The notes below the pieces were generated by a model. That model was not told the DNA's origin. It saw only the letters and a list, made by a program, of their open reading frames with translations, and did no database searches. This document shows positions 1 to 64,000 of a stretch of 64,000 bases of DNA, piece after piece. Origin of the DNA: Sacculina carcini (lineage: Eukaryota; Arthropoda; Thecostraca; Sacculinidae); NCBI GenBank assembly GCA_916048095.2, contig OU696582.1, forward strand, positions 5,948,770 through 6,012,769, read 5' to 3'. Each line of letters begins with the position of its first letter. Position 1 is the stretch's first letter. Position numbers and translations under genes: made by a program.

Positions 1-11
1 GCCAAACGCGT

Positions 12-60
12 CAGCCAATCACAGCCGACTATCAGCATCAAGCCGCCCTCTGATTGGCTG
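12..60. promoter_or_regulatory. Inverted pair of CCAAT boxes
   Basis: CAGCCAATCA at 12-21 and its exact reverse complement TGATTGGCTG at 51-60, in a GC-richer patch (1-100). CCAAT/NF-Y sites of this type occur in promoters. No gene start is visible beside it, so function is inferred only. Confidence 0.3.
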
Positions 61-177
61 TCGTCCGCCGTAGCCCAGCACGCACACAATCACACATCTA
101 GCTGTGGTCAGTTGCTTAGATGTGTCGAGTAGAAGCTGTGCTCATTAAACTACGCGGATTTCGTATCCGTGTGTGTG

Positions 178-214
<37 letters not shown>

Positions 215-291
215 GTGAGTGCCTGTGTGCTTATCAGACTAAAGTTTCGCACCTGAAGAAAACATCAGATTGACTGTCTCAGGTGAGTGTA

Positions 292-333
<42 letters not shown>

Positions 334-668
334 AGCAAGAGACATTGGCGTGTGCGGTGTCCTCAAAGTGAGCATTCCTATCATGAGTCTTCAGTGCTCT
401 GACACACACACACACACACACACACAAACAGATTCACAAGAGCAGACAAACACACATAGAGATACGGACAGAGTGAGATGAGTGCATTCTTTTTGCTGAG
501 GCAATTATCAGCTATATCGCCATGAGAGCGGCTTCCGAATGGACTCGCCGGGGCGGAGAATTGAAAGGCAGTCAATGACAATTGATAACGAACCGATGAT
601 CACCAGGAGAGATGGTCTGGTAGGAATGTCTCGCCTTGTCAATGTGTCGGCGTGTGCTGGCGTGTGTT

Positions 669-811
<143 letters not shown>

Positions 812-2499
812 GTGATTTTATTGGTTAATCTTGGGTGGCGATAGTGTTTGTTAAGCGGTCGTTTACCAGCTCTTTTTCCCTCATTAAACAATCGCAAAAC
901 GCACAGAAACTCACAAACATACACACACACACATACACACAAACTCACACAACCTCATAAACTTCCCGAAATGAATTTGAGTATTAGTTAATACAGTGTG
1001 TGCTGAATAATTACGTTTTCCGGAAATGATTTGTCTTGAATCGTGACAAATGTATTTTTTCCAGTGGTTTTGAATCGATGTCTTTAATTGGCTGGCCCTG
1101 GAATTTAAATTTTTAGTCATTCAAAATTGTTATGTATGTGTGTATGTGTGTGTGTGTAATTCCAGCGTGTACTGGAGTGCGTGTAGTACACATGTTTTTA
1201 GGTATAAATTATACCGCTAGCCATATATCAACCCGTAAACAGCCACAATAGATGGAAAACGCAGTGTCTTCACAGATAACTTAAAAACAATATAATATAT
1301 ATCATCAAAATTGAACACAAAAGCTATCAGACCTATGGTGTTATTACGATAGATAGGTTTGATGGGATTACGTCATGGAACCCATATGTCAATGATTGCA
1401 GCCTGCGGGTAAATGAAGACTTGGCTCATTGGGAATCGGAGGAAAATGTTACCAACCACTAGCCTAGCACATTCTCAGGAACCACCAAAACGGTGCCCGA
1501 CAACTAATTCACAGGAAATTAATATAAACTTGCATTTCACAAATTATTGCACACAATAGCTCCTATCACCAAATCTGTTTTCAGGGTAAACTTATTGATA
1601 TATTGTTTTATTTCGGGTGTCAAAGCCAGCATCACTTTTCCATTCCAGACAGTAATTTTGGCGCGTTTTTGCAAATTGCTTCATATTGCCTCTTTTTTGC
1701 TAGGGGAAAATAGAACAATTCGCCACTGCAGAAAACAATGCACAGATTGCAATTGAGAACTGAGCAGAACTGAGCAGAAAAAATATATCGCCTGCAGGAA
1801 ATGCAGATTGCAACGTTCACTATGCAACATTGACATGCAATTCAATTCTACACCTGGTCATGCTTGCATTTTTAGCATCGGCTATCAATTTTAAATGAGC
1901 ATATTTTCACACCAGCGGTGACCAAGGTGAATAAGAACCCAGCGGAAAATTCCCTTCGAATAATCACCGGGCATTACAGCCAAATTATGTTTGAAAATTG
2001 TGCAAAAGTGTGCGATTATGCAACGTATGTAAATTTAACAATATCAAATGCAGTTTTATTGTAATTTCTTTTAAAAAAATTGTTTTTTGTACTTGAAGCA
2101 TGTCAGTACACGCATGTGATAGTGTTTTGAGTTGATATTTTTATAATGTTTAGCGTTGTATATCGACAACACTTGTATATCCACAACACACAATCCAGGT
2201 ACAAGTGTCAGGTACAAATCTTCTCGTCTTTAATAAAAATGTTGTTTCAACCCAAAAAAATTCGCACTAAAAATATCACATACATAAACTATTTTAAGAG
2301 ATCAGATAACAATTTTCACAAATATTCATAAACATTGGCTTATTGTACGGCTATTCAATTTGTTTTGTCTTGTGCTGAATTCACGCAAAAATGACACTTC
2401 GCATAATAATAATAATTATTATTATTATTAGTAATAGTCAAATTAGCATTACCAATATTATTTATAGTAGTCAAATTATTCATATGATTATGATTAATT

Positions 2500-2574
2500 A
2501 TAGGCAGATCCGGTAGCATGGGAGGAGTACAGGCATTATTACCACCCTGCTGTGGCCCCATGTACCGGAAGCGC
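2500..2574 (-). repeat. SINE-like dispersed repeat, copy 1
   Basis: On the minus strand it begins GCGCTTCCGGTACATGGGGC, then GCAGGGTGGTAATA and a region ending in AT-rich (AAT)n-like sequence. Related copies lie at 14196-14275 and 30172-30255 on the + strand. No tRNA promoter boxes or coding were recognised. Confidence 0.6.
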
Positions 2575-3139
2575 ACGAAATGTATATATAGAGAAATATG
2601 AGTTTAATGAGGAATATGAGAGTCAATGCAGAAATAAAACGAAAATATTAAATCAAATGGCTAAATAAATGTGCATATTCACAAGCGTATAACAGGTTGA
2701 ATATGGTCGAGCTATAATCTAAACTGATAACAAAAACATACAATAATTATTAGCCAAATCAGCAAATAAGCAAACACAAAATGAAACTGATGAAATCCAA
2801 TCAATAAGACTGGTCAACATGATTTTTCTGTCAAAAGTTTTTAAAAGAAATTCTAACTAAACTTGGGCTGCTGATTACGAAACTGCACTCAGATATTTTG
2901 CTATCACATCGGGACTTTTAGCTATATCAGTATCTATATATATGAAAATTACTAATCAGCTTATATATCAAAGGTGTCATGATCAAAGTAAATGTTTTCG
3001 GTATTATATTTTGCGTATCCATAGTTAATGAATAAAAAAGGCTACAAGATGCGTGTACAATAAATGAAATACAGTCACGAAATTCGGATATAAAACACAA
3101 AAATGCATACGTATATATGTACATATACGTTGCACAAGA

Positions 3140-3780
3140 TCAACGACAAATTACAGTTATTTTAATTTTCTTTTCTCGGCTGTTTCTGGGCTGTCTCCCA
3201 TCAAGCTCCATCAATAATCTGCCATCATATGTGGGTCCCATCAAACCTTGATAACAATCTTTCATTGTTTTAATGTCCTGATGGAGCCGTTCTCTTCCCT
3301 CACTCACAACCCGAAATATAGCCGCAATATTGTTCAAATAGATATGTAAATAGTGAATATTGATAGCCATCTTACACCCCAGATCTCACAGGCTCATTGG
3401 TAGCTCTTCCACGATCTCTTCGTAGTTGTCCGCTTTCTTATTCTTTAGGAAATTCTGTACAACACTATAACATGCACTCAAGCTCTTCTGTCTCATTCAT
3501 CGATTTGATAGAATTCTGATCCCTCGCAAGTGTTCAAATTTGAAGTTCATAAAATATTCGACCATTTTACTTCTCTTCACTAAGATCAGGAAAAGCTTAA
3601 CAAGTATATATCTGTATAGCTTAACAAATATATCTTAACAAACATTCTCCACTTTAATCAAAATCTCTAATGATCTGTTTCATCAATCCAAGTTTCATTT
3701 GCAAAGGGGGAAAGACAATCGTATTTCTATCCAATAGGGGATCATTGATGATATTCCTATTCCCAGATAACAGATTCTGT
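3140..3780 (-). pseudogene. Remnant of a TE-derived protein (LGLMK...RLHQDI..YQG type)
   Basis: Reading the minus strand in shifting frames recovers, in order, FPPLQMKLGLMKQIIR, FLKNKKADNYEEIVEEL, MAINIHYLHIYL, SEGRERLHQDIKTMKDCYQG and a degraded end. These match, from memory, a widespread invertebrate transposon-associated protein with PPLHIKLGLMKQFVKAL, VENFLGNKKADNY, KVHFLHSHL and GERFHQDIKTMEERYQGRW. I cannot assign the transposon superfamily. Several frameshifts and stops (for example before the Leu-Gly-Cys-Lys-Met segment) show it is dead. Only the C-terminal part is present. Confidence 0.7.
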
Positions 3781-4613
3781 CGTTGAGGTCATTAATTTTT
3801 CCACCCAATGCGTTGCTGTAGCTCTACTGTCCCAATAAGAAATTCGCGAATTTCACGAAAATAAGATACCTACAGCGAAAAGACGTGACGTGGTGGAAAA
3901 ATTAAAGAACAGATATTAATTCAGTTCACTCAAATTAGTTAAAATCTTATCTGAAACTCCATGCCTGAATAAATTCCTTTGTAGACCAGTGTAAGGAATG
4001 TTGCAGTGGCAAATATGCAATGTTGAATTTGTGCAACAATGTTTCCCAGTTTAAAATCTCTCATCTGATTATATGTCGGTTGTTCTATGGGATTGTTGAA
4101 GTGTTTGTAGTCAGATCTGTGTTTTTGTTGTTGATATTGGTCGCGTTGCTATATCTTGCACGGTCATATTTGTCCCAGCTCACATCTTACTCAAATGTAA
4201 ATTACAGTTGTACCAGCTGAAATATAAATTGAAATTTCTTGAAATTTCTGGAAATGATAGGACAATGACGGTGTTAGTACAATGAGATGAGGGAGATAGT
4301 GAAATTATGATCGAGGACGAGTGCAGAAATGCCGACATCCCGGTGAATGATCATCCAGAGACGCGAAAATGTGCATACTGACATTGCAAGCAGTTGCACA
4401 AAGCTGCAGTGCTGCAGCGATATAGCCACGTAACCATAATACAAGACAACATTATTCATATAGTATCGTGTTATGTTTGTAATATGATATAAATTTGATT
4501 TGGCTGTAATTAGTAATAATTATAATAAACATTATATGAAATTTGTACTTGTAAATTTGAGTATATGCTGTCTAATCAGTTGATGATTAAATTAGTTCAG
4601 TGATATTTATTGA

Positions 4614-4858
4614 CAGTGCCGGATCCAGATTGCAATTTGGGGGATGGAGATTGAATCAACTTGGGGGCTGAATTTTGGGGGTAATCAGTTATGTACACGC
4701 ATATCACTATGCAACGTATTTGCGATAATGCTTATACCAACAGCTTTCACAGATATATACTTTCTTAACCTCTTAGTGAGCCTCTTGCTTATGAGGAGTT
4801 GATGCAATTATTTTTGTGGGGCTTCAGTACCCTGAGCCCCCTTTTAGATCCGCCAGTG
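4614..4858 (+). mobile_element. hAT-like MITE, family B copy 1, with 8-bp target duplication
   Basis: A 245-bp element from CAGTGCCGGATCCAG to GGATC-related GATCCGCCAGTG, so the ends are imperfect inverted repeats. It is flanked by the identical 8-mer TTTATTGA at 4606-4613 and 4859-4866, the target-site size of hAT transposons. No coding capacity. It aligns end to end with the copy at 19343-19588. Confidence 0.85.
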
Positions 4859-5632
4859 TTTATTGATAATCACAGCACTCGAGAAGATGCAAGGTGCTGT
4901 TTTCACTTCTTCTTCAACGAGTGCCTGCACCAGCTTCGGTGTTGTTTGTCTTGTGACTTCCTCTGTATATATACGCGTATTGACATGCTATTAACCTCTA
5001 ATATGCTGTTTCTACATTTGCACGTAAATTCCGTGCAATATAATTTCGAAACTTCGTTCATCTATAATGCTAGCAAGTAATATTCTCCCTTCATGATAGG
5101 AAAGATTGTTGTGTATTATTTGATGTGTCAATCGAAATGATCCACTACCTGACAATTCCACACTGAACACTGTAATGCATAATGCAATGTATTGCAATTC
5201 AATTGCAATGTGTTGTTCAAACAATGCATTGCCGCTGCTCAATACAACAGGGATTTAAATAATCTGTTTAATCATTAGTCTGATGGAATTTACGCTTGTT
5301 AGTTAAGTTTTCATTGAAAATATAGAATAAAAAAGAAATTCAATGCAATTATGACACACACACACAGAGACAGACAATATGAAAAACATAGATGAAACAC
5401 GATGAATAACATGAAACAACATGAAATGGAAAACAAATTGACGATTCATATATTTTTGGCTTTGGCTCGGGTAATTGTAATTTCAGTTGGGACAAATGAA
5501 AATGTAAAAGATACAGTGATGTTGGCATTATTGACAATGCTATTGCTAGACTTGCATAAGCTCCAGGTTTTTGGTCGAGCCTATCAGATATATACTTCCT
5601 AGCCTTGGTGGTGATACGCTGGCTGAGCGGAC

Positions 5633-5644
5633 CAGATTTGAACC
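5633..5644 (-). repeat. Possible tRNA-derived SINE fragment (B-box)
   Basis: On the minus strand GGGTTCAAATCTGG fits a Pol III B-box, next to the end of the (TG/CA)n tract. No matching A-box at the proper distance, so at most a truncated SINE. Confidence 0.3.
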
Positions 5645-5654
5645 CAGCTTACAT

Positions 5655-5838
<184 letters not shown>

Positions 5839-6659
5839 TCGTGTAACATGGAAAATTGTGTTCCAGAGCAGATCTATGATTCCAAACAATTACCAGATTT
5901 TTACAATTGATATAATATTAGTCTAAATCAATCTTGGTCAAATTAATTCTGCTTGATTTAATTCAGGTTTTTCGTGCAACAAGCACAAGACTTACAGCTT
6001 GCAATAAAACAGGTGTTTGCAATCTGAAATTATCTTCAACTTTCCCCAATGCAATTTGCTTCTTTGCTCCAACGACCACACAAATAATTATAAATCACCA
6101 CAAATTAATGGCTGGCTAAATATAAGCATGCGTGTCTGTGTCTGTGTCTGTGTGTGTGTGTCCGTGTGTGTGTATGCGTGCGTGTGTGTGTGTGTGTATC
6201 TTACAAACCAGCTTGATCGACTAGATTTGATGCTATCATCTCACCATTGCCAGATTGTGCAATGGCTTTCGTGAGATAACTGAAGCGTTTCATGATCGGT
6301 ATCAGCCTGATTTGACGGCTTATCTTGGCGGAAAGTTTTTGGGGCGTAATTGCCGCCAACAGCCCAAATACTCCCGAACAAATAGACAAGGTAATTTCCT
6401 TTGGCTGTTCAGCGCTGCCAGTGCGGTGAGCAGCAATCAACCGGCCGCAAATTGTTGAATGTCATCGATTGATTGCAGATTGAAGCAGGAAAATCTGCTT
6501 CAGTGATAATGGCCAACGATCGAGCAGAAAGTTGGTCTGTGTGTGCGCCCAATTTCCGCCTGAGCCTTGCAGCATTGCAAAGTCGCTCATCGCTCGGTCG
6601 CAGGAAAATGTCGATATACTGTTCAATGGCTGTTCTAGAAACTCTCAAATGTGCTTTTG

Positions 6660-6665
6660 TGTGTA

Positions 6666-6723
<58 letters not shown>

Positions 6724-6810
6724 TGTGTGTGTGTGCTTGTTTGTGTGTGCGTGTGTGTATGTGTATGTGTGTGTATGTGTGAGTGTGTGTATGTGTGTGT
6801 GTGTGCGTTT
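6660..6810 (+). repeat. (TG)n microsatellite, interrupted
   Basis: A TG run with GAGTG, CTTG and TATG interruptions, directly before a Tigger-like element. Confidence 0.95.
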
Positions 6811-6866
6811 TTCACATACTTGTGTCTCTGTGTGCTTCCGTATGTTTGCATATCATTTTGTACACA

Positions 6867-7619
6867 CAGTCTGTCCTCCAAATAGCGAGCTCGAATGAGC
6901 CACATTAAAAAATCCGCTATTTGGAGGTTTCCGCTGTTTGTAGTTGTGTTGTACAACACAAGTTATCAGCTTTTTTACTGTGAATTATTCATTCTCATAA
7001 AATATTCCCATATTATTAAACAGTTTGCAACTTTCTCAAATTATTCTACCAGGGTTTCTCATAAGCACATACAATTATTCAGCTGCACGGCGTTCTTCTC
7101 TGAACGCCATGGTTTTGGAATGCAGCACTTTGCAGGAGAGTCCCGTTTCATCAATGTTGAACACATCATTAGTCTCCGATGCAATAGTAATCGGAATTGT
7201 CAATGTTATACAAAGCTATATATTTTCAAGTGATCCCTATGCGAGACATCCACCATTCTGAGGTCCTGGGTGGCCGCCTAGCTTGCCTATGCATAATTGT
7301 CGTCCCTAATAGGTCACTCGTCTCTAGCAATCAGCTTGCAACAATCAAGAGTGGTCAATTGACGGGCTGTAATCAATGTATTTTATGCATCTAATATTTA
7401 AGAATTACACAGAACCGTCGGTTTCTGTTATTTGCAGGTATGCTATATGAAAAGGGACCAATAGATAATTCCGCTATTTGCAGGTTTCCTCTATTTTAAT
7501 TCCTCCATTCGGAGGTGTAATTCGCATGTATTTCAGGGACTTTTGATGGGGACCGATGACGTAATCCGTTACTTGGAGGATTTCGCTATGTGAAAGTCGG
7601 CTATTTGGATGGCCGACTG
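6867..7619 (-). mobile_element. Tigger/pogo-like DNA transposon remnant, copy 1
   Basis: The ends are inverted: CAGTCTGTCCTCCAAATAGC at the left, and GCTATTTGGATGGCCGACTG at the right, the TIR type of pogo/Tigger elements. On the minus strand (about 7080-7200) TNDVFNIDETGLSCKVL, then HSKTMAF, can be read; NIDETGL resembles the block with the second catalytic Asp of pogo-type DDE transposases. The rest of the transposase is deleted. Internal repeats of the form CCGCTATTTGCAGGTTTCC also occur. A related copy lies at 49021-50222. Confidence 0.75.
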
Positions 7620-8534
7620 TATATATCCTGATATCCTGTCTATATGCTGATACAACCACTTGATGTACACGCTAACATTTTTCATCATCATGTAGTAGAT
7701 GTTCTTGCCTACAATATAGGCTGAGTTTGAGTAAAAAAGATTCCATAAATTTTACTGCAGTGTAATAACACAATGAACACAGAAATATATGAAAATGGTA
7801 GTCAAATTTCTGCCGCCTACTCTTCACAAAATAGAAATGACACAAGCATAAAAAGTAAAGCATCGTGTACAGATTATTATGTTCTACAAGATAGGTTTTA
7901 ATTTAAACCGAAAGAGTACTCATAAAACAAATATAATTCGCTAACATCAAATATGAATCCAAAATTTGTTTAAAAATTTGGGCCACTGAAATTGAATGAA
8001 TTTCCAATATTTCTCAAAAAGTCATTATCACACATCTAAATATATTTACCGGTGTTGCTACATATTTTGTCTTCTACACTACGGTATAATTTTATATTTT
8101 CTAAGCTGTACTGCGAAATAATATTGGGGCGTACACTAAAAATGAGCTATTGTAAACTTCGGAAAGAAAGACTTACATTTAGACAGATATTGTGCAATTG
8201 GGGTTATATAAATAAAAATTATACCAGCTTATATAAAACGTTATCTTCTACATGAATAAGTAAAGCAAGTTTCAAAAAAATTATGGAAAACATAGGGGCG
8301 TTTTAATGGGAACAGACGACAAATTTTTGCGTCCGAAAATGCGTTTGGCAAATGCATTACATTCTGCACAAAACATTGAGTTACCACTCAAGCTAGGGTA
8401 AATTTTTCACAATGACACTTGTAATTAAACATAAATCAACAATGATTAAACTCCAATGCAGTTTTGGGACTATTAAGAATGTTTTGGACCCAAGCATATG
8501 ATTTTTGTCAAGTGGAACGAAAACAGCTTCGTTC

Positions 8535-9085
8535 ACATGGCAACGAGCCGCTCCAAATCACGCCCTGCAGTGAAGGCGTTGCGGTACAGCCGCGCCAAGA
8601 AGAAGGTGAAGGTCGACAAATATGCTGACCTTCAGAGAGAGAGAATCATACTTCTCTCTTGTGATGGGTGCAATCCAGATGAGGTTGGTGAGCTCTTGGT
8701 TCCTCCACAAATATCTTGATTGAGAATCCGGAAGAGCTCTCGGTCCTCGACTTCACGCGTACGGTGGCGGTCTCGTATATGAAGATCACCAATGACACGG
8801 ACTCAATAATCTCACGATCCCAGGTGGTTTCTCGCTTTTGACTGGCAGCGCAGCTTTCGCTGGACCCCAGACTCGACGGTATCGGCCATATTCGCCTCGT
8901 GCGTGAACAGCAACGGCGATATCAGGGACCCGGCTGCAGTCGAGCTCGCTGTTCAAATACGGAAAGTGTGCAAACACTACGCTGTGCAGGCAGTGCTTCA
9001 ATCCCTATCATACGACATAAATAATTACCGGCAGGCAGCTCGAAAAAGTCCATTTCGTGTTCCGATACGGACCATCTGGACTTAG
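8535..9085 (+). pseudogene. Unrecognised GC-rich coding-like remnant
   Basis: I do not recognise the family. A GC-rich island in AT-rich DNA reads as protein in successive frames: MATSRSKSRPAVKALRYSRA, then KKKVKVDKYADLQRERIILL to a stop at about 8717; then LIENPEELSVLDFTRTVAVS through YMKITNDTDSIISRSQVV; then WFLAFDWQRSFRWTPDSTVS through NGDIRDPAAVELAVQIRKVC to a stop at 9083-9085. The composition of these segments looks like real protein, and the frames join end to end with small shifts, so a decayed captured gene or mobile-element ORF is likely. The basic start could be a nuclear-targeting segment. No domain was identified. Confidence 0.45.
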
Positions 9086-9428
9086 ATTGAAACTATTGTA
9101 TATACTAGAAGTCAGTGTCGCCGACAAGATGTTTTCGGTAGGGAAAAAGAGGGGCTAAGGAAAAAGATTCGGAGCTTTGGGAAACATCAAGAACTATTCT
9201 CGAAAGGTTCATGATCAGGATTTTGGTGTTTTCAGGGGAGTTGGCATATTTTGGGGAATTTCAGCCCCTTCAAGTCCCCCTTGGCAACGCCAATGCTCGA
9301 AAGTCTTGAAAAAAACAAGAAAGAACATATTTTTCCATTATTAGACTAGTTTTTCATTTTTATTTTATTTCGTGCGGTGACCCTATTTCCTCTAGAACAT
9401 GTAGTTGGTGCCAATATGACCGTAAACC

Positions 9429-9802
9429 GGCAGTGATATATTTATAGATCACTGAATGTAAATCGCTCCTATACAGAAGTTATAATTATTAGAGCATTGA
9501 AATTTGTTGTAAAGCAGTATGGGGCAACAAATACATTATTAATACCCATTTTTATTCTACTCGAGGTCGTGTGTCTATGATGTGTGTCAACAAAAAGAAC
9601 CACCGAAAAAGTGGTAAAAATCGTTCAATCCACTTCAATGCTCTATTAGGACTAGTTAAAAGCGCTTAAATAATGATTTAAAATAAAATATCATAAGTAC
9701 AATGTCCAAATATTATAACAAATTAATTATGTTCATTATATCAAAAAGTAATCATAAGAAAAAAAAGTTGAAATCGGTGATATGTTTCTAGATCACTGCC
9801 GG
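9429..9802. mobile_element. MITE-like element with nested inverted repeats
   Basis: The left end CCGGCAGTGATATATTTATA and the right end reading TCTAGATCACTGCCGG are inverted copies (about 26 bp). Inside, TTAGAGCATTGAA near 9490-9503 is mirrored by TTCAATGCTCTA near 9638-9649. No coding. No clear target duplication was found. Confidence 0.6.
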
Positions 9803-9843
9803 CTAATGGGTCAATCAATTTCCTCATTTGCTCTCTGTGGGAA

Positions 9844-10098
9844 AAGAGCCGTTGCGAGGAATTATGGGCTCCCCCGAAGCATCACTTGGGGCCCCCATCA
9901 TAAATTAAGCACCAAATAATAAATTTATTTATTAGACATAATCACATAATGCAAGCTCAGGTGAAAACATCTTAACAAAAAGGTAAAGGCTATACATAAT
10001 AAATATGACAAATTTTGATATCATACGTGAAGCTACGGGGCCCCTCATCATTTGGGCCCCCCGGCCGGGGGGTACGGGGGGCGGTTGCTACGGCTCTG
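9844..10098 (-). mobile_element. hAT-like MITE, family A copy 1
   Basis: Bounded by AAGAGCCGTTGCGAGGA and CGGTTGCTACGGCTCTG, inverted relative to copies at 26510 and 30650. It shares the GGGGCCCC-rich blocks and the CATAATGCAAGCTCAG interior with the 30650 copy. Target duplication unclear. Confidence 0.75.
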
Positions 10099-10149
10099 TC
10101 TGTGTCTTTATATATAGTAAAATAGTCCACTGACAAGGACACGCTGAAC

Positions 10150-10400
10150 CAGTGGTTCTAAGCCTGTGGGAATTCCCTACTAAGGGGAATGGAAGAGATG
10201 CCAAGTGGAAGCTAAAGGCCGGATAGAAGGACAAATGTGTGTTTTGATCAATTCAAAATTGTATATTTCTGTTTTTAATGACCCCTACACATTTACTTTG
10301 ATGTACCAACTGAATGTATTCAATTTATCAGCGCTGTTGTGGAAAATGAAGAGATGGCTTGAGAAGTGGGGAATCAGATAAAATAGGTTGAGAACCACTG
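10150..10400 (+). mobile_element. hAT-like MITE, family C copy 1
   Basis: Ends CAGTGGTTCTAAGCCT and AGGTTGAGAACCACTG are inverted repeats of the common hAT type. The flanks CGCTGAAC and CGCTCAAT agree at six of eight bases. The inside shows GGAAT..CCAAGTGG and GGACAAATGTGTGTTTTGAT, shared with copies near 23791, 42735 and 57345. Confidence 0.75.
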
Positions 10401-10951
10401 CGCTCAATCGTTCTCTGCGATACAATATTATCAGTGAATATTCTCCGTCAAGTGGAGATTTATTTGCTTCCAGCCATACAATGTGTATAAAATCAACTGA
10501 AAGTGAACGTGCACGGGATTTAGTATTGCTGAAAATAATTTGCCACTTTTTGTCATTGACAAGCAATATTTGCCATGCTCCGTTGCAATCCCTCAAATGC
10601 TGTTGGAACCAACTTTTTTAATTTCATTTTAGCTTTTATTTATAGTTAATAGCGCAGTTAATCGACCGGATGTTTTTCTACCTGCAATATTTGCAATTTT
10701 CGCAATACATCCTCCGGTTGATTGCATGATGTAAATTTCAATTTACAGCTGATTGCAAGTATTATTTGCGTAAAGTGTGCTGCCTGCGTCATGTATTGTA
10801 TATGTCATGAGTCATGTTATGTGAACATGTGATTTTGTGTGTTTGTGTGTGTAAGTGTATTAAATGTAACAGTATCACATTCGTTGACTTATTGTAATTT
10901 TCCTAAGCGATGGAATATCCGTCAATGCATTGTAAATTCTAAAAAATCTGG

Positions 10952-11398
10952 TTCTCATTCTGTTAGATCCTAATTCTGTTAGATCCTAATTCTGTTAGAT
11001 CCTCATTCTGTTAGATCCTAATTCTGTTAGATCCTAATTCTGTTAGATCCTAATTCTGTTAGATCCTAATTCTGGTAGATCCTAATTCTGTTAGATCCTC
11101 ATTCTGTTAGATCCTAATTCTGTTAGATCCTAATTCTGTTAGATCCTAATTCTGTTAGATCCTAATTCTGTTAGATCCTAATTCTGGTAGATCCTAATTC
11201 TGTTAGATCCTAATTCTGTTAGATCCTAATTCTGTTAGATCCTAATTCTGTTAGATCCTAATTCTGTTAGATCCTAATTCTGTTAGATCCTAATTCTGGT
11301 AGATCCTAATTCTGTTAGATCCTAATTCTGTTAGATCCTAATTCTGTTAGATCCTAATTCTGTTAGATCCTAATTCTGTTAGATCCTCATTCTGTTAG
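10952..11398 (+). repeat. 16-bp minisatellite with 112-bp higher-order period
   Basis: About 28 tandem copies of TTCTGTTAGATCCTAA. Variant units with TCTGG instead of TCTGT recur at 11071, 11183 and 11295, exactly 112 bp (seven units) apart. A second variant, TCA for TAA, occurs at four units. No coding. Confidence 0.97.
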
Positions 11399-12562
11399 TT
11401 CGTCAGGCCCGTGCTAAGAGTGAAATCGATAAGTTTACTACAAACTTCTAGGCTAGCAAGGAAGTTGTAGTATATCAGCCACAACCAGCATAATTCATGG
11501 CAAAATTAACTTGGACAAACTGGTATAAACATCTTTTTATATTATTAAAAAACAAGCATGTATATGTAAAAGTGGCAAATAGTTAATTTATAATGTTAAT
11601 TTCATTGGTAACTAGCAATATTAATCGTAGTTTGAGCGGCACACACTATGTCCCACTGCCTGGTCAAAATATTTCCAATCATTGAGCGACAATACATAAA
11701 TATTTATTGATTTGGTGCATTAACAGGTGCGCTCACTATATTTATTATTCATTTTCAACAATGAGGATACATTGAAGTATAGTCACGTGTTTCCTCAAAA
11801 TTGAATAATTAAATTAACCACGGAATATTCATTAAGCTTTTGTGACGTGGTTCAACTAACTAAAATTTGTTATTTATTCAATTTTTATTAATATTTTGCC
11901 AATATAGGTTCCGTTAGCTTGATTTTTCCCGAGACAAGCTATTAGTTGTTATTTTATCGAAAATTTATTAAAATAACGCATGAGTGAGAATTATATTTTC
12001 GCAAATATTTGGTCATTTGCTATACATCCCATGTTCGATGACTTCCCAACTGATTGGAATTACCACTATTACCACCCGCACCAATCGACACCCGGTCTAG
12101 ATAAATTACCAGCCACTGCGTGTCCATTCTGCATCATCAATCCTCCGACCAAATTCCGCGGGCCGGACAAGTCGCTCCGGACTGCCAAACTGCCGGACTG
12201 TGATTCGCTATCAGCCGCGTCTAATGAATCACATCGATCAATGAACGCCTTTGTTTTTGCTCGTCCCCAGCATTCCAGCTCTGACGTAGCTGGGGACGAC
12301 CGCCAACAGACAAACAGCACAAATTCAATTTGAATATCCGTGTGTTTGCGCGTGGATGTGTAAAAATTATTATAATAATACAATTAATAATAATAATGAT
12401 AATAGTGAATAAAAAACAATCGCAAAACGCGCTTTTCGTTGCATTATATGAAAACACAAAAATTGATATATACATGCATACACTCATAATCATATGCACG
12501 GAGACATATACATACAAGTATGTATAAAAAATAGATAATAATAGCTCAATTAATTCCCATGC

Positions 12563-12860
12563 GCCAGGGGTTCTCAACCTTTCTCAAATCAGCAGTTCGT
12601 ATTCGCACGGCGTGTATTATGTATAGCTTATTAAAAATGATATATGAGCACGTGTACTATGTGCTCGAGCTGTTTGCGATTTCATTGCTTTATTAAGAAA
12701 ATAGATTTAAATGTATCTCTTTGCACACTGTCTCACGGAATCAAGCAAAACAATATTCAGGAAACATATATAGCATAGCTGAGCACATACATTTTTCTGA
12801 ATTTTTCACAGCAATTCTCTCATCTCTTAGGAATCATGCTCGCGTCCCCTAGATCGAGGG
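12563..12860 (+). mobile_element. hAT-like MITE, family D copy 1
   Basis: Starts CAGGGGTTCTCAACCTTTCT and shares blocks (CTCAA.TCAGC, ACAT..TTTTCTGA.TTTTCA, AATTCTC.CA) with 17285-17575. The 3' end is poorly defined; a second hAT-like start, GAGGGTCGGCAGCCC, follows at about 12856 and leads into TGGTGGCTCCCTGGAG. Confidence 0.55.
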
Positions 12861-14195
12861 TCGGCAGCCCGAGACTATTTTGCGCTACCTGGTGGCTCCC
12901 TGGAGTTTTTTCAAAAATGTTTGAAAATGGATAAAGATGGGGGAGATAGATATTTGTTTGCCTCGTTATGTATTTCTAGCCAGCTTTGTCATTTTTGATA
13001 GTAGGCTAATACAGATACATACAGCATGTGTTGCCTTCAATATAAGGCTTATATATGGCTTTTATAGATTGTAATTTCTTGAGTGTCTCAAATCGGTGTC
13101 GATCATTAGCTTGTGTTTGAAAAGCCTATTGAGCTCCCCTGTGGGTCAATTGTTGTCGATTATCGTGTGTATCAACCGTTTTCTGTTGTTGTTGACAAGT
13201 AATTAATATTTTTATTTCGATCAGAAACAGGATGTACAAGCCAAGGAGGATGCCAACCTCGTCGCATTATAGCTCCCTTCTTCACATGCAAATGATAGAT
13301 AGGGCAAGATAAACGCAAACACATGCAAACGCACAAATTCTAGGTTTTAATGCATAAACACACACATACATACACATACACATACACACTCCATCATACT
13401 TAGTACTAACATGTCTTCAGCACACATGCGAATAAACAAATCCACACATTTACTTATTAAACATTACGTCCGTATGCTACATAAAATTGCGCAGGTAGGT
13501 CAGCACCTTTGATTGCGGCTAGCACCCGGATGTTCACACCCAACTTAATGTCCAGTTCGCAGTTTGCCACATATTATATCTGAAGAACAACGTCAATGTT
13601 GTCGCTGTCATTGTTGAGGAGATTGGCGGTGTTGAGTGATTTTTTGCAGCTCGTAATTTGTTTTCTATTAATTCATCTACATCAGGTAGGTGGAGTTGCT
13701 TGTAAGCAAGTTGGAAGATTCCGGCGGCCCTCAAAATTCTGGCTCCGCAATTGAATTCAATACATAATCCAAGCTGAATGCTGAATCCAAGCTGTCTTTG
13801 AACTATTGTTTGCCATTTTTTGCTTCACGGAGCTTCCTCAGACTCTAACCCGGTCCCTCAGACTCACCTCAAGTTCCCTCTCCGGATGGTCGATCTCACC
13901 AGATCACACGATCTATACAGATCCTTCGACTTCACCAAGGTCCTCGATCTCAGCAGACCTCACACGGTCTTGCAAGACCCAAAGTGCAGGCTGAGTCGGA
14001 CCAGCTTTCTTTTTATCACATATTTATGTATTGTTGATTATTGCTATTTCTTAAGACATGTGGACATTATGGAGTGACATCGGTCTCTTAGTGACATTAT
14101 GGAGTGTTATCGGATGGATTGGTTATTGTTAAAAAAATTGAATCCTCTTTCTCTCTAGTAAGCTTAAATTTTAGAGATTTCTCTACATCTTATGG

Positions 14196-14275
14196 GCGCT
14201 TCCGGTACATTGAGTCCCCGCAGGGTGGTAATAGTGCTTGCACTCTTCCCATGCTACTTGATTTACCTGTAACTA
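14196..14275 (+). repeat. SINE-like dispersed repeat, copy 2
   Basis: GCGCTTCCGGTACAT, then GCAGGGTGGTAATAGTGC and CTCTTCCCATGCTACTTGAT, with an (AAT)n-like tail, matching copies 1 and 3. The similarity to copy 3 appears to start about 40 bases further upstream. Confidence 0.6.
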
Positions 14276-14659
14276 ATAATATAATTAACAATAATAATAT
14301 TCCGGTGATAGAATACACTGACATGCAAAACCTGGCTTGATTCATGCAAAGTAGCATTCCTGCTGGGTTTTCACACAAGTTTGACCTCATGTGCATCAAA
14401 CAAAAGTTTGTTATCCATGTAAACGCTCATTATTGTTGAGTGATAGCTGTTCAACAATCGTTAATCAAAACTTTACAAATGTCTCATCGTTGTGTGTGTG
14501 AATATGGTGCGTGTAGTCTTCCATTTGTCCACTACACCACTGCCTTTGAACAACAATTACATTAAAACACACACACACACGCAATTACATACACACACAC
14601 ACACAAGCACAAAAAAACACACACACATACACACACACACCTGAACACACACTGGGACG

Positions 14660-14860
14660 ATTTTGTGGAAATTTGGCCGACGATGAAATAGGTTCCGCCC
14701 ACCACGCGCCAGCGACGAATGGATTGTCTCGCCGGCTAGTTGCCCATTTCGCCGCAAGATGGCAGTGCTGGTCAGGGACGTAGCGCCACGCATCAGTATT
14801 GGTCTGTCTTAGTCTAGCTTCGGGCGCCGTCATTGGTGTTGGTCGGTGCAACTGTTAGCG
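14660..14860. promoter_or_regulatory. GC-rich unique segment, candidate promoter or enhancer
   Basis: A non-repetitive patch clearly richer in GC than its surroundings, with several CpGs, an AAGATGGCA motif (YY1-like) and a CATTGG box, about 1.1-1.3 kb upstream of the GATA start codon. The position suits a promoter or 5' UTR exon, but no transcription start is proven. Confidence 0.3.
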
Positions 14861-15884
14861 CATGTGTTTGAGTGTGTTTGTGTATGTGTCTCTGTGTGTG
14901 TGAGAGTGTGAGTGCGTGTAGATATGTTTTGCAACTGTGTAGAACAACTAGCTTGAGCATCCAAGATTCATTTCCAGAAAATTTTCGGAATTGTATTCAC
15001 TTTCGTGTTGATCTAATTTCCCACTCGCTCACTCGACTTTCAACGTGACAAGGTAACTGACAAATATTTGCTTAAATTAATAAGTAGTTATAATATTAAT
15101 TAATCATTTTATTAAAATCAATGAATAAGCTGAAAGTAGAGTGGCGCGAAATTGCATGAGCGCAATCCCCATGTAGACTAGGCTTAAATACACTAAATGA
15201 CAAAAGCCTATAATAAGCTCAGAAAGGAAGGTGCACTGGATTTGGAACTATTATAACTTAGCTTCGATAAAATCCGCTGAAATAGTTGAATTATAAAAGA
15301 ATTTCAAATTGAAGTTCACAAAAGCGTTGCTTCAGTCATCTTTCAATCCTCAACATTCTTCACCTTGCAATGAAAAGCACGCTTATGATTATGAGATGTG
15401 TTGATGATTATAGCTTGATTATATTAATAGTTATTTTATTTTGTCATGGATTATTTCATTATAGTTGTATTGAGTGTGATTATAGCTATGCTAATCAAGT
15501 GTCTTGTGCGTTTGCTTCTTGTGCTTATGTGCACTATCATTATGTGATTGTTATCGTGATTGTAATAGTGATTGGATTGTGGTTGTGCCTTTGTCTGCTT
15601 GCGTGTATGTGAGCCTATGTGTATGTGCGCGCGTGTGTGTGTGTGGGTCTGATTGCAGACTGAATGGCCAGCTTGCATCATTGCACTCACAAGCCGCCAC
15701 AAACTAGTCGGTATGACAGCCTGCAGACTCAGTGAACAGACCCTCATCTGTGGGCATAGTCATCTGTGGCAGTAGCTAGCTGTGATAGTACTGAATCTAA
15801 CTAGTATCAAGTTGCGCGTGTGAACTTCTGTGTGTATGCGTGGTCTGTGTGTATGTGTGCTTGAATGCCGCGCGTGCTAAGCTA

Positions 15885-15960
15885 ACCTCACAGTGAGAGA
15901 AAGATACTTGGAGAGAGAGAGAGAGAGAGACTTCAGCACCAGACCGTCCACAAACACACA
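15885..15960 (+). promoter_or_regulatory. 5' leader with (GA)n tract before the GATA start codon
   Basis: Between the upstream in-frame stop and the ATG lies a (GA)10-like purine run at about 15911-15930. In animals such tracts can bind GAGA-type factors or lie near transcription starts. Here it could equally be 5' UTR microsatellite. No TATA box was recognised, so the promoter position remains open. Confidence 0.35.
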
Positions 15961-16405
15961 ATGTCAGCTGTATCGGCCTCGCTGGCTGGCGTGCAGATAC
16001 CGCAAGACTCGAGCTGTCACCAGTCCCATCACCAACTGCCGCAGCCGGCCCATCGCGCCACCTGGTACGACGTGCAGCGCCTGCCTGCTGCAACCGTCGC
16101 CTCGGGCCAGGCCAACAGCTCTCCGTCAGCTCATCTGGCGCAAATGGACCACGGCTCGGCCAGTGAGAGCAGTAATAACCGGCTGCCGTCCGAAGAGATC
16201 GACATGTTCTTCCCGTCGGGCAGCTCAGCAGAAACCAGCGACTCACGAGCTGATGCAACGGCGGCCGATATGCGGTGTCGTTACGCAACACACGACCTGC
16301 AAGCATACGCCAGCACGGCGTCACCGTCCGTGTTGCATATGCAACAGCAGCAACAACAACAACAACAACAATTTTATCAGCACCATGCGTCGAATGAATG
16401 GAACG
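15961..16405 (+). CDS. GATA1/2/3: GATA1/2/3 coding exon 1 (N-terminus)
   Basis: First coding exon, 148 codons plus one base. An in-frame TAA at 15883-15885 lies upstream and no other in-frame ATG intervenes, so the Met at 15961 is the natural start; its context is cacacaATGT. The protein is rich in Ser, Ala, Gln and His. The segment LPSEEIDMFFPSG resembles the acidic LPxEEVDVFF motif near the N-terminus of vertebrate GATA2/3, which supports the class. A run of ten Gln follows a Met near the exon end (about residues 125-135), then FYQHH. The donor is G|GTGAGT at 16406 (phase 1), and joining to exon 2 makes an Ala codon. A (CA)12 tract begins 13 bases inside the intron. The transactivation role is inferred from the family. 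Confidence 0.85.
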
Positions 16406-16419
16406 GTGAGTAGGAATTG

Positions 16420-16459
<40 letters not shown>

Positions 16460-16731
16460 CTTATGACGTTATACATATATTACATAGCGCTCACACACAT
16501 ACACAAACGTACACCCATATGCGCACTCACATATACACACACAAACATACACACAGACACAAACAGATACGCACGCACAAACACATCAAACAGATACACA
16601 AGCGCCCAAGCATGGACTAATCTAAATGATCTGTAATGGACAGATAGGACAACATCAACAAGCAGGATAAGGAATATTGTACACACACACACACACACAT
16701 ACACATACATTTACAAAAACATATTTAAAAA

Positions 16732-17108
16732 CTGGAGAAGGTACAGAAATCAGCCACAAAAATTTTAGGAAGCAACAAACATTTGGCATATTTCGACAGA
16801 CTAAAAAGTTAGGTTTGACAACGCTAGAAGAAAGGAGAGTTAGAGGGGATTTAATCTCAGTTTATAGATGTCTTACGGGGAAGAATAAAATGGAAAATCA
16901 GAAGTTGTTTCAATTCTCAAAATCTAATAGGAATCACAGTTTTGGCCTACAAAAACACAGGATTAAAAAGGAACTCCAAAAATATAGTTTCCCAAGTAGA
17001 GCAGTATATAGATGGAATAGGTTGCCAAGCGACATAGTACACCAGCCAACGACACAACTGTTTAAGAAGACATATGACAACTGGAAAGCGGGAGTCACGA
17101 GCCTCTGA
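16732..17108 (+). pseudogene. LINE (non-LTR retrotransposon) ORF2 C-terminal end
   Basis: Reads LEKVQKSATKILGSNKHLAY, FDRL, then after a one-base shift near 16805 KLGLTTLEERRVRGDLISVY, then FPSRAVYRWNRLPSDIVHQP and KKTYDNWKAGVTSL, stop at 17106-17108. This is the characteristic end of CR1/Jockey-group reverse transcriptase proteins (LEERR.RGDLI.....G, WN.LP..). 5' truncated; a short ACTAGTAAGAAC duplication and (CA)n follow. Confidence 0.8.
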
Positions 17109-17284
17109 CTCATTCCTGCGAAGACAACTAGTAAGAACAACTAGTAAGAACACACATACATTCACACACACACACACACGCGCGCTGTGCTTTAGCTGTA
17201 TTACTGATGTCAAATTTGCATAGACTGCTGTTCTGCGTTGAGTGAATAATTATGAGTGATTTTGTCTTCTACAATGAATAGATC

Positions 17285-17575
17285 AGTGGTTCTTAACGTC
17301 GTTCAGTGTTGGCATACTTCTCAAGTCAGCGGTAAGCTTTTGCACCCACTAGATTTATATCTATATGAAAAAATACATTTGAGGAAAAAACAAAAGATTT
17401 TTTATTCAATATTCATTCATACATCTTGAAGTTAATTCAAGTGGATTAAGACAAGGGTTCTTTCAAGGGAAAATTGTAAAGCATAGGTAAAGACATTTAC
17501 TTTTCTGAGTTTTTCAAACAAATTCTCGCAACTCTTGGCAGCCAGGTTCGCACCGCTAGAGGTACCTGGCATAGA
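17285..17575 (+). mobile_element. hAT-like MITE, family D copy 2
   Basis: Starts CAGTGGTTCTTAACGTCG and aligns with 12563-12860, including TTTTCTGAGTTTTTCA and AATTCTCGCAACTCTTGG. In intron 1. Confidence 0.55.
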
Positions 17576-19342
17576 TCAATAGAGAAGTGCATCAACGTCT
17601 AATACCCTCTAGGATGATAATGATACAAATATGAGGAGATACGTAACTAAAACATTAGCGAAATATATTCTTGGCGACAAAATGTGCCGGAAATGACGCC
17701 TGAATTTTTTCTCTGTTTGATATCCCATACTAATAATTATAGTCATTATATTAAAATAGTGTTTAATGTGTTTTATAGAGCATTGTGATATTTTCTTACA
17801 TAATTTTACTTAGGAAACTTTAATATGTGTGTTGTGTGTGTTCGTGGCTGCACTTACATATCTGAGGGTTTATCATTGCGGTGTCATATGCCCCAAATTA
17901 TTGCCTAGTGGGAGATTTTACGTATTACAATTTTGTAATAATTTTACTTTTTGAATTTTCCACATATTTAAAATAAAAAATTCACCTCTGAAGACCTATA
18001 ACACTCCGATTATTATCAATCAGCGCAAATTTGTCTGTGTGCGTGTATGTGTGTGTGTGTATGTGTGTTTAGTTAACTTGTGTGTTCCTGGAAGGATTTA
18101 ATCAAACACATGCTGAACGCTCGATCAGTTGTTTTCCTGTTGAGAAAGATTGAAGAGCACAGCTTACTTCACGTTGACTAAATCCTGTCTATGTTCAGGC
18201 ATAATCTTCAGTTGGGATTACAACTCTGTCTAGTACGCGCTTGCAAAGAATGCTTGATTTTTTCACTGGGCATTTTTAGATTTCATTCACAGATTTCGTC
18301 AAATTCCGATATCATTTACTTCTGAAATGATGAAAATTATTCTGAGAACTTGATTTTAAAATGATAAGCCCACTATGGAAATCTGGAGTAAATTTGTGTA
18401 TTGAAACTTGGTCTCAATGGCAGGTATCTACAGTATTTGCATCTGACATTCACCAATTCACAACCTACGATAAATTTGGAAATTATCCAGTTGGTTTACA
18501 AAAATGCGTTGCTGTTTGAGAAACAAAATCACAGATTTTTCATGTTCTTTTTCGGTACTATGCAATTGCTTATATAAAAAATAACCAATTAAATCAGAAT
18601 GCTGAAATCACCGACTTTATCAACCAAATGTTACTTAACCGTGAGTTAATACAGTGATACAAAAATATATCTAGAAAACATATAACACCTGAAACACATT
18701 ATTCGAGTGTAGTGATAACTAATATTCATAAATGGTATGTTTATGGAAAAAAATATAATTCTCAAATTAATTTTCATCACTAAAAAATTTACTAAAACCC
18801 AATTTGACAAAATTTGTAAATGAAATCGTAAAAAAGGTCAAGGATATTTTTCTATAGCAAATGTGATGGAAATCAATATTCAATCTATGAAGTTGTCTCT
18901 TCATCCTAGCAAAAACCTGCTGATACTTGATGATAATTCAGTTGCATTATTGAAACAGAGCTTATCACGGGCCGGTCCAGACATAGGGGTCAGGGGTGCA
19001 GTAAGCTTTAGACCAAGCTGTATGCTATTTATGTTAAAATGATGTTTTGATATATACATATATATACCATTTTTCTATAATACACAATTCTCAATCAGTA
19101 AATTGTTGTTTTTCCACTACAGAACTGAGAAATTCAATAAATTCAGTTATATCACCCAATGAAGTCTCAGAACGTGATCAGAAACGTAAATATACACATT
19201 CGGATTGGTAAAACACACATACATGTGTGGCTGAACACAAACACACACACATACAAATACATGTATTTCCCACTCTTGGACTCCCCACCTGGCAGTCTCT
19301 CCATTCCGCGCCACAGAACAATTCCCACAGACTACGAACCAG

Positions 19343-19588
19343 CAGTGGCGATCCAGAGCGCAATTTTGGGGGCTGAATGATTTGGTGGGGGGTCTGAAAA
19401 TTTTCAATTATATATACACACATTTACAAACGCATTATGCGCGAATATGCTTTGCGATAATGCTTATGTCAACAAACTGCACAAATAAATTTTTCCCTAA
19501 ACACTTGGTGAATCTCTTTGTTATGAGAAGTTGATGGAAACATTTTTGGAAGGCTTCAGAACACTGAGCCCCCCGGGATCCGCCAGTG
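19343..19588 (+). mobile_element. hAT-like MITE, family B copy 2
   Basis: A 246-bp element with the same termini and interior as 4614-4858 (CAGTGGCGATCCAG ... GGGATCCGCCAGTG, with a shared GCGATAATGCTTAT block). The flanking 8-mers CGAACCAG and CAAGCCAG match at six of eight positions, consistent with an older insertion. Lies in intron 1. Confidence 0.8.
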
Positions 19589-20025
19589 CAAGCCAGTGTA
19601 CTAAATTGAGCGCAAGACATACTCATAATTATTGAGCAAAATTAATAACAACCGGACTGCTGTTTCTACCGGATAAATGATATAATTACGATTTTAACTT
19701 GAATATGATTAATTAACTATGATTATAATTTAATTAAATATAAAGTATTATTATATATTTTTAATTACGATTATAATTTTAGTTTTCAATTGTGACGCAA
19801 TTCACCGGCGTGCTGTTTGCGCGCCAAAATTTGCACAGTGCAATAGTGCGCGAGAATTGAGAATTGCTGCTTGTGATAACAGCGCTTCATTCGTAGCATA
19901 TTATTCACAAATAAGTTTGTCATCAACTGAATTACACACTAATTTTCCCGGGTAAAATCAGACACACACACTGACTGATATACGCCGACCATTTTGTCCT
20001 GAGGCAGTTTTATATCGACCCACCG

Positions 20026-20060
<35 letters not shown>

Positions 20061-20523
20061 CGTTGATTGCAAGAATACACGTTGCTTAATGACGTTGGCT
20101 TGGCAGAGGTCATTCATCAAAGGACGCGACAATACAACACAGACAAATGATGTGGGATGTTGGTTGTGTAGGCGACACACACAAACACACGTGCGACATC
20201 CAAGTTTAAACGCTGCCAAATTTGTCAAAGAAAGGGGGTGGCCGATGGTTCTCGTGTGTTTTGGCGCGCAAAATCAACACAGGTACCTCTCGTGGGGCGT
20301 ACGGTTGTCGTTGTTCGGACTGACATGCTAATTAAAACAGCTGCATTGGACTTTACAAACAACATCAAGTTAGGTGTGTTTGTATGTGTGTGTGTGTGCA
20401 CGCTATTGCTGAAAAAACGTACATTAGGACGCGTTTGCATGCGCGCGTGTGTGTGTGCGTGTCAGTGAATGCGTTCGATGTTATCTATAAGTGTTAGTGA
20501 GTGTGTGTGTGTATGTGTGTTTC

Positions 20524-20665
20524 TTGTGGGGCCGAGGTTGGTTAGCACAGGCATGTGACGCCTGGTCGTGGTAGGCGTGGCTTAAGCGCTCGTCAACCAA
20601 TCAGCGCGCGACATTAAAGCCCGGCATTCCAGAGCGGCGTTAGTGGGCGGGCGCTTTAATGGATG
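20524..20665. promoter_or_regulatory. GC-rich segment with CCAAT and GC boxes in intron 1
   Basis: Contains AACCAATCAGCGCG and GTGGGCGGGCGC within 60 bases, in a CpG-rich patch surrounded by AT-rich DNA. Could be an internal promoter or enhancer. No exon is visible next to it. Confidence 0.3.
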
Positions 20666-21335
20666 TCATATGTTAAAAGCATGTACATACAACACCTAGA
20701 CAAACAAACACATACACACATACATTAATTAATAAACACACCCGCACACACATACACACAGGACAATTGCTACACACAAGCACATTCGTGCAGTAATTGT
20801 AAATGTGGTTTACTACATGAAACGTAGTGTTTGATAATATATTTGCCTTTGCTCGGCAAAAGTGTCTTAAACATGTGGTGTATTTGGCGTAATGTTGGGG
20901 ATGAAAATTGATGATGCAGATGAAAATTTGGGGTAATATGTTGTTACATCAAAAATATTATGTTTTAAAAATATTCCGTCAAATATTGACTCTAACAATA
21001 CAGTAGAAATGAGGTTGTGAAATTGATTTTATCTTCATTTTTGTGTGTAAAATTTGCCTAGCAAATCACAAGCGAAGCTAGCACATACAACATCAACAAC
21101 TCAATGCAAAACGTGCTTTCTCAAACCGGCTCTTATATAGGCCCATTTTTATTCAAACCAAAATTAAGTTCAGAATAAGGTCATGTGACAAGCCATATGC
21201 AAGCGTTCACAAGCAAATCATATTCTAATAATAAAACGAAAACAAATATAATTCATAATGAATATAATCTACAAATCGCCCAAATTCCCCTTCTATATAT
21301 ATATTCATTCCTTATATATATATATAGCTCATCGC

Positions 21336-22608
21336 TTGTTGTGCTGAAGAAAGACGATTACTTGAGAAAAATTAACGAAATATTGAGCGACAGCACAAAG
21401 TTCAAACAAATCCGCAAAAATCCCACAGATGATATCAAGAAAAAACTCAACAGGCTGATCGAACAGTTTAACAAAGCTGACGACACACACAAACTGGCCA
21501 CGTTGACTGGCGAATTCGCACCTGGATACGTATATGGCAACGTCAAAACGCATAAGCCTGGTCATCCACTGAGACCAATAATTTCGCAAATCCCGACTGC
21601 CACCTACAATGTTGCAAAAAAGCTGAACCAAATCCTGCGACCATACGTGCAGTCTGATTACAGCTTAAGCAGCTCGCAGGATTTTTTGGAATTATTGAGA
21701 ACAGAAAATCAGGAAGGTGATATAATTGCATCTTTGGATGTCGAAAGCCTCTTTACAAACGTCCCAGTAACCCGCACCATCGACATAATAATGGATCGCG
21801 TGTACAGATGCGACAAAACGCAACCACTAAAAACACCTGAGAGAGTATTGCGTGCTATATTGCGTGTCTGCACCAAGGAAGCTCCCTTCATCAGTCCCGC
21901 TGGGCAGCTATACCAGCAGGTGGATGGAATAGCGATGGGTAGTCCCTTGGGTGTTCTTTTCGCTTATTTCTTCCGGGTGCAGCGGAGACAAATGTGCTCA
22001 AAAACAGCAAGCCGGCAATATACTGTCGGTTTGTTGATGACATATTTATCAGAGTCACATCACCGAATGAAATTGAACACCTGCAATTGGCACTTGAAAG
22101 TTAAACATCACTTAAACTCATCAAAGAATGTGCGCAGAATGATCGTTTGGCATTCCTCGATGTGCTAGTTAAGTTGAACGGTGAACAAACAATCACCAGT
22201 GTTTACACCAAATCCAGCAAAGCAGGTTTGTGCCTGAATGGTCAGAGCGAGTGTCCGAAAAGATACTTACGCTCCACGATTTCTGCGTACGTCCGACGTG
22301 CCCTGACGCATTGTTCATCATGGAAATCGACGCACAACGAGCTCGAGCGAATCACACAAGTTTTGGTTAACAATGGATATTGCAACAAGGACATATCAGA
22401 CGTCATATCTGAGGCGTTGAACAAATATTTCAAGACGGACGCGTCAACCAGTCCAAACGATAAGTGTATACAATTATACTACAAAAACATAATGTCGACA
22501 GCACACAGAGTGGACGAGCGTGTGATGAGAGATATTGTGACCAAAAATGTGACAGCTTTTGACGACAATACTCGAGTAAAACTTGATATTTATTACAGCA
22601 CACAATAA
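21336..22608 (+). pseudogene. Penelope-like reverse transcriptase (broken)
   Basis: The template-primed RT of the element. The frame used at 21336-21975 carries motifs A and B; the +1-shifted frame from about 21985 carries the catalytic VDD and the thumb region (AFLDVLVKLNGEQTITSVYT). One frameshift and one internal stop before the terminal stop make it nonfunctional. Confidence 0.9.
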
Positions 22609-22617
22609 ACAGCAAAC

Positions 22618-23058
22618 TTGGTTCTTCGAAACAAGCCGGAGAGTGACAAGCCCGCGCAGCTGCAGCAGCATCACGTCGTGTACCAATTTCAATGCAGCGT
22701 CGAGGGTTGTTTACCTCACACATATATTGGCATGATGACGACGACGCTGTCCCGGCGGCTGACTTGCCACCTCAACAAGGGTGCAATCAAGAGGCATTTC
22801 AGTTCGGCACATGACAGAAAAATCACACGTCAATACATCGTCGAAGGAACACAGATTTTGGCCCGCGAAAACGACGCACGGCGATTGCGCATGTTAGAGG
22901 CGGTATATATCACCCAGCTGAAGCCGACGCTGAATATACAGCTCGAAGAAAACGGTATTCTGCCAACTCACCGAGCCCCCCCGTTGGAGCGAAACTCGAC
23001 GCGCCCCTGCGACAGCCAGCCAACACCACTTTCACACCTACCAGACAATGTCACCTAG
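22618..23058 (+). pseudogene. Penelope-like GIY-YIG endonuclease domain
   Basis: Continues the same frame as the downstream RT after the stop at 22606. Shows FQCSVEGCLPHTYIG, TLSRRLTCHL, RHFSSAHD, ARRLRMLEAVYITQLKPTLN. The GIY-YIG fold nicks DNA for target-primed insertion in this family. The conserved nuclease core looks intact, but no functional start remains. Confidence 0.88.
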
Positions 23059-23160
23059 GAGTGACACCTGGCTGCTGACATAAATAGCATGTGAATAATT
23101 GTTTGAATGTTGTAGTGATTGTGTGTTGGTATTTGCGTTGTTATTGTGTTCTCATGTGAT

Positions 23161-23208
23161 TTGTGTCTGATGATGGAGTCTGGTAACTCTGAAACGTTAC
23201 GTAATATA
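23161..23208 (+). ncRNA. Hammerhead ribozyme motif of the Penelope-like element
   Basis: CTGATGA at 23167-23173, a stem-loop II (GGAGT, loop CTGGTA, ACTCT), GAAA at 23191-23194, and helix III as ACG-TTA-CGT at 23194-23202, with A at 23203 as the expected cleavage base. TGTGT before the core can pair with ATATA after the site to form helix I. The very short helix III is typical of hammerheads known in Penelope-like elements, and its place just 3' of the GIY-YIG domain fits. Self-cleavage is not proven. Confidence 0.75.
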
Positions 23209-23635
23209 GGGAAGTTGTTGAGTTGTCTGAATAGAAGCGATCAGAAATTGGCTAGAGACATGGAATCGACCAAAAAGAAAATTGCTAATATATATATACA
23301 CGCACATGCAAGGATAAGTAGTGTATAATCATATGCCAAATGTACGCGGCTTATGAAATTCCGTAAAAATTCTACTTTGGTTAGAGCGCGTGCTACGTGT
23401 AAATGTGTAGAAGATAACGGCTCTACAACTGACGTTGATTTGCTGCCAATAAGGCTCCAGTTTTTTTCATTTAGTATCACTTCAGCTTTGCAGTTTAATT
23501 CCGCGCAATTAGTAAAATAAGAGACGAGCCTTGAGCACTGGCTGGTATTTCCAGCATTATTTGTATGCCGTTAGTCTATTTGTTGCTTTTGTTTGTATTT
23601 TCTCTTCACCTATCTTCAAGTCCTACGTGCCACAG

Positions 23636-23637
<2 letters not shown>

Positions 23638-23705
<68 letters not shown>
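23638..23705 (+). repeat. (CA)n plus (TA)n microsatellite
   Basis: About 27 CA units followed by a short TA run. Confidence 0.95.
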
Positions 23706-23790
23706 GTACACTCTCGGACGCACACTCATACACATATATACATGTATAAATACGTTGGTATTCAGTGTAATGTATTCCTTAGTGTATCCT

Positions 23791-24025
23791 CTAGTGATAC
23801 GTAGCATGTGGGGAATCCCCACTGGGAGGAATGTATGATTGCCAAGTTGCGAATTACAAATCAGGCATAAGGACAAGTGTGTGTTTTTATCAGTCCAAAT
23901 GTGTCAGTTTTCCTCGCTAGTGACTTATTGACGTTTCATTTTGGCGGAAAAACATAGTCTATTGGATCTATCAGCACCGCTGTGGAAAATGAACACTGGC
24001 ATCAAATCAAGTGTTAAAAGTGTGG
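23791..24025 (+). mobile_element. hAT-like MITE, family C copy 2 (degenerate)
   Basis: Starts CTAGTGATACGTAGCATGTG and shares GGGAATCCCC, GCCAAGTTG, GGACAAGTGTGTGTTTTTAT and CCGCTGTGGAAAATGAA with 10150-10400. The terminal repeats are decayed. Confidence 0.6.
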
Positions 24026-24430
24026 AAGCAAAGAAAAAAAGTCGACGAACTACTGAACCTGAGCCTAGACAAATACAAAGCAAACGCAAATAATATGCTT
24101 ATATTGAAGTATAAGTTAAAAAAAAACTATTCAACTTGAGATGTCATACACTCATCGCATTTAAGGTCATTGGAGTATACATAAAGAGGAATTCATAAAG
24201 GTCATTGGAATGTACATAAAGAGGAATTCATCAGATTGAAAAATTATATTTTTGTGTTAATTAAACATCACTTTTTGTTTGCAATAATTGTTCACCACAT
24301 GTTTTGTCATAGCATGATTAGAGTGCGTTTGTGTACTCCTCATATATCAAATACTTATGTATGCATGTCTGTGTTTGTCCGCGCGCCTGTGTGTATATGT
24401 GTATGTGTGTGCGTGTGTGTATGAATACAG

Positions 24431-24982
24431 CGCGCATGTCCGCGGCCGCAGCCGCTGCCGCCGTCAGCGGCCCGGCCTACCGCTCTCACCTTCCCGTCTA
24501 CTCATGGGTAGGCAACGGCGACAACAGCATCGACAGTCTGGGTGCCGGCGGCGCTCAATCGGGAATTGACAGGCACGCCGGCATGCTGGCCGCCTCTCCG
24601 TCAGCCGCCGCTGCCGCCGCCGCTTGGTGCTCGCCGCCGTTCAGCGCGTCACGGACGCACAGTCCCGGCGGTGGCGGCGGTGTACCGGTGAGTGCCAGTG
24701 TCGCGCCTGGCTTTCACTACCCGCCGACGCCGCCTAAGGACGCCGCAACCCCCGACGCCACACTGGGTCGCGCATCTGCCGGCGTGGCCTGCGCCTCGCC
24801 GGCGTCCACCGCGTCTCCGGCAGCCTCCGTCGCTGCTGCGTCGTACGCCGTAGCTGCAGCAGCAGCTGCCGCAGCCGCCTCTGGAAATTTTGGTTCGGCG
24901 CAGTCGCTGGCCGGTGTGTGCTCGGTTGACGCGATCGACGTGAAGCCGACCATCGTGCACGGCCTAATGAAACAGCGAGAAG
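24431..24982 (+). CDS. GATA1/2/3: GATA1/2/3 exon 2, possible short form (alternative donor)
   Basis: An internal G|GTACGA at 24983, after KQRE, is also in phase 1. Its use would shorten exon 2 to 184 codons and join directly to either N-finger exon, giving [13 protein letters not shown]. It would remove the second part of the transactivation region: Ser-rich, His/Gln-rich and the basic KFKSRSSA stretch. The donor is weaker than the one at 25529, and the sequence between them still looks coding, so this is an alternative at best. Transcript evidence would decide. Confidence 0.4.
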
Positions 24983-25528
24983 GTACGACAGACGCGATCG
25001 CTTGCAGTTCCTCGTCATTGTCCTCTTCCAATTCCTCCTCTTCTTGTGCCTCCTCCGCTTCCTCATCATCAGGTTCGGCTGGCCTGCGACAGTCGTCCGA
25101 GCTTGATGGCAGCGTCGGCGAGTGCGCTGCACCACCGCCGGAGCCCACAACATCACTCTCATACAGCCTGCCACTCCATCACCAGCATCATCACCCAGCC
25201 CACAATCTCCAGCAACACTCCGCGTCTGCGTCGCATTTCGGTGTTGCCTCGCAGCTGCCGCACCTTCATGCGACTCATCCGCTGCACGGTCAGCAGCCAC
25301 AGCAGGCCTCTTGCAGTACGGCTGTGGTGTCGGGCGACGATGACCGTACGGTTCCTGGGGCCACTTCGTCCACCTACCATTCCGGTGAATCGACGACGGT
25401 TGAATGCCAGGCGTCGCCGGACGCTGCCGCATCGACTCCCGGCTACAATTACCAGACAGCGCCGGCGTCGACATACGCCATGAAAGCGTCGCCGCCACGC
25501 TGCAAGTTTAAGTCACGCTCCTCGGCCG
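24431..25528 (+). CDS. GATA1/2/3: GATA1/2/3 coding exon 2 (long form; transactivation region)
   Basis: Exactly 366 codons, phase 1 at both ends. The acceptor is aatacag| behind a (TG)-rich tract; the donor is G|GTAAGA at 25529. In order it encodes a poly-Ala start, AAWCSPPFSASRTHS (comparable to NPWTVSPFSKTPLH of GATA2), FHYPPTPPKDAAT (the class-specific PPTPPK motif), further poly-Ala runs, a Ser-rich run, a His/Gln-rich stretch and finally CKFKSRSSA. That last stretch, joined to EGRECVNCG, parallels [19 protein letters not shown] in GATA2/3 and marks 25528 as the canonical donor. The frame stays open past the donor to TGA at 25576-25578. GC content is far above the flanks. Skipping this exon would keep the frame. 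Confidence 0.88.
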
Positions 25529-26509
25529 GTAAGAAGCGCAGAGATGCTGTGAAAGGAGACGATGACGGGATCTGGTGAATGGATGCACGATGGGCGGTTG
25601 ACGGTGCTTCCGTGCGTGGTGTTTCTTCTAAATCTTTCTGCACTTGCATGACATCCTTGCCTCAGGGTGTGAACATTGGAACGTTTTCCGAGCACTGGTG
25701 ACTGGTGACTGTACTGTGGGTAGTGGTCATATCGGCGTCATCAATTAGCCTGCTCGATTGTTTCATTTGTGCATGTTGATTCCTGCCAAGTCCTCGACCT
25801 TTTCCTCCTAAACGGTGGTGGTGCTTTGCATCTTATTTCAGCTGCTAACCGTAATCAAGCCTCACTGAACTACCACTGAATTCACAGGGCGTGTGAAATC
25901 CAATACTGGCTTGTAATCTTTGACTGTCCTGAAAAGTCGTTTGTCTGTTCGTCAAGGATACTTTCCACTGGTATGACTTTTGGCAATTGTTCGATTTCTT
26001 GAGAATTACTGATAAACGGATATAATGTATATAGCTCACTGTAATTTGCAAGCACAGTGTCTTTTTTACTTTTCAACATTTCTCAACTTCGCTCTGCATG
26101 TGGAGTGCTGCGCTTGAACTAACCACAAACACGCTAAAACAGAATGGCATAATTTATCACAGGCATATTGTGGATGTGGTTGCGTAACCATTGGAGACAA
26201 TTGTGAGCTCCGTCCACCCCTAGTTAAACTTGGTGGCATCCTATAGATGACAACAAAGTATCAGCTTATGCACCGATACAGTCTCGAGTCATACCAAGTA
26301 TATTTTTCCACTGTTGTTTCCTTTGCTTGGACTAAATCGAGATTGTGTTCGGTTAATAATTCGGTCAAGGTATTCGGTATGATTTGAACAATTTCAGACC
26401 AATCTAGTTGAGCCTACCTAGAAATGTCTTGTCTCCGAACTGTGTCAGAACTCTACTCAAAGGTTCCACGCACCCATCACTAACAATGGCCTGGTTACGC
26501 ATCTACGCC

Positions 26510-26695
26510 CAGAGCCGTAGCATCCGCCCGCCGTACATCCCGGCCGGGGGGGGGGCGAATGTTGAGGGGCCCTTTTGCTTTACGTATTATGTGATTATGC
26601 CAAATAAATGCATTCATTACTTGGTGATTTATTCACAATGGAGGCCCCAAGTGTTGCCTTCGGGGGGGGGGGCATAATTCCTCGCAACGGCTCTG
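26510..26695 (+). mobile_element. hAT-like MITE, family A copy 2, with 8-bp target duplication
   Basis: A 186-bp element from CAGAGCCGTAGCATCC to CCTCGCAACGGCTCTG. Identical flanking 8-mers TCTACGCC at 26502-26509 and 26696-26703. Inner part deleted relative to the 255-bp copies. Unusually long G runs are present. Confidence 0.9.
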
Positions 26696-28388
26696 TCTAC
26701 GCCAATATGCTGTTGATAGTATAAATTGGCAAATTAACAATACAAAGAAAGGCGATTACCAGGAAGAATGCAACGTTTTATCAAACCACACGAAATACTT
26801 TGAAAAGCATATACCGTATATCCCGGCTATTAAGACCATATTTTAATCCAAAATTCATGAGCTGAGCAAAGAAACTGAGACGGAATTATAACGGTAGAAT
26901 GGGAAACGGGCGATATGTTTTAACATGTTGTGCAAAAGAGGATTTTTTAAATAATACTAGCGAAATGTTCCAACTTTGGGGTGGTTTATTGGACCGCACT
27001 ACTAAAACTTGGTATTTCAGACCTGAAAAGTGGCATGGGTTTAATGGCTGGGACTTACGGTATATCTATTCAAGGTAATGCAGATTTATCTTTGCTTCTG
27101 TACAGTTTGTATATTTAAAACTATAGTGAATTTTACTTAGCATATTTTTTGCCACCGATAATTACAACGAAATACACACTTTTATGTTCACACTTTGGCA
27201 CCGCATCACTTGAAAATATCAATATTAATTAATCCGTTGAATTTTCGTTCATGAAAAAGTAAGCTATGCTGCCTGTATATACCCTCTGCGTGTGTGTCAA
27301 TGTCACGTATGCAATATGACATTTTTTAGTTATCTACTTTGCCGCTGTATAGTGTTACTGTGTATGTGTGTGTGCGTGCGTGTACGCGGATGTGTCTCTG
27401 TGTGCAAATTCTGTGCAAGTCGTTTTCGCACAGGAAGCTTGTCCATCGAGACACGTCAAGGTAGACCTGTCTAGGCACTACACACACACAGACACACACA
27501 CACACAGAGGTGTATGCAACTCGCCTTCAATTCGCTTGTAAACATACGTGGCAACGAACATGCACCACGCGTCATTTGGCATGCGTGTCTGTACGCAAAT
27601 ATGCAGCCACATGAAGCGTTGCAAATGCGTGTATGTCTGCTTGTGTGTGTTTGTGTGTATGTATGTAAGTGATATCAGATTGAATGTTTTGACGTACACT
27701 TCCTTCAGGCGTCACCTTTGCCTGTGTATGTGTGTTTAGGGGTGTGTGTGTGTAGGCGTGTCTTCTAGATTATATCCACCGTAAGCCGACACTTGTTGGA
27801 CGGATGAGATTTTGACGGCTGGCACATGCCAGTGGCGTGAGAAGTTCGCCTTCACCATCAGCTGACTGAGGTTCGAGGAACCTGCATCGTTCAGATTTCA
27901 GAGAAGCTTAGATCAGATCAAGTTTGTCAGACATGTCAGTCGTTTAGCAGATCGCCTCAAAAGTGGCGTTCAAGAAGACCAGTTGACTATTTTTGCAGAA
28001 TACACACCAAGGCATGGGCAGGATCCTCTTTCGTGCTGATAATGAGAACAATTAATGATGACTTGAAGACTTCAGCGAAGTATCAGTCATCAAAGATAAA
28101 AGTTGATGTAGTGTTCCTCTAGATGTAGTGCTCTAGTGTTCCCCTAGATGTAGTGTTCACTAGTTGAAGTCGTGTTCCATCTCGGGGTGCGCTTACTTAC
28201 AGATTTATCCTGTGTCTTACACTTGAGTGTGATCTCTTTCAATATATCAATTGAACTGGCGCAGCAAATTGAATCTGTATTTGCATAGTCTGCCAAGGAA
28301 AAATTATATGGTAAGTTAAAGTTAAAGGCGCAACTAGCAGCCGTCATACACACAAGGGAAGCAAGTGTGAAGTTTTACACACACAGAA

Positions 28389-28414
28389 GGAAGCAAGTGT
28401 GAACACTTGCTTCC
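28389..28414. repeat. Perfect short palindrome
   Basis: GGAAGCAAGTGT, spacer GA, ACACTTGCTTCC: two 12-bp arms that are exact reverse complements. AAGTG and CACTT are NKX2-type half sites. Function unknown. Confidence 0.6.
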
Positions 28415-29110
28415 TTGCTCTCGGCTTCATCTCAGAGCCGACCCTCTCCACGCTTTGGCGCAAGAGGCATTGGGCACGTAAGAAATATTGAACTCAACGG
28501 AAAGCATTGACAAAAGGTACACGATAATTTTCACTGAATGACTTTGCCGAAGTCGCTGACTATACTGACCTGATCAAAGGTCATCTCACAGTCCGGTAAT
28601 CCAAACCGGGACGGTAGGTTGTTGGTACGACATGTTAACCACAGAATAGGGTACCGAGATTTCGTAGCCGCCAAGCAACGATAAACCCAATGTGAATGCT
28701 TCCTAATGGAAACATCTCCCGGTCGAGTTTGATTACGCTTTATACGTTCGGCATCAAAGATATAGCATATCTAGATGTCGAAGTAACAAAGGCTTCGAAA
28801 ACTGGAATGTGTTGCTCTTTTTAGTGGTGTCATCTGTGCTTCCTCAGCAACTCCAGTCTGTAGATGCCTAGCAACTGGCATTTGCTAATGCGAGAGATAC
28901 AAAGACGTCATTGGAACGTCCCCGCAATCAGCACGTATGTGTGTATATAATTTCTTCTAAGGTAGGAGTGGCTGATAAATGTACCAACTATTATTCCGAT
29001 GCATGAAAAGGAGAGAGCGCGAGCGCACATATACGCTCGTCTTCTTTCAGTTTATTGTTTGTTGATTTCGCATTGCATGCGGTTGCAAACTATTTGTCTA
29101 CACATTGCAG

Positions 29111-29256
29111 AAGGTCGCGAGTGTGTCAATTGCGGCGCTACCTCGACGCCGCTGTGGCGACGCGACGGCAACGGACACTATCTGTGCAACGCCTGCGGCC
29201 TCTACTACAAGATGAACGGCCAGAATCGGCCACTGATCAAGCCAAAACAGCGAGCT
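29111..29256 (+). CDS. GATA1/2/3: GATA1/2/3 alternative N-finger exon N1
   Basis: A complete GATA N-finger. The first codon is split (G from exon 2 plus AA), then [19 protein letters not shown] and [17 protein letters not shown], ending KPKQRA. The four zinc-binding Cys (C-x2-C-x17-C-x2-C) and the E, V, G, D and H positions used for FOG contact in the family are all present. The acceptor ttgcag follows a T-rich tract; the donor GCT|GTAAGT at 29257 is strong. Compared with N2 it differs at four residues: Thr to Asn, His to Tyr, Arg to Gln and Leu to Ala. Most of the 22 nucleotide differences I count by eye are silent, which points to purifying selection. N1 ends in phase 0, so it can join the C-finger exon but not N2 in frame. 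It is less like the family consensus than N2 in the basic tail. Confidence 0.88.
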
Positions 29257-29355
29257 GTAAGTACAAGTCGCTCTAGACCAGTCTTTTCACTAACATCGCA
29301 ATTGGTGGTGGTGGTGGTGTGTGTGTGTGGGTGTGTGTGCGTGCTGCAACCGCAG
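29257..29355 (+). other. 99-bp intron between the alternative N-finger exons
   Basis: Begins GTAAGT and ends CGCAG. The 3' half is GT-rich (ggtggtgg then tgtg runs), with few pyrimidine runs other than T alternating with G. UG-rich RNA is a known target of CELF-type and TDP-43-type proteins, so this is a plausible control site for the choice between N1 and N2. The sequence flanking the two exons shows no extended similarity to the other copy, so the duplication is not recent. Confidence 0.7.
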
Positions 29356-29501
29356 AGGGTCGCGAGTGTGTCAATTGCGGCGCTACCTCAACGCCGCTGT
29401 GGCGCCGTGACGGCACAGGCCACTATCTGTGCAACGCCTGCGGGCTGTACCACAAGATGAACGGCCAAAACAGGCCGCTGATCAAGCCCAAGCGACGTCT
29501 G
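29356..29501 (+). CDS. GATA1/2/3: GATA1/2/3 alternative N-finger exon N2 (canonical-type)
   Basis: Second N-finger exon, the same 146-bp length and phases as N1 and about 85 percent identical to it. It encodes [37 protein letters not shown] and KPKRRL, matching the vertebrate GATA1/2/3 consensus; splicing to SAARRAG in the next exon rebuilds the standard inter-finger linker. The acceptor accgcag lies behind a GT-rich, pyrimidine-poor stretch, and the donor CTG|GTGGGT at 29502 is of moderate strength. Together these make its splice sites weaker-looking than those of N1. Read after N1 it would be out of frame and stop at 29458-29460. Confidence 0.9.
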
Positions 29502-29572
29502 GTGGGTGTGCCAGCTGGGTGTTTTGCATGCCAATTGCTCAGTGTCCTCAAAATAAGCAGCATGACAACATG

Positions 29573-29693
29573 GGCCTAGCCAGAAAGTCATCGGGGATCG
29601 AAGATTCGAGCCTACTTCTCATCTAGATCATAATATCTATATATCATATATTTTAGGGGTATATCTCACCTTTATCATTTTTCTGGCTACGCC
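29573..29693. mobile_element. Small MITE-like element just after exon N2
   Basis: The left end GGCCTAGCCAGAAAG and the right end TTTTCTGGCTACGCC are inverted repeats with two mismatches, enclosing AT-rich sequence. The termini resemble hAT-type CAGTGGCGTAGCCAG ends. No target duplication seen. Confidence 0.45.
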
Positions 29694-30171
29694 TTTGCAT
29701 GAAATAGCCTTCAAGATATTTGGCATCGCTTCTGCTCGCCTATATAAGACAGCCGTCTAACGCATGATGTGAACTCGAGTAATGCATGTTTAATAGAATG
29801 TATATCAGTAGTCAGTAACCTGTCCGTAACTTGTGGTGAACAGGCTGGATTTCTATATCTTTTCTCTGATCTGGTGTCTGGTTTCATTTGAGTTGTGCAT
29901 GAGCTCGTATTGTACATACTGACATTTATGTATTTATCGGCTTCTTAGCTGTGTTTCTTCATTTATTCATTTATATAATTTGCTCATTATTAAAATGCAG
30001 CTCAATTTGATTTAGCATTATATTATATTCCTCAGTATATTGCATGATTGTATATATACACTTTTATTCAGCCTCTTGGTTTGATAATTGTAATTGATTT
30101 TTTGTCATTAGATTGCGCCATTTTGTTCGAAATCATATTTAGCGAAATCGTTTTCTCTGAACATCTTTTCG

Positions 30172-30255
30172 GCGCTTCCTGTACATGGGGCCGCCGCAAG
30201 GTGTTAATAGTGCTCGTACTCTTCCGATGGTAATGAATTTGCCTGAAATTAATAA
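30172..30255 (+). repeat. SINE-like dispersed repeat, copy 3
   Basis: GCGCTTCCTGTACATGGGGC, then GCAAGGTGTTAATAGTGC and a TAATAATAA tail. Lies in the intron between N2 and the C-finger exon. Confidence 0.6.
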
Positions 30256-30649
30256 TAACAAAATAATAATGACAGTTGGTTAATTTAGCAGTGGGATATC
30301 AGACAAACAAGGTCATACATCAGTGGATCATATACATAGTGAGCAGATTGATTTACACAGGTGACGGAGTAAGAAGGCATTATTGGCTGGGATATTGCAG
30401 ATGAATCATTTAACTCTGTCGCTTTTTACAGTACTAAACATACGAAAAATGAGTCTCGTAGCTCTTACAGCACTAGCGTAAAAATTTGTACGCAAATTAA
30501 TATGCATTTAATTCAATTTATTAATTAATTTGCAATGTTGTTTTTACTTTCAATGGAATATACAGAAAGTTAATTTTATTCATGTAATTTTATATGTAGA
30601 ACCCACAGGCTTCACAGTGATAGAGAACACACCCGTACATACACACACA

Positions 30650-30905
30650 AAGAGCCGTAGCAACCGCCTCCCGTACCCCCCAGCCGGGGGGGCCCGAATG
30701 TTGAGGGACCCCGTTACTTCACGTATGATATTAAAATGTATCATATTTATTATGTATAGCCTTTACCTTTTTGCTCAGATGTTTTCAACTGAGCTTGTAT
30801 TATGTGAATATGTCTAATGAATGAATGCATTATTTGGTGTTTTATTCATAATGGGGGCCCCAAGTGTTGCCTTCGGGGGGCCCATAAGTCCTCGCGACGG
30901 CTCTG
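30650..30905 (+). mobile_element. hAT-like MITE, family A copy 3, inserted in a CA repeat
   Basis: A 256-bp element with AGAGCCGTAGCAACCGCC and CCTCGCGACGGCTCTG ends. It is flanked by CACACACA on both sides, consistent with an 8-bp target duplication made inside a (CA)n tract; the downstream CA run continues to about 30990. Confidence 0.85.
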
Positions 30906-31552
30906 CACACACACACACACACACAAACACACGTACACACGCTAAATGCACACACGCGCAGAAACATACACACACACACACATCTGCATGATATTCTAAT
31001 GAGCACTGGAATGATTTGAGAGCGACGATGCAAAACGCATTATCGCGCAGACGATAAGTAATTTTCACTGGGAAAGCCACGGATAAGCCGACGACAAATG
31101 GCCGTTTAATGCGCACATGATTCGTTAGTACCAGCCAGGGGTGTCTAGAAGGGTGTAGCAGTTATTATAGACAGCTTCAGGCTATTATACAACCATTGCT
31201 GGCTTTGAATATAGTTTTAAAGCAGCACAAACACCGCATTAACATAATATGCCGGTAATGGTTGTTTTTTTAAAACATTTAATGTTTTTACCTAACCGCT
31301 GGCTGTTCGATTTTTCGCATCCATCCCATTTTTCATAATTTTCACATACAAATTTCCCCTGGAGAGTTAACAGCTTAGGATCACCCTATCAGTGTTTTGA
31401 AATCAGGAGCCTGAACGTCCTTGCAAATGGGAACGGTACTGAACTTTCTCGCCCACAACGCAACCTCCATTGCAGACGTTGTCATCGCTGTCCATTTTGC
31501 AACGATTTAATTTCGCCAGACGTCGTCTGATTGACGAGCGTTTAATGAGTGC

Positions 31553-31586
<34 letters not shown>

Positions 31587-32668
31587 GCTGTGGCAACAAA
31601 GCGTGATACAACTGGCAACTCGGATTAGCAGAGTTGCCAGTCAGCGTTCACGCCGGCTGCGTTGTCTAGCGTGTCACCTCCGCCGTGCAAATATCAACTC
31701 ATTATGCATGCCAGGGTAAACAGTCAAAGTGTGCCCTCACAACTGGGGGAGGGGGGGGGATTTGTCAGCATATGTTGATTAAAAGCGGGTATGGGAGCTT
31801 GAATAAGACCTAAAAAGGGATGAAGTCAAATATCGGTTTTAAATTTACAAATAATCCTTTCTTAAATTAGATACTTAAAATCTATTAGTTTTATTATCTT
31901 AGATTATTAATGCAAATAAAACACACAAAAATGGTTTGGGAATAGATCATCTTCGAATTAAACTTGAGCCCCATTTGAAATTCTTCTTTCAACCTGGCGC
32001 CTTGCAATGTTGATCAGACTTAGCTGCTCTTCCCTGCAATGTTGCAACGGTCAAAGTGTCTGTCTATCTGCGGCTATAATTTTGGTTTAATTAGCGGTAG
32101 TATTTACAGAACATTTTAACCTCATTACTCCAGCAATAACCAAACGATTATGTTTTTGAATTACTGCCAAGCGATCGTAGAGATCCTTTCTGCCAAATTG
32201 TTGTTAAGCAAATCTTTACAGATAAAAAAAATCTTGCATATGACATGAACGAAAAAGTACGACCATATCGCGCCAAGAAATAATGTTCGGAAGTCACTGG
32301 CAAAACACGTTAATTCATAAAAATCATATTTGTTTTGTGGTGGCATTATAATTGAATGTATATTAAAGATTTTCCTGCATGTATTAATTAATTTTATCAA
32401 CATTTTGCATGCTTATTTGTGGTATCATCATTTTTCATGTTTTTTCTCATTTTAATGAACGAATCTAGACAATTCAAATGACATTTAATTTATCCATGCA
32501 TAGATTAGTTGCGTTGAATTTCACATAAACACCCCACCTTTTAATCAAATTAAAGTATAATCTTTATTAGCGATGTGAAGCATACGTATTTTCTTATTTG
32601 ATGATATATACTTTCCCAAAAGAAATGCTTATTCACAAACAAAACAACGTCACAAATGTGTGTGTGTA

Positions 32669-32670
<2 letters not shown>

Positions 32671-32720
<50 letters not shown>
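32671..32720 (+). repeat. (TG)25 abutting the C-finger splice acceptor
   Basis: Uninterrupted TG run immediately followed by the TAG acceptor at 32721-32723, with less perfect TG/TATG sequence before it from about 32657. It stands where a polypyrimidine tract would be expected. Confidence 0.95.
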
Positions 32721-32723
<3 letters not shown>

Positions 32724-32849
32724 TCAGCGGCTAGAAGAGCGGGTACTTCTTGTTCCAACTGTCAAACAACAATGACCACGCTGTGGAGACGCAACGGTCA
32801 GGGAGAGCCTGTATGTAACGCTTGTGGCCTCTACTTCAAGCTACACAAC
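32724..32849 (+). CDS. GATA1/2/3: GATA1/2/3 C-finger exon
   Basis: A 42-codon exon, phase 0 at both ends. It encodes [40 protein letters not shown] and HN, the DNA-binding C-terminal zinc finger, with Cys spacing C-x2-C-x17-C-x2-C. One Thr of the usual QTTTTTLWRR is replaced by Met. The acceptor is TAG directly behind an uninterrupted (TG)25 at 32671-32720, with no ordinary polypyrimidine tract. The donor is AAC|GTGAGT at 32850, followed by (CT)n and (CA)n. Because the length is a multiple of three, skipping would yield an in-frame N-finger-only protein. Confidence 0.95.
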
Positions 32850-32860
32850 GTGAGTAACAC

Positions 32861-32899
<39 letters not shown>

Positions 32900-34712
32900 T
32901 ACAATTGTTGCCAGGAGATGAAAAGTCAACAGCTATTTCAAACAATATTTTGCGACGTTTCTGTCATTCTTTGCATATTTCTGTAGAGTTGCGATACCAA
33001 GTGAGAGTGTTTGTAAAATCAAATGGATTGAAAAACAAGTGAGAGATACTTAATTAGGAAAAATTTGCGATATCGAGATAATGCAAAAAATGGCAGATAT
33101 GGATTTGAATGATATTCTAATAACTTTTTGCATGGGACATTCTGATATTTACGTCCTACACCCTACAGCCTAGGAGACAATGAATCAATCCTCAACGAAG
33201 ATGCTCCTCTGTTTTTCGCCATCCATAAGCAGCCACCAGATGTGGTACGAACTGTTTGTCCGAAGTGAGAAAACATTCCCATGCCGTTCTGCTCTATCAA
33301 CGAAATATTCGTGTTTTCTTATCCGTATCTCTGAGAGTGCCGTGTTTCCGTTTCCGGATGGTATAAGCACGTGATTTTTGCCCATATTTGTGTACCCGAT
33401 AACGCGCAAAATCGTGCTCATTACACGCTTGTATGCGCTTGGGTGTGTGTGTACATGTGTGTGGAAATATGTGACCGGCCGTAGCATACAACTGATAAAA
33501 TTCTCCACAATAGTGCAGCTATCACCTTGTGACTATAATCAATGTCTCCCCTTATCTATCTCCTTTCTTCTCAACCACCGTCGCTCCATGTTTCCTCTCG
33601 CTCCATTCCACTTTTCTCTCATTTTATCTACCATTCTCATCCGTTCTGTCTGCCGTTCGCCATTTGGCAGCCATTCTGTTACTGATGCGCTTCGAGGCAG
33701 GAAGCACACTCGGTCACCAGTCATCCGCATCACTCCCTTTCCGCTATTCTTTGTGTGTGTGTGTGTGTGTGTGTGTCGGCCGACTCCGTCGTGTTAATGA
33801 TGCGTCCAATTGTTCATCACGCACCATTGACTTGACGACTGTTTCGTCCCAAGCACACACGCAAACACGCACACACATAAACACACATACGCAAGCACAC
33901 ACAAAATATGCACGCACTTGGCTTTAAATATCGTAATTTATATATAGTTTTCATAATCAATTTTTAAGTTTTGATTTATTTGAATCTTAAATGATTCCGT
34001 AAATCTTCGTGTGCATCAATTGGTGATTTACTTGATAAGCTGACAACATACTCTTGACTATAGATCTTTCAATGTATCAGGCCTGTGAGATTAACCATTA
34101 TTCCGTCTCTAGAGGTGACAATGTCGTTGAGTGCTGCTTTAATAGAACCCATAGATACCGGGATACCACACACATCACATGGGATATTTTTCTGTCATCA
34201 AAGAGCATCTGGTCTTAGGGCCAACTGTCTCTCGTTTGAATGAGTATTTTACGCTGGTAGGCTTTACCGAACATGAACTGATTGGAAGAATATTTTGGTA
34301 ACATTTTCTTTTTCATTGTTTGTTGGATTACTTTATTGTTGTGTCTTTATTCTCCTCTTGTTTGCTTCTTCGGAGACCACACAATTTTGCGACGGCTTTC
34401 TTTTCTCTTCGAGATGGATCTACTGCAAAAACAGTTGCCACTTTGCCACCTCAACGTCTGCGCTTGGATTTGTTTGTATGTTTTACGCTGTTAATCATAA
34501 TATCAGTGTTTTTCAAGTATAGTGGAGACATCAGTTGATCCACTATTCTAATTCGGCAGTGACAAACATTTGCAGTGTTGCTTGACTGTTCCGTATTTCA
34601 TCAGAGCCAGTTCATATGTTCGCCTGTTTGGTCATCTCAACTCAGCCATTCAGATGTGTGGTAATTTTTCAACGGCTGGATAGACGCAAGCTACTAATGA
34701 AACATCATTTCG

Positions 34713-34780
34713 CTGGACTTGAACTGCGAACCTCTGGCATTAGATCCTAGAGCTTAAGCGACTAGGCTACTCGAGGACTT
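34713..34780 (-). repeat. tRNA-derived SINE head
   Basis: On the minus strand TAGCCTAGTCGC fits a Pol III A-box (34758-34769) and AGTTCAAGTCC a B-box (34715-34725), about 33 bases apart as in tRNAs. Between them a stem close to CTGGC...GCCAG with a seven-base loop can be drawn, with decay on one side. Too degraded for a working tRNA. Confidence 0.6.
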
Positions 34781-35159
34781 GTAAACAAGAGTTATTTGGC
34801 GAATAGATATTGTCCACAGGACATTTGTCAGTTCTTTTGTCAACTACCACCAAATATATTACCTACAAACACACTCGCACACACACACACATACATAGGC
34901 ACACATGGGTACATATGCACGCACATAGAGGCATTCAGACATTCAGAGAAAAAGACGTTGGACTCCAAATAAACCAGAACAGAGCGCGGGAAAATCAGTA
35001 TCTGACCGACAGACACACACACACACACACACACATTCGACAAACACACACACACACACACACACGAACACATATACAAACACACACACATTTGGATTTC
35101 CGCACGATCATGATTTGTGTTCGCGTGTTGAATACAAGATGTATCTGAGACGTCGCGGC

Positions 35160-35262
35160 CGCCACCACTGACACGCCACCATTGACACGCCACCACTGAC
35201 ACGCCACCACGGCCTGCGCTGCTGACACGCCACCAATGACGCCACCAATGACGCGACCACAG
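35160..35262 (+). repeat. About 14-bp minisatellite (CGCCACCACTGACA)n
   Basis: Six or seven imperfect units of CGCCACCAnTGACA, GC-rich, with one unit diverged (CGGCCTGCGCTGCTGACA). Confidence 0.8.
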
Positions 35263-36994
35263 CGGCATGTCATGGTGGTGGTCCCTTGTCAGCGAGCGAA
35301 GGGCGCGCGTATGCACATATTGATGAGGAAGCGGTGTGCTTTGCCTATGGACGGCGCCATTTTTCTGTAGTCAATTGTGACGCACAAACTCACAAACACA
35401 CACAGATAGACACACACGCATACGTCTCCTCTTGTGTCTACACATGACCATGTATGAATACCATGTATATATTCATACGTACATGAAGCGTCTGTGCACA
35501 CACAAACAGACACACACACACACACACACACACATACACACAGACGTACAGACAGCCAACACGGAAGTGATTGTGCTGTTTGGATTGGATAGAACCGTGC
35601 ATGATTCAACATTATTGATCACTTGGGGCTTAGTGTATGCATGAAACACTAGGGGACACAAAGATACACTCTTCAAAAAAATTGTATTTTTGTTTATCAT
35701 TTTGAGGATGTATTACGCAATGGCAGATGCAGACATCTCCAAAGAGAGGGAGACAAGTAGATGCTTAAATGAATCATTATATTAATCATACATAAACACA
35801 TCATATATTCTGGGAATAAGGTATCCCCGCTCAGATTCGCCCCTGACGTCATGCTAGAAGTTTATAACCTATGCCGGATGTATAATATCCAGCTCAACCA
35901 TAATATCTTGGTGAAGCACAGCAAAATAAAACATACATATAAATATATGTATTGTATTACTGTCATCCTTTAGCGTTCTCGTAATATTCTTGGACTCAAT
36001 AATTTCTTTTTACATATTTATTTTTCCAGTTCTTGATCAATGATCGTTGTAAAGGACATATATATTGTACTTACGTATCCAATGTTATAAATTGATTTTA
36101 TTTCATATATGCAAAAATCTGTTCAAGGGTTCAAGATAGCGGGATGATCTTTACTCTCATACAATATTTTACACTTGAATTCTAATGTCCTCTCCGCTAT
36201 TCGGTATTTTGTCTATAGACGTTTGATTTTTACAGGCAACATGCGAAGTGGCTAGGTGGTCTTGTCTTGCGCAGCGCAGAACGTAACGTAGACTGACACT
36301 ATAGAAGAAGCTTTCAGAGAATTAATTCATTCTTAAAATGCTGCCGACTGGTTCGATGACGGAACTGAATATAACAGACCAATTCCGACAATAAAAGCCT
36401 AAGAAACTACTTACTGACAATAGTAACAATTGGTCCGTTCTATAGCGGATATAATCTTTTTCGTTTCTCTATGTGTTTCGCAGATGCATAGATACTTATT
36501 TCATAGCCTTTTTCAGACACATTCCAATAATCTTCGTTCGACTTGTTAGACTGCCTGCTAGACCTTTCCTCCTTTTGGTCCATGATTTATAATATCCTTA
36601 TAATATGTACCTATCTACCTGATATCACCTGACTAAATATCTGCTCGTCTGCTTGATTTGGAAAACAATTACTCGGCTAGTGATCACATGGCGGACATTT
36701 GGATTACGTGCCCACATCTCTTGATGATGCATCTAGTCTGTTCCGGACCTCAACCTCACTTTCAGTGCACACATCCATCTCTTCATGTCTGACTCTATTG
36801 ACAGTCATGTCAGTCCAACAATGATATATGCCTCAATGTGCACGTGCACGTGTGTATGTATATGTGTGTGTATGTATGCGTGGGCGCTTGCATTTTCACG
36901 TGCAACAGGTGTGAGCATCATTGCATGATGCTATCAACGTCCAGCGACAAGTAACTCACTTTGCACTGTGGCAATGCTAGCGTGTGTGTCTCTG

Positions 36995-36996
36995 TC

Positions 36997-37081
<85 letters not shown>
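36995..37081 (+). repeat. (TG)n microsatellite
   Basis: Almost uninterrupted TG run of about 80 bp. Confidence 0.96.
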
Positions 37082-37083
<2 letters not shown>

Positions 37084-37254
37084 GGATGAGATAATCAGTT
37101 TGGAAATTATGAGACAACCATTTTTTCTATCAGGTGTTAACAAAGAATGATGGAGGAAAGAAGCTTGTTCAATCCCCTCTTTGTCGTGTCTTCTCACCAT
37201 TGCCTCATTTCCTACATACATACACACATAGACACAGACATTTTCATTTCCTAT

Positions 37255-37303
37255 AACGCGCATTTATATAGCGCAATTGGCACATAATGTCTCCAGTGCG
37301 CTG
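37255..37303. repeat. TATAGCGC-type dispersed repeat, copy 1
   Basis: GCGCATTTATATAGCGCAAT, then GTCTCCAGTGCGCTGATATA. Similar blocks occur near 60918-60956 and 62012-62074. Motifs of this kind, with ATTTATA and GCGC inverted pairs, are common dispersed sequences in marine invertebrate DNA. Confidence 0.45.
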
Positions 37304-37639
37304 ATATAAACATTGTACACAACAGACAATCATTCACGTACAATCACATACATATTTAAATATATGTTTCGCATTGATAAAACAAAATGCAATACAATAC
37401 ACGCGCACATACACGCACAGACCCACACTCACACAACAACATCAACATCCCGTATTTGCAATATTGCCGCAACACACTGACGCAAGTGCACCGCATTATA
37501 AAGACTAGCACGACACTACAAAATATAACAATTGGAGAAAGCAGAAATGTATGCACGGAAAGGAACATCAAAACAAAGCATATTACTACTAGCATATTAT
37601 TACCAGGTGACCAGCTGATACTGCGATCATAAATTGTCG

Positions 37640-38053
37640 CTATCTAACGAGAACGGGGCTGATTACCATTCCACACAGACAGAAAAAATCTCCAATTGTG
37701 CTCCGATCAACTAAGTAGGCGATAGGTGGTATTCCACACACACTATTATCAATATTATACGGGCAACAATCAAAACCACATACCCTAGCTGAAATAGCTA
37801 TAATATGTGCATTGCTTGGTGTACTAGGGAGAAGCACAGTCCTTGCCACTGGCTTATTCTCGGTTTGTCCAAGTGAAAATGTCATCTTTTCAATAAACAA
37901 ACTCATCATTTCTGGATTACGAGACGTAATTAGCTTTTGAAGCTGCGATCTGCTTCCAAAAAAGTTAATTGATAGGTTTGTTTGCATATATATAACTCCT
38001 TTGTGCCCCTGTGGACAAACTCTCTGAAAATTGTCAGCATAAAATTGTTTCAC
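37640..38053 (-). CDS. Unrecognised 137-codon open frame (hypothetical)
   Basis: An open frame with a balanced protein-like composition, beginning at a GTG and bounded by an upstream TAG; it includes LSINFFGSRSQLQKLITSRN, SLFIEKMTFSLGQTE and several Cys near the end (GFDCCPYN). No family recognised and no splice sites defined. In AT-rich DNA a frame of this length can arise by chance, and a TE fragment is equally possible. Confidence 0.2.
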   Translation of the reverse strand: MKQFYADNFQRVCPQGHKGVIYMQTNLSINFFGSRSQLQKLITSRNPEMMSLFIEKMTFSLGQTENKPVARTVLLPSTPSNAHIIAISARVCGFDCCPYNIDNSVCGIPPIAYLVDRSTIGDFFCLCGMVISPVLVR

Positions 38054-38441
38054 ATTTGTCTGCTAAACGATATTAGACACATTTGGAAATTCAGAAATGA
38101 GCAGTTTTTTCCGCACCCCAAACCTTAAAGGACTGAATGCACATGAGGCTTTGAGAAATTTGAATTTATTTAAGTACACATTTGAAGAGAGCACTCATTT
38201 CAGGAGACTACACATTTCTCAGCGACGCATCTTAGAAACCTTTGGCTAATGCCACTCTCTAGCGTCAGCATCTTCAGTCGATTCAGGAGAGTCAGCAATC
38301 CCCGGATCTCACCATCATTGTCTTCAAGTGCAGACAATCCTTTTGATCTTCATCAAGTATACATCTCTGCATGAATCCTTCCGCTTGAGTCCTAGTTGTT
38401 TCTTGCATAATTCAATAGTTTGCATCCTTGGAGATGCGTTT

Positions 38442-38471
38442 TCTTGTGTGTGTATGTATGTGTGTGTGCGT

Positions 38472-38539
<68 letters not shown>

Positions 38540-38653
38540 CGGTTGGCCGGTACGGACGAAGTCGTTGGTGAGCTCATACACACGCTCATGCACACTCACT
38601 CTGGACGACATGGCATGCACTTCTATATGGACTCCATTGTTTGGTGTGTTGGT

Positions 38654-38725
<72 letters not shown>

Positions 38726-38735
38726 ACACACACAT
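38442..38735. repeat. Facing (TG)n and (CA)n microsatellites
   Basis: (TG)n at 38442-38538 and (CA)n at 38656-38735 are complementary and only about 117 bp apart, so a single strand could fold into a long hairpin. GACA units follow (38761-38782), and more CA tracts run to about 39030. Confidence 0.93.
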
Positions 38736-40933
38736 GCATACACGTGCATACTTACACACACAGACAGACAGACAGACAGACACATGCAAGTTGTCATGGC
38801 GCCTGAATTATTGTGGACACACGACCACGCTTGTTTACCTGGAACACACGCACACACACACACACACATCGTTGCCTTGTGCACGCACACTCATAAACAC
38901 ACACACACACACACACACGTCCAGTCACTGTGCACTGCACCTGTGCGACACAACATTCCCAACAAACACACACACTCGCACACACGCACACACACACACC
39001 TTACACGCACGCACGCACGCACACGCCGTCAGAATGGAGAACAGGGAATGGAGACAGTGGGAGGAAGGAGACAGGTCAGATCGAGAGTGCGATTGTCATG
39101 AGATGTGTGTGCATGTACGTGTGTGTTTGTGTGTGTTGGTCCTGGTGTGTGTGTGTGTGTGCGTGTGTGTGTGTGCGTGAGTGCGTGATAAGCCAGACTG
39201 ATAAAGTTCCAGTCACACCGGGCGTTCTCCCATTGCTCTTCCTCTCGTTGTCTTGCTCTTTCTCTCTATCACTCTGTCTCATTCACGCTCTCACACTCTC
39301 ACTTGCTGAGCGGTCCTTGATCATGCGCATGTGACTTTGCCTTGGGGCAAAAGTCCCTTAGGTAAATGGGCTTCTCCTATTGTTTTTGTTAAATTCGTTT
39401 TCTGTGTTCATAATTATGAGGCAACGCTGGTAGCTTTCTAGCATGTCAATACTTGGACCCCACCCACACACACACCCACACACACACACACACACACACC
39501 CACAAACACACACACACACACACACACACAAATATATAGATACATGCACACCAAATCCACTGTGCGAATGATAGTTTTTCAAACCAGAAATTGTGCACCC
39601 TCAACTCATTAGACATACCAGAACATCTCAAATTGTCCTGGAATGCATTCAGTGTGTTCAGGATCGAGCATATGACTGACCGGAACATACATATTGCATT
39701 GCCATGCACGGTATTCAGATGTAATTTTATTCCGTGATCCACTGCCAACCATATTCGCATGAGCTTAGATTCAGTGCTTAGAGGAAGGTGTTAGTCAAAC
39801 AACCACACATTAACTATGCGGTGATTCTTACTAGTTACTAAAATTAGCACAGCTCTCATTTAGTCAATCAGTGCATAATACCAGCCGTGAATGCATTCCT
39901 CCTGTGAGGAGGTATATCCAGCACATTTCTGTCTGTGGCGTTACAGCGTGGATAAGGTGTGCTCTGAAGGAAACTGCACACGAGGTGTCATCGGGTACCA
40001 CTGGCACAGTCACACTCGCTTCCCATGTGCGTGTGTGTGTATGTGTGTCTATGTATGAATGTGCATGTGTGTGTGTGTCACTGCTGCTACGTGGCACTTT
40101 TAACGTGTAACCTTTCATTCCACCATGTTTGATGTTTGTATTTTTTCGCAAGCTTACTTCATGCTCTTGTACCTTTTTCGGCGATATCACATACTTGTTC
40201 ACATTTTTTCAATACAAACACAAATACCGCGCTTGCTTTCAACGTCATCTTTGTGCGTCATACTTGATTGCACGGGAAATCATTTGACATTGCAATGTCA
40301 TTTGTGCATGTGTGCAACATTCGCTATGGCCATAACTTTACCGTAGTGTTCTATCAGATAATATTGCCCTGACAATCACACTCCCCTATGATCCAATTTG
40401 ACACATATCTGGTCATATTTGAGCATTATCATTTTGGGAAATGGGCACTCAAGCAGGGTGATTTCTTGAAATCAGTGACCAATAACTCAATTTGATCGGT
40501 AAAATATTGTACTATAAGTCAAAAACAACAGCAACAACATCACTTGTATTTGATATATAATTTTTTTCGATTCCAAGTTTCATCACGCCTATTCTAAAAC
40601 TATATTTGTATAGGTTTTCCTATGAACTTCAAAGTGAACAACAGCAGGAACTACGAAAAATCCACATCAAGATCAGTAAGACAAATTGATAAAGGCTACT
40701 TTTGAGCATATTCCAGTGACATAGTGAGCCTTATGTACCTTCACTTGTGTCATACGCCTAGTTGACATGTTTCTATGTTTAAGCGTTTCTCTGTGTGTTT
40801 CATTCAAGTTTTCCTCCTTCTCATATTATCTTTCTTTCTTTCCCTTCTTGTACGTGTGTGTGTATGTGTGTATGTGTGTGTGTTTGTGTGTGTGTGTATG
40901 ACCACACACAAATAATAAATGTCTCTTTCGCGG

Positions 40934-40960
40934 ACTATCTAGACTATCTAGACTATCTAG
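40934..40960. promoter_or_regulatory. Triple tandem GATA-factor motif
   Basis: CTATCT at 40935, 40944 and 40953 (9-bp period; reverse complement AGATAG fits WGATAR). Located inside the GATA gene's own large intron, so autoregulation is conceivable. It may be only a small tandem repeat. Confidence 0.35.
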
Positions 40961-42734
40961 ACTGGCCTTCTTGACTTCATATCTGATATCTGATAGCACC
41001 AGCTCCACACAAACATGCACGCACGCACACACACACACACACACATTCTCACACTCACATATTGTATGCTTGCTCGCTTACACGCTCGTGTATATGTGTC
41101 AATATGTGTTTGTGTGTTTAGGTAGAGTTTGTATATGTTGTGTATTTGAACTGTTTGTGTGTTTGTGTGTTTGTGTGTGTTTGTGTGTGTGTGTGAGTGT
41201 GTATGCGCGGGGCAGTTGCGACCAAGTGTGACGCACGACCATATATCACTGGGCACTGGGCACGTGTCACGAGTCACGTCAGCGGCTGGCGAGAGCACCC
41301 CTCATCCTCCCTCTTTCTCGCTCCCTGTCCTCTGCTGGCCCAAGTTTATACATCTGCTCTCTGTCCGCTGATGCTAGATGCTGAACACCCAGTAACAAAG
41401 ATAAATTATATTCCATGATTGTGGAGAGCCGCTTGCAAAGCTAAGTTGAATGGTCAGGCTGTAACAGAGCACAAATTGTGTCAGAGGCGGACGCCAAGAA
41501 ACAGGTGGAAATGTCTGCTTTGCTTTTTTCCTGCTGCGCAAATCATCGGCAATAATACACGCTCGACTTATGTTGAGTAATGATAATTTCTTCGCTGTTG
41601 GTGTGAGTAGATATCATGGGTTTCTGAAGAAGTAGCGAATATATTTAGGCGACTTAAAAAATGAATCACAATACGTTGACAGTTTTTAATTGTTTGCAGC
41701 TAAGTATATAAATCACTGATTTGGCTTCGCTGAAAAAGTTCTCGTCTTGATCCTACCCTGTCGTCTTCCCCCCCCTCCCCATAGGTCCGCCATTGAGTGG
41801 AATGTTTGCTGGTATTTTTCTTCATGCGTTGATTGCACACGACCGACAAGCACGCACGAACACTCAGTTGGTATTCGAGCACGATAAGTTTTTTGCTAAT
41901 CGGGCACAACAAGTACTTGAGTGTGGTCAATGCAAAGTGAACGGGTTGCTGGAGCCTTTCTTTGGAGCGCGTCATCTTCATCCGAGACGATTCTATAACA
42001 ATCCGACGCTGGTCTTTAGACAAGTGGTGTTGACAATTGTGTATATCTGAATTTCCATCATTTGCTCGCTTCCACCAGCTCTGTTCCGCCTGTCGTGAGC
42101 ACTGGACGAGTAATTGCAAAGGTCCAACTTTGACAGTGCAATTAAACAACTACTCTGCTACATACTCGCCGAATGTTGCAGATAATGCAAGTTTTAGTGC
42201 CCAGCATGCACGCGCAGTGACGCAATGGTCTGCTCGTTGATAAAACAAAATATACACACAAGAAAAAACGACCAATGTGACCTGTGTGTTTTGAGCGTGT
42301 TTTGTTTTTATCTAGGAATGCTCATCACATGTACTCTTGCAGTACTTCTGCAGTTCTTGTATTCAGACATATATCTGCTTATTGTGTTTCCGTATTAATG
42401 TAATGTGTTAGCTAATATTTATTTATGTATTTGTTTGTAAATGTTCATTAATTGCTTCTGGGGAGGTGATACTTTCTGATACGTCGTCCTCGCTATCAGG
42501 CGCCGCAGCTTTGAGATTGTCGGTTATAGAGTGGCAGCTGTTTGCATGAGGTTTCATCTGTTACTGATGATAATTTCACTCTTGCTTCAGGTGTGTGACG
42601 GCTGTTACTCGGTGATTTCAACCTTTAGCCTTGCCAGATCTCTAGAATCAACGACGGTTTTCATAGCTGACTTATTTGTACAGCACATTTTACTTCTACC
42701 GAGCTTCTAATTCAGGGTCAAAATAAGTATCCTC

Positions 42735-42970
42735 TTGATTTGTGGTTCGTAATCTGTGGGGAACGGAGAGGGTTGCCAAGTGAGGAATTGAAAGGTCGGA
42801 CAGAAAATAATGTATGTTTTTATCTATCTAAATTCGTTCATTTTCGTTTCCAGTGTCTTCCTGACATATAATTTGGTGGAACAACTGAATTTATTGCACT
42901 TCCCATCGCTGCCGAAAAAAATATATAATTGGATTGAAAAATATATAAAGAATTGCTGGATGGCATAGAG
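42735..42970 (+). mobile_element. hAT-like MITE, family C copy 3 (degenerate)
   Basis: Shares TGTGGGGAACGG, GCCAAGTGAGGAATTGAAAG and ATTTGGTGGAACAACTGAAT with the other family C copies. Ends eroded. Confidence 0.55.
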
Positions 42971-44689
42971 CAGAACATTTTCTTGTACGTGAGAAATTAA
43001 ATCTATTCTATTGCAAATAATAATATTTTGACGGTAGTGATGGTTTTTCAGGGCGTCAGGCTCCAGTGACTCCTCTAGGCCCGCTCATGGGACACGCCTT
43101 TGTGGACAAATGATTGAGGTTAAGTGCATTTCTTCATCAATGTAATAAAGAAATTTGCTTGAATCTGTCGTTAAAAATTGAATCCCAGGAACGAAGTCGA
43201 TATCCCAAGTCGCTATGTGATTTTCTCATAAAAGGATTGGTGCGAGAGATATTTAGGGTTTTTATGCCTCCATCAATGAACGTTCAACAGAAGCGTACCT
43301 CAAGCGAAGTGCGGCACTCAACAGTGGATGATACAAGCAGATATAGTCCATCAAACACGTGATACTTTCTTGAGCTTTTTGTTCTATAGCTAAAGGTCAC
43401 GGGTATTTTCAAGAAATTATTGTTTATCATTTTATAACCTAGCTGTTTTTCTCGATTTTAGCACAGTAATGTTACAATAAGCACGACAAATTGCACGTTT
43501 CTTGCACACGGGAACACCAAGGACTTCCAGGACCGCACAGAGAATAATGATTAATCAAGTCTGATGGGCAACACATTAGCAAGCATGTCGTGAGGGTCGG
43601 CATCCGGAAATACCGCAGGGATGTTGACGCCGGCTACACTATCACGACCAACACTAGAAACACCGCTCTTGCTGCTTACATAGCGCACTTCATCAACATC
43701 AGCCCTCATTTTTCCCACCCCCATTGCCCTCATGCCAAGACGACGCCTGCTGGAACGATTAATCAACCAATTGCGTCATCTCGCATGCCTCTTGTTTGAG
43801 GCACACGTGTCCGACGACACTTTGATATGCACTCGCCGTTGCAGCGAAGTCTTGAGAACGAGAATGAGAATAAAAAGCCGACGCATGTCGCCAGGGTGTG
43901 TACTTGTTCGCCTAGATGAATGATAGCTCAGATAGCAACACCACACGGCGTCCAAATGTGCGTGTGTGTGTGTGTCTGTGTGCACGCATACCAGTGTCTG
44001 TACGTGTACAGCTACATGCGTCAGGCCGTCGAGCGAATCTCGTCAGCTGTGTGCCGCTAATGACATCGGCCTGACACAGCCAACACACGCGACTCAACAC
44101 AGGCAACCCAACACACGCCACCTGGTGAGGTTATAGTGGTGTTGGTGCTTGCCAATACACAAACAGCCGCTTGCGTTTTCCAGTGTCGTGGTTTGAATGA
44201 GCGTGTTCTTGCTTGTGTTCGTATGTGCTTGTGTGTGTCAGTGTAAGTGAATCAGGTTTTTAGGATAAGTATGAGCGGAGAGGTGTTGCAAACAATATGA
44301 TAAACGTCTTAGTTTGCAAGGACAGACACATGCACACGCACACGTAGTCGTCGCAATGACAAGTTATTCGTTTTTTCATTCTTTTTTATAGGAAAGTTCA
44401 TTATGTATGCGGTTGGCAGATTTGGAAGAACGCAAGCAAAAACAAACAATTACGGGAAAATTCAGCCACTGAAAAATGACTCATTTCGCTAATAAATGTG
44501 CAAAAAGCGCAGATATCACCTAGTGTGGCTCCAGTTGATTTACAGTTGATTACATTTTAGAAGTAGGTCAAAAATAGCCCATATTTACAAAAATATTTGA
44601 TAGTTCTTAAGATTACTTAAAATATTTCAGTAAGTTCTTAATTGTTAAAAATAGTTATATGAGTTCATAAAGTGCATACCCCAAGGGTA

Positions 44690-46420
44690 GTATGGTAAAC
44701 CGAAGATGTACTTTGTGGTATACCGAAGGTATACTTTGTGGTATAAGGTATACCTTTGATACCTACCTACGAATAACTTCTATACCACAACGCATGCCTT
44801 CGGTACTTGTCGGAATAAACTCCACAATGATATTATATTTGAGGAGAAAACGACAGTTTTTTAGTTGATGTGGATAGTGCGAGCTTGTGGAAGCAACTGT
44901 CAGTGAGCAAAACTCAGCCGAGATGATCGTTCACATTCCGATTGTTTTTTTTTTCAATTACAGACCTCGATGATAAGTGGCGATCAATGAGGAGAAGAAC
45001 AACGTTTTCCTCGTAATCTTTGTCCAGCCCACACAGCATCGTCTGTGTTCAGTGCTACACACGTGTATGATTTGTGATTAGCACTCGTTGGAGAGACTAT
45101 AAATCTGGTTTTGCTTGCTTTTATCGGCAATTGATTGATGAGCCTACGCGTGTGCGCACTCGATCAGTGTCACACAGAAATCAGGAATATCTTGCAACGT
45201 TGCACTGCGAAGCCAGTGTCATCAATGCTGCAACAAAAGGAGGGTGGTATCACCGGAAAATAGAATTTAGCTCAAATTATTTCTTTTCACAGATCAACAA
45301 TTCCATGTGTGTGCTAGTTCAAAGAGAGGTTTGAATAAACAACTCCGCAGCGTCAATGATATGAGAAGAACAAATAATTGAAGAGAGAGAAACAGTTGAC
45401 ATCGCGATATGAAGAAGTGATATTGGACTACTTTTGACAACTGCTTGGGTAACTTGGACAATTGTTAATATTGTGTAAAATAATATTTCTCTTCATCATC
45501 ACTATAGTGCAGGGATATATAATGGATCGATCCATCATACTCTGCTGCTGCTAACAATCAGAGCCGAATTCGACGCCCGATTTGCATAATAAATTCCGCT
45601 TGCACTGCGCTGCAAATCAGCACGGTTTGCATTGTGTTTCAACATACATCCGTCATACCTCTTCCGTCAGCATACAGCTTTGTCAAGAAGCTGATTGATT
45701 TGAAACTATTTGTATTATGGCTCATTAACTCCACCTCGATAATGTTCGAGACGCTCTATTAGAATTCAACGTACCGAGATCAACATTCTTGGTTGGCAGG
45801 CTCTGTTTCCGACACCCGATGTCCTATCAATTCTAATCATGATATACTGATATCCTGATAGTTATTTCTTGTATGGCTTACTTTTGAAAGTAAATGCAAA
45901 CACATCGTGTAGATATATGTAAGTTAGTTGTGTCACAAATCTTGTTTGGTTTTTTCTTCAGTTGAATTGATTTTGTTTTTATATGAGTAGTGCAGGAAAA
46001 TATTAACCGTTCTGCAGTAATTTATAGCGGCACACTGACCCAACATGCGCGAGTCACCTGCCGTATTGCCTCGGGCATAATCTTACAAGCATGTTATCGA
46101 TCAATAACAGCTAAGCCCGGCTCAGTACTGGACTCCGATGATTGAGAATCTAGAAGTGTTTACCTTAATTTAGAAGTATTTTGAAGTTTTAGCCTATCTA
46201 CTTTACGTTGTCCACAAAATCAAACATATCTTGTCTAATTATCAGGTATGTAATATTTGTCTTAAAGCACATGTCAGTCTGTAAAGAAAATTGTTCCTAA
46301 AATCTGTGAGCTTTTTGAATACTTCGTTTGCGTATCATGAGGTACTACCTAAGAGGTACTGAAAGTACCCACCTATGAGGTACTGAAGGTACCCTACTAC
46401 CAAAAGTACCTAGGGCACTA
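44690..46420. repeat. Short GGTAC/GTACC and GGTATAC repeats
   Basis: Two clusters of local imperfect repeats: CTTTGTGGTATAC units at about 44705-44765, and GAGGTACTGAAaGTACC units at about 46339-46395. Both are internally self-complementary. Origin not recognised. Confidence 0.4.
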
Positions 46421-46579
46421 CTTTCATTGTGTACTCAATTATGTGTTTTCGTGTGATCCCGCGGCATTTATTTGTTTTTTCGAGTGGCAAGCCGTACACA
46501 TACACACGTCCGTCAGACATACACACGTCGGTCGATTCATTGCAGAAGCGAAATTATTCAAATTGCGCTGATATCGTTT

Positions 46580-47230
46580 TCCTCTACGTTGCGTTGCTTC
46601 ACCGGAGGTTTGTCGGTGTGCGAGTGTTCTGCACTTGGGCAACTTCGCTAATTGGTGATTGGCTGGCTGACAACTGGTGCGACAGGGCGGCCGGCTATCG
46701 GCAAATCTGCGGCGCGAAATTTGACAGCGCCGAGCCGGGCTGGCCTGGCAAGCTTCATTAGGGACACCCGACACACGACTCCACTCACACACACACATAC
46801 AGACACACAGACATACACACACAAACACACAGACATACACACAGGTATACCAGCGCTTGCACTCCCTGCGCTCTTTGTCTTTGGTTTGCCTTTCCTTTCC
46901 GTTCGTTCGTCTCTGCGCGTGCTCTCTCCCTCTCTCTCTCTCTGTGTGCGTGTTTCTCTTGATCACACTCTGCCGCTCTCTCTTTGCCTACTGTGCGGGG
47001 CACGCACTCTGTCGTGCGGTGCGCATCATTAATTATGCCGGCGCGCACTTCCGCTCGAGCGCACTGCAAAGATGGCTTATCGTTGGTGGCTCCGGCGACG
47101 ACTACGACTACGATGTGGTGGTCGTGTGTGGTGGCGCCCTCTCGCGGCACCGACCGCTCATTATTTCGGCCGATTTTGGCACGAGCCGAGCAGCTGGAAG
47201 AGAGAATAGAAAAGAAAAAAACGGACGGAT
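46580..47230. promoter_or_regulatory. GC-rich, CpG-containing island inside the last intron
   Basis: Two GC-rich unique blocks (46590-46770 and 46980-47180) around a CA/CT-repeat core. The first has TGATTGGCTGG (CCAAT on the minus strand) and CGGCGCGAAATTTGACAGCG; the second has CAAAGATGGC and several GCGC. It could be an enhancer, an alternative promoter for a tail-only or antisense transcript, or the 5' end of another gene. No exon is assured. Confidence 0.35.
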
Positions 47231-49020
47231 AGACCAACAGCAAAAACCACGGCATCAACGAAAAAGTGTCTGTCTGTTTGTGTGTGTGTGTGTATTCGCG
47301 TGGGGATTGTATAAGTTTCTTGCCGTGCAGCCACAATGCGCGTACTTGTTCTCTGTGAGATGACAGAAATAAAACTGACACACCTGTGTTCAATTTGTGT
47401 GTGGCACACTTGCTGGCTATACGCTATCCTGGTCTCACTTTGAACGACTCTGTTTTCAATGCGAAAATATATCTGTCGCCAAGATTCGCCAAGATCCGCT
47501 ATCCGCAAAAAACATCGGGTCCTATTAATGCCTGAACATAGTAATATCTTGATCTATGTTATGCCGAGCGCAAAATGTGAATACAACATTCAAAGGTTCA
47601 GTTTGGATATCAATAATATAAATATATAAATACACCCTAAGCACGGAGAGTTATTAGACACGTGTCCGTGCTTATAGTGTATTATTTCAATTCAAACAAA
47701 ATTTCTGAAAAGTGCGTTCACGTTTCGTGCTTGGCATAGCACAGATCACGTGATTAATAGTATTATATTATATTTTTTATATTATCAAAATCAACGAACA
47801 AACTGGAATGGGAAGAGCGCCAACGCTATATCAACATACAGAAAGCGAAATAGTGAGAGAAGAGTAATAACATTAGAAGACCAAAAACACACAAGAGAAC
47901 CAATAAGGTGGAATGGACGTTGATTTGCTCATTTCCTTTCACCCCTGTAAAAACAGCAGACAGTCAATCACTGCGAGAGGCTACGGTCTTTCCGCATTTG
48001 TATGTATGATTGCGAGTGGGTGTGTGTGTGTGGGGGTGTGTGGAGGTGTGGGTGTAATTGGCTCCTGGCTGAGTACACACTCATACGTGAATATATAAAT
48101 ATGTGTGTGTATGTATGTGCGTATGTATGCGTGTGTATGTGTGTGTATGTATGTGTGCGTATGTATGTGTGTGTATTTGTGTATATGTATGTGTGTATAT
48201 GTATGTGTGTGTATATGTGCTTTCTCTGGCTGACATCTAAGCTGAGTGAATATGACAGAGTTCACGCGACTGTACAACTAAGCAATTCACACACACGCAC
48301 TCAAACATACACACACACACACACACACAGTCAAACATACACACGCACATGCACGCATACATGACATACGTGCATTTATGCGTACATATATGCAAAAGCG
48401 TACACACACACACACACACACTCATACATGTACACACATACATATATACACATACACACAAACAAAGACACACATGCACACACAAACACACATGTGAGGC
48501 AGCATACATAAAGAAGGCCATCAACCGACTTTCGATGTGTTGATGTGCTGAGGTTGAGGTGGTCACCTCAGCGATTCTATGATGTGACGGCACATTTGAG
48601 ATTTGCTTTTATCTTTACGGCCGGAGTAAAAACATCTACGCGTTAGGCTGGACTTCGTCTTCGGCAAGTCAATTTGAATGCACAGCGCGCACTGCTGACG
48701 CATTGACATTATGTGCCCAAGATGTTTGATACATGAGCATGTGTGTGTGTATGTGTGTCCGTGTGTGTGTGTGTAGGTCTGATGATATCGCTGAACAGTA
48801 GACATATCCGCGAAACGATTTGGAATTTTGTGGTCTAAGAAGAATTGTCAATTTGTTTTTCGTTTTTATTCATTCTTCTTTTTGCAATTTCTTCCATTTT
48901 TGTTCTCATCTGTTTCCATCATATAGCTGAAGCGACTGCGAAGACATGATCATAAGTGTAGACAGAAATTGTTATCAGGAGAATACAAAGGTTACTGATG
49001 GCGAAATCCTATCAGATATA

Positions 49021-50222
49021 CAGTCCACTCACCAAATTGCGGATTTGAAAGGACCGAGCCAAAATGTCGCCATTCGGAAGTTTCCGTTATATGGAGGTGT
49101 GCTTTGCAGCAATGGTTATAACCCTTTTTCACTGTGAATCGCTCATTTTCACGGGAGTACTACAATATTGCTCTATCAACATATTAGCCACAAACGCCCG
49201 CATGCTCCCATACTCTGCAATAGGGCAATATATTCACCTCGGCCAGTGTAGTATCAAAGGCATACCAAGTGCTGTGAGTGCGACTGTGGCTTGTGGTCAA
49301 TATGTTCACTTTTCACCATAGCGTAATTTCAGTGGTTTTAAACGCAACGCACGAGTTTCTATACAACAGATAGCTAGCACATAACGTATTGTGTTGTTAT
49401 TGATTAGGTTAGGTTGGTCAGGTTAGGTCAAGTTTGGTTAGGTCAGCTTCCTGAACCTAGCCAATAAGAACACTCAATACGTTAGGTGCTAGCTATCTAA
49501 TGTATACGAACTCGTGCGTTGTGTTGAAAACCACTGAAATTACGCTATGGTGAAAAGTGAGCATATTGACCACAAGCCACAGTCGCACTCACCGCACTTG
49601 GTACGCCTTTGACACTACGCTGGCCGAGGTGAACATATTGCCCTATTGCACAGTATGAGTATTGCAGAGTATTTTTCATAACCTCAGAAAAATTATTTAG
49701 CTGCACGGAGTTCTCCTATGGACACCATGGTTTTGGTATGCTGCACTTTGCAGGAGAGACCCGTTTAATCAATGTTAAACACATTGTTAGTCTTCAATGC
49801 AGTAGTAATAGGGATTGTCAATGTTATACAAATGTCTATATTCCTGCATGATTATTGTGCGAGGCCTCCACCAATCTGAGCTCCTGGGCGGCCGCCAAGC
49901 TTGCCTATGCTTGAGGGCAGCACAAATATGTCCCTTTTCTCTACTAATACTACTCTTCTCTAACCTTCTCTACGTTGTCACTCGACAAGCTGGAGGCAGT
50001 GTATCACATGCATCTTCTGTTCAAGAATCACATAGAACCCACCTTTTCCGCTATTTGGAGGTATGATATATGAGAGGGTGTCAATAGGTTATTCCGCTAA
50101 TTGGAGGTATCCGCAATTTGAATTCCGTTTTTTTATGTGTAATTAACTCGTGTTTGATGAGCTTTTGATCGGGACGAAGGAAGTAGTTCGTTATTTTGAC
50201 AACTCCGCTATGTGCAGGGTAG
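49021..50222 (-). mobile_element. Tigger/pogo-like remnant, copy 2, interrupted by a palindrome
   Basis: The left end CAGTCCACTCACCAAATTGC lies after TATA. From 49690 on it parallels copy 1 (TGCACTTTGCAGGAGAG block, GCCGCC.AGCTTGCCTATGC, CCGCTATTTGGAGG). On the minus strand the transposase block reads VFNID, then a stop in place of Glu, then TGLSCKV, so it is dead. The right TIR is eroded. The palindrome at 49217-49649 sits within it. Confidence 0.7.
49217..49649. repeat. Long inverted repeat (175-bp arms)
   Basis: Left arm 49217-49391 and right arm 49475-49649 have equal length and are close to 90 percent complementary by eye (about 15-20 mismatches). The arms include AATTTCAGTGGTTTT and CACAGTCGCACTCAC-type blocks. 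The 83-bp middle also partly pairs (TTATTGATTAGG with CCTAGCCAATAA), leaving a small loop with AGGTTAGGTTGG-like TTAGG-related units. Likely a foldback element or palindromic MITE. Confidence 0.9.
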
Positions 50223-50781
50223 ACTTTACATGCTCAGTGGCTCATGCTGAGGCATTAATGACTGCATAAGGGGACATAAACTTATTGTACCACATTTAAG
50301 TACGCACTTGTACGTGACTTGTTGAATTTAGCTTTTTTTCTCATTTTGCCGACAAAAATTGACGTATTTTTGGCATACATTTTTGACAGAGACTACTTGA
50401 ATTACGAGGAATTATCGTATATACCTAAGGAAGCCAGACGTTTACACTAGGAGAGGACACAAAATTTAACGATCCCACATTTAATCTCGCATAATTTCAC
50501 TGCTGTTGCTGATTGCTTGAGTAAAGAGAAGAAATACATCTTCAGTTAATCTTCCACAAGGCAAGTCATTGATTATACATACATCGTGCATACATCGAAA
50601 AGAGGCATTGAAAAAAACACAAATTTACTTAATGCATTATCGCAGACATCTGGCCATCTATTTATTTCTGTAATTTTCATAATCTCATAATTTTTCAATA
50701 CTTCTATTTAATCATAGTCGAAATCAATTTCTCCTGTGAACTTTCGGGAAGTAAGCTTTTGGAAGTGCAGAACCACAGGCC

Positions 50782-50792
50782 AGTTTCGAACC
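50782..50792 (-). repeat. Possible SINE B-box fragment
   Basis: On the minus strand GGCGGTTCGAAACTGG fits a Pol III B-box, with CTCCCGCAAAATTGCAGC upstream. No A-box defined. Confidence 0.3.
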
Positions 50793-51323
50793 GCCGACCA
50801 ATGCTGCAATTTTGCGGGAGTGTCATACACCCAGACATTCATACACACACATACACACACAAACATACATTGCTTATTGCTCTGAGGGTAAGCCCTGTCC
50901 ATGCTGACACGCTTAATTGAATGAGCCTAATATGCCCGACGACCGCATAATGTACACAAAGGCAATCTTTTTCGCAAGGAAATAGCCCGCATAGCAGCAT
51001 TACTAACAAGCAGCCATATAACACCACTGGATAAAGCCCTTAATGTTTTAATGCTCCCTGGTGTACGGGAAATATAATAAGATATGCCCCAAGATTTCCC
51101 CAGCTGAATACGCCTTATGCAATTGTATGAGTTTGTCTGCTTTTCTCCAGAGCACACATCTGTCTTTGTATGTGTGTGTGTGTATGTACGTGTGTGTTAG
51201 TGTGTGTGTGTGTATGTACGTGTGTGTTAGTGTGTGTGTGTGTGTGAACAGCATCTTGACGTGCGCACGTGTGCGTCAAAACAGCGTGTCCCGCAAATGG
51301 ACCGCCACATGTCTCTGTTTTGT

Positions 51324-51655
<332 letters not shown>

Positions 51656-52001
51656 CGCATATGAAGTTACCATTATTTAAAAACGGGCCGAAAAATGAAT
51701 TGTTGATAAAGTATATTTTCTAGTAACGGAAAGCTAGAACATATCTGTTTATCATCCGTTTGGCATGTGTTTGTCCAGCAGGGTGGTCCGTAATTCTAAA
51801 CATTTATATACATAGAGAAGAAGTTTAACACTCCTTTGGTGCTCGCACACACACATACACACGCGCTTTCGTTACAGATCGACTGTGTAATGGAGCTGTG
51901 CTCTTTTGCACTATCAATATGTTGAGTGTGCTGGGTTCGCCAATGTCTCCATGCATATCACTGATTATAGCAGGTCTAAGATTTTGGTTGATGTTGTGCA
52001 G

Positions 52002-52382
52002 GTGAACCGGCCGATCACAATGAAGAAGGACGGCATTCAGACCAGAAATCGCAAGCTGTCGTCCAAGTCGAAAAAGAAGAAGGGCTTTGTCGGATTGGAA
52101 GGTATGATGCGACCTCTGGACAAGGCCGGCTTCGGCTTTGGAGCGGCCAACTTCGCTGGTGCCGGCATGCCTCCCTACATGTACCAGAACAACGTTCAGA
52201 TGGGCGCGGCCGCCGCTGCTGCTGCCGCCGCCGGCTTCGTCGCCCCCCAGATGGGCATGGGAGCGGTGGGGGGCATGGGACATCTCGGCATGGGCAACTT
52301 CGGAATCGCGTCTACTTCGAGCGGTGCAATCAATGGTCACTGGATGATGCCGGCCTCCACATCAGGAGCTATTGTGAGTTGA
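52002..52382 (+). CDS. GATA1/2/3: GATA1/2/3 last recognised coding exon (C-terminal tail)
   Basis: The acceptor ttgtgcag is followed by VNRPITMKKDGIQTRNRK, the basic tail after the C-finger that contacts the DNA minor groove and carries a nuclear signal. Then come LSSKSKKKKG, a Gly/Met-rich region with a nine-Ala run (MGAAAAAAAAAG, MGMGAVGGMGHLGMG), and HWMMPASTSGAIVS followed by TGA at 52380-52382. The family usually has a basic K/S-rich patch here, as seen. A GTGAGT at 52374-52379 overlaps the last codons in phase 0, so splicing to an unseen further exon cannot be excluded; I recognised no such exon downstream. Confidence 0.9.
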   Translation: MNRPITMKKDGIQTRNRKLSSKSKKKKGFVGLEGMMRPLDKAGFGFGAANFAGAGMPPYMYQNNVQMGAAAAAAAAAGFVAPQMGMGAVGGMGHLGMGNFGIASTSSGAINGHWMMPASTSGAIVS

Positions 52383-53081
52383 CATCCAAGACTGCCCTCT
52401 TCTTTGCATAGCTCTGACCCTGTCTTGTGGCTCATTCATCATCATAACGCACAATATCATAACACTCTGTTTTTTCGAAAAAAAACAGTGTTTACTGCAA
52501 AGTTAAACATAACACGACAGTTTGATCTACAAAGACCTAAACAAAATGCCCCATTGCTTCCTGTTTGACGATAGCCACGAGCCAATTTGTTGTAGATCTT
52601 CTTAGCTGATCTTCTAGCTGATCTTCTTAACTGGTGCCGGTAGGTCACTCGGAGTCCAGCACCAGTTAGCTTGGTGGATGCAGTAATTGGCCAATGGTGT
52701 CGCCGGACAACGGAGCGCGTGGCCAAGCAATTTGAACCGACTCATTTGTATTATTCGCGTTGCCAGCAAACAATTAGTAAGGTTATAGATAGTGTTGTTG
52801 ATTGACACTCCAAGACAGCGATATCCAGTTCATTCAGTGTAGGTCAGCTGTCATTGTAGATTAGTTTCGTTATCTTGTTGTAAATCGATCGCAAACTGTC
52901 GACATGAGCAGCTATCTAGCGTGTTTGGTCAAGTAAATCACTCTGACACTGTACATAAGCGTGTTTGTGAAAAACCAGTCTAATTGATAAGATGAGGAAG
53001 ATATAACAAATCTATTCAACTCTAAAAATCCATGTATCCACTAAGTTGTTACTGTTTTGTGAAATTTACAAGTTTGCCACA

Positions 53082-53087
53082 AATAAA
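53082..53087 (+). terminator. Candidate polyadenylation signal for the GATA gene
   Basis: First AATAAA after the stop codon on the + strand, about 700 bases downstream, followed within 20 bases by a T/G-rich stretch. This would give a 3' UTR of about 0.7 kb if the stop at 52380 is real. AT-rich DNA produces this hexamer often by chance. Confidence 0.3.
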
Positions 53088-54728
53088 AATTATATATTTG
53101 TGTTCTTGCAATTTGTATTGCAAAATTAACCACATATGTCTGCTCACACAAAAATCAAGCACATGAACAGTTCAAGTGTCACATTAGCCATTCAAAGTCA
53201 TCGATCCTTGCTAATTATATTTGGCAAGGATTCCTCAACAAACATTTAGCGCAATCAAGCATTAAGCAATGCTGTTTGCGAAAGTAAAAAGCAATTGAAT
53301 TTCATGGATTTATAATATTCAATTGAAATTGCAGTGTGCACTGTACATTTGTATATCTCGTGTGAGTGAGCGTAAATAAAATAAAATAAAATAGCTTTAT
53401 TGTACACCCTTATTAGGTTTTCAATACCAAAACTTCATAATGCACACACACACACACACACGTACACACACACACATACACAATATAAACAATTCCTAAT
53501 CACACCAATCATACATTATCCAATGTCAGTATATATAAATATACAAAAACGGAGAGAAATATATGCTTAAATTGAACCAAATTTGTAATGCAGACGTTTC
53601 TTTGACGTGATTTTGACGTTTCTGCGTGTTCGATTTTGCAATATCAAATCTGTTTTCAGTTCGTGTTTGTCGTTTTTTGTGTACACAAGCGTGTTGTATT
53701 TAGAAACTGATTGTTGGTGTTGTGACAGAACTGTAATGAGTTGTTTTGTGTTATCCGAGCACAAAAAAGTTTTATCTCCTGGAGTCAATTTTGTTGTTTG
53801 CTGTCCATATTACCATGCACCGAGAGACATAATAAGTCCGTGGGATTGAAAAACGCGTTAATCAGTGGTTGATGAAATTGTTTTGGTAAGAGGGATATGT
53901 TTTTGTCGATGCACATTGGTATTCCTATCATTGTTTTCATAATGTCGAGCCGCAAATACTTATGGAGTTGTACACCCAGAATGTTTTTTTCATTCTCACT
54001 CATCTACACGTATTTCCTCATTGATCGTGTACTATATCTGCATGGACTTAGGCCCGGTACCTTTCAGAAGTAGTCTTATTATAACTTGTTATCATTTGGG
54101 ATCATCGGGACCATCGGGAGTCATTCTGCAGTAGTAAAATGAGACGGCAGTAATCCTCAAGTCTGCATAGATGTTGTTCGAGTGTATGTGGTGCTGCATC
54201 GACAACTCGTCATTGTATTATGAGTAATTACTGCTGTATCGTCAGCCAATTGGATATTATCCAATAAAATAAAACGTGGCTTAGATTTCTGTCTTGGAAT
54301 ATTGACAAATTATTAGTTGTTGGGTTAGGTTTTGATGTATCACATGTTCCATCAGGTCTTCTAATGAGTACTTGATGAGTGTGTTCTGAAAAAGAACTGA
54401 GAATACCAGCGTTCATCAATGTTGTATGAGGCTATTGTATCTAGCATCTTGTCGTGTCTGACAACGTTGAAACATTTGCTCAAATCAACACTTAACAAAA
54501 TCGCCGATTTCAGTTGTCCAAGGCTTTGTAGATAAGATCAGTTGAGACCGACAATTAAATATGGTATGAATAGTTTCTTTTATAGCAGTGGTGGCTGTCA
54601 CTGATTGGTTTTACTAATACACATATTTATCTGCATAGCTCATAGATCATATTTGTAGATAGTCGAGCAATTGTGTCTGTACTGCTTTCTAACGGCGTGA
54701 TTCAGCCTTTCAGTTACTTTGCACAATA

Positions 54729-54869
54729 CAGTGTGCCCCGGATATATGGGACCAATTTTCGGGCCCGTCTTCTATACTTTACGTGTAATTCTCTTCGGAT
54801 ATCAGAGAACCTCGGATATAAGAGGCTTTTTCCCTTTTCCCGACAACTCTCTCATATCCGGGTACACTG
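54729..54869. mobile_element. Small mariner/Tigger-type MITE with TA target site
   Basis: A 141-bp element from CAGTGTGCCCCGGATATATG to CATATCCGGGTACACTG, inverted ends, flanked by TA at 54727-54728 and 54870-54871. No coding. Confidence 0.8.
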
Positions 54870-56491
54870 TATTATGTTATGCTATGTTATTCTAGTGTTA
54901 CCAGTATTCACCATTCCCTTGAAACGGGTTTTGATACAACTATTATTTTTCGTATGTGTTTGTCATTTAATTCGTTGTCCATTGTTCATTAGTAAGCTCG
55001 GGTGTTATTGATGTGCATTCATGAGGTGTACTGTAGTTGCAGTGCACGTCAAATACAGGATAGCAAGTGGGGTATAATGGTTGCTATAACATCAAGCAAA
55101 CTGTCGGCTGGTCTGTATGTTGACTCAATGCAGTTGACAATGTGCAAGTTGTATTCTGCTAGCATTACCTCTAACTTCTTGCCAGGTGTGTTATTGTCGT
55201 GCTTCAATATACAACGGTTCAGTGTCCACCTAGTATGATTGGAGAGCCAGGATTTACAGGTAGAATATGTTGTAGCTGTTCATCAAAGTGGCTTATGTCT
55301 TCCGCTTAATTTACCTGATATTCGGAAAGTCTATGCGTACTCGCTAGTACAGGCATACAGTGCTGGCTCAGTTTTAATTAAATCCATAGAATCTCCAGGC
55401 AGTACTGTTCATGCATAATCTTTCTAACTTTTGCATAATACAACTGGATATGATCTTGGCCATAATACCACAACACCACCTTGGCGTGGTACTCTTGGCG
55501 ATGTACTGGCACGGTCATATCGCATTAGGTAATTGAGCCTGGTACATTGAAAAATCTCACTGGAATATATTTGTTTGACCACTTCTCACTCACTAATACG
55601 ACATAGAAATCCAATCGTGTCGCAGGGCCAATTCTGATATCAGATTATCACTTACCAATTAATGATTGAATATTAAGTTGGGCAGCTGAAAGATTGACTA
55701 AACGTTTTGTCTGACGTGCTGTGCTGTGTCACTCAATGTATTTTCTCATCATTATTGGTGATAGTGAGTTAAATCAAGCCTTCTCAACCCTTTTCTTGCC
55801 GGTACTCCCTTCAACTCAATGCGAGTCCCAGTGTCCCCACAAAACAGTCCTTATCTTCCCTATAAATCCTTGTGACCCCATATACACATGGATTAACATA
55901 TCTTTTTCGTGGATAGTGAGAAAATAAGGTGGCACCAATTTTTTTATTTTGGTCCTATGGCCCCCAAAAGAATTACATGGCCCCAAGGGGGCTGTATAGC
56001 CCACGTTGACAAACACTGCGTTAAATGACTGTTTTTGGCGACTGTCAAACTGGGACTCTGTGAGGAAAACGCACTGTGTAATGTGTCAGCTTGACAGACT
56101 GACACATAGTGGCAGTATCTTCACTGACCTTGTTTAGTGCATTCAGAGGATGTATGGTCTTCCATGCAATATACGCATATGAATTTCGAGTTGTATAATC
56201 ATCGCTCTTATGATCGTTCATATGATGGTTCTTATGATCGCTATGACATCTCCTACGTCGATTAGCCCAGTAACACTCAAACACCACACCGTGTCCAGTT
56301 TAAATAATTGCGTTCGTGATATTTATGTGTATGTGTATATGTGCGTATATATGTGTGTGTGAGTGTTGGCGTTTTTTCACACTCACACACACACACGCGA
56401 TGTGGTTCTATATGTGAGGTCTCATTATCGTGTCGGACTCATTAACCTTTCAACACCTCGTTTGGACGCGATGAAAAAACCCACATTGAAA

Positions 56492-56603
<112 letters not shown>

Positions 56604-56946
56604 GCACACACCCACATTCACACTCATTCACACGTACACATACATGCAGCAATGGGTTCATTTTTTTCATTACAGAGATAGTTTTTTCCGCAGGAGCGTG
56701 TCGTGTTTGACTGAACAGTGCATTGCGACGCTGAAATGCATTGCTGATCAACGGATAATACGGATACGAAATGGTCGACTAGGCAAGTCATTATCCTGGC
56801 TAAGGAGATTATCTCGGGTGAAAATCAGCGAATACATAAGGGAGTGGGTGCAAAGCTTCAGTTCTCCAGGAAATATTCACTCAATGTCGATTGCATTAGC
56901 ATGTGTACAAGCTGAATATGAATGCATGCGCGCGTGTGTATATGAG

Positions 56947-56990
<44 letters not shown>

Positions 56991-57344
56991 TGTGTGTGTT
57001 TGTGTAGACATATATACGTGCATGTACTCATCAGCTTGATGCAGGGCATTCTATTTTATACACAATGCTAATAAAGTCGTTCTTATATTCCCAAAAAATA
57101 GGATATATACGGTAGAAATCGTTTTCCGCAACAGTCACTAACGCTAAATTAATCTAATTTGGACATGGTCAATTTATGCTCGAAATGAAAATTTTGCGTT
57201 TTAGCTTGATGTTTTTAGTATTTTCCTTATGCCAGCCCGGGAATAATTTGACGCTGAAACTCCCAAAAGAAATAAACTTACTATCTACGGCTAACGTAAC
57301 CATGTCGATAACGTTGCCTCCATGTCAAGGGTGCTCTACCTGTC

Positions 57345-57530
57345 GAGAATGTCCCACTGGTGGGCAATTCCCACTGGTAAGGAATGAAGGGTCTACCAAG
57401 TGGGGAATTATATTCGGACAGAAGGACAAATGTGTGTTTCTATCAGCTGGAATTCGTCTCTTTTTTGTTTCTAGTGACGTCCCGATATTTAATTCGAGAA
57501 ACTACAGAATATATTGAATTTTACAACAAA
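57345..57530 (+). mobile_element. hAT-like MITE, family C copy 4 (degenerate)
   Basis: Shares CAATTCCCACTGGTAAGGAAT, CCAAGTGGGGAATT, GGACAAATGTGTGTTTCTAT and TTTGTTTCTAGTGACGTC with the family C copies. Ends eroded. Confidence 0.55.
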
Positions 57531-57903
57531 ATTAAAAATGAAGAGTAGGCTCATTAACAAGTTGAGAATCATATATAATGGTTACGGACCAATCAATGAG
57601 ATATGTGTAATTAGTTTCCATACTTTCAACGCTCAATAGTACTGCCAATTAATTTATCTAGGAAAATACATCAAATGTTTATTCTAGTAACGATTGTATA
57701 TATATCAGATATACTTCTTTTAATCTGACGAAAACTACCCCAAAGGGTGGTTTATTCCTCCTAGAAAGTGTTTGGAATTCACACAAACTATCAGCTACTT
57801 ACTTTAAGCTAAGCTTCGAAATTTACACAGATATTTGCGAGTGTGTTGATGTATGCGTGTGTGTTATTTTATCAGTGAGTGTATTTATTTATCTAGTTGG
57901 GTA

Positions 57904-57949
<46 letters not shown>

Positions 57950-60057
57950 TGTATCCATGTATTTGTGTTTTGGCGAGGGATGCGGTAGACCCGAGCAATC
58001 CTGCTTAATAAACCCAATTGCATCCAATGGACATGTAAATCAGTTTCGTTGCTTGGAATGAAATATACTCACATGAAGTATATTCATACATCCTGAGTTC
58101 GGTTTTAGAACAGTACATTTGCACGCTCATAACACATATATATCTGTTAATTATGCAAAGTGTGTCCTTTGTGTGGTTTTATTCGATTTAACATTTGTAA
58201 CCTTTTTTTCTCCAACTGCTACAAACGCTTGGAAAATTTATGCAAACTAAACAAATCCCCTGAGTTATCAAGCGGTATCTCAGGAGCGCTCTATAAAACT
58301 CGTTCCAAGCTTTTTTGTGATCGAGTACCACTTGGAGGTCTCGTACAGTCACCGTGTACCATCTGGTTCCAGAGAAACTCCCTTCTATCAGACATCACTT
58401 TATTTATATGATTGTACAAGTAGAACACTAAACTTGAATTCAAAGGTGAGCCGTTGGGACGAGGTGGGTGGCATCTGGTAACAGTTGCAAATGGTTGCCA
58501 GTGTTATCTTGTGCTAGACAATAAACAATTCCGTGAAGCAATAACAAAATTGCCCATGATCACCAAAATGTACGCGTAACACGGGTTGGGAACCACTGCT
58601 CTACAAGCTTAGGCGCTCTCCTCCAGTTCGTCACAAGTTTGCCATTTGAATCCTGGCCGTGTTAGTTCATCAACATCTTCGATTGAACTCATCAAGTTAC
58701 TGTAGATGGGGGCATGGCGGGGCATGTTTAAAATGACAATCACAAGACCACATATTCATTTGTGATTGCTTATATGTACGTGTGTACATGGTTGTATATG
58801 TTTGTATATCTCTGTGCTTTGTTTTGTTCAGAACTGGATGTCCGAATACAGTTGATCAATGAACACAACTACGTCGTCTGCAATCGTGAAGCTGTCAAGA
58901 TTCAACTCCTTCCTGTGTGCACCAACTCTACTTATCGTTACCTCATACACACACGCACGCACACACACACAAGTCCATTATGAAGAGCTTGTAAGCACAC
59001 GTGATGTTTTGTGTGCAAAACAGCCTGTTACCTCAAATTGACTTCACCATTCCTTAGCATCTCGAACCAAGACTCTCCAAATTAACTGTTTTTGTGGAAT
59101 CCGTCCATTAGAACCCCTTCATCTCAAATTTGCTGGTATCTAACTCGGTGTCTACCTTTTCATTACGCCAACACTAACTTAATTATGAATATCAAGACAG
59201 TGCCAATCATGTTATTTACTCCTTGAAAACTAAAACCAAATGAATGTTAATTGTAGAACGGAGCGATGCGGAACGCGGAACCTCAAGTATCCGCGGATCT
59301 TGGCTGTAAACCACTACCATACCACTACATGATGGTGGTAGAGCCGTCATATGTTACCACCACTCGTTTTCACATCGGAAATACCCCATCTGGGAGGTTT
59401 AACAAGTAAATCACTCTACCGGGGTACGCTCGGCACAAAGTGTCACCACCTACTACTACCACTAAGTTGCTCTCTACCAAGCTACGAAAGCCGGCTGTAC
59501 TTTCAGTCGACGGTCATTCGCTCAATCTGTGATTAAACGTACGTGTGTGTATGTATGTGTGTATGTGTATGTGTGTGTGTGTGTGTGTATGTGAGTGAGA
59601 AAGAGAGCAAAATTGTCCGTGACAAAATCGAGCATGCAGTGTTAAGAAGCAATTTACCATTTGGTCATTATTGAATTTACATACGTCAAGTATTTGTACG
59701 TGTGCATGTATGTCCGTGTATATGTATGTGTATGTGTGTATGTGTTTTGTATGTGTATGTGTTTATGTGTATGTGCATGTTTTCAATTATTCTTTGAGAT
59801 GTGTTTGAGAGAAAATTTGTTCACACGCATATGCGAGATGATGCCTCGATATGCAGTATTGGGCGCGAGGCTTCGATACACAACCCAATGGCATGTTGCA
59901 ACTCTGCAATCACCGCTACTTTGCAACAATGTATATCTACACATTATACATGTATACCAAATATACAGTAAAAATTGGCCTACCGAGTGTTTCAGCAAAT
60001 TTCACGTAACGTCTACAAACAATATAGCTAATGAAAATCTGGCGAGTTTATTTGGAT

Positions 60058-60415
60058 CCAGTGGCGTGGCTAGACTATCGGCCGCCTGGGGTGGTAAATT
60101 CTTTAGTCGCTTCAACGGGGCGAATGCAATGCTTTGACAAGTTGTGTACATGCTTAGTGGGTCACATATGCAATTGATAAGCCGAAATATCATTTCAAAG
60201 CGTAACAGGGCAGAGTGAATTATCAAGCTCATTTCAGATACATTACAAAATTGCCTTTATAGCCTATAAAATTATAATTGCCTTTATAGCCTTTAAAATT
60301 GCCTTTTGGAAAGTCCCAATTTGGGAATTTGCTTCCCGCTAAATTAATATCGTAGAAATTCTGGTCAACTATTCCAAAAACAGCAGCCTGCTGCGCCCGC
60401 CTTACTCCACCCCTA
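60058..60415 (+). mobile_element. Possible hAT-like remnant
   Basis: Starts CAGTGGCGTGGCTAGACTAT and ends near CGCCTTACTCCACCCCT. Internal tandem TTGCCTTTATAGCC units at 60252-60300. Inverted ends only partly preserved. Confidence 0.35.
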
Positions 60416-61500
60416 AAAGAACAACAATCAATCGGAAATGTTTACATTCGTGGCGTCATTATTTTCACAGCATAAACATTGCTATTAATAATTGGTAACC
60501 AAACAAAGACGTTATATGTTTTCCACCTCTTCAGAAGGTCACCTCTTCAGAAGCGGTCATACATCTCTTGCAACATTGCACAATCATGCCTGAAACGTTC
60601 GAATACCAGCATGCTGGTTGATTTTGTGTTGGTGGCTTCAGTCTTCTATGCCGTATCCAAATACGCTGTTGCCAGATATCACACCAATAGAGACAACAAT
60701 AACGGCAAATATAGCCAGGGGCGGATACAGGGGGCGGGATGTGTGATATCTATAGCACCCGCTCGGGTCATTTCTTTCGGAATTTGCTAACTCCGCCTGT
60801 GAATGTGACCTCGCCGGAGAATCGATCAGCGTGCATCTGCAACGTTATTGCTCTTATCTCTATATATTTGTCCTCTGATGATCAACAAACAAACAAATAA
60901 ACAAAACAAGCAAACATGTATTTGATATAGCGCCAAGTAAAGCAGAGGCGCGTAAACAGTAAAAATGCGGTAACAATATGAAAGAGTAATAGCTCATAGG
61001 GGGAATAAATGAGCCAGCAAAAAAAACCAAATGATATCAAAACAAAGAAGATAAAAGAAGTTAGCGAGTATACAAACAACAATTAAGAACACATTACACA
61101 ATATTAATTATCAAGCACCGATGCTAAATGGCAAAAAAGAATATAGAGAGGACAAGTTATTGTTGTCGGAATGGAGGAATTAGAGGCGTGGGCAAGGACA
61201 ATACATGCATGGCAATTGCAGTCAACGTACATGGCAATTGCAGTAAACGTGCATGACAATTGCAGTCATGCAATATATATATACCTTTGCCGATCTTCCC
61301 ATTCCACCATGGTCATTGATTTTAATAAAAATATGAATGGCAATGTTAATAATAAGACTGCCATCTCAGGATAACATACATACACCCACACTCACAACCA
61401 CACACACACACACACACACACACACTCATGCCGAATATCGCTCAAATTGAAAGCATATGAAAGAGTTGGAATGCGAGATTATTGCTAATATGAGATAACA

Positions 61501-61503
<3 letters not shown>

Positions 61504-61574
<71 letters not shown>
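61504..61574 (+). repeat. (TA)n microsatellite
   Basis: About 35 TA units, uninterrupted. Confidence 0.97.
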
Positions 61575-61579
<5 letters not shown>

Positions 61580-61657
61580 AAAACCAATAAGCGCATATGT
61601 TGTTCAGATATCACTATCGAAGGCTCAACGAAGTACAGCTCAAGGTGATCCGTCAAC

Positions 61658-61815
61658 TTATCTGGTGATCTCATCTGGTGATCTGGTGATCTGTTGATCT
61701 GGTGATCTCATCTTGTGGTCTGGTGATCTGGTGATCTGGTCATCTGGTCATCTCATCTGGTGATCTGGTGATATGGTGATCTGCTGATCTTATCTGGTGA
61801 TCAGGTGATTTAACT
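61658..61815 (+). repeat. (TCTGGTGATC)n minisatellite
   Basis: Imperfect 10-bp and related units (CTGGTGATCT, CTCATCTGGTGATC, GGTCATCT) repeated about 14 times. Confidence 0.9.
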
Positions 61816-62011
61816 TGGTGCTCTCATGATCTATGGGAAACGGTGGACCTATGAGAAAAAGTGCCAAAAATGCAGTTATCTGAACTGCGTCATACAAACA
61901 CACGCATACCAACCCAGCAGCACTCACATACACACACACACACACACAGACAGACAAACACACTACAAACACACCCTACCCAAATACACTGACACACACA
62001 CACACACATTA

Positions 62012-62074
62012 CATTACATTACATTAGGACATTTATATCGCGCTTTTCACCCGAGGGTCTCAAAAGCGCTCTCT
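62012..62074. repeat. TATATCGCGC/AAAGCGC dispersed repeat, copy with ATTAC tail
   Basis: (ACATT)4 followed by ATTTATATCGCGCTTTTCAC, a GAGGGTCTC block and AAAAGCGCT. The GCGCTTTT and AAAAGCGC ends are inverted. Related to the 37255 sequence. Confidence 0.55.
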
Positions 62075-62654
62075 CACACACACACACACGCACACACACA
62101 CACTCAAGCACAAGAGTCATACACATACAACATTCACGAACACACACACTCACCTACATATACACACACACACACACAAAACCGACAAGTACATATACGC
62201 ACAAACACAAACATACACTCACCTACATACACACACACACACACACAAAACAGACAAGTACATATACGCACAAACACAAACATACGCTCACGTTAACAAA
62301 GTCAGAAACACAAAAATACACACGCACACACACATACATATTGAATAAGATAGCACAACACAACATACAACACATTAAGACAACACAGCAAGCATACAAC
62401 GACATACACTCAGTTTGACAAATCACAACACAATGGACACACAAATACAAACCAGAAAACACAACATAACAGACACACAAAGACATACACTCAAACAAAT
62501 AGACAGTGAACACAACACAACAGACACACAAACACAGATAACAGATCTCAACACAACAACACACAGACAGCACACAATGGAGAAACATACATACACAAGA
62601 ACGGAAAACACGCGCATGAAGCACATACACATAGAAGACAGAATTAGGAAACAA

Positions 62655-63181
62655 TCAGACCTTATATTCAGTACTAATATATACAATATTATTAAGACAG
62701 TAATAAGACTTAGTGAGAAAGAAATTTTTAGTATGTTTTTTGAAAAGAGATAGAGATTTGATTGAGCGTATTGAGGGAGATAGCCTATTGTAGATACGAG
62801 GTCCTAAGATAGAGAAACAACGATTGTAGTGAGAATGCCTAGAAGGAAAGGAAGGTTCAACTAAAAGAAAAGGATCGTTAGAAGACCTAAGAGAAAGAGG
62901 TGAGGTTATATAAGAGAGGAGGTCAAACAGATACGCAGGCTTACGAAGATGAAGAGCTGAATGAATAATTAAACAAAAACGATACTCAACAAGAGCCTTG
63001 ATGGGAAGTAACCTAAGTTTTTGTAAAGAAGAAGAGACATGAGAACCCGAAGGAAGATTAAATATCATACGACAAGCTTTATTAATAATAGATTGAAGTT
63101 TCCTAAGCTGGCGGTGGTTGAGAGATAGTAGAAGAGAACAGCAGTACTGAATTTTACTAAAGATGAATGAATTAGCTAACT
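62655..63181 (-). pseudogene. LINE (non-LTR retrotransposon) ORF2 C-terminal end, minus strand
   Basis: One open minus-strand frame reads LANSFIFSKIQYCCSLLLSL, NHRQLRKLQSIINKACRMIF, LRLLPIKALVEYRFCLIIHS, KPAYLFDLLSYIT, LRSSNDPFLLVEPSF and FSILGPRIYNRLSPSIRSIK to a stop at about 62655. It has the layout of the reverse-transcriptase C-terminus of L2/CR1-like LINEs (S.L.YC..LL, LP+..R..FK, P.YL.DLL, LRSS, WN.LP..IR). 5' truncated; the 3' UTR runs into CA repeats. Confidence 0.8.
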
Positions 63182-63285
63182 TGAACGCAGCAGAGATAGT
63201 TATCTACGAATGGGATAGATATATCTACGAATGGAATAGATACGCCTTAGTTGACATATAGTTGACACACGCCTTAGTTGATACG

Positions 63286-63289
<4 letters not shown>

Positions 63290-63358
<69 letters not shown>
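63290..63358 (+). repeat. (CA)n microsatellite
   Basis: About 35 CA units, followed by TG-rich sequence at 63430-63530. Confidence 0.97.
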
Positions 63359-63359
<1 letters not shown>

Positions 63360-64000
63360 GCACACGCAGACAGACACACAAATAAATATTTGCAATTTTT
63401 ACCGATGATTATCAAAATTGTGTGCGGGCGCGCGTTCGTGTGTATGTATGTGTGTGCGTGTGTGCATGTATGCGTGCATGTGTGTGCATGTATGTGTGTT
63501 TGCTTGTGTGTGTGTGTGTGTGTGTGTGTCTTGTTAATCTCTTCGTTGACGTCTGCACAACGTTGATGAACCAAAAGCGGATTGCGGCGGCGGGGGGAGG
63601 GGGGCATTTGGGGGAGCACAAGACGCATGTCCCCCTCCCAGCGAAAAACAGCAATATATCTAGGTGAATCGTCGCTAACTGAGCCACAATCTAGTTAGTT
63701 ATTCATTTCCTCAGAGTTATTGAAAATTTGCACATGACGCATTCTAGCTAACACATATGCCAGTATTATTTGCTGAGGCAGTTACGATTCTAAGGTGATA
63801 TGTTGGTCTATTGCTATACATAGCTATGCTTTTATACCTCTCCCCCAAGTTGAGTTTGCTGAGCTCGCCTCTGACCGGTGGCATTGTGCAAACGAACCGT
63901 GAACGACTGTGATGTGTTTTCTATGAAAAAATAAGCGCGATAGTGGAATTTCTAAGCACGACTGTTATTTTTTGTTTGGAAAATGAAAGAAGAATTAATC

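Follow-up and report, generated by a model that had tools for sequence, protein, structure and literature searches.

Two neighbouring exons for complete N-terminal fingers in a GATA1/2/3 gene of Sacculina carcini: probable mutually exclusive alternatives of crustacean and ancestral type

The stretch of DNA analysed in this work (the window) covers 64,000 nucleotides of a 9.5-Mb contig in a 264-Mb assembly of Sacculina carcini, and it carries on its plus strand a gene whose predicted isoforms each contain two stretches matching the profile PF00320, followed by a basic tail of the type NRPxTMKKxGIQTRNRK. Judged by this arrangement of its sequence, the gene is a GATA1/2/3 (grain-type) transcription factor gene. 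The nearest named proteins to it in protein searches are from barnacles, and the best named matches that cover its full length are GATA-2/3/C-like proteins of barnacles and decapods. Two other proteins (viz. P0001 from Mya arenaria, 912 aa, and P0002 from Leptotrombidium deliense, 567 aa) outscored the named barnacle and decapod matches in the first protein search; both of these are annotated with two finger pairs each, and they may represent neighbouring genes that were fused, or else proteins that truly have four fingers. The different parts of the gene, with positions counted from the first letter of the window, are as follows:

24436..25528, plus strand: coding part of exon 2, from the ATG to the long donor, encoding the N-terminal half (including FHYPPTPPKD and SRSSA) and ending in phase 1
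24983..24988, plus strand: alternative donor of exon 2 (AAG/GTACGA), also in phase 1, leading to a short form ending in KQRE
29111..29256, plus strand: exon N1, crustacean-type N-terminal GATA finger ending in KPKQRA (PF00320, 65.4 bits), donor GTAAGT
29257..29355, plus strand: intron of 99 nt between N1 and N2
29290..29294, plus strand: branch-point-like CTAAC (a motif match), with its A at 29293
29356..29501, plus strand: exon N2, ancestral-type N-terminal GATA finger ending in KPKRRL (PF00320, 61.1 bits), donor GTGGGT
32724..32849, plus strand: exon for the C-terminal GATA finger, 126 bp, phase 0 to 0 by frame check (PF00320, 61.3 bits)
52002..52382, plus strand: exon E5, basic tail and C-terminal region (VNRPITMKKDGIQTRNRK...), with a stop at 52380-52382 unless a donor after 52373 is used

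The long donor of exon 2 reads CCG/GTAAGAAG, and the frame is open up to this donor and joins in frame to either N1 or N2. Exon 2 can be aligned with the protein P0004 from Pollicipes, and the junction KQRE-EGREC, matching the use of the short donor, is present in the protein P0005 of a relative and in the barnacle protein P0006. Just ahead of the stop in the tail exon there is a possible donor (ATT/GTGAGT, 52373-52382); the proteins of relatives end in GWR-DYS, and a motif search of the plus strand up to position 6122769 of the contig (C16) revealed no terminal exon of the GWR-DYS type. Across the 264-Mb assembly the 551-bp block with N1 and N2 is matched over its full length once, and due to this no repeated or haplotig copy of the block is present there; the match next to this is the N-finger exon belonging to another GATA gene.

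Several other features of the window may be mentioned here. Two direct copies of a dispersed repeat (26511-26695 and 30651-30905), about 4.1 kb apart, flank the N1/N2 block; a genome search for this repeat gave 1,689 first-look candidates, and the 40 of these that were scored all matched. The window contains 84 TG/CA runs that are 12 nt or longer (e.g. 29317-29343 and 32654-32722), and the acceptors of both N2 and the C-finger exon lie within TG-rich tracts. Two open frames (21179-23058 on the plus strand and 62655-63203 on the minus strand), which we take to resemble retroelement fragments, had no Pfam match at the default cut-off, and no match was seen in Rfam and tRNA scans across the window. 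A search for COX1 in the assembly gave no match. Further GATA fingers are found elsewhere in the assembly (C4:1833990-1871009 and C7:1464350; loci L005, L007 and L008), where the adjacent finger-like CxxC stretches look degenerate.

Exons N1 and N2 are each 146 bp long with AG/GT borders, they run from phase 1 to phase 0, and both of them complete a glutamate codon that is begun by exon 2. If exon 2 is joined to either N1 or N2, and then to the C-finger exon and E5, the frame is open in both cases and the product is 581 aa long. If N1 and N2 are both included after exon 2, then the frame stops at 29458, and if both are skipped, so that exon 2 is joined directly to the C-finger exon, then it stops at 32732; thus the reading frame allows the single inclusion of N1 or N2 alone. 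The use of the short donor of exon 2 gives a 399-aa product, versus 581 aa for the long form, and there are four frame-keeping isoforms arising from two forms of exon 2 and two N-fingers. In the accessible part of PMC3228551, tandemly duplicated mutually exclusive exons are recognised as adjacent homologous exons that share length and phase and have splice sites of their own, and N1 and N2 show all of these characteristics.

An earlier note on this DNA had placed N1 and N2 at these same positions, with the same length and phases, and the recomputed values agree with it exactly to the base, as do the stops that it had predicted for the joining of N1 to N2 and for double skipping. Its statement that each exon encodes a full N-terminal GATA finger is borne out by the PF00320 scores of both exons (65.4 and 61.1 bits). 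It had also stated that the gene encodes two proteins differing only in the N-finger; of this the single-inclusion frame stands, but the number of isoforms has to be revised, as four are open by means of the second exon-2 donor. The exclusion was further described as enforced by the frame, and while it is correct that there are two intact exons, each usable alone, the frame lock should not be interpreted as separate evidence for a switch. The copying of any 146-bp exon that runs from phase 1 to phase 0 will automatically lead to such a lock, and hence it cannot count as independent support for a regulated choice. The N-finger exon of the paralogous gene described below is also 146 bp long and in the same frame (its bounds being drawn by alignment).

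The 99-nt intron between N1 and N2 is below all 41 of the introns estimated in the genome (smallest about 118, median 793), whose sizes are approximations from profile gaps in chaperonin and proteasome genes, and one of which may be no intron, as the two matches on either side of it lie in one and the same 374-aa open frame. These 41 are the adjacent pairs kept from 76 profile matches by a filter (gap of less than 30 kb, with profile ends agreeing to within 15 positions) that dropped all other pairs. The A of the CTAAC motif (29293) is 37 nt away from the donor of N1 and 62 nt away from the acceptor of N2, and the stretch from this A up to the acceptor AG is free of AG; the motif is the sole CTAAY match in the intron, a looser TTCAC being present at 33 nt. 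Such a motif, at any position, together with the AG-free run was seen in 1.8% of dinucleotide-shuffled introns. In the accessible part of PMC7969005, OGDH exons 4a and 4b are exclusive due to branch points located 25-41 nt from the upstream donor, and a threshold of about 50 nt is proposed. If the branch point of N2 is at this motif, and thus similarly close to the N1 donor (about 37 nt), then it would be too near for both halves of the spliceosome and the splicing of N1 to N2 would be blocked. Each pre-mRNA would then keep exactly one of the two exons, N1 or N2, joined to the shared C-finger, and any products of double inclusion or skipping would presumably be cleared by nonsense-mediated decay. 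The donors of the two exons (GTAAGT for N1 versus GTGGGT for N2) suggest that N1 may be the default choice and that N2 may need help.

However, long AG-free runs also precede two other exons of this gene, viz. exon 2 (106 nt) and the C-finger exon (99 nt), as compared with about 72 nt for N2, and due to this it is the position of the motif alone that is telling, which lowers the weight of the proposed steric step. Animals with small introns also tolerate short distances between the donor and the branch point. Pairing between the introns around N1 and N2 gave no signal beyond that of shuffled sequences in three duplex tests (in which 36, 7 and 3 of 40 shuffled versions paired as strongly as the introns themselves), which took 1.5 kb of each flanking intron, the full lengths being 3.6 and 3.2 kb; the 25 inverted repeats listed, out of 253, are TG/CA-rich runs.

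The two exons differ from each other at 22 of 146 bases (124/146 identical), mostly in silent positions, so that only 4 of the 48 encoded residues are changed. At the codon level the silent proportion is 0.445 and the replacement proportion is 0.050, corresponding to a dN of 0.052, a dS of 0.675 and a dN/dS of about 0.08. Based on the identity in bases, the few residues changed and the bias towards silent changes, a chance likeness of N1 and N2 is ruled out. The finger encoded by N2 is identical in all 48 residues to those of human GATA-3 (PDB 4hc7) and P0005 of the relative, and that of N1 is identical in 47 of 48 residues to the barnacle proteins P0003 and P0004. Among the best 120 of the 4,906 matches in the first protein search, the exact N2 type is present in 53 proteins, the N1 type (DGNG...YYK...KPKQR) in 32, an intermediate type (DGTG...YYK...KPKRRLS) in 23 and other types in 12. 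All 28 of the named N1-type proteins among these 120 are from crustaceans (barnacles, decapods, a stomatopod, krill, amphipods and an isopod). This distribution among the listed relatives indicates that N1 is a crustacean-type finger and N2 an ancestral animal-type finger. The four differing residues, which we take to correspond to positions 220, 232, 246 and 248 of GATA1, are in N2 all pan-animal residues, and the differences at these positions could tune the binding of the N-finger to DNA or to partner proteins.

The codons of N1 and N2 also bear upon the time of their separation. In 29 of 42 degenerate codons for the same residue the two exons share the codon, versus 19.4 expected at saturation (P 0.001), and this excess implies that N1 and N2 separated after the gene duplication or that partial homogenisation of the two has taken place. 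Going by the sequences, N2 may have been either retained or re-evolved. That all four of its differences from N1 are pan-animal argues for retention, whereas the absence of N2 from the named barnacle and decapod proteins listed argues against it. Among the proteins listed, which were clustered at 90% and may thus conceal isoforms, each type was found alone and in no case were both types found in one gene of a relative. In P0005, N2 is joined to exon 2 with an N2-type junction on a contig of 3,032 bases, and this sequence appears cDNA-like, as its 658-aa frame spans on 3,032 bases parts that are spread over about 28 kb in the window. The barnacle isoforms P0003, P0004, P0006 and P0007 (a set without Amphibalanus isoform X2) are all N1-type. 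In the third protein search, no fragment of a close relative joining N1 or N2 to the C-finger was present among the best 120 of 2,788 matches, as judged from the match table and the inspection of 22 sequences, 20 of which were new matches.

The contig carries a second GATA gene on its minus strand, whose N-finger occupies 6087345-6087506 and whose C-finger is found near 6077263 (contig positions; loci L015 and L016). It lies about 109 kb from N1 and has a single, N1-type N-finger, which reads LTKPKQRM and continues SASRRSGTTC, whereas N1 of the window gene reads LIKPKQRA. The combination LTKPKQRM-SASRR-GTTC is common to this paralogue and the Pollicipes protein P0154 (LTKPKQRM-SASRRAGTTC), and N1 matches the exon of the barnacle main gene, LIKPKQR[A/M], as seen in P0004 and P0007 of Pollicipes. 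Since Pollicipes has proteins of both kinds (viz. P0004/P0007 and P0154), the gene pair would predate the split from barnacles; Macrobrachium and Homarus also have two GATA1/2/3-like proteins each. Based on these residues, N1 is probably the resident exon of the window gene and not a newcomer. A search of loci L009-L019 (C16 6012770-6122769) revealed no recognisable basic-tail exon (NRPxTMKK...) of the paralogue, even with the barnacle P0154 as query, and this gene may have a diverged end or may be decaying.

N1 and the paralogous exon are nearly identical over most of their length. The last 16 intron bases are the same and only 2 of the first 122 exon bases differ, versus 8 of the last 24 bases (Fisher P 6e-6), and the two could be aligned no further than about 20 bases into the upstream intron and, on the downstream side, the GTAAG. 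The C-finger exons of the two paralogues, in contrast, are saturated at silent sites, with 16 of 33 degenerate codons for the same residue shared versus 14.0 expected (P 0.29). These results fit better with a short and recent gene-conversion tract, in either direction, between two old exons, viz. N1 and that of the paralogue. We also considered whether N1 had recently been inserted from the paralogue, but rejected this as its origin: there are 8 differences in the last 24 nt, the sequences on the donor side do not resemble each other, and Pollicipes already shows the I/T difference that separates the two genes. It follows from the conversion that the intactness of the first 122 nt of N1 is partly borrowed; the last 24 nt and the donor are unaffected, and in this part, outside the patch, 7 of 8 residues of the barnacle main gene are kept and are followed by the GTAAGT donor.

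Judging from the sequences described here, we consider it fairly probable that N1 and N2 are mutually exclusive exons and that the gene makes proteins with either a crustacean-type or an ancestral-type N-finger and the same C-finger. This reading is favoured by the frames and stops, by the dN/dS of about 0.08 and by the presence of two intact, phase-identical exons in a single copy. It is favoured further by the conservation of N1 with barnacles and of N2 with the cDNA-like P0005 of a relative, and by the 99-nt intron with CTAAC at 37 nt and an AG-free run, in analogy to OGDH. On the other side, the barnacle isoforms seen are of the N1 type only and the pair has not been seen outside this lineage; no fragment of a close relative joining N1 or N2 to the C-finger was among the 120 listed; the first 122 nt of N1 are partly borrowed; CTAAC is a motif and a candidate branch point; and no intron-pairing signal beyond that of shuffles was seen in the 1.5-kb flanks. 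The steric step is in addition weakened by the long AG-free runs elsewhere in the gene and by the tolerance of short donor-branch distances.

If instead an exon replacement is under way, then only one exon will be in use (N2 having taken over, or N1 having stayed) and the other will be a recent relic that has not decayed. We regard this as unlikely, though with some weight, as only N2 is seen in P0005 of the close relative and only N1 in the barnacle proteins, and as gene conversion with the paralogous exon has refreshed part of N1 and could keep a relic intact. However, the last 24 nt of N1, which lie beyond the converted patch, are still barnacle-like (7/8 residues) and lead into a GTAAGT donor, and the changes between N1 and N2 are strongly biased to silent ones. 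The early stops in the double and skipped forms, located upstream of further junctions, could alternatively point to unproductive splicing, where the second exon is a poison exon and double inclusion or skipping lowers the GATA output by decay. This is improbable, since a poison exon has no need for a finger that is intact and conserved, whereas both N1 and N2 keep finger residues found in relatives, and the layout with a 99-nt intron disfavours their joining.

Alternative first exons are a common feature of GATA genes, and the protein P0159 has a short N-terminus ahead of its finger. The two exons could also belong to separate transcription units, in which an internal promoter leads to an N-terminally short form with one exon and the long form contains the other, the choice being made by the promoter. 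However, N1 and N2 both have acceptors and a phase fitting exon 2, and N2 is joined to exon 2 in P0005 as N1 is in barnacles, which make this explanation distinctly improbable. Lastly, a near-identical N1-type exon about 109 kb away might raise suspicion of an assembly artefact merging two alleles or paralogues, but there are 22 differences over the 146 sites of N1 and N2, their flanks are unlike, the block is found once and lies on a contig of 9.5 Mb, and the 3' end and donor side of N1 differ from the paralogue; an artefact is in our view extremely improbable.

The mutually exclusive use of N1 and N2 can be extended to a broader reading, which we put forward tentatively and regard as somewhat doubtful, that the gene has preserved the N-finger in its two historical states, as a pair of mutually exclusive exons, and switches between them over the life cycle, leading to two DNA/cofactor codes with one C-finger. 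In this case, the ancestral copy would have either been kept beside the derived one since before the split of barnacles and decapods, or have re-evolved after a younger exon duplication. In flies, according to the accessible part of PMC8844375, the N-finger restricts which targets of the C-finger are regulated and is needed with the FOG-type cofactor Ush. If an exchange of two intact N-fingers does take place, it would provide a natural experiment on the role of four residues, and it would represent diversification of a transcription factor at the level of exons rather than of genes, with old and new domain states at one locus. The linked paralogue and the conversion patch make the history of N1 and N2 testable.

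Among the systems to which this locus can be compared, the barnacle GATA1/2/3 pair (P0004/P0007 and P0154 of Pollicipes) shares the residues that tell the window gene from its paralogue, but in the sequences seen it has only N1-type N-fingers and no N2. With regard to mechanism, the exons of alpha-tropomyosin are exclusive due to a distant branch point. Both alpha-tropomyosin and OGDH are vertebrate genes in which the branch points have been mapped, whereas in the window gene there is the motif alone. The likeness of N1/N2 to OGDH 4a/4b lies in the branch point near the upstream donor (25-41 nt in OGDH, in the accessible part of PMC7969005).

The earlier note knew of no described animal gene that switches the N-finger exon, and this overstates the case, as the accessible parts of two papers describe this for exons 4A/4B of insect serpent (PMC8844375) and for amphioxus GATA456 (PMC2857956). 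Exons 4A and 4B, at the N-finger position, are spliced in a mutually exclusive manner, for which a duplication of the N-finger exon has been proposed as the origin; thus serpent (a GATA456 gene of Drosophila and hexapods) is similar to the window gene in being an arthropod GATA gene with an exclusive choice at this exon. However, it belongs to another GATA class and, so far as the same part of the paper goes, 4B contains no known motif, so that the choice is between a finger and none, whereas N1 and N2 are both complete fingers. The exclusion in serpent is attributed, in the available part of PMC6071210, to intron complementarity, which was not found around N1/N2 in the 1.5-kb flank tests. In amphioxus GATA456, the alternative second exon at the N-finger position removes the first finger, whereas both alternatives of the window gene keep it. 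No description of a GATA pair in which both alternative exons bear a finger was found in our searches of the open-licence literature, and the accessible parts of PMC9664023, PMC9013439 and PMC2383905 contain no case of this kind. Thus, as these partial sources have it, GATA genes that swap the N-finger exon for an alternative without a finger are already known (serpent and amphioxus GATA456), whereas two finger-bearing alternatives, one ancestral and one crustacean-type, look new.
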